DNA of 27,003 nt from a virus. The stretch lies in IMG/VR virus record IMGVR_UViG_3300027659_000176, positions 1 to 27,003 of that record; one strand, written 5' to 3'. The first letter of the stretch is position 1. Each line of letters opens with the position of its first letter. The notes under the pieces were generated by a model that saw only the letters and a list, made by a program, of their open reading frames with translations, made no database searches and had not been told where the DNA came from. The position numbers and the translations under genes are program-made. Below are positions 1 through 27,003 of the stretch, one piece after another.

Positions 1-1
1 C

Positions 2-760
2 GAGCTGATGGTCGATACCCCGTCGCCGGTCAAGATTGACGCGGCTAACGAGAACGTGGCGATGGCAATTGGCCAGATGGCCGCGGCCTACCCTGAGCAG
101 GACCATCTTGGCCACATCCAGGCGCATCTGGACTTCGCAAAGAACCCTGTACTGGGTGCCAATCCGTTGATTGCCCCGACTTTCGTGCCTAAGGTCATGG
201 AGCACGTCAAGCAGCACATCGTCCTCTGGTACTTGAACCGCATGAACGGCTACGTGGAGCAGTCACTAGGCAAGAAGATGGCCGAGTACGAGCTCCTAAA
301 GGATCCCAAGATGGTGGACAAGCTGTTTGGTGCCGCATCTCAGCACGTAGACATGGACACGCAGCAGACCTTGTCGGGGATTATGCCGGTTATCCAGCAG
401 ATCACCCAGATGGCCGAGAAGTACCGTCCCAAGCCGCCAATGTCGCCGGACACCAAGGTCCTTCTGGACACCTCTATGGCCGAGACGCAGCGTCGTGCAG
501 AGCGGGACAAGGCCGAGATGTCGTTAGAGGCGCAGAAGGCCGCTACGAAGGCCCAGGAGACTATGGCGAAGATGAAGCAGGACTTCGACATTGCGATGGA
601 GGATCAGCAGTTGAAGTTGGCCATTGCGACCAACGACCAGGATATGAAAGAACGCATCGAGACGGCCCGTTTAACGCGGGATGCTGCCAAGCTCTCTCAC
701 GAGCAAGACAAGACCGTTTTATCTTTAATCCCCTCAGGAGGCAATTATGGCAACGAGTGA
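2..760 (+). CDS. Portal protein, C-terminal part (5' end outside the window)
   Basis: The frame is open from base 2, so this is the 3' end of a longer gene and the first visible ATG (base 8) is unlikely to be the true start. The portal forms the dodecameric ring at one capsid vertex through which DNA enters and leaves. The visible 252 residues contain the H-L-G-H-I-Q-A-H-L-D-F segment near residues 34-44, which I recognise from the C-terminal region of podovirus-type portals. A long charged helical or coiled-coil tail with many K, E, Q and A follows (about residues 150-240). Position at the head of the capsid genes agrees. The 3' end overlaps the next ORF by 14 bases, and the gene carries the AGGAGG ribosome site used by it. 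The family call is from memory of homologues; that the gene is truncated is certain. Confidence 0.8.
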   Translation, partial: ELMVDTPSPVKIDAANENVAMAIGQMAAAYPEQDHLGHIQAHLDFAKNPVLGANPLIAPTFVPKVMEHVKQHIVLWYLNRMNGYVEQSLGKKMAEYELLKDPKMVDKLFGAASQHVDMDTQQTLSGIMPVIQQITQMAEKYRPKPPMSPDTKVLLDTSMAETQRRAERDKAEMSLEAQKAATKAQETMAKMKQDFDIAMEDQQLKLAIATNDQDMKERIETARLTRDAAKLSHEQDKTVLSLIPSGGNYGNE

Positions 761-902
761 TCAAGAGCAAAAAAGCATCAATGTACCGCAGCACAAGCGC
801 ATCGCAATGGGCGAGAAGCTTGATGGTACGTCCCTTCAACCAAAAGGCGGTAGCTCAGCCCAAAAATCCTCAGGAGGCCTGCCACAGACAAAAAGTAAAT
901 GA
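747..902 (+). CDS. Small basic hypothetical protein, 51 aa
   Basis: The ATG at 747 lies inside the 3' end of the portal gene in another frame and has a strong ribosome site (CAGGAGG, 735-741) at normal spacing. The ORF closes with TGA at 900-902, overlapping the next ATG (899) as ATGA, so it fills the gap between portal and the following gene exactly. The product starts M-A-T-S-D-Q-E-Q-K-S-I-N-V-P-Q-H and is hydrophilic and basic, with a Ser/Gly/Lys-rich C-terminal third (K-G-G-S-S, K-S-S-G-G). No domain is recognised and no function can be given. The Gly-Gly/Lys tail faintly recalls the basic proteins at 6342-8583. The placement and ribosome site make it a probable real gene. Confidence 0.65.
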   Translation: MATSDQEQKSINVPQHKRIAMGEKLDGTSLQPKGGSSAQKSSGGLPQTKSK

Positions 903-1084
903 ACACTATCTCTGACTTCATTGGTCTGATTGAGGCTAAACAGCAGGAAATTGCTGTGTCCCTCGCTGCTGGTAATGCAGTGAACTGGGAGTCTTATCAG
1001 AGGATGGTCGGGCAGAATCTAGGGTTGAGTGATGCCTTGAATATTCTTAACGATTTGCTAAAGGAAGATAATGAAAATGAATGA
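899..1084 (+). CDS. Small conserved phage protein, 61 aa, unknown function
   Basis: A 61-residue acidic protein, probably all helical. Its core has the pattern I-E-A-K-Q-Q-E near residues 12-18, then a segment with N-W-E-S-Y-Q-R-M-V-G near 29-38. I associate this with small proteins that precede the co-chaperonin gene in similar phages. No catalytic motif, signal peptide or membrane segment is visible. It is coupled to both neighbours: its ATG shares ATGA with the upstream stop, and its 3' end overlaps the GroES-like gene by 14 bases. The nearest upstream AGGAGG (872-877) is about 21 bases from the start, too far for normal use, so translation probably depends on coupling. A head-assembly accessory role is suggested only by position. 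Confidence 0.65.
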   Translation: MNTISDFIGLIEAKQQEIAVSLAAGNAVNWESYQRMVGQNLGLSDALNILNDLLKEDNENE

Positions 1085-1508
1085 ACCGGTAGCGTGTGAT
1101 AACGCTGAGTTAGCTTGGGCATTTCCGAGCGTGGATCCCGGTGCACAACCCCTTGGAGGTCGCATCTTAGTTCAGTTGCGGCGTACACACAAAAAGGCGA
1201 CGAGCGCGGGAATTATCCTAGTCGAAGAGACGAAGGAAACCGAAAAGTGGAACAACATGGTAGCGGTTGTGGTTGCGCTAGGCCCATTGGCCTATAAGAA
1301 CCGCGACACGATGGAGTACTGGCCTGAAGGCACTTGGATTCAGGTAGGCGACTACATCCGCGTCCCGAAATGGGGCGGCGACAGATGGGAAGTGAAGGTG
1401 CCTGGGGATGACGATTACGAAGATCCTGCGCTTTTCATGATCCTTAACGACCATGAAGTTATCGCAAAGCTAACGGGTGACCCGATGGCTATGCGTGCCT
1501 TTCTCTAA
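1071..1508 (+). CDS. GroES-like co-chaperonin (Cpn10 family)
   Basis: The 145-residue product has the Cpn10 layout. A G-G-R-I-L-V-Q-L strand at residues 29-36 is followed by a mobile-loop-like segment with the hydrophobic tripeptide I-I-L at 48-50, which in GroES is what docks on GroEL. Further on come E-E-T-K-E-T-E-K-W, V-V-A-L-G-P-L-A and the phage-typical W-P-E-G-T-W-I-Q-V-G-D-Y block. It is longer than bacterial GroES (about 97 residues), with extra N- and C-terminal parts. T4 gp31 is the classic phage case: it replaces GroES so that the capsid protein folds inside GroEL. By analogy this protein should pair with host GroEL to fold the capsid protein encoded 2.1 kb downstream. AAGGAAG (1061-1067) supports the ATG at 1071; a second in-frame ATG at 1077 is the alternative. 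Confidence 0.85.
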   Translation: MKMNEPVACDNAELAWAFPSVDPGAQPLGGRILVQLRRTHKKATSAGIILVEETKETEKWNNMVAVVVALGPLAYKNRDTMEYWPEGTWIQVGDYIRVPKWGGDRWEVKVPGDDDYEDPALFMILNDHEVIAKLTGDPMAMRAFL

Positions 1509-1517
1509 GGAGGAACT

Positions 1518-2477
1518 ATGAGTACAGATGCAAAAGAAACCGAGTTGGAATATCGGGAAGACAAGGACGGTGGCGTCATTATCACTATGCCGGCCGATGA
1601 GGTTGAGGATGACGATGACGAGCCGGTAAGTGCCGCGGCAGGTGGATCACAAGAGGCAGACGACGATGCGGATGACGAAAGCGCTGATGGCGACTACGAC
1701 AGTCCGATTCGGGAGGCACGCCGTGCCCGTCGAAAGGCCAAAAAAGAGTACATCAAGAAGACCAATGTAGAGAAAGACCAGCGCCTGCAGATGCTTGACC
1801 GCGAGAATGCGGCCATGAAGGAGCGCCTAGCTGTCCTAGAGCGCAAGGCCCAGGGCACTGACTTAGCTCAGATTGACCGGGCTATCGACGACGAGGAGAG
1901 GCGCCTACAGTGGGCTCAGAAGAAGCGGGAAGAGGCCATTAGTAACTCTGACGGGGCACTAAGCGTCCAGGCTGAGGACGCGGTCTACGAGGCCCGGCAG
2001 AAGGTTGAGCAGCTTAGGCACCTAAAGCAACGGGCAATGCAGGCCGCTCAGGAGGCGCCAGCTTACGATCCTCGGATCAAGCGGCACTCTGACGCCTGGT
2101 TAGCGGAGAACGACTGGTACGACTCTGGCCTCAAGGACGAGGACAGCAAGATTGCCAAGGTTGTGGATTCTACGCTTCACGAGGAAGGTTGGGACCCTGC
2201 TATGCCGGACTATTGGCAAGAATTCAATAGACGGTTGCATAAAAAATTGCCTCACCGTTATACTGATTCTGATGACGAAAGATCAAGTAGGCGTCCTCGG
2301 AGTGTTGTGACTGGATCTGGGCGGGAGACGATGTCAGAAGGTGGCAGAGTTAACGTCACAATTGAGCCAGAAAAGATACGGGCAATGAAAGATGCAGGAT
2401 TGTGGGAGAACAAAGCTCTCCGCACGAAGATGCTGCAACGCTATGCCCGTGAATCACGCAAATACCCAAGGAGCTAA
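1518..2477 (+). CDS. Scaffold-like head-assembly protein
   Basis: A 319-residue hydrophilic protein. The N-terminal 60 residues are very acidic, with runs of D and E around 28-34 and 48-60. Residues about 65-180 are strongly charged and helical (coiled coil likely). The C-terminal part has a W-L-A-E-N-D-W-Y-D segment near 194-202, a later L-P-H-R-Y, and a basic end. An acidic start, coiled coil and basic capsid-binding end, encoded between portal and capsid genes, is the usual profile of an internal scaffolding protein that guides procapsid assembly and is then lost. No protease motif is visible. A strong ribosome site (AAGGAGG, 1508-1514) fixes the start. The call rests on position and composition plus resemblance to podovirus scaffold proteins. 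Confidence 0.7.
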   Translation: MSTDAKETELEYREDKDGGVIITMPADEVEDDDDEPVSAAAGGSQEADDDADDESADGDYDSPIREARRARRKAKKEYIKKTNVEKDQRLQMLDRENAAMKERLAVLERKAQGTDLAQIDRAIDDEERRLQWAQKKREEAISNSDGALSVQAEDAVYEARQKVEQLRHLKQRAMQAAQEAPAYDPRIKRHSDAWLAENDWYDSGLKDEDSKIAKVVDSTLHEEGWDPAMPDYWQEFNRRLHKKLPHRYTDSDDERSSRRPRSVVTGSGRETMSEGGRVNVTIEPEKIRAMKDAGLWENKALRTKMLQRYARESRKYPRS

Positions 2478-2479
2478 CT

Positions 2480-3016
2480 ATGGACGGACGTTTAAAGAAA
2501 TCATTGAAGTCAGGTGGCCGTGAAGATCGCGCAAGCGAGGACACTAAAAGGGCGTCATCTGAAGAGAAGTTTGTGTCAACGCAGGAACGTCGGAAGATGT
2601 GGAGCGATGAATGGACACAGAGTGCGCTGCCCAATGCCCCGGAATTGCCGGGATGGCACGTTTGCTGGTTATCGACAACCAATGGCTATGACAGTATCGA
2701 TAAGCGGGTTCGACTTGGCTATGTACCTGTGAAAGCAGAAGAGATAGACGGGTTTGAAAATCACCGCGTAAAGGCTGGAGAGCATATTGGCTATATTGCG
2801 TGCAACGAGATGTTGTTGTTCAAGATCCCTGAAGACATTTATCAGGAGATCATGACTCACTTCCACCATGATCAGCCAATGGAAGAGGCTAATAAGATCA
2901 AGGTGCAGGCTGAATCTCAGGTTGGACGTGATAGTTCGGGTCGCAAGCTCGGACAAGTCGAAGGCGAAGGCTTGGGCAATATTGATAAGCCGCTTTCTGC
3001 TCCGGTATTTGCCTGA
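2480..3016 (+). CDS. Conserved hypothetical protein in the capsid operon, 178 aa
   Basis: A 178-residue soluble protein with a basic N-terminus (K-K-S-L-K-S-G-G-R near residues 6-14) and a central folded part with W-H-V-C-W-L-S-T-T-N (58-67), R-L-G-Y-V-P-V and Y-I-A-C-N-E-M-L-L-F-K-I-P. A polar tail ends it. No known domain or catalytic motif was recognised. It sits between the scaffold and the head structural genes, and its AAGGAG ribosome site overlaps the scaffold stop codon, so it belongs to the same transcript. A role in head assembly is inferred from this position only; an extra scaffold component or head-completion factor are both possible. Confidence 0.7.
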   Translation: MDGRLKKSLKSGGREDRASEDTKRASSEEKFVSTQERRKMWSDEWTQSALPNAPELPGWHVCWLSTTNGYDSIDKRVRLGYVPVKAEEIDGFENHRVKAGEHIGYIACNEMLLFKIPEDIYQEIMTHFHHDQPMEEANKIKVQAESQVGRDSSGRKLGQVEGEGLGNIDKPLSAPVFA

Positions 3017-3046
3017 GCGTAAGCATTAAACCATTTAGGAGCTAAT

Positions 3047-3646
3047 ATGAGTACTATTGCTGCTCCGTTTGGCATGCGCCCCGCTTTCCATCCATCCGGT
3101 TTGGACCGCGCTGTTGCACTTGCTGACGGCATTCAAGCTGTTTCCACTTCTGGAAACGTATCCCTCGGCTACGCCGCGAACATTTTCAAGGGTGCGCCCG
3201 TGAAGATGAACACTGCTGGCTGGATTGAAAATAGTTCTGGTAGCGAGGCCATTCAAGGCGCGTTTGCTGGTGTTGAGTGGACTGATTCGACAGGTCGTCG
3301 TCGCATCTCCCCGTTCTGGCCTGCTAACGAATCGTTCCAGACAGGTTCTTTGGTTGCGTACTACTACAGCGACCCGAACATTGTGTATGAGATGCAGTCT
3401 GCTGGCTCACTCGCGCAAAATTCGGTCGGTGATCAGTATGACATTACCAATCCAACTACTGGTTCGACTACTACTGGCCTGTCCTCCGCTTCCCTGGGAA
3501 CGACCCCTGCCGGTTCTGGTTCAACTAACGTGATGCGTGTCATCAACTTGGCCCCCTATCCAGATAACGCCTGGGGTGATTCCTATACGATCGTTCAAGT
3601 ACAGATTGCTCTCAGTCAGTACGTTGCATCGATTAACGCTATCTAA
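3047..3646 (+). CDS. Head structural protein, probable decoration protein
   Basis: A 199-residue beta-rich protein that starts with A-A-P-F-G-M-R-P-A-F-H-P-S-G near residues 5-18. I associate that opening with structural proteins encoded beside the capsid gene in many aquatic podovirus-like phages. Other marks are F-A-G-V-E-W-T-D-S-T-G-R-R-R (73-86), Y-Y-Y-S-D-P-N near 104-110, and a Ser/Thr/Gly-rich stretch before the C-terminus. No membrane segment or enzyme motif is seen. It has a clear TAGGAG ribosome site and lies directly upstream of the major capsid gene. A capsid decoration or stabilising protein is the best reading; it could instead be a second shell protein. Confidence 0.65.
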   Translation: MSTIAAPFGMRPAFHPSGLDRAVALADGIQAVSTSGNVSLGYAANIFKGAPVKMNTAGWIENSSGSEAIQGAFAGVEWTDSTGRRRISPFWPANESFQTGSLVAYYYSDPNIVYEMQSAGSLAQNSVGDQYDITNPTTGSTTTGLSSASLGTTPAGSGSTNVMRVINLAPYPDNAWGDSYTIVQVQIALSQYVASINAI

Positions 3647-3661
3647 AGGAGGGACTGAATT

Positions 3662-4576
3662 ATGGCAGCCCCGATGAGAAGTACAGACTTCCGCAGTATC
3701 GTTGAACCAATCATGAACGAATGCTTTGACGGCGTTTATGATCAACGTACTGACGAATGGTCCCGCGTTTTCCGTGAGCAAGACGGTATCCCACGTAACT
3801 ACCACGAAGAGCCAGTTCTTTATGGTTTTGGTCTCGCCCCACAACTGCCAGACGGTACTCCGGTAACGTATCAGCAGGGCGGCGTGCTCTTCCTGCAGCG
3901 CTATGTTTACAACGTGTATGGCCTGGCCTTCGCGTTGACCAAAGTGCTGGTGGAAGACGGCGACCACATCCGTATCGGCTCGGTCTATGCTCGTCACCTC
4001 GCTCAGTCCTTGATTGAAACCAAGGAAACCCTGTGCGCGAACGTGCTGAACCGTGCATTTAACTCGGCCTACCCAGGCGGTGACGGTGTGTCGCTGAGCA
4101 ATGCTTCGCACCCAATCGCTAACGGCACCTTCAGCAACCTGCTGACGACCGCTGCTAACCTGTCCCAGACCTCGCTTGAGCAGATGCTCATCCAGATCCG
4201 TCAGGCTGTTGACAACAACCAGAAGAAAATCCGTCTGGTCCCACGTCAACTGGTGGTTGCCCCAGGCAACGTGTTCCAGGCTGAAGTTCTGCTGAAGTCG
4301 GTCCTGCGTTCCGGTAATGCAAACAACGACATCAACCCAGTCAAATCAATTGGCTTGCTTGATGAAGGTGCTGCAGTGCTGTCGCGTTTGACCAATTCGA
4401 GCGCCTGGTGGGTTCAGACCGATGCTCCAGAAGGCACTAAGCTTCTGATGCGTCGTCGCCTTGAAAAGACGATGGAAGGTGATTTTGAGACCGACACCAT
4501 GCGTTACAAGGCAACTGAGCGTTATCAGGTGGGTTGGACTGACCCACGTACTTTGTACGGTACGCCTGGTATCTAA
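3662..4576 (+). CDS. Major capsid protein
   Basis: A 304-residue protein in the expected place after scaffold and head genes. Its content fits a HK97-fold coat protein: an N-terminal helix region, an E-loop-like segment with Q-G-G-V-L-F-L-Q-R-Y (71-80), and the long helix of A-R-H-L-A-Q-S-L-I-E-T-K-E. It ends in an R-Y-Q-V-G-W-T-D-P-R segment near residue 290, which I recognise from coat proteins of this phage type. It has the best ribosome site in the head region (AAAGGAGG, 3645-3652) and codon use unlike its neighbours: many C-ending Asn, Asp and Ile codons plus CGT and CTG, as expected for a very highly expressed gene. A Rho-independent terminator follows at once. The fold is inferred from family resemblance and context. 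Confidence 0.85.
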   Translation: MAAPMRSTDFRSIVEPIMNECFDGVYDQRTDEWSRVFREQDGIPRNYHEEPVLYGFGLAPQLPDGTPVTYQQGGVLFLQRYVYNVYGLAFALTKVLVEDGDHIRIGSVYARHLAQSLIETKETLCANVLNRAFNSAYPGGDGVSLSNASHPIANGTFSNLLTTAANLSQTSLEQMLIQIRQAVDNNQKKIRLVPRQLVVAPGNVFQAEVLLKSVLRSGNANNDINPVKSIGLLDEGAAVLSRLTNSSAWWVQTDAPEGTKLLMRRRLEKTMEGDFETDTMRYKATERYQVGWTDPRTLYGTPGI

Positions 4577-4584
4577 GTAATTCG

Positions 4585-4610
4585 GGCCGGGGAAACTCGG
4601 CCTTTTTCTT
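4585..4610 (+). terminator. Rho-independent terminator after the capsid gene
   Basis: A hairpin with arms GGCCG (4585-4589) and CGGCC (4598-4602) around an 8-base loop that could close one more G-T pair is followed by TTTTT (4603-4607) and CTT. It starts 8 bases after the capsid stop codon, so it should end or weaken the head transcript there. Confidence 0.8.
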
Positions 4611-4642
4611 AACATTCGCTGAGCTTTTCAAGGAGACACGCG

Positions 4643-5575
4643 ATGGCTTTAACAAATTTCCCTAACGGGATCACTTCTTTCGGCGTTCCAGTTACTGGTC
4701 CTGCCCCTATTTCTGTTCCTAATGGTAACGGCAAGGTTATTTATGTTGACGCGACAGGCCAAGTTGGCGCCCCTGGCTCAAGTGTAGAGATTGTTTCTAC
4801 AACGATCCAAGCGGCAATTGACGCCTGTACGTCTGGCGCTGGCGACACAATTCTTGTGTTCCCTGGCTCCTACAACGAAAATCTAGTCATTAGCGGCGTT
4901 GATTATCTGACGATTATTGGTTGCCAAGTAGGCGGCTATGAGCGCCCTGACGTTGGTGATGCGACGGGCACTGCCCTGACCATTACTGAGTCGCAAGGCG
5001 TAGTCATTCGCAACATGCGTTTCTACAATGAGGACAACAGCGATGTTGCGATCACTGATAGTAACGGCGGTGTGTTTGATAATTGCGTCTTTGACGGCAA
5101 TGCAGCAATGACGGCAAACAAGGCATGCTTGGCATTCCAAGTGAATGCAACGGATGATTCTTATACGGCGTCTGAGAACGTTGTGCAGAACAGCCTAATC
5201 CGCGGATCTGCTGCAATTGGTATGCGTTTCCAAGCTGCTGCTGCTCCGATTGGTGTTGGCACGACGCACAATGTGGTTGCTAATAATCGTTTTATTGGCA
5301 TTACTGGCGCTGACATTAAGTCTGTAACGGCTACCTCGGCGACTTATACGTTCCAAACGACGCAAGTCTCTGGCAATCAGTTTATGGACTTTAATAAAGC
5401 TTTGTATTTGAAACTTGACGCTCAAGTTGAGGATAATGGTCTTATTTCGGGTAACTTCTTTGCTAGTGACACGGCATTGGCTATAACGTCAATTGACCTG
5501 AGCGGTACTTCTATTGCGTTTGCGGGTAATTTTGCTTCGGCAGGTATTGTTGACGGCACCGGCTTCAACGCCTAA
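4643..5575 (+). CDS. Right-handed beta-helix structural protein (head-fibre or decoration candidate)
   Basis: A 310-residue protein that begins M-A-L-T-N-F-P-N-G-I-T-S-F-G-V-P-V, an opening I associate with virion proteins of related phages. Then comes an I-Q-A-A-I-D-A-C segment near 56-63 and irregular short beta turns typical of pectin-lyase-like right-handed helices (V-V-I-R-N-M-R-F-Y-N, V-F-D-N-C-V-F-D-G-N, V-V-A-N-N-R-F-I-G, V-S-G-N-Q-F-M-D-F-N). Catalytic residues of polysaccharide lyases could not be identified, so a structural role is preferred over an enzyme. It follows the capsid terminator with its own AAGGAG ribosome site (4630-4635). Position suggests a head-surface fibre; a tailspike-like depolymerase is less likely. 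Confidence 0.65.
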   Translation: MALTNFPNGITSFGVPVTGPAPISVPNGNGKVIYVDATGQVGAPGSSVEIVSTTIQAAIDACTSGAGDTILVFPGSYNENLVISGVDYLTIIGCQVGGYERPDVGDATGTALTITESQGVVIRNMRFYNEDNSDVAITDSNGGVFDNCVFDGNAAMTANKACLAFQVNATDDSYTASENVVQNSLIRGSAAIGMRFQAAAAPIGVGTTHNVVANNRFIGITGADIKSVTATSATYTFQTTQVSGNQFMDFNKALYLKLDAQVEDNGLISGNFFASDTALAITSIDLSGTSIAFAGNFASAGIVDGTGFNA

Positions 5576-5585
5576 GGAGTAGACC

Positions 5586-6329
5586 ATGCCCCAGTTCGAT
5601 GATGATTTGTTCCTCGGGACTGCGGTTACTGAGATGGGGATGTCGCTTGGCGACCCCTCCCCTATGTCAGCAGGTGTTGGGCCGCTTGGCCGGATCTATG
5701 TATGGGATACAGTCCCGGCCGCGGCGGTTATCAACAACCTGGCAACTGCACAAACCCCTGCGGGTGCTGGTGCGATAACTTTAACTGCGGGTACAAGTGT
5801 CACGCTGTTTCGTGTCACTAACTTTCAGAATGGTTATCGGCTAGATGTCCCGCGTGCTGTAAGTGTTAGTACTGGGTCAGGTACGCCGACCTCACGTATC
5901 TTCACCGTTGTTGGCTTTGACATTTATGGCCAGGCTATGACGGAGACGATTACATCGAGCGCGGTTGCCTCAACTACGGTAAACGGCAAGAAGGCCTTTT
6001 CTGTTATTACGGGCGTTACGGTAAGCGGCGGCACTGTCGTTGCGATTACTGTAGGCACGTCTGACGTAATTGGCATTCCTGTGCGTGTCTCTAACGCTGG
6101 CTATGTTGGCAGCGTAAAGTGGGATAACACATTAGCCGCGGATACCGGTACTTTTGTCGCCGCCGATAGCACAACTGCAACAGCAGCCACTGGCGATGTT
6201 CGGGGGACTTATGACCCCTCGTCAGCCTGTGACGGCACCAAGCGCCTTGTAATGGGCGTCTTGTTGTCTGCAATCGCAGTTGGCCCCAATGCAACGCGTG
6301 CTGGCGCCCTTGGCGTCACTCAAGCCTAA
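5586..6329 (+). CDS. Beta-rich virion structural protein, 247 aa
   Basis: A 247-residue protein rich in V, T, A and G with the segments G-R-I-Y-V-W-D-T-V-P near residue 36, F-D-I-Y-G-Q-A-M-T-E-T-I-T near 117, and a C-terminal G-D-V-R-G-T-Y-D-P-S-S-A. The pattern is all beta with no enzyme motif or membrane segment. I associate it with structural proteins found beside the capsid gene in similar phages, but no function is known to me. It follows the beta-helix gene by 10 bases with an AAGGAG ribosome site, so the two are co-expressed. Likely a head decoration or fibre component. Confidence 0.6.
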   Translation: MPQFDDDLFLGTAVTEMGMSLGDPSPMSAGVGPLGRIYVWDTVPAAAVINNLATAQTPAGAGAITLTAGTSVTLFRVTNFQNGYRLDVPRAVSVSTGSGTPTSRIFTVVGFDIYGQAMTETITSSAVASTTVNGKKAFSVITGVTVSGGTVVAITVGTSDVIGIPVRVSNAGYVGSVKWDNTLAADTGTFVAADSTTATAATGDVRGTYDPSSACDGTKRLVMGVLLSAIAVGPNATRAGALGVTQA

Positions 6330-6341
6330 TAGGAGATGGAA

Positions 6342-7403
6342 ATGGGTCAATTTAAACCAATGGTCAAGATGATGACCACGGAGCCTACCGTTGAGCTCAA
6401 GCTCAAAAAAGGTGGTTCAGTAGAGAAGAAGATGCAAATGGGCGGGACTCCTTCTGTGGATGCTCCGCGTATGCCTACCCGTGGCGGCATGCCTTCTGGC
6501 GCTGCTATGCCAGGTACGGCGCCGATGAAGCCGTCAATGGCGGCTCGTCGTCGTGCGATGATGGCTCGACCAGGCGGTGCTGCTCCTGCGGCTCCAATCG
6601 GCCGTGCTGCTGCTATGATGAAAAAAGGTGGCGAGGCGCATGAAGATGCAGCTCAAGACCGCGCAATGATCAAAAAGGCGATGTCCGGTAAGAAGTTTGC
6701 TACTGGCGGCGTCGTGATGGGTCAAGGCGGCTATGCTACCGGCGGCATCATCAAGTCCGAAATGGGCAAAAGTAAGATAACGACGGCTCACCCTGATAAT
6801 TCCCCTGCAAAAACAGGTGAAGTGAAGATGGGCAACGGCGGTGGTTATAAGCACGGTGGCGGCGTAAAGATGTACGCTAAGGGTGGCGGCGTTAACGGTA
6901 ACGTTAGCACGACCCCTCCTGGCGTAAGCGGTACTACAACTGGTAGCGTCAAAAAAGGTAATGCTGGCGGCTACAAGACTGGTGGTGCAGCAAAAAAGTT
7001 TGCTGACGGTGGGGCTGTCCAGAGCGATGGTCGTGCCGTCAAGATGCCACAAGGTAATAAGCGCCCTTCGGCGCCTGTAAGCATTAACCAACTGTCCGGT
7101 ACCTTTAAAAAGGGCGGCAGTGTTAAGAAGTTTTCTACAGGCGGCTTAGGCGAAACTGAGAAGCGCTTGCTTCGTGAGGCTCAAGAGGAAAAGCTAGATC
7201 GTAAGGGTCGTGAGGCGTTTGAGAATGTGCCAAAGGTCCAGAAGGAACTCGACGAGGCAATGAATCCTATGAGCATGATGAAGGAAATGGCCGGTAAAGT
7301 TAAGAAGTTGTTTACCGGCTCTGAGGTGCCTAAGGGTTCTGTTACCAAGACTGAGAAGTCAGTAACGGTTGCCCCAGGCAAAAAGCGTGGCGGTGCTTGC
7401 TAA
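6342..7403 (+). CDS. Highly basic Gly/Lys/Met-rich repeat protein
   Basis: Two ATGs compete. The one at 6336 touches the AGGAG (6331-6335); the one at 6342 has a proper 6-base spacing and is chosen, giving 353 residues. The protein is low in complexity and strongly basic. About ten copies of a short motif are spread along it, of the form aromatic or K, A or K or S, any residue, Gly-Gly: K-K-F-A-T-G-G (6690-6710), Y-A-T-G-G, Y-A-K-G-G-G, K-K-F-A-D-G-G, F-K-K-G-G, K-K-F-S-T-G-G, Y-K-T-G-G. The last third is a charged helix (R-L-L-R-E-A-Q-E-E-K), ending K-K-R-G-G-A-C. No known domain is recognised. Such a basic protein in a head operon could bind packaged DNA or the inner capsid wall; that is inference. 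Confidence 0.6.
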   Translation: MGQFKPMVKMMTTEPTVELKLKKGGSVEKKMQMGGTPSVDAPRMPTRGGMPSGAAMPGTAPMKPSMAARRRAMMARPGGAAPAAPIGRAAAMMKKGGEAHEDAAQDRAMIKKAMSGKKFATGGVVMGQGGYATGGIIKSEMGKSKITTAHPDNSPAKTGEVKMGNGGGYKHGGGVKMYAKGGGVNGNVSTTPPGVSGTTTGSVKKGNAGGYKTGGAAKKFADGGAVQSDGRAVKMPQGNKRPSAPVSINQLSGTFKKGGSVKKFSTGGLGETEKRLLREAQEEKLDRKGREAFENVPKVQKELDEAMNPMSMMKEMAGKVKKLFTGSEVPKGSVTKTEKSVTVAPGKKRGGAC

Positions 7404-7407
7404 ATAA

Positions 7408-7432
7408 GGTGGGGGCTTCGGCCCCTACTTTT
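7408..7432 (+). terminator. Rho-independent terminator with UUCG tetraloop
   Basis: The stem GGTGGGGGC (7408-7416) pairs with GCCCCTACT (7421-7429), including two G-T pairs, around TTCG. That makes the very stable C(UUCG)G loop. The run TTTT (7429-7432) follows. It lies just after the stop codon of the basic repeat protein. Confidence 0.85.
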
Positions 7433-7446
7433 AATTGGAGATTTCA

Positions 7447-7728
7447 ATGTCAACATTGACAAATGTATTTGCAGAACACGCTGATGCTACGGGTACTATT
7501 TATGCCGGGGCAGCAAACCTTGCCGGGTATCAACTTGCTTCTGGCGGCACTGCTGGCGAGATTGTTTTCCGTGATGGTGGATCAGGCGGGACAGAGCGTT
7601 TGCGAGTAAATATCACAGTTAATACTGCTGTAATCTCAACGTTAATCCCCGGTAATGGAATTCGATTCACAACTAACATTCATGTCACGCTACCAGCTAG
7701 TGCGGCTGTTACTATTTTCTGTGGCTGA
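7447..7728 (+). CDS. Small beta-rich structural protein, 93 aa
   Basis: The ATG at 7447 has a ribosome site (TTGGAG, 7435-7440) and gives a 93-residue protein; a TTG in frame further upstream is rejected because it lies within that site. The product contains G-E-I-V-F-R-D-G-G-S-G-G-T-E-R near residues 37-51 and ends in a strand-like V-T-L-P-A-S-A-A-V-T-I-F segment. That is the profile of small beta proteins seen in virion modules of similar phages. No function is known. It starts 15 bases after the second terminator, and no promoter was seen between them. Confidence 0.6.
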   Translation: MSTLTNVFAEHADATGTIYAGAANLAGYQLASGGTAGEIVFRDGGSGGTERLRVNITVNTAVISTLIPGNGIRFTTNIHVTLPASAAVTIFCG

Positions 7729-7730
7729 TC

Positions 7731-8279
7731 ATGCCAGCCAAATCTAAATCACAGTTCCGGTTAATGCAGGCTGTTGCGCATAACCCTAAGATTGCGAAGA
7801 AGGTTGGCATCCCAGCCTCTACTGCCGCTGAGTACGTTCAATCTAACGTGGGTAAGAAGGCCTACAGCAAGCTTCCAGAGGCTAAGGCTGCTGATGGCGG
7901 CTTGTACGCAAATATCCACGCCAAGAGGCAGAGAATCGCTGAGGGTTCTCACGAAAAGATGCGCAAGCCTGGCTCTGAGGGCGCCCCGACGGCTGGTGCG
8001 TTCAGGGAATCTGCTAAGACTGCGAAGATGGCTAAGGGTGGCGTTAGTTTAGCTGTTGGCCGTGGCGAGAAGATGCCTGTTGAGCGCGGCGCTGGCTTAA
8101 CGCAAAAAGGCCGTGAAAAGTATAACCGCGAGACCGGCTCTGAGCTCAAGGCTCCGCAACCAGAGGGTGGGAAGCGCAGAGATTCATTCTGCGCGAGAAT
8201 GGGTGCAGTAGCGGAAAAGAGTGAAAAAGGTAGTAGGTCCCGAGCTTCGATGAAGCGTTGGAATTGCCCAGGCTGGTGA
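7731..8279 (+). CDS. Basic protein resembling DUF6321, with N-terminal phage-type domain
   Basis: A 182-residue basic protein in two parts. Residues 1-50 (S-K-S-Q-F-R-L-M-Q-A-V-A-H-N-P) look like a small helical domain common in phage proteins. Residues 57-182 resemble DUF6321: G-L-Y-A-N-I-H-A-K-R (57-66), K-M-R-K-P-G-S-E-G-A-P-T (76-87), G-L-T-Q-K-G-R-E-K-Y-N-R (122-133), S-F-C-A-R-M (152-157) and R-W-N-C (176-179). An inserted K-M-A-K-G-G near residue 100 matches the Gly-Gly motif of the protein at 6342. Two cysteines (154, 179) lie in the most conserved spots and could bind metal. The function is unknown. There is no clear ribosome site; the start follows the previous stop by 2 bases, so coupling is likely. 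Confidence 0.6.
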   Translation: MPAKSKSQFRLMQAVAHNPKIAKKVGIPASTAAEYVQSNVGKKAYSKLPEAKAADGGLYANIHAKRQRIAEGSHEKMRKPGSEGAPTAGAFRESAKTAKMAKGGVSLAVGRGEKMPVERGAGLTQKGREKYNRETGSELKAPQPEGGKRRDSFCARMGAVAEKSEKGSRSRASMKRWNCPGW

Positions 8280-8286
8280 GGAACCA

Positions 8287-8583
8287 ATGAAAAATATGAA
8301 AAAGATGGCTGATGGTGGATTGACCGACATGGGCCCAGACATGGGCGCTAACGCGGCTACGGGTATCGATAAGATATCTGAGGGTGCGCAGGCGCTTGGC
8401 TCGTCTCTCAACCAGATCAACCAGGCTGTGGGAACGTCTACGCCGGGCTTTCAGGCCATGACCACCTTATCTCCATCCCCTGCCGGTAGCTTAGGCCGTC
8501 AGCTCGGGTACAAGAAGGGCGGTAGCATCAAATCAAAGGCAAGCACGGGCGAGTCTCGCTCGAAAAAATCACCTGGATGGTAA
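8287..8583 (+). CDS. Small basic hypothetical protein with Lys-Gly-Gly motifs, 98 aa
   Basis: A 98-residue protein with K-K-M-A-D-G-G at residues 5-11 and Y-K-K-G-G-S-I-K-S-K near 75-84. Between them is a low-complexity polar helix (residues 27-50, G-I-D-K-I-S-E-G-A-Q-A-L) and a Pro/Ser-rich stretch. It ends K-K-S-P-G-W, and the protein encoded just upstream also ends C-P-G-W. The ribosome site GAGGA (8278-8282) suits the ATG. No domain is recognised. Sharing the Gly-Gly motif with the genes at 6342 and 7731 suggests that the three act at the same place in the virion. Confidence 0.55.
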   Translation: MKNMKKMADGGLTDMGPDMGANAATGIDKISEGAQALGSSLNQINQAVGTSTPGFQAMTTLSPSPAGSLGRQLGYKKGGSIKSKASTGESRSKKSPGW

Positions 8584-8592
8584 GGGGTTGTT

Positions 8593-9666
8593 ATGTCATA
8601 TTCTGGGTCAGTTGGCACTACAGTCATTAATGTCCAGACGTTAATCGATCATGGCGCTCGTCGTTGTGGCAAATTAGCGGAGGAGTTGACCTCTGAGCAG
8701 TTATTGTCAGCGCGACAGTCGCTGTTCTTTGCCCTTTCGCACATAGCGAACTTAGGCATTCAGTACTGGGCAATTAATAAGAAGGTTATCGGCCTCAATG
8801 CCGATCAGTACATCTACGAGATGCCTCTTGGCACAGTTGATGTGCTCAACGTCCTCTACCGGCAGATGAGCCGCCCTGTTGGTAGCTACTCAAGCTCTGC
8901 CGGCGGCGTGGTAGCAAACGTGGCTGATAGTGATATTGACACCTTCTGTCAGCAAAATTCCGCTAATGGCAACATTCAGGTGGACTATGGAACTGATAAT
9001 CCTATTTATGCTGGCAGCATTGGGATTCTTCCTTATGTTGCTGGTGGTGGTTCTGCTACTTGGTCCGTTATTTTTGAGTACTCCACTGATGGAGCTACTT
9101 GGAGCACTCTCGATGACCTTGGGTCTGTTGTAGTCAAAGATAATCAATGGATTTGGACTGACGTTGATCCTGGCCAGACCGTTGAATATTACCGTGTACG
9201 TGTTTATGGCGGCGCGACGCTGGCACTGCGCGAGTTCTATGTAGGTAATAACTCGCTTGAGGTCCAGATGTCCCGTCTAAACAGGGACGATTACACGAAC
9301 CTGCCAAACAAGAACTTTACTGCCAATCAACCGTACCAATTTTGGTTCAATCGGACGATCCCGCAGCCAGGTCTTTACTTGTGGCCCGTTCCTAGCGACC
9401 CGTTTATTCAGATGACGACGTGGTATTCGCGTCAGATTATGGACGTTGGCGCCTTGACGGATGAGTTGGAAGTGCCGCAGCGGTGGTATGAGGCGGTTAT
9501 TTTTATGCTGGCGCATCGGATGTCGCTAGAGCTGCCTGCGGTGTCGGATAACCGCATTACGTACCTTGAGAGAATGGCTGAGAAGTACTTCTTTGAGGCA
9601 GAGCAGGAAGAGCGAGACAAGTCGCCGATTTATCTATCGTCGAATATTTCTGTATATACAGCCTGA
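8593..9666 (+). CDS. Head-tail adaptor, T7 gp11-like, with inserted beta-sandwich domain
   Basis: A 357-residue connector protein that should sit between the portal ring and the tail nozzle. Residues about 1-110 form a helical adaptor half (L-I-D-H-G-A-R-R-C-G-K near 17-27, G-T-V-D-V-L-N-V-L-Y at 80-89). Residues 222-357 form the other half (S-R-L-N-R-D-D-Y-T-N-L-P-N-K at 227-240, P-Q-R-W-Y-E-A-V near 295-302). The middle, about 112-220, is a beta domain (F-E-Y-S-T-D-G-A-T-W-S near 161-171, Y-Y-R-V-R-V-Y-G-G at 199-207) that looks like a discoidin- or Ig-type insertion. Assignment rests on remembered adaptor family features. A second, shorter adaptor-like protein is encoded at 21766. Ribosome site AAGGGG lies 7 bases before the ATG. 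Confidence 0.7.
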   Translation: MSYSGSVGTTVINVQTLIDHGARRCGKLAEELTSEQLLSARQSLFFALSHIANLGIQYWAINKKVIGLNADQYIYEMPLGTVDVLNVLYRQMSRPVGSYSSSAGGVVANVADSDIDTFCQQNSANGNIQVDYGTDNPIYAGSIGILPYVAGGGSATWSVIFEYSTDGATWSTLDDLGSVVVKDNQWIWTDVDPGQTVEYYRVRVYGGATLALREFYVGNNSLEVQMSRLNRDDYTNLPNKNFTANQPYQFWFNRTIPQPGLYLWPVPSDPFIQMTTWYSRQIMDVGALTDELEVPQRWYEAVIFMLAHRMSLELPAVSDNRITYLERMAEKYFFEAEQEERDKSPIYLSSNISVYTA

Positions 9667-10007
9667 TGCCAATATTCTTAGATACAACTGGCCTGACAAG
9701 TCTTGCAATCGGTATCTGTGACCGGTGCAAGATGAAGCGCACGTTTGTCTCATTGCAGTCGGACCCGAACTTCCCTGGTCTGCGCGTATGCGACCAGGGT
9801 TGTAAGGATCAGTTCGATCCGTATAGACTACCTGCTAGGAAGACGGAGCGCATTAATTTGAGATTTCCTCGCCCAGATACGAGCGTTGCGGTACAGCCAA
9901 ACGCTATTGTGACTGGGACGAATGGTGACTTTGATTTATCGACGAACCAAAACACGCAGACCCCAGAAAATAATGGGAATCTTGACATCATTTCCCCGAG
10001 CGAATAA
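9666..10007 (+). CDS. Zinc-ribbon-like connector-associated protein, 113 aa
   Basis: A 113-residue protein with four cysteines spaced C18-x2-C21-x20-C42-x3-C46, a zinc-ribbon-like pattern. A D-P-Y-R-L-P-A-R segment (51-58) and a basic strand follow. The last 40 residues are polar and probably disordered (many N, T, Q, P). I associate proteins of this type with the position next to the gp11-like adaptor in related phages. It overlaps that gene by TGATG and the next fibre gene by TAATG, so it is translationally coupled on both sides. A structural role at the neck or fibre base is inferred. Zinc binding is predicted from the cysteine pattern only. Confidence 0.65.
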   Translation: MPIFLDTTGLTSLAIGICDRCKMKRTFVSLQSDPNFPGLRVCDQGCKDQFDPYRLPARKTERINLRFPRPDTSVAVQPNAIVTGTNGDFDLSTNQNTQTPENNGNLDIISPSE

Positions 10008-12871
10008 TGGCACAAGTTACGATTACCCAACTGCCGGCAGCGCAGGCGCTAACAGGCACTGAATCGGTTCCAATCAGTCAGAATGGCCAGACGGTCCAGA
10101 CGACGACGGGGGCGATTGCGAACTCGCCTACCCAGCAGCAGACGTTTCTTACGGCAACTAATCAGCCTACGCTGCCTAATTCAAGGCAGCTACAGGGATC
10201 GACCGGTGTCGGCTTAGTTGACACGGGCGCCCTTGGTACTTTGGCTGTTACGTTGAACGGCGTATCAGGCAGCCTAGAGACCTGCGCTGATGGGATGATC
10301 TCAAAGTCCAGCGGGGCAGTCGTTGGCCGTACAATCACCGGGAGTGTTACTGGGGTAGCGGTTACTAACGGCACTGGCGCAGGCGGTAACCCTGTAATCA
10401 GCCTAGATGGCACCGTAGGGACGATTAACGGCCTTTCTGGTACTGGGATCATGGGATTGGTCGGCGGCGCCTCTGTGACCGCTTTAGAGATCCTTGGGAC
10501 GGCTAGTGAGATCTCGGTTGCTGACGGTACGGGGCCAGGGAATCCAACGATTGGATTGGCTGATAATCCGGTTATACCTGGCGTTGAGGGTATGGTCTTG
10601 CCTATCGGGTCAACTGGGGACCGTCCTGGTGGCGCTATAAACGGCGAGGCTCGATATAACTCAACAACAAGCCGATTTGAAGGCTATCAAAATAATAGTT
10701 GGACTAGCTTTGGATCTGGCGACGGTACGGTTACGTCGGTGGATGTATCTGGTGGCGCGACTGGCTTAACGACCACGGGCGGTCCGGTTACGGGATCCGG
10801 CACCATCACCCTTGTAGGCACCCCAATAAGCGCAACAAACATTGCCGGTGGTGCTGCAAATAAGATTCCTTACCAGGCCTCGCCGAGTAACACGAGCTTT
10901 GTTGACGCTCCGGTATCGGCTGATACGTTCCTGAAATGGGACGGGGCAGCGTTTGCTTGGGACACGGTTGCTGGTGCGGGTACGGTAACGTCGGTCAGCG
11001 GGACTGGCACGGTTAACGGCATTACATTGACTGGGACGGTTACCTCCTCTGGAAATTTGACGCTTGGCGGCACATTATCTGGGGTCAGTCTTACCACGCA
11101 GGTAACTGGCACCTTGCCTGTTCTGAACGGCGGTACAGGAGCTACAGATGCCTCAACGGCGCGTTCTAATCTAAGCGCCGCGGCTAGTGGTGCAAATACA
11201 GACATAACGTCTGTTGCGTTGACTACGGGCACAATTACTACAACCCCATCGGCTAATACTGACATTGCTAACAAGCTATATGTTGACAATGCTGCTGCCA
11301 CTGGCGTTGCTAGTTTTAGCGCTGGCACTACGGGCTTCACGCCAAACAGTGCAACAACGGGCGCTGTGACTTTGGCGGGTACTTTAGCTGTTGCAAACGG
11401 CGGTACTGGGGCAACCACAGCACCTAATGCCTTAACTAACCTTGCGGCTGCCGGAACGGGTATTTCAAACACGTTCACAGCCAACCAGATTGTTTCAGTA
11501 ACAGACAACACTAACGCAGCATTACGCATCACGCAGCTAGGCACAGGTAACGCGTTGTTGGTTGAGGATACTACCAATCCTGATGCTAGTCCGTTTGTTA
11601 TTGATGCTACTGGTGCAGTTATAGCTGGATATACTTCTGCTATTGCAACTACAACAGCATCAACAGCAGTTACTCCAAATTTTGAAGTAATTGGAACGTC
11701 ACTAAGTGCGTCTGCTGGAGGCATTTATAGATATTCTGCATCAAGCGGCGCTGGAAGGTTAGTATTTTCTAAATCCAGAACAGATACTATTGGCGCTCAA
11801 GCCGTTGCTGTTTCAAGCGATGATGTTGGGGTAATTTCATATTCTGCATCAGATGGCACTGAATTTATTGAAGCAGCTAGAATTACAGCTTCAGTAGACG
11901 GCACTCCCGGCACTAACGATATGCCCGGCAGGTTGGTATTTAGCACAACCGCTGACGGTGCTAGTACGCCGACTGAGCGTATGCGGATTGATAGCGCAGG
12001 GCGAGTTGGAATTGGGTCATCAAATTTAGCTGCCACAACAGTAAGAATTGGAACAAACATAACTGGTGCAGTTACAAGTTATGGATTGTTTAACGGAAGT
12101 CAAGTTCAGTCTGATGTGACTACCTCCGCTAGAGCGTATTCAACTTCTGTAGGAACAGTAAATAGTGTTTTTACATTAGCAGGATTAGACCATTACAGAG
12201 CAACGCAAGGAACATTTGGTGCATCTTCAATTGTTACCAGTCAATATGGTTTCACGGCTGATTCATCATTAACTGGCGCAACAAACAACTACGGTTTTTA
12301 CGGCAACATAGCTTCCGGCACTGGTCGTTGGAATCTGTACATGAGCGGTACTGCTGATAATTATTTTGCTGGTGATGTACTTCAAGGGCATACTTCTACC
12401 CTAAGTTTTTCTGCCCCCGCTGGTACAGTCACACCAACAATTCAATCCATTGCTCAAGCTAGTTCATTAACGCAAGGCGTTGCATCTGTAACGAATGTAA
12501 CTAGCGCAAACGGTCCTAACTTTATTTTTGGAAAATCACGAGGTGCTTCAGCATCTTCTCCAACTATTGTTAGTAGCGGGGACTTATCTGGCAATATTTC
12601 ATTTACTGCATATGATGGTGCGGCATATTTACCAACGGCCTACATTCAATCAGCAGTTGATGGAACTCCCGGCTTAAACGACATGCCCGGTAGGTTAGTA
12701 TTTAGCACAACTGCCGATGGTGCTATTGATCCAACTGAACGTATGCGAATTGCCAATACAGGGGCGATTGGTTTAAGTGGCGCTAATTACGGAACCGCAG
12801 GACAAGTATTAACATCAGCAGGGTCAGGCGCATCGCCGACTTGGTCAGGAATTTCAGGGGGTACATTCTAA
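10007..12871 (+). CDS. Large tail-fibre protein, 954 aa
   Basis: A long Gly/Thr/Ser/Ala-rich fibre. The N-terminus (T-I-T-Q-L-P-A-A-Q-A-L-T-G-T-E-S-V-P) is a virion-attachment-type start I associate with podovirus fibres. Repeating segments follow with N-G-G-T-G-A-T and N-K-L-Y-V-D marks, as in trimeric fibre shafts. The C-terminal third holds two copies of a 32-residue unit containing M-P-G-R-L-V-F-S-T-T-A-D-G-A and E-R-M-R-I, often found just before S74-type chaperone domains. No S74 domain with its catalytic serine is visible; the protein ends soon after G-Q-V-L-T-S-A-G. Codon use turns more AT-rich from about base 11600, suggesting a swapped distal module. Likely role: host attachment. 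Confidence 0.8.
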   Translation: MAQVTITQLPAAQALTGTESVPISQNGQTVQTTTGAIANSPTQQQTFLTATNQPTLPNSRQLQGSTGVGLVDTGALGTLAVTLNGVSGSLETCADGMISKSSGAVVGRTITGSVTGVAVTNGTGAGGNPVISLDGTVGTINGLSGTGIMGLVGGASVTALEILGTASEISVADGTGPGNPTIGLADNPVIPGVEGMVLPIGSTGDRPGGAINGEARYNSTTSRFEGYQNNSWTSFGSGDGTVTSVDVSGGATGLTTTGGPVTGSGTITLVGTPISATNIAGGAANKIPYQASPSNTSFVDAPVSADTFLKWDGAAFAWDTVAGAGTVTSVSGTGTVNGITLTGTVTSSGNLTLGGTLSGVSLTTQVTGTLPVLNGGTGATDASTARSNLSAAASGANTDITSVALTTGTITTTPSANTDIANKLYVDNAAATGVASFSAGTTGFTPNSATTGAVTLAGTLAVANGGTGATTAPNALTNLAAAGTGISNTFTANQIVSVTDNTNAALRITQLGTGNALLVEDTTNPDASPFVIDATGAVIAGYTSAIATTTASTAVTPNFEVIGTSLSASAGGIYRYSASSGAGRLVFSKSRTDTIGAQAVAVSSDDVGVISYSASDGTEFIEAARITASVDGTPGTNDMPGRLVFSTTADGASTPTERMRIDSAGRVGIGSSNLAATTVRIGTNITGAVTSYGLFNGSQVQSDVTTSARAYSTSVGTVNSVFTLAGLDHYRATQGTFGASSIVTSQYGFTADSSLTGATNNYGFYGNIASGTGRWNLYMSGTADNYFAGDVLQGHTSTLSFSAPAGTVTPTIQSIAQASSLTQGVASVTNVTSANGPNFIFGKSRGASASSPTIVSSGDLSGNISFTAYDGAAYLPTAYIQSAVDGTPGLNDMPGRLVFSTTADGAIDPTERMRIANTGAIGLSGANYGTAGQVLTSAGSGASPTWSGISGGTF
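11894..11989 (+). repeat. First copy of a 96-base in-gene repeat in the large fibre
   Basis: Encodes 32 residues starting V-D-G-T-P-G and ending E-R-M-R-I. The second copy is at 12656-12751 and has the same length. The two match closely in protein and partly in DNA, with most differences at third codon positions. Confidence 0.75.
12656..12751 (+). repeat. Second copy of the 96-base in-gene repeat
   Basis: Matches 11894-11989 without gaps at the protein level. The core M-P-G-R-L-V-F-S-T-T-A-D-G-A is identical. It points to duplication of a fibre-head subdomain within one gene. Confidence 0.75.
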
Positions 12872-13635
12872 TGGCACAAACAAACTACACGCCTATATCG
12901 CTGTATTACAGTACGACGGCGGCGGCTATTCCTACAAACGCAAACCTTGTTCCTGGTGAGCTTGCTCTCAATATTCAGGATATGAAGTTGTACTGCGAGA
13001 ATGCGGCAGGAACGGTTACCTTATTAGCCTCGTCCGCTGGCTCAGCGGGTGACGTTGTCGGGCCAGCATCGGCAACAGACAATGCTATTGTGCGATTTGA
13101 TCAAACCACAGGCAAGTTAATTCAGAACTCTGCCGTTACGATTGCAGATACAACAGGCGACATTACTGGCGGCAAATATAACGGGCTAACTGTTTCAACG
13201 TCTACAGGCACGTTAACTATTGTCAATGGCTCTACGTTGGTTACTTCTGGCGCAAACAGCCTGACGTTGACTACAACAGCGACTACGAATGCTACCTACC
13301 CTTCTGGTACTTTCTCCCTTGGCTACCTAAACATCCCGCAATCAGGATCGGCTAAGACGACTAGCTACGCTCTGGTAACCGCTGATATAGGCAAGGTAAT
13401 TGAGGTAGGTACAGGCGGCTCTATAACGGTTCCTGACGCTACGTTTGCGGCTGGTGATGCAATCATCATTTTCAACAATACGAGTGGCGCTATCACGATG
13501 ACGATGACTATTACTAATGCCTATATCGCTGGAACTGACGCAGACAAGGCAACTATTAGTGTAGCAACTCGTGGTGTAGCTAATATCTTGTTTGTTACAG
13601 GTACGACCTGTGTAGTTACTGGAAACGTGAGCTAA
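12871..13635 (+). CDS. Fibre-like structural protein, 254 aa
   Basis: The start is the ATG at 12871, which shares its A with the TAA of the large fibre; a longer in-frame TTG start upstream is rejected. Residues 1-60 (I-S-L-Y-Y-S-T-T near 8-15, G-E-L-A-L-N-I near 30-36) look like a fibre base. The middle is Thr/Ser/Gly beta repeats. The last 90 residues form a compact beta domain with S-Y-A-L-V-T-A-D-I-G-K and G-D-A-I-I-I-F-N-N-T. That domain recurs alone as the gene product at 19563. The adjacent fibre genes suggest a fibre or a connector between fibre and tail; its exact role is unknown. Confidence 0.65.
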   Translation: MAQTNYTPISLYYSTTAAAIPTNANLVPGELALNIQDMKLYCENAAGTVTLLASSAGSAGDVVGPASATDNAIVRFDQTTGKLIQNSAVTIADTTGDITGGKYNGLTVSTSTGTLTIVNGSTLVTSGANSLTLTTTATTNATYPSGTFSLGYLNIPQSGSAKTTSYALVTADIGKVIEVGTGGSITVPDATFAAGDAIIIFNNTSGAITMTMTITNAYIAGTDADKATISVATRGVANILFVTGTTCVVTGNVS

Positions 13636-13638
13636 ACA

Positions 13639-15006
13639 ATGGCATTAGTCCTCAAAGACCGAGTTAAGACCACGACCACGACAACTGGTACGGGTACAGT
13701 TACGCTTGGCTCCGCAGCGGCTGGTTATCAGAGTTTCTCTGTCATTGGCGACGGTCAGCAAACCTACTACATCATTACCGACGGAACTAACTGGGAAACC
13801 GGTATTGGTACGTACACGGCTTCTGGCACTACTCTCTCACGTACACAAGTCTTTGAGTCTAGCAATAACGATGCCTTAGTTAATTTTGCTGCTGGCACTA
13901 AGGATGTGATTGTAGGCTATCCATCAACGGCTACAGCAGGGGGTGTGCCTAACTGTGATAACAGCAGCATAGGTACTGATCTATCAGGCTGGTCTGCGTT
14001 TCAGGCTGCGCTACAGAGTGGTGTAACAGGCGGTACGCTGTTTGGGAATAATAGTACTAATGGCATTGTAAGTACGTATTCGTTGGTTTACGCTTTAATA
14101 GGGGCATATTCTGGTGGTATTTTGGCACCTAACGGAGACATTCATTTTTCTCCAAATCTTGCAGCAAGAGGACAAAAAGTAAATTGTTTTACTGGAGTTG
14201 TTAGTACATATTCTTTGGTCTACACAAGAACAAATGCTTATAAAGGCGGTGTTTTAGCGCCTAACGGTGATATACATTTTATTGTTTTTACTGGTAATAG
14301 AGGTCAAAAAATATCTTCTTCTGGCGTTGTTAGTACATACTCTTTAGTTTACACGGCAGCAGAAGCTTATGCAGGTGGAGTTATTGCCCCTAATGGAGAT
14401 ATTCATTTTATTCCATCAAGAGCAAATGTAGGCCAAAAAATATCAGCCGCTGGAGTAGTCTCTACGTATAGTTTAGTTTACACAGTTACTAATGCTTATT
14501 ATGGTGGAGTTCTTGCGCCTAACGGTGATATACACTTTGTTCCTTATAGTGCAGCTAGAGGACAGAAAATATCAGCCGCAGGTGTTGTATCTACTTACTC
14601 TCTTATTTATACAATAAATGAATCTTATGATGGTGGAGTATTAGCGCCAAATGGGGATATACATTTTGTTCCTAGAAATGCTCCTGTAGGGCAAAAAATA
14701 TCCCCTGCTGGCGTTGTATCAACATATAGCTTAGTTTATACAGATAATAATGCTTATTCTGGTGGCGTATTAGCTCCTAACGGCGACATCCACTTTATCT
14801 CTCAACGCGGAGTAGGGCAAAAAGTATCAGTTACTGGCGTAGTTTCAACCTATTCATATCTCAATTCTGATTTTAGTGGTGGCGTACTTGCTCCAGACGG
14901 GACTATTTATTTTGTTTCCAATGCTATAGGCCAAAAAATCTCCACGAATCCCGGTCAGCCATTAGGCCTCGGCGTATGTCTGAGTTCATTCCTTAATAAA
15001 TTCTAA
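13639..15006 (+). CDS. Seven-repeat beta-propeller fibre protein, copy 1
   Basis: A 455-residue protein in three parts. Residues 1-141 form a fibre head domain (R-V-K-T-T-T-T-T-T-G-T-G near 8-19, G-I-G-T-Y-T-A-S-G-T-T-L-S-R near 55-68). Residues 142-437 hold seven repeats of 44, 43, 43, 43, 43, 42 and 38 residues. The last 18 residues end L-S-S-F-L-N-K-F. Each repeat carries V-V-S-T-Y-S-L, G-G-V-L-A-P-N-G-D-I-H-F and G-Q-K at fixed places, the length and pattern of a propeller blade. Seven blades should close one disc. The last repeat is shortest and reads T-I-Y-F instead of D-I-H-F, as closing blades often differ. No ribosome site is obvious; the ATG is 3 bases after the previous stop. A receptor-binding role is inferred. 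Confidence 0.75.
   Translation: MALVLKDRVKTTTTTTGTGTVTLGSAAAGYQSFSVIGDGQQTYYIITDGTNWETGIGTYTASGTTLSRTQVFESSNNDALVNFAAGTKDVIVGYPSTATAGGVPNCDNSSIGTDLSGWSAFQAALQSGVTGGTLFGNNSTNGIVSTYSLVYALIGAYSGGILAPNGDIHFSPNLAARGQKVNCFTGVVSTYSLVYTRTNAYKGGVLAPNGDIHFIVFTGNRGQKISSSGVVSTYSLVYTAAEAYAGGVIAPNGDIHFIPSRANVGQKISAAGVVSTYSLVYTVTNAYYGGVLAPNGDIHFVPYSAARGQKISAAGVVSTYSLIYTINESYDGGVLAPNGDIHFVPRNAPVGQKISPAGVVSTYSLVYTDNNAYSGGVLAPNGDIHFISQRGVGQKVSVTGVVSTYSYLNSDFSGGVLAPDGTIYFVSNAIGQKISTNPGQPLGLGVCLSSFLNKF
14062..14949 (+). repeat. Seven tandem blade repeats of about 129 bases, copy 1
   Basis: In-frame repeats of 132, 129, 129, 129, 129, 126 and 114 bases. Protein is well conserved while third positions vary widely. 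The block is visibly richer in A and T than the 5' part of the same gene. It opens with ATTGTAAGTACGTATTCG (14065-14082) and closes on TAGGCCAAAAAATCTCCAC (14927-14945). Confidence 0.9.
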
Positions 15007-15008
15007 TT

Positions 15009-16400
15009 ATGACATTCGTTATCCGTGATCGCATATTAGTAACCAGCACCACTACAGGCACAGGTACGTTTACACTTGGCGCGGCTACTGCTGGCTATCA
15101 GGACTTCTCTAGCATAGGTGACGGTAACACTACTTACTACACGATCACTAACGGTACTGATTGGGAAGTAGGCATTGGCACGTATGCTACTAGCGGCACG
15201 ACATTAGCCCGTACACAGGTCTTATCATCAAGTAACAGCAATGCGTTGGTCAACTGGTCAGCAGGGTCTAAGAACGTCTATGTGCCACAGCCAGCTATCA
15301 ATACACAAGGCACAGCGCCTACAGGTGACAACTCGTCTATCGGTACAGATCAGGTAGCGTTTAACAATTTCCAGAAGAACATACAGGCTAGTGTAAACGG
15401 TGGTGTGACGTTTAATAACAATGGCGTGGCGGGGATTGTAAGTACGTATTCGCTGATTAATTCAGGCGGAGGTCAATATATTGGCGGCGTTCTTGCTCCC
15501 AACGGCGATATTCACTTTATTCCTTTTAGCGCGGTTAGAGGGCAAAAAATAAATACAAATACTGGTGTTGTATCTACGTATTCTTTAGTTTATACAGACG
15601 CTGGTACTTCAACATTTAGCGGCGGCGTTCTTGCTTCTAACGGGGACATTCATTTTGTTCCTTCTTATGCTGACAGAGGACAAAAAATAAATGCCTCTGG
15701 AGTTGTTAGTACATATTCTTTAATAATAACTGGTTATTTTGAAAGTTATAGAGGCGGTGTTTTAGCCCCTAATGGTGACGTACATTTTATTCCTTATAAT
15801 GCAACTAAAGGACAAAAAGTATCGGCGGCAGGGGTTGTTAGTACCTATTCTCTTGTAAACACAGCAGGTACATATTACGGCGGTGTTTTAGCACCTAATG
15901 GAGATATTCATTTTATTATAAATGGTGCATCAGTAGGTCAGAAAATATCAGCGGCAGGAGTAGTTTCTACGTATAGTTTAGTTTATACAACTGGCAATGC
16001 TTATTTTGGTGGAGTACTAGCTCCAAATGGGGACATACATTTTGTGCCTTATGAAGCAAATAGAGGCCAGAAAATATCATCATCTGGCGTTGTTTCTACT
16101 TATTCTTTGGCTTATACAACTACTGGTGCATATTACGGCGGGGTGTTAGCACCTAACGGCGACATACATTTTGTGAATGCAAATGCAACTGTTGGACAAA
16201 AAATATCTTCTGTTGGAGTAGTGTCTACTTATTCATTAATCAGAACAGTTGGCGGTGCATATTACGGCGGTGTTTTAGCGCCTAATGGTGATATATATTT
16301 TGTCAGTGTTAGTGCTGGCGTAGGCCAAAAAATCTCCACCTGCCCTGCTATACCATTTGGCTTAGATACCTGCCTCAGTTCATACCTAAATAAGTTTTAA
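15009..16400 (+). CDS. Seven-repeat beta-propeller fibre protein, copy 2
   Basis: A 463-residue paralogue of the preceding gene with the same plan. The head domain is 141 residues (S-T-T-T-G-T-G-T-F-T-L-G near 13-24). Seven repeats of 44, 45, 44, 42, 43, 43 and 43 residues follow (142-445), then 18 residues ending L-S-S-Y-L-N-K-F. Blade lengths vary most at the first loop, after S-T-Y-S-L: repeats 2 and 3 have one or two extra residues there. The last blade again has D-I-Y-F-V-S in place of D-I-H-F. The start lies 2 bases after the previous stop with no clear ribosome site, so expression should be coupled to copy 1. Whether the three copies form one mixed fibre or separate ones cannot be told. 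Confidence 0.75.
   Translation: MTFVIRDRILVTSTTTGTGTFTLGAATAGYQDFSSIGDGNTTYYTITNGTDWEVGIGTYATSGTTLARTQVLSSSNSNALVNWSAGSKNVYVPQPAINTQGTAPTGDNSSIGTDQVAFNNFQKNIQASVNGGVTFNNNGVAGIVSTYSLINSGGGQYIGGVLAPNGDIHFIPFSAVRGQKINTNTGVVSTYSLVYTDAGTSTFSGGVLASNGDIHFVPSYADRGQKINASGVVSTYSLIITGYFESYRGGVLAPNGDVHFIPYNATKGQKVSAAGVVSTYSLVNTAGTYYGGVLAPNGDIHFIINGASVGQKISAAGVVSTYSLVYTTGNAYFGGVLAPNGDIHFVPYEANRGQKISSSGVVSTYSLAYTTTGAYYGGVLAPNGDIHFVNANATVGQKISSVGVVSTYSLIRTVGGAYYGGVLAPNGDIYFVSVSAGVGQKISTCPAIPFGLDTCLSSYLNKF
15432..16343 (+). repeat. Seven tandem blade repeats, copy 2
   Basis: In-frame repeats of 132, 135, 132, 126, 129, 129 and 129 bases. The opening ATTGTAAGTACGTATTCG (15435-15452) is identical to copy 1, and the closing TAGGCCAAAAAATCTCCAC (16321-16339) is identical in all three copies. 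Confidence 0.9.
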
Positions 16401-16408
16401 GGATCATC

Positions 16409-17791
16409 ATGGCGTATGTCGTTAAAGACCGAGTAAAAGTAACCAGCACGACGACAGGTACGGGAACCTTTACGCTTGGCGCTGCGGTAGCTGGCTTTCA
16501 AGACTTTACTAACATAGGTAACGGCAACGATACGTATTACTGCATCACTGACGCTACGAGCTTTGAGGTGGGCATTGGTACGTTTACGCTGTCTGGTACG
16601 ACGCTATCGCGCACCACGGTGCTTGAATCAAGTAACAGCGATGCTCTTGTTAACTTTGCTGCTGGCACTAAGACTGTATTCGTTACATTCCCATCAGAGA
16701 ACACGCTAGGCACTGTGCCAACGGCTGACAATAGCTCAGTAGGTACTGACTTAGTAGCGTGGCTGAACTTAAAGAAGCAGCTAGATGCAGGTGTAGTGAA
16801 TGGTGTGCCGTATGCTAACAATGGAACTAATGGGATTGTTAGTACGTACTCGCTGGTTTATACAGTAGGGATTGCTTATGTTGGAGGTGTACTAGCACCA
16901 AATACAGATATCCACTTTATTCCGTCTTCGGCAGCAGTAGGCCAAAAAGTATCTGCTGCTGGAGTTGTATCTACATATTCTTTAGTTTATACAAGTGCGC
17001 AAGCATATAATGGTGGTGTTTTGGCTCCAAATGGAGATATTCATTTTGTTCCTTACAGGCCTACAGTAGGGCAAAAAATAAATTCTTCTGGAGTCGTTAG
17101 TACATATTCCCTTGTATATACAGTTACAAATGCTTATATTGGGGGTGTATTAGCCCCTAACGGGGATGTACATTTTGTCCCCCAAAGTGCCGTTGTAGGT
17201 CAAAAAGTATCTGCTGCCGGTGTTGTTTCTACCTATTCTTTAGTTTATACCGCAGCAACTGCTTATGCTGGTGGCGTTCTTGCACCTAATGGGGACATTC
17301 ATTTTGTTCCAGCAAGTGCTAATAGGGGTCAAAAAATATCGGCGGCGGGTGTTGTTAGTACCTATTCTTTAGTTTATACAACAACTGCCGCTTATAGGGG
17401 AGGTGTTTTAGCACCTAACGGCGATATTCATTTTATTCCATTCCAATCTTCTCTTGGACAAAAAGTAAATTCTTCAGGTGTTGTATCCACCTATTCATTA
17501 GTTTATACAGGATTACAAGCATATCAAGGAGGTGTTTTAGCTCCTAACGGGGATATACATTTCGTTCCTAGTATTGCAAATGTAGGTCAAAAAATATCAG
17601 CCGCAGGTGTGGTTTCCACATATTCTTTAGTTTATACCGGCGGAGGAAATGCAACTTTTCAAGGTGGAATTTTAACTAATGATGGAAGTATTTATTTTAT
17701 TCCATCAAATGCCGCAGTAGGCCAAAAAATCTCCACAAACGTACAGCAAAAAGTAGGTTATGCTTTAAGCCCGTTTTTTAATAAATTCTAA
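16409..17791 (+). CDS. Seven-repeat beta-propeller fibre protein, copy 3
   Basis: A 460-residue third paralogue. The head domain is again exactly 141 residues. Six repeats of 43 residues and a last one of 45 follow (142-444), then 16 residues ending L-S-P-F-F-N-K-F. This is the most regular copy. Its first blade has N-T-D-I-H-F where others have N-G-D-I-H-F, and its last has T-N-D-G-S-I-Y-F. It has a modest ribosome site (AAGGA, 16399-16403), unlike copies 1 and 2. The gene is followed directly by the glycosyltransferase-methyltransferase gene, whose AAGGAG site overlaps its stop. A host-recognition fibre is the most likely role. Confidence 0.75.
   Translation: MAYVVKDRVKVTSTTTGTGTFTLGAAVAGFQDFTNIGNGNDTYYCITDATSFEVGIGTFTLSGTTLSRTTVLESSNSDALVNFAAGTKTVFVTFPSENTLGTVPTADNSSVGTDLVAWLNLKKQLDAGVVNGVPYANNGTNGIVSTYSLVYTVGIAYVGGVLAPNTDIHFIPSSAAVGQKVSAAGVVSTYSLVYTSAQAYNGGVLAPNGDIHFVPYRPTVGQKINSSGVVSTYSLVYTVTNAYIGGVLAPNGDVHFVPQSAVVGQKVSAAGVVSTYSLVYTAATAYAGGVLAPNGDIHFVPASANRGQKISAAGVVSTYSLVYTTTAAYRGGVLAPNGDIHFIPFQSSLGQKVNSSGVVSTYSLVYTGLQAYQGGVLAPNGDIHFVPSIANVGQKISAAGVVSTYSLVYTGGGNATFQGGILTNDGSIYFIPSNAAVGQKISTNVQQKVGYALSPFFNKF
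16832..17740 (+). repeat. Seven tandem blade repeats, copy 3
   Basis: Six repeats of 129 bases and one of 135. The opening differs from copies 1 and 2 by two bases (ATTGTTAGTACGTACTCG, 16835-16852); the closing 19 bases (17718-17736) are identical to them. Confidence 0.9.
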
Positions 17792-17800
17792 GGAGAACTC

Positions 17801-19147
17801 GTGTACAACAGAGACAAAATCATTGCCACGATGCAGGAAATTTACGACGAATCAAAGACCATCGCACCTTACGTCTTAATCGCACAACCACGTCGCAACT
17901 TAGAAGAAACCGCAGCACAGAATTTTGATGGATATGATGGACTGCACATTGACCTGATGGGCTTCTCCCACGGCTTTGTGCATATCGGCGGCGAGAAAGT
18001 AGACGTTGCCCGTAACTATCTTATAGAACAAGCACTGACCTCTGGTGCTAAATATATGCTGTTTATCGGCGAAGACACCGTTCTCCCCTATGACGGATTT
18101 AAGGTCTTGCATGAGACAGCAGAAAAGAACCCAGACGCAGTGGTAACAGGTGTGTACTACATCAAATGCTCTGACGCTATGATTATGGTACGCAATCAGG
18201 ATTGGATCACCATTCCTAACGTCGATCCTGGTCAATTGATTGAAGCATGGCAGACCGGCATGGATGTGATGATGATTCCTATCCACGTTCTGCAAGCCAT
18301 GAAAGACGAGGCTCCTGACCTGCCGTTTACCTGCATCGGCAACAACATCAACGACGAGATTCCGTTCATTGGTGAAGACAACTTTTTCGTCCACCGTCTG
18401 CATAAGCGCGGCACAAAGTTGCTAGTTAATACTGACGTGCAATGTCTGCATATGGATTTAGCAAGTGGACTGTATACGGCGCATCCTTCTGTAGACCTGA
18501 AGAACTACTACACGAACATCAAGCCTACTAGACCCCTGACGCTGGATGACAAAGAGTTTATTGACCGTCGTTGGGCTGATCGTCTGCCTGAAGGTACTGG
18601 CAGCTATAAGTCTGTTATCGCCAAGCTGCTAGAAGAAGGCCAGCCCATCAAGTTCAACATGGGTTGTGGTCGTGACCGTATTGATGGCTACCTTGGTGTG
18701 GATATGCACAGCGATACCGCAGACATCAAGCAAGACATCATGAAGCTGGACTTGCCAGAACATTGCGCTGACGAGATATTCGCCAGCCATGTGATTGAAC
18801 ATATTCCACAGCATCGCGCTCCTAGCGTCCTAGAGAAGTGGCTTGCCACGTTGAAAGAGGGCGGTATGCTTGTTTTAGAGACTCCTGACCTTGCTGGTTT
18901 GTGTAAGGACTACCTTGAGCAAGATGGTGCAGATCAGCATATGACTGCTATGTGTATCTATGGCGCTCACGTAGACCGTATTACTCCTGAGACACAAGAG
19001 AAGGGTGCTTTATCTCCGCACCTGTGGGGTTACACGCCTAAGTCGCTGGCTGACCTGTGTACAGCGGTAGGTTTTAAAGACATCAAGATTCTGCCGGTAA
19101 CGGGTCAGCATCCGGGTAAGAACTTTAGATTGGAGGCGGTAAAATGA
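17801..19147 (+). CDS. Glycosyltransferase-methyltransferase fusion protein
   Basis: A 448-residue protein with a GTG start behind AAGGAG (17790-17795). Residues about 20-225 look like a GT-A fold sugar transferase: D-V-A-R-N-Y-L near 68-74, F-I-G-E-D at 88-92 in the place of the metal- and sugar-nucleotide-binding acidic motif, T-G-V-Y-Y at 116-120, and a second G-E-D at 191-193. Residues about 270-448 are a class I SAM-dependent methyltransferase: N-M-G-C-G at 286-290 (motif I), G-V-D at 299-301, A-S-H-V-I-E-H-I at 328-335, and G-G-M-L-V-L-E-T-P-D at 354-363. The order suggests adding a sugar and methylating it, or two modifications of one target. Coming right after the fibre genes, it may modify fibres; a role on host surface sugars or DNA is also possible. 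Substrates are unknown. Confidence 0.75.
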   Translation: MYNRDKIIATMQEIYDESKTIAPYVLIAQPRRNLEETAAQNFDGYDGLHIDLMGFSHGFVHIGGEKVDVARNYLIEQALTSGAKYMLFIGEDTVLPYDGFKVLHETAEKNPDAVVTGVYYIKCSDAMIMVRNQDWITIPNVDPGQLIEAWQTGMDVMMIPIHVLQAMKDEAPDLPFTCIGNNINDEIPFIGEDNFFVHRLHKRGTKLLVNTDVQCLHMDLASGLYTAHPSVDLKNYYTNIKPTRPLTLDDKEFIDRRWADRLPEGTGSYKSVIAKLLEEGQPIKFNMGCGRDRIDGYLGVDMHSDTADIKQDIMKLDLPEHCADEIFASHVIEHIPQHRAPSVLEKWLATLKEGGMLVLETPDLAGLCKDYLEQDGADQHMTAMCIYGAHVDRITPETQEKGALSPHLWGYTPKSLADLCTAVGFKDIKILPVTGQHPGKNFRLEAVK

Positions 19148-19566
19148 TTTCCTTAGAAGGTTTGCAATCTGGCGTAACAGGTGAAGACCGCGCTATCGCT
19201 ATTTTGAAGGTTGAGCATAACAGTCAGACGTATGATTGGATGACGTTTGTGCCACCTGACGCTGATTTGGCTACTTATATTGCCGCCTCAGAGGGGCGTG
19301 TTAAGGCTGAGATTGACGCAAAAGAAGCTGTTTGGGCTGCTTTAAATCCTAAGACGCGCGAGATTGAGGGCATTAACGGTACTGAGACTGTCGCTATTGA
19401 TAAGTCTGAGATAGTACGTGCTGATAATCCTGATTACTATGCGAGTCGTCGTGCTGAGTATCCTGCGCTTGCGGATCAGTTGGATGCAATGTGGAAGGGC
19501 GCTGATGCTATGGCAGAAATGGCGGCTAAGATTGCGGCGGTTAAGGCAAAGTATCCTAAACCATGA
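19144..19566 (+). CDS. Probable tail-fibre-associated (assembly) protein, 140 aa
   Basis: A 140-residue helical, charged protein overlapping the fusion enzyme gene by ATGA. Its C-terminal part has R-R-A-E-Y-P-A-L-A-D-Q-L-D-A-M-W-K-G (about 102-119), a motif I know from phage proteins encoded after tail fibres, and it ends V-K-A-K-Y-P-K-P. The N-terminal half (I-A-I-L-K-V-E-H-N) looks like a small beta domain. No enzyme motif or membrane segment is seen. A chaperone for fibre folding or attachment is the likely role, inferred from motif and position. It overlaps the next gene by ATGA. Confidence 0.6.
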   Translation: MISLEGLQSGVTGEDRAIAILKVEHNSQTYDWMTFVPPDADLATYIAASEGRVKAEIDAKEAVWAALNPKTREIEGINGTETVAIDKSEIVRADNPDYYASRRAEYPALADQLDAMWKGADAMAEMAAKIAAVKAKYPKP

Positions 19567-19835
19567 GTTATACGCTATCCAAAACGGATGCAAATAAAAT
19601 TGTTAGGATAGATCAGGGAGGGGTAGTTACTCTCCCTGGTAGCGTGTTCTCTAAGGGGGATGCGATAATATTATTTAACAATACGGATGAATTTATCTCT
19701 ATTCATTCGCTAGTGGAAAACTCTTATCGCTCTTCTCGTGCAAAGAAAAGAGCATTTATAGAGTTTCCTCCTAGATCATTAGCAAATGCTGTTTTTATTG
19801 ACGACAATATTGTAGTTATATCAGTGGGGTTCTAA
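19563..19835 (+). CDS. Stand-alone fibre-type beta domain, 90 aa
   Basis: The 90 residues align along their whole length with the C-terminal 90 residues of the fibre-like protein at 12871-13635. Shared marks are S-Y-x-L, G-D-A-I-I at residues 32-36, F-N-N-T at 38-41, and A-N with a downstream F near 73-78. The copy here is more divergent and more basic (S-R-A-K-K-R-A in the middle). It starts by ATGA overlap with the preceding gene, with no separate ribosome site. It may be a fibre cap or an independently folding domain split from, or duplicated out of, the fibre. Function is not established. Confidence 0.55.
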   Translation: MSYTLSKTDANKIVRIDQGGVVTLPGSVFSKGDAIILFNNTDEFISIHSLVENSYRSSRAKKRAFIEFPPRSLANAVFIDDNIVVISVGF

Positions 19836-19949
19836 ATGAGCGGCATACTCTTGGCTTTTGTTGGTGCATCTTTTGGTGGCGGCGGCGCGTTAGTTGTTGA
19901 CGGCACCTTCTCTGGTGCCCCAATGGCGGTAGTTTCCTTTGGTGGCTAA
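19836..19949 (+). CDS. Small hydrophobic peptide, 37 aa
   Basis: The ATG directly follows the previous stop (TAAATG) and the ORF ends 2 bases before the next start, so it fills this gap exactly. The 37 residues begin M-S-G-I-L-L-A-F-V-G-A-S-F-G-G-G-G and are hydrophobic and Gly-rich, with one Asp and no Lys or Arg. It could be a small membrane peptide or a piece of structural glue, or a remnant of a longer fibre-end gene. There is no ribosome site, so expression would rest on coupling. Unknown function. Confidence 0.45.
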   Translation: MSGILLAFVGASFGGGGALVVDGTFSGAPMAVVSFGG

Positions 19950-19951
19950 GC

Positions 19952-20173
19952 ATGGAACCTCAGTTCTTAATTAATGTTGGCTTTGCCGCTGCCGGTTTCT
20001 TTGGGGGTTGGCTCATCAACAGCATGACCCGCTCTATTACGCGCCTTGAAGATAAGATGTCTGACCTTCCTTTGCTTTATGTTAACAAGGATGATTACAA
20101 GTCAGATATTACTGACATGAAAAATATGCTGAGTAAGATCTTTGACAAACTTGATGGGAAGGCCGACAAGTGA
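19952..20173 (+). CDS. Small membrane protein of the lysis region, 73 aa
   Basis: A 73-residue protein with one N-terminal membrane segment (about residues 5-24, F-L-I-N-V-G-F-A-A-A-G-F-F-G-G-W-L-I). A charged helical tail follows (T-R-L-E-D-K-M near 30-36, Y-K-S-D-I-T-D-M-K-N, F-D-K-L-D). One segment followed by a coiled-coil-like tail resembles inner-membrane spanin subunits or small holin accessory proteins, and it opens the run of genes leading to the endolysin. No partner outer-membrane lipoprotein gene was found nearby, so spanin is only one option. Confidence 0.55.
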   Translation: MEPQFLINVGFAAAGFFGGWLINSMTRSITRLEDKMSDLPLLYVNKDDYKSDITDMKNMLSKIFDKLDGKADK

Positions 20174-20176
20174 AAT

Positions 20177-20449
20177 ATGGATCCGATTACGATTGGGGCG
20201 GCCTTCGCGGTCGCCAAGGCGGCAGTTGCTGGCGTAAAAGAGGCAATCGCCCTCGGTAAAGAAGTACAGGAGTGTTACCACGACATTAGCGCATTCTTTA
20301 CGGCGCAGGGGGAGATCCAGGCTGCGGTAATACAGCAGGAGCATGACCAGAAACTAGGTAAGCAGAAGGACGCTACCGCCGAGGCGCTTGATGCGATGTT
20401 TGCGTCGCGCCAGATGTTCAAGATGGAAGTGGAACTCCGTGAACATTGA
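20177..20449 (+). CDS. Lysis-region hypothetical protein, 90 aa (possible N-terminal part of a split gene)
   Basis: A 90-residue helical protein (M-D-P-I-T-I-G-A-A-F-A-V-A-K near 1-14) with an amphipathic Ala-rich start and a charged C-terminal half ending V-E-L-R-E-H. I associate this type with a small gene near the lysis cassette of related phages. Its TGA (20447-20449) overlaps a TTG that opens the next ORF in the -1 frame. The protein sequence reads on sensibly across the junction, so the two ORFs may be one broken or recoded gene. Function unknown. Confidence 0.55.
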   Translation: MDPITIGAAFAVAKAAVAGVKEAIALGKEVQECYHDISAFFTAQGEIQAAVIQQEHDQKLGKQKDATAEALDAMFASRQMFKMEVELREH

Positions 20450-20703
20450 TTTACGGCTCCGGTAACGAGTCTGGCCTGTACGAAGAGATGTGCCAACGGC
20501 GGGACGCTATTATCCAAAAGCGTAAGAATGCCCTTGAGGAAGAAGCCCGGCAGATTCGGCTAAAAGCATACGCCATCAAACGCAAGAAAGAGCAGCGGAT
20601 TCAGAACATTCAAGAGTGGCTGGCAGTCGTTGTGGGCGTGTCAATTAGTAGCTTTATTATGTACATAATCTGGTGGATGTTTAGGCACGGGGGTGACGAA
20701 TAA
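20446..20703 (+). CDS. Coiled-coil protein with C-terminal membrane segment (possible second half of a split gene)
   Basis: If the TTG at 20446 is used, the product has 85 residues; an ATG at 20488 would give 71. Residues about 15-55 are a strongly charged helix (R-K-N-A-L-E-E-E-A-R-Q-I-R near 26-38). A membrane segment follows (about 60-79, W-L-A-V-V-V-G-V-S-I-S-S-F-I-M-Y-I-I) and a short polar tail. A TTG start would be the only one in this window, which favours either start-stop coupling or a frameshift with the upstream ORF. It ends on TAATG with the holin gene. Lysis or membrane-anchoring role is inferred from position. Confidence 0.5.
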   Translation: MIYGSGNESGLYEEMCQRRDAIIQKRKNALEEEARQIRLKAYAIKRKKEQRIQNIQEWLAVVVGVSISSFIMYIIWWMFRHGGDE

Positions 20704-21218
20704 TGTTGACATTACTTTCTACGCTGATAAGTTTCCTGATGGGCGGTTTGCCTAAAGTTTTGGATTTCTTCCAAGACCGTGCCGATAAAGGGCATGAGCT
20801 CAAACTAGCCGCCATGCAGACTGAGCGTGAGCTACAACTAGCCGCTGCTGGTTACGCTGCCCAGGCAAAGATTGAGGACATCAAGCTAGACGAGATTAGG
20901 GTCCAATCCTCCGCGGATACTCAGCAAGCCTTAATGGGTGCCCAGCAGGCTGAAATGCAGGCTATCTATGCCCACGACACAAGCCTGAACGAAGGCACCA
21001 GCCAGTGGATGAAGAACCTCCGCGCCGGTGTGCGCCCGATTATCACGTTCGGCTTCTTTTTCCTGTTAGTGGCCATTGATGTCGGTCTATATATTCACGG
21101 CATTAACAATAATGTATCTTTTGACATCCTTGCAGATCAGCTTTGGGATGACGAGACTCAGGCCCTGTTCGCTTCGATTATTGCCTTCCATTTCGGGGGC
21201 CGGGCTTTTGGCAAATGA
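20703..21218 (+). CDS. Holin candidate (GTA three-segment holin type)
   Basis: A 171-residue protein with a hydrophobic N-terminus (L-L-S-T-L-I-S-F-L-M-G-G near 4-15), a charged helical middle (about 25-105), and two C-terminal hydrophobic stretches (G-V-R-P-I-I-T-F-G-F-F-F-L near 109-121, and A-L-F-A-S-I-I-A-F-H-F-G-G-R near 154-167). This matches the three-segment holin family known from gene transfer agents, which forms holes in the inner membrane so that the endolysin can pass. It overlaps the endolysin gene by ATGA and the preceding gene by TAATG. The holin call is strengthened by this pairing. Confidence 0.7.
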   Translation: MLTLLSTLISFLMGGLPKVLDFFQDRADKGHELKLAAMQTERELQLAAAGYAAQAKIEDIKLDEIRVQSSADTQQALMGAQQAEMQAIYAHDTSLNEGTSQWMKNLRAGVRPIITFGFFFLLVAIDVGLYIHGINNNVSFDILADQLWDDETQALFASIIAFHFGGRAFGK

Positions 21219-21694
21219 AAGTCAGCCAACAATGTTTAGTAATGATTCGGCACCACGAAGGAATCAAGCTTCGTCCCTACCGTTGTCCGGCTCTTTTGTG
21301 GACATGCCTTGTTGGGCATGTATGCGACCCGAACCACACAAGGATCCCGTTAGAGCAGAGGAAGTCTCTGCCGATACCGGAGGGGTGGAATCGACAGTTT
21401 ACGATGGAGGAAGCTGATGCGGTGCTTTCTAAGGATCTTGAGAGGTTTATCCGAGGCGTATCCAAGTATTGCCCTGGTCCTATTACTCAAGGGCAGCTTG
21501 ACGCACTGGTCAGTTTTAGTTTCAACCTTGGGCTAGGCACCCTGCAGCGGAGCACTTTACGGCAGAAGCATAACCGGGGTGACTTTGATGGTGCCGCAAA
21601 TGAATTCTTGAAGTTTACGAAGGCAGGTGGAAAAGTACTGAGGGGGCTTGTTACTAGACGAGGTGATGAGCGGTCCCTGTATTTGGCCAAATAA
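21215..21694 (+). CDS. Endolysin, GH24 (T4-type) lysozyme
   Basis: A 159-residue muramidase that cuts the glycan chain of peptidoglycan. Residues E15, C24 and T30 are spaced E-x8-C-x5-T, the spacing of the T4 lysozyme triad E11, D20, T26, with Cys in place of Asp. The segment R-P-Y-R-C-P-A-L-L-W-T (20-30) and the C-terminal half (Q-L-D-A-L-V-S-F-S-F-N-L-G near 94-106, L-Q-R-S-T-L-R-Q-K, G-L-V-T-R-R near 144-149) are clear family marks. Where relatives usually read W-T-I-G-V-G-H, this one reads W-T-C-L-V-G-H. There is no signal peptide or membrane segment at the N-terminus, so it needs the holin upstream. The ATGA overlap couples it to the holin gene. Confidence 0.85.
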   Translation: MKVSQQCLVMIRHHEGIKLRPYRCPALLWTCLVGHVCDPNHTRIPLEQRKSLPIPEGWNRQFTMEEADAVLSKDLERFIRGVSKYCPGPITQGQLDALVSFSFNLGLGTLQRSTLRQKHNRGDFDGAANEFLKFTKAGGKVLRGLVTRRGDERSLYLAK

Positions 21695-21702
21695 CTACAC
21701 GT

Positions 21703-21731
21703 TTTACATAGTTGCAACATGACCTTAAAAT
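21703..21731 (+). promoter_or_regulatory. Sigma70-type promoter candidate
   Basis: TTTACA (21703-21708) and TAAAAT (21726-21731) are separated by exactly 17 bases. Each differs from consensus by one base. It lies in the only gene-free gap of the lysis-to-tail region and points at the adaptor gene starting at 21766. The spacer contains the perfect 8-base palindrome GTTGCAAC (21711-21718), which could be an operator or chance. Confidence 0.6.
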
Positions 21732-21765
21732 GGCCGTAAGTCTATGAAAGTTTAAGGAAAGTACC

Positions 21766-22401
21766 ATGACCTCCGCAGTTGTGATGACCTATGACAGCCT
21801 AGTGGCTGACGTGATCTCCTACCTGGAGCGGACTGATACCGCCACGGTAGACAAGATTCCTACTTTTATTATGTTAGCTGAGCAGGTTATTGCCAGCCAG
21901 ATCAAGTTTCTAGGCAACCTGACGGTCCAGGAAAGCCAGATGATTGCTACGCAGTCGGTGATTGATAAGCCTGCCCGGTGGCACAAGACGGTCTCCATGA
22001 ACGTGACAGTGGCCAACAACCGGTATCCGGTCCTGTTGCGCAAGCCTGAGTACCTACGGGAGTACTGGCCAAATCCTAGCGAGACGGAAGTTCCGAAGTT
22101 TTACTCTGACTATGACTACACCCATTGGTTAGTGGCGCCGACGCCTGACCTTGACTATAACTTTGAGGTTATCTATTACGAGCGGGTTCAGCCGTTGAGC
22201 TCAACTAACCAGGTTAATTGGTTCACAACCTATGCCCCACAGGCCATGCTGTACGGGACGTTACTGCAGTCGATGCCGTTCTTGAAGAACGATGACCGGA
22301 TGCCTATGTGGCAGGCTCAGTACGACCTTATTATCAACACTCTGAAGGCCGAGGATGCGATGCGCATAGCCGACCGTCAGGCCGTCGCATTGGACTCCTA
22401 A
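21766..22401 (+). CDS. SU10-type adaptor (neck) protein
   Basis: A 211-residue protein with an N-terminal helix pair (Y-D-S-L-V-A-D-V-I-S-Y-L near 9-20, I-M-L-A-E-Q-V-I near 34-41). A beta centre (K-P-E-Y-L-R-E-Y-W-P near 92-101, A-P-T-P-D-L-D-Y-N-F near 123-132) and a C-terminal helix with A-P-Q-A-M-L-Y-G-T-L-L-Q-S follow. These are features of the adaptor family of phage SU10, which joins the portal to the tail nozzle. It has its own ribosome site (AAGGA, 21754-21758) and lies behind a candidate promoter. Together with the 357-residue adaptor at 8593, this gives two adaptor-like proteins in one module. Confidence 0.7.
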   Translation: MTSAVVMTYDSLVADVISYLERTDTATVDKIPTFIMLAEQVIASQIKFLGNLTVQESQMIATQSVIDKPARWHKTVSMNVTVANNRYPVLLRKPEYLREYWPNPSETEVPKFYSDYDYTHWLVAPTPDLDYNFEVIYYERVQPLSSTNQVNWFTTYAPQAMLYGTLLQSMPFLKNDDRMPMWQAQYDLIINTLKAEDAMRIADRQAVALDS

Positions 22402-22403
22402 CT

Positions 22404-23624
22404 ATGTCATATAACAGCCCCTTTACAGGAAACGTAGTCCAGCCGACGGACGTTTCTTATCGCTACATAGAATTAACCGCGGATTTACAACTAGAGTGGC
22501 CAATTAACGGCACCACGGCTGACGGTGCGGCTGCGAGGATTATGGACGTCCTGCCTGACGAGACTGGGTGGAACTTAATCATGCCGCCGGCGAATCAGAC
22601 ATCGGTAGGCACTGATGCGATGATTTACAACATTGGCGTTTTTGTTTTTACGGTAACCGACTTTGACGGCGGGATTATTGCTGCGATTGCCCCTGGGCAA
22701 GCTCAGTATATCTACGTAACAGACAATGCTGACGAGGCCGGCACCTGGAACGTTTTCCAATTCGGCGCCGGAACTTCATCGGCTGATGCGGCGGTACTTG
22801 CCGGATATGGTTTAAAGGCCCTCTCAACGACCTTAAACCAGTCGCACAGTATGGTAACGTTCTCGTCTAACTATACGGCTGTGGCGGCCGACAGGGCCTC
22901 ATGCTACATCTGGAACGGCGGCGCTGGTACGTTTATCCTGCCTACGCCTGCCTCCCTAGGCAACGATTGGTTTGTATTGGTGCGCAACGGAGGGACTGGT
23001 TCGTTGGCGGTTACCCCGGCTAGTGGGAATATTAACGATGTTGCATCGGTTAGCTTGCAGCCTGCTGATTCTTGCTTTGTGTGCTGCTCTGGGACGGCGT
23101 ACTTTACGGTTGGCTTAGGTAAGGTGTCGCAGTTTAACTTTACGCAGCTAACGAAGCTGGTAACGAACGGCACCTATACCTTGACCTCTGCGGAGGCCGC
23201 TAACGTTGTCCAGAAGTATATTGGGACATTGTCCGGCGCGGTGACGGTAGAGATCCCGCAGACGGTGCAGGTTTACTACATCTCTAACCAAACCACGGAT
23301 CCTGGCCCTTACGATATTACCTTCACAACTGGCGTAGCTGGCTCTAATACGGCGGTTGTGCCTGCCGGTAACCAGGTTATTTTGTTGTGCGATTCGGTAA
23401 ATATTTATAACGCGACAACAATTAGCGTAGGCGCAAGCATTTCTTCCTTGTCTGATGGAACGGTTGTTAACCCATCTCTTAACTTCGCCTCTGAAACAAA
23501 TACCGGCATGTACCGCCCCGGCTCTGGGGAGATTGGTTGGTCTATTCTCGGGGTAAATGAGATGACCTTAGCGGCTTCAGGTTTAACTATTCCTAGCGGT
23601 ATCGCTGGTGGTGTCTTCACATGA
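22404..23624 (+). CDS. Virion structural protein, tail-fibre or neck-associated, 406 aa
   Basis: The start is set at the ATG at 22404, two bases after the adaptor stop; a longer frame opening inside the adaptor gene is rejected as out of context. The protein begins M-S-Y-N-S-P-F-T-G-N-V-V-Q-P-T-D-V-S, a start I associate with structural proteins encoded next to the nozzle gene in similar phages. It continues with W-N-L-I-M-P-P-A-N-Q and S-A-D-A-A-V-L-A-G-Y-G-L, then several small beta domains. Near the C-terminus lies N-T-G-M-Y-R-P-G-S-G-E-I-G-W, a motif often found in fibre tips. No membrane segment or enzyme motif. A tail or fibre-base component is inferred. Confidence 0.6.
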   Translation: MSYNSPFTGNVVQPTDVSYRYIELTADLQLEWPINGTTADGAAARIMDVLPDETGWNLIMPPANQTSVGTDAMIYNIGVFVFTVTDFDGGIIAAIAPGQAQYIYVTDNADEAGTWNVFQFGAGTSSADAAVLAGYGLKALSTTLNQSHSMVTFSSNYTAVAADRASCYIWNGGAGTFILPTPASLGNDWFVLVRNGGTGSLAVTPASGNINDVASVSLQPADSCFVCCSGTAYFTVGLGKVSQFNFTQLTKLVTNGTYTLTSAEAANVVQKYIGTLSGAVTVEIPQTVQVYYISNQTTDPGPYDITFTTGVAGSNTAVVPAGNQVILLCDSVNIYNATTISVGASISSLSDGTVVNPSLNFASETNTGMYRPGSGEIGWSILGVNEMTLAASGLTIPSGIAGGVFT

Positions 23625-26600
23625 CCCAAAAAGTCTTTGCACTTGATACTGTCGCTGGCATTCAGCGGGACGGGACGCTTTTTGACAAGGCCTACTATAC
23701 CGACGGCAAGTGGGTCAGGTTCCAGCGTAAGCGCCCTCGTAAGATGGGCGGGTACCGGGTTATCTCGGCTCAGCTCACGGGCCCATCACGGGGTATCTGG
23801 GTTAATCCAAAGAACGGGCTAACTTATATTTATAGTGGGTACAACGACGGCTTGCAAGTTTTACCAATCGACAATAACGGTGTCGGGTCTGGTGTTTTGG
23901 ACTTTACATTGAATGATTTTACGCCATCGGATCTTAACCTTTGGCAGTTGGACGGGTTCTATGACGTTGCTGGGTCCGGTGTTGCATCTTTATTAGGCCA
24001 CCCAGGGCAGAATTTACAAGCAATTGACAACGAAACTAATACGTTTGTTTTGATTGGCGACATTAACGGTACCTCAATGTCAAAAATTGGGGTATTTACG
24101 GCGTCCTGTAATTCAATTAACGGCGACCCTAGACTTACGTTATCTACAACTAACTTATTGATTGGCGCTGGTCAAACTGTTACCGGCACTGGCATACCTG
24201 CAAATACTACTGTTGTATCTTCTGGGGATACTTATGAATCGTTAACTTCAGTTGCTGTTACTGGGGTTAGTGGAACGTTTAGCTGTACTTTAACGTCTGG
24301 GTTATTCGTCGGGCAGACGGTAACTATTGGTGGTAGTGCGGTAACGGGAACTATAACTAACCCAGTAATTACCGGCACTAGCGGAACATTTACTTGTAGC
24401 AGCACGGTTGGTCTTTATGTAGATCAGCCTGTGACAGTTAGCGGCACGTTAACTTCTACCGCACTAGCCAATGTACAGGTAACGTCAATTACTGGCGATA
24501 TTTCGTTTACTTCGACTACAGGTATCTATGTAGGCCAGCCGATTGCTGTTACTGGCACCTTAACTGGCACGGCCACGGGGGTCACTACTAATACGACGTA
24601 TTACGTCATTGGGGCACCAACAGCTACAACAGCTCAGTTGTCAACATCCCCTGGAGGGGTTGCGATAACGACCACGCCTGGCACAACTGTTGGTTTAACT
24701 TTTAATGCGCCTTTACAGACAGGGATTACGTCTGGGACTACGTATTTTATTAAGACAACAAACGGCTCTACGACATTTACTTTGTCGGCATCTGTTGGCG
24801 GCGTTGCAATCACAACAATAGTTAACTCATTGGCCGGCTTGACGTTTAGCGTTCCATTATCTATCGGGCTAACTACGGGGCAGACGTACTACATTATTAC
24901 CACTAACGGCTCTACTACATTTACCTTGTCTGCAACTTCAGGCGGGGCTGCCGTTACTACCGTCATAAACAGCACCTCTTTGTACACGTTTACTACGGGG
25001 AATTACTACAAGGTTGTGATAAGTAATAATGCGACTGCTACGGGTCAAGCTACGTTAACTTTCGATAACAATGTAAGTGTTTCTGGTGGGCTTGTTGTCT
25101 TGCACCCGTATGTTTTTGTCTACGGCAATAATGGTCTGATAAAGAACTGCTCTGCCGGTAATTCTAGTAATTGGGTATCTGCTGACGCTAACGAGGTCAA
25201 CGTGGCCTCTGGGAAGGTTGTTAAGGGGTTACCCGTGCGCGGGGGCTCTAACAGCCCCTCAGGCCTGTTCTGGGCTACTGACAGCCTAATACGCGTCTCC
25301 TTCGCTCCCCAGACTTTGGGGGTTGCTGGAACATCAAACTTCTCTACCACTAATTATTGGCGTTACGACATTATCTCAAGCCAGACCTCAATCTTATCGT
25401 CGCAGTGCGTGATTGAGTACGACGGTATCTATTACTGGATCGGCGTTGATCGGTTCCTTCTGTACAACGGTACGGTAAAGGAAATTGAAAACAACATGAA
25501 CCAGAACTACTTTTTCGACAACCTGAACTATAGCGCTAGGGAAAAGGTTTGGGTAACAAAAGTACCTCGATATGGTGAGATTTGGTGGTACTACCCTCGC
25601 GGGGATTCCACTGAATGTAACGACGCGATTGTCTACAATATTCGTGAGAACACTTGGTACGACGCCGGTGGGGCAATTGGTGCTCGGCGCTCTGCTGGGT
25701 ACTTCTCACAGGTGTTTGCATTTCCTGTCGCGGCCGATTGGGTAACGACTGTCTCTGAGCAAGTATTCCAAGACGATTTTGATATTGTTAACGGCTCCCC
25801 TTATCTTAATACAGCGACCTACTACCCTGACGTTATCGTAGGTCAGATTATTAGCGGGACGGGGATTACTGTTGGCACCGAGGTGCAGACGGTCACAACT
25901 AGCGGCATTAACGGCCTTGGGGCTATTACGGCCGGATCTGGCTATGTAGACGGGTCTTACCCAGATATCCCGTTTACAACCGGTAGCGGTTTTAACGGGA
26001 CGGCAGACATTACTGTTTCTAGTAATGCTGTGACCGCTGTCGTAATCGTAAACCCTGGCGCTACCTATCAAGTTGGGGATGTGCTTGAGGTTGACGATGC
26101 TGACTTAGGTGGTGGGTCTGGATTCTCAATACCCATTACCTCTATTTGGACGATGGTTATCACGATGACGGCTAACGCTACGGCGACCGGCACAGAGCTG
26201 TTAACGTTTAGCACGCAGCCGGACTTAATTGAGGTGTTCCAAAACGAGTACGGTACTGACTATGTAAATGGCCAGAACGCGGTTGCTATTGAGAGCTACT
26301 TTGAGACCAACGACCTTGGTTGGGTCAGCGGCGGTCCTTCTGAGATGTCCCCGGCTGGAAATAACCGGTGGCTGCGCTTAGAGCGCGTTGAGCCTGACTT
26401 CATCATGACAGGTGAGATGAACCTTGTTGTAACTGGGCGTCCATTTGCACAGGGTGATGACCAGGAGTCTACTCCGTATGTGTTTGACGCTAACATTGGC
26501 AAGATTGACATGAAGGAGCAGCGCCGGGAGTTACGCCTGCGGTTCACTTCAAACATTGTTGGTGGTAACTATCAATTAGGTAAGTTGCTGCTGAATGCGG

Positions 26601-26632
26601 ACCTTGGCGACGTTCGAGGTTTCGGATCATGA
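23621..26632 (+). CDS. Tail nozzle protein (T7 gp12 / P22 gp10-like) with two insertions
   Basis: A 1003-residue protein, ATGA-coupled to the preceding gene. The N-terminus (G-I-Q-R-D-G-T-L-F-D near 13-22, W-V-R-F near 31-34, P-R-K-M-G-G-Y near 39-45) and the C-terminus (E-L-R-L-R-F-T-S-N near 970-978, G-G-N-Y-Q-L-G-K near 981-988) are those of the nozzle family, whose beta-propeller closes the tail tube. The core resumes at about 490-705. Two stretches look inserted. Residues about 158-490 contain three copies each of two repeat types. Residues about 710-870 contain a Gly/Ser-rich unit with G-S-G-Y-V-D-G-S-Y and V-I-V-N-P-G-A-T-Y-Q-V-G-D-V-L. The insertions probably face outward. The family call is by pattern memory. 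Confidence 0.7.
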   Translation: MTQKVFALDTVAGIQRDGTLFDKAYYTDGKWVRFQRKRPRKMGGYRVISAQLTGPSRGIWVNPKNGLTYIYSGYNDGLQVLPIDNNGVGSGVLDFTLNDFTPSDLNLWQLDGFYDVAGSGVASLLGHPGQNLQAIDNETNTFVLIGDINGTSMSKIGVFTASCNSINGDPRLTLSTTNLLIGAGQTVTGTGIPANTTVVSSGDTYESLTSVAVTGVSGTFSCTLTSGLFVGQTVTIGGSAVTGTITNPVITGTSGTFTCSSTVGLYVDQPVTVSGTLTSTALANVQVTSITGDISFTSTTGIYVGQPIAVTGTLTGTATGVTTNTTYYVIGAPTATTAQLSTSPGGVAITTTPGTTVGLTFNAPLQTGITSGTTYFIKTTNGSTTFTLSASVGGVAITTIVNSLAGLTFSVPLSIGLTTGQTYYIITTNGSTTFTLSATSGGAAVTTVINSTSLYTFTTGNYYKVVISNNATATGQATLTFDNNVSVSGGLVVLHPYVFVYGNNGLIKNCSAGNSSNWVSADANEVNVASGKVVKGLPVRGGSNSPSGLFWATDSLIRVSFAPQTLGVAGTSNFSTTNYWRYDIISSQTSILSSQCVIEYDGIYYWIGVDRFLLYNGTVKEIENNMNQNYFFDNLNYSAREKVWVTKVPRYGEIWWYYPRGDSTECNDAIVYNIRENTWYDAGGAIGARRSAGYFSQVFAFPVAADWVTTVSEQVFQDDFDIVNGSPYLNTATYYPDVIVGQIISGTGITVGTEVQTVTTSGINGLGAITAGSGYVDGSYPDIPFTTGSGFNGTADITVSSNAVTAVVIVNPGATYQVGDVLEVDDADLGGGSGFSIPITSIWTMVITMTANATATGTELLTFSTQPDLIEVFQNEYGTDYVNGQNAVAIESYFETNDLGWVSGGPSEMSPAGNNRWLRLERVEPDFIMTGEMNLVVTGRPFAQGDDQESTPYVFDANIGKIDMKEQRRELRLRFTSNIVGGNYQLGKLLLNADLGDVRGFGS
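24257..24970 (+). repeat. Two sets of three in-gene repeats within the nozzle gene
   Basis: Type A units start at 24257, 24368 and 24488 and read S-G-T-F-x-C...G-L-Y-V-G-Q-P-V-T-V-S-G in their best forms. Type B units lie at about 24590-24679, 24737-24826 and 24881-24970 and carry T-Y-Y-I and T-T-F-T-L-S-A with x-G-G-V-A-I-T-T. All six are in frame. They occupy an insertion in the nozzle fold. Confidence 0.75.
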
Positions 26633-26892
26633 TGACCCCGAGCGTAAGCCCTCCGCTAGTCTATGACCCTCGGTATCATACTTTTGACTCTTGGGCGTGC
26701 CTGATGGTCGAGCAGTATGCGGCGAATCAACTTGCTATTCCTACGCCAGGCATGGACTGGACTGAGTGGGCTCGTGGGTTAAAGGCAATTGACGTGTTCA
26801 CGAACGAAGGTATTCCGGGTCCCGTTGGGTTTGATAACTGGTTTGATTGGGCATCTGCATTGTTAGGCGCCATCAACCCTAGCGTGGCGTAA
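26629..26892 (+). CDS. Conserved-looking small protein, 87 aa, unknown function
   Basis: An 87-residue protein rich in aromatic residues (W-A-C-L-M-V-E-Q-Y near 22-30, M-D-W-T-E-W-A-R-G-L near 42-51, F-D-N-W-F-D-W-A near 68-75). Two similar halves each centre on a W-x-x-W or W-F-D-W-A block, perhaps a small repeat. ATGATG offers two starts (26629 or 26632); GAGGT upstream serves either. It is coupled to the nozzle gene by ATGA. No domain is recognised; a tail or ejection accessory is possible by position only. Confidence 0.55.
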   Translation: MMTPSVSPPLVYDPRYHTFDSWACLMVEQYAANQLAIPTPGMDWTEWARGLKAIDVFTNEGIPGPVGFDNWFDWASALLGAINPSVA

Positions 26893-26901
26893 AGGTAAAT
26901 T

Positions 26902-27003
26902 ATGGCTCTTACTTATGGCGAAACACAGGCTCGATTAACGAGCGAACTAGGACGCCCTCCAACTGCGAAGGAGATGTATGCGGCGTCAATTGCAGAAAAG
27001 AAA
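26902..27003 (+). CDS. Start of a gene cut by the window edge
   Basis: An ATG at 26902, nine bases after the previous stop, opens a frame with no stop through the last base. The first 34 residues begin M-A-L-T-Y-G-E-T-Q-A-R-L-T-S-E-L-G-R and are helical and polar. The upstream AAAGG is a weak ribosome site. In podovirus-like phages internal virion or ejection proteins often follow the nozzle, but too little is visible to say. Confidence 0.55.
   Translation, partial: MALTYGETQARLTSELGRPPTAKEMYAASIAEKK

Follow-up and report, generated by a model that had tools for sequence, protein, structure and literature searches.

The window analysed here, 27,003 bases in length, covers a complete IMG/VR virus record. 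Its structural genes run from the portal end (8-760) through genes for GroES (1071), a scaffold-like acidic protein (1518) and the capsid protein (3662; Phage_capsid_4) to those for a beta-helix protein (4643), a head-region protein (5586) and four further products, p6336, p7435, p7731 and p8287. These are followed by an SU10-type adaptor (8593) and then by the tail genes. The GroES co-chaperonin gene (1071-1508) lies within the head module; such a gene is also annotated in phages RW, CRP-901 and HTVC023P. Sequence searches of the PDB with the capsid protein and with p7731 returned nothing useful. Metagenomes were found to be rich in relatives of 49-60 kb, and three of the four bacterial-genome contigs bearing p6336 come from betaproteobacterial bins, a hint at the host.

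The tail end of the window has features of its own. Three consecutive paralogous tandem-repeat proteins (VSTYSLVYT..AYxGGVLAPNGDIHF) occupy positions 13639-17791 and are probably tail-associated. Near the matching place in the relative G002, RCC1-like repeats (YTWGxNxxGQLGLGNTT) are found, which suggests cassette exchange. Behind the tail genes lies a methyltransferase/glycosyltransferase-like gene (17801-19147), and its counterpart in G002 (31639-38750; L236/L237) comprises a sulfotransferase and several sugar-nucleotide-type genes.

A short motif ending in Gly-Gly recurs in p6336, p7731 and p8287 (Table 1). The start of p6336 was read as the ATG at 6342 rather than the in-frame ATG at 6336 because its homologues begin MGQFKPM. 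The initial annotation had counted about ten motifs in this product. Twelve matches to [FYM]xxGG were found where 1.13 are expected (p < 0.0005 in 2000 composition-preserving shuffles), and eight of them fit the stricter form [FYM][AK]xGG. The single copy claimed for p7731 and the two claimed for p8287 were all located. The three carriers are otherwise unrelated, as had been stated: no Pfam family scores above its curated cut-off with p6336 or p8287, and p7731 carries DUF6321.

Table 1. Motif-bearing genes of the window and the features of their products (strict, fits [FYM][AK]xGG)
Feature	Position	Strand	Description
p6336	6342..7403	+	353 aa; basic repeat protein (net charge +34), predicted mostly disordered; 12 [FYM]xxGG
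N-terminal segment MGQFKPMVKMMTTEPTVELKLKKGG	6342..6416	+	p6336; conserved, many invariant positions in 51 homologues
MQMGG	6432..6446	+	p6336
MKKGG	6618..6632	+	p6336; strict
FATGG	6696..6710	+	p6336; strict
MGQGG	6717..6731	+	p6336
YATGG	6732..6746	+	p6336; strict; only F/Y exchange in 51 homologues
MGNGG	6828..6842	+	p6336; poorly conserved
Doublet YKHGG...YAKGG	6846..6887	+	p6336; 9-residue spacing
Doublet YKTGG...FADGG	6972..7013	+	p6336; 9-residue spacing; only F or Y at both aromatic positions
Doublet FKKGG...FSTGG	7104..7145	+	p6336; 9-residue spacing
C-terminal helical segment	7152..7316	+	p6336 residues 271-325; only long part predicted confidently (AlphaFold)
p7731	7731..8279	+	basic (net charge +22) composite: N-terminal helical module, central module (phrog_16028), C-terminal DUF6321
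MAKGG	8028..8042	+	p7731; low-confidence linker between central module and DUF6321; both Gly invariant among 49 homologues
p8287	8287..8583	+	98 aa; one motif near each end
MADGG	8305..8319	+	p8287
YKKGG	8509..8523	+	p8287; C-terminal tail YKKGGSIKSK..KSPGW

In p6336, which is predicted to be mostly disordered, no positions are better conserved than the motif Gly-Gly pairs. AlphaFold gave a low-confidence model with pLDDT below 50 at 208 of the 353 residues; such disorder, together with the strong positive charge, is what would be expected of a basic DNA-condensing core protein. Among 155 distinct complete homologues, the number of motifs per protein ranges from 4 to 14. An alignment of 51 homologues has shown little or no variation in the N-terminal MGQFKPMVKMMTTEPxVELKLKKGG and in many of the motif Gly-Gly pairs. 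Column identity in the disordered part is 90% for motif Gly-Gly, 61% for other Gly and 57% for the remaining columns, figures to be read as upper estimates since MAFFT may favour the alignment of Gly-Gly pairs. The key position at residues 131, 169, 211, 220 and 255 is Tyr or Phe wherever a homologue has a residue there (two have gaps at 169), and such an F/Y exchange is hard to produce by alignment bias. Matches of p6336 to the Pfam families Loricrin and DUF680 fall below the cut-off and reflect Gly/Lys composition. Duplication at the DNA level was rejected as the source of the motifs; repeats inside the gene are few and only 60-77% alike. A tblastn search with p6336 against isolate phages found nothing, with the low-complexity filter as the probable cause; inspection of the locus in the Manatee Spring phage (MW202545) revealed the positional homologue.

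The copies in the two smaller proteins are marginal when taken alone. One [FYM]xxGG against 0.17 expected was found in p7731 (p = 0.16) and two against 0.18 in p8287 (p = 0.01), each from 2000 shuffles, and the rest of the window, p6336 aside, has three strict motifs where 0.98 would be expected (P = 0.067). Within the window, therefore, only p6336 is beyond doubt, and the other copies are rescued because they are conserved in relatives. For instance, both Gly of KMAKGG are invariant in 49 aligned p7731 homologues, in a linker predicted to be disordered within a model of low confidence. The C-terminus of p7731 matches DUF6321 (PF19846; 52.8 bits against a curated cut-off of 28.5), a domain known from proteins of cyanophages and pelagiphages. 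Matches to p7731 were found in 190 phage records, none covering 80% of it; the freshwater group typically has a longer protein, made of three modules and bearing the motif in the last of its linkers. Both p7731 and p8287 end in [S/C]-P-G-W, and small proteins at the position of p8287 in relatives combine a common KKGG...W tail with unrelated N-terminal parts.

Is the motif more than a product of composition? The frequency of the motif was examined across 17 large metagenomic relatives (almost completely fetched), MW202545 and the window, with open reading frames called mechanically and clustered, and with expectations obtained by shuffling each protein. Outside the p6336 family, which was excluded, [FYM][AK]xGG was counted 126 times where 31.5 are predicted (z 15.7), in a sample whose members are akin to one another and against shuffles that keep composition, not local low complexity. 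The motif is thus more frequent than composition predicts. When one protein per family is counted, the figures are 57.5 against 12, and for the extended form (Lys or Arg before the motif, or Val at +2) 28.3 against 1.4. The controls stay near expectation: 25 against 31 for the reversed motif, 88 against 75 for a [VIL] swap and 278 against 302 for a single-Gly form, with a [DE] version also near expectation. Overlapping variants are raised too ([FYM]x[AK]GG 2.8-fold, [AK][FYM]xGG 1.8-fold). Furthermore, positions that played no part in the search show the same preferences as p6336, Val at +2 being enriched 5.9-fold (p 1e-19) and Lys before the motif 2.9-fold; Lys inside the motif is enriched 4.2-fold, as in p6336. 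Motif doublets number 11 against 0.5 expected. The flat controls and the flank test meet most of the concern over local low complexity. At least one motif is present in 44 families against about 26 expected by chance, so a single match in any given family is uncertain. On these sequence patterns, [Phe/Tyr/Met]-[Ala/Lys]-x-Gly-Gly-x-Val is probably a docking tag held in common rather than low-complexity noise.

The motif is concentrated in one part of the genome. Genes were assigned according to whether conserved late or conserved early genes lie near them; on this division, the late (virion) module held 115 motifs against 25.5 expected and the remainder 3 against 4.7. The capsid protein, terminase and early genes of the sampled genomes showed no excess. 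The carriers include very large proteins, among them one with an ART-PolyVal domain (PF18760, E 9e-11), one PcfJ-like and one GP88 protein, and a giant protein ending in DDIPAMLADGEFVFPADVV that adjoins a DNA ejection protein and an SLT internal virion protein. Two of 18 portals and two of 18 scaffolds also carry it, as do p7731, p8287 and further small proteins with a KKGG..W tail. The motif is thus not confined to the three neighbouring proteins of the initial annotation. Most copies lie in linkers and tails, and the proteins outside the p6336 family that would be its clients carry one to four each. Some of these copies flank the ART region of the protein at G011 2135-6598. Tandem repeats of about 24 residues containing the motif (MAEGGAVDYESRFNEMLQKHLG; MAKGGSVDIDAADARLEAAMAQR) were seen at 2135-6598 (L270) and in G006 at 54329-55717 (L243), in large proteins where they occupy linkers or lie close to the C-terminus. 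Only 9 of the 126 motifs fall within the first 40 residues, and 25 fall within the last 40 (13 expected). Forms with Asp or Glu inside, such as MADGG and MAEGG, are common.

Other phages indicate that the motif belongs to a lineage. The capsid protein of Caulobacter phage RW is 77% identical to that of the window, yet RW has no p6336, no p7731 and no motif excess (3 against 1.4); the structural core can therefore work without the motif, which is lineage-specific. At the place taken by p6336 and head genes in the freshwater relatives, RW encodes a 501-residue endonuclease-like protein (18153-19658; L250), which directly follows its capsid gene. Roseobacter phage CRP-901 and Pelagibacter phage HTVC023P have capsid proteins 42% and 41% identical and a GroES gene in the head module, as in the window. 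No match to p6336 was found in RW and its relatives, CRP-901 or HTVC023P, and the motif is not significantly above expectation in CRP-901, Pag-Yong1, DSL-LC05, S-RIP1, T7, HTVC010P or lambda. HTVC023P has five motifs against 1.7 expected, three of them in Gly runs. Phage DSL-LC04 has eight against 1.7, located in PcfJ-like, DNA-transfer-region and tape-measure proteins and in two small proteins. Since none of its proteins holds many copies, a hub of the p6336 type is not needed everywhere. The idea that the motif marks tape measures in general, which came from two copies in lambda gpH, was dropped; late-region matches in HK97, P2, P22 and Mu are few and none is in a tape measure.

Short signals that direct proteins into phage heads have been described. 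In the capsid-targeting sequences of T4 IPIII and P1 DarB, a short segment suffices for head packaging and injection, the P1 example, DarB, being a polyvalent protein (PMC9024508). The T4 and P1 signals are single N-terminal segments (the first 30 residues in DarB) linked to cleavage after Glu, whereas the present motif is internal or C-terminal, often multiple, rarely near the N-terminus and not tied to such cleavage. Polyvalent proteins of phages have been predicted to be packaged (Iyer et al. 2017, PMC5512222). Several carriers in the relatives belong to this class, their ART-PolyVal and PcfJ-like domains scoring above the Pfam cut-off, and LPD, ART, MPTase or PcfJ-type domains occur only in these carriers and not in p6336, p7731 or p8287. 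A term search of that paper found no Gly-Gly motif in the text searched. Literature searches on DUF6321 and on short linear motifs in phage ejection proteins found nothing on the motif.

One disordered protein with about ten copies, together with many unrelated late proteins that hold few copies in linkers and tails, fits the docking of clients to a hub. The suggestion of one common binding partner is, as an inference, well supported, with the extended motif found in dozens of unrelated families and in the late module only. DNA, the capsid wall and a protease had been named as candidate partners. Binding to DNA, by which p6336 and its relatives would compact the packaged genome or impose order on it, with other carriers attaching to the DNA through the motif, is plausible for p6336 in view of its charge (+34; +22 for p7731), and Lys is enriched inside and before the motif. 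It leaves unexplained, however, why the motif occurs in large proteins of no marked basicity and commonly contains Asp or Glu, and the conserved residues are the aromatic or Met and the Gly rather than Lys. As a general account, DNA binding is improbable. A protease partner would make the motif a processing site, where a phage or host enzyme cuts after Gly-Gly to release domains of the large proteins and to trim p6336. Adenovirus-type sites have the form hydrophobic-x-Gly-Gly in core proteins and precursors, including the substrate Met-Arg-Gly-Gly (PMC4246237), and copies lie between domains, both around the ART region in G011 and between the modules of p7731. Those sites differ from the present case, where the cognate protease was not found, copies per protein are many and Val is conserved at +2. 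S78 prohead protease and C39 searches of the 17 genomes gave no match while their controls worked, a C48 search was silent as was its control, and when 29 late proteins from one genome were compared with Pfam, only lysozyme and SLT cell-wall enzymes and no peptidase came up. The annotation of P22 gp7 as trimmed by a host protease indicates that a phage enzyme would not be required, and a host protease may act here. Nevertheless, cleavage leaves the Val at +2 and the Lys flanks unexplained, and with no maturation protease of the families tested we consider a processing site rather unlikely.

The motif may also have no partner, serving as a flexible linker in which Gly-Gly gives bending and Lys solubility and which duplication and recombination have carried from one late gene to another. 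Its position in disordered linkers and tails, the variable copy number in p6336, the 24-residue tandem repeats in some carriers and the DNA repeats of 60-77% identity in the p6336 gene are all in keeping with this. A linker would not account for the demand for Phe, Tyr or Met, the F/Y-only exchange at five sites or the Val at +2, and it sits poorly with the flat [VIL] and reversed controls and the restriction to the late module. This explanation is rather unlikely on balance, and it carries a caution for docking, as most copies lie in linkers, where Gly-rich sequence is common.

The reading preferred here, held with less than even confidence, is that purifying selection maintains (K)-[F/Y/M]-[A/K]-x-G-G-x-V as a true short linear motif, which would mark proteins entering or leaving the virion interior in abundant freshwater tailed phages, with p6336 as a multivalent hub. 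The aromatic or Met residues and the Gly-Gly pairs would act as 'stickers' of this disordered basic protein, and its Lys-rich spacers could serve to hold DNA or the acidic scaffold as well. The hub would thereby collect client proteins with one to few copies into the procapsid. A broader proposal, which we offer tentatively and as doubtful, is a phage-wide 'packaging code' in which one sticker motif recruits unrelated cargo to the disordered hub. Procapsid loading would then resemble a scaffold-client or condensate system and would be distinct from the N-terminal signals of T4 and P1. The choice of proteins that are loaded into the head and injected is known for very few phage systems. A motif found in dozens of late-gene families would give a direct and testable sequence predictor of virion cargo in this very common uncultured freshwater group, and it may find use as a small tag to load foreign proteins.
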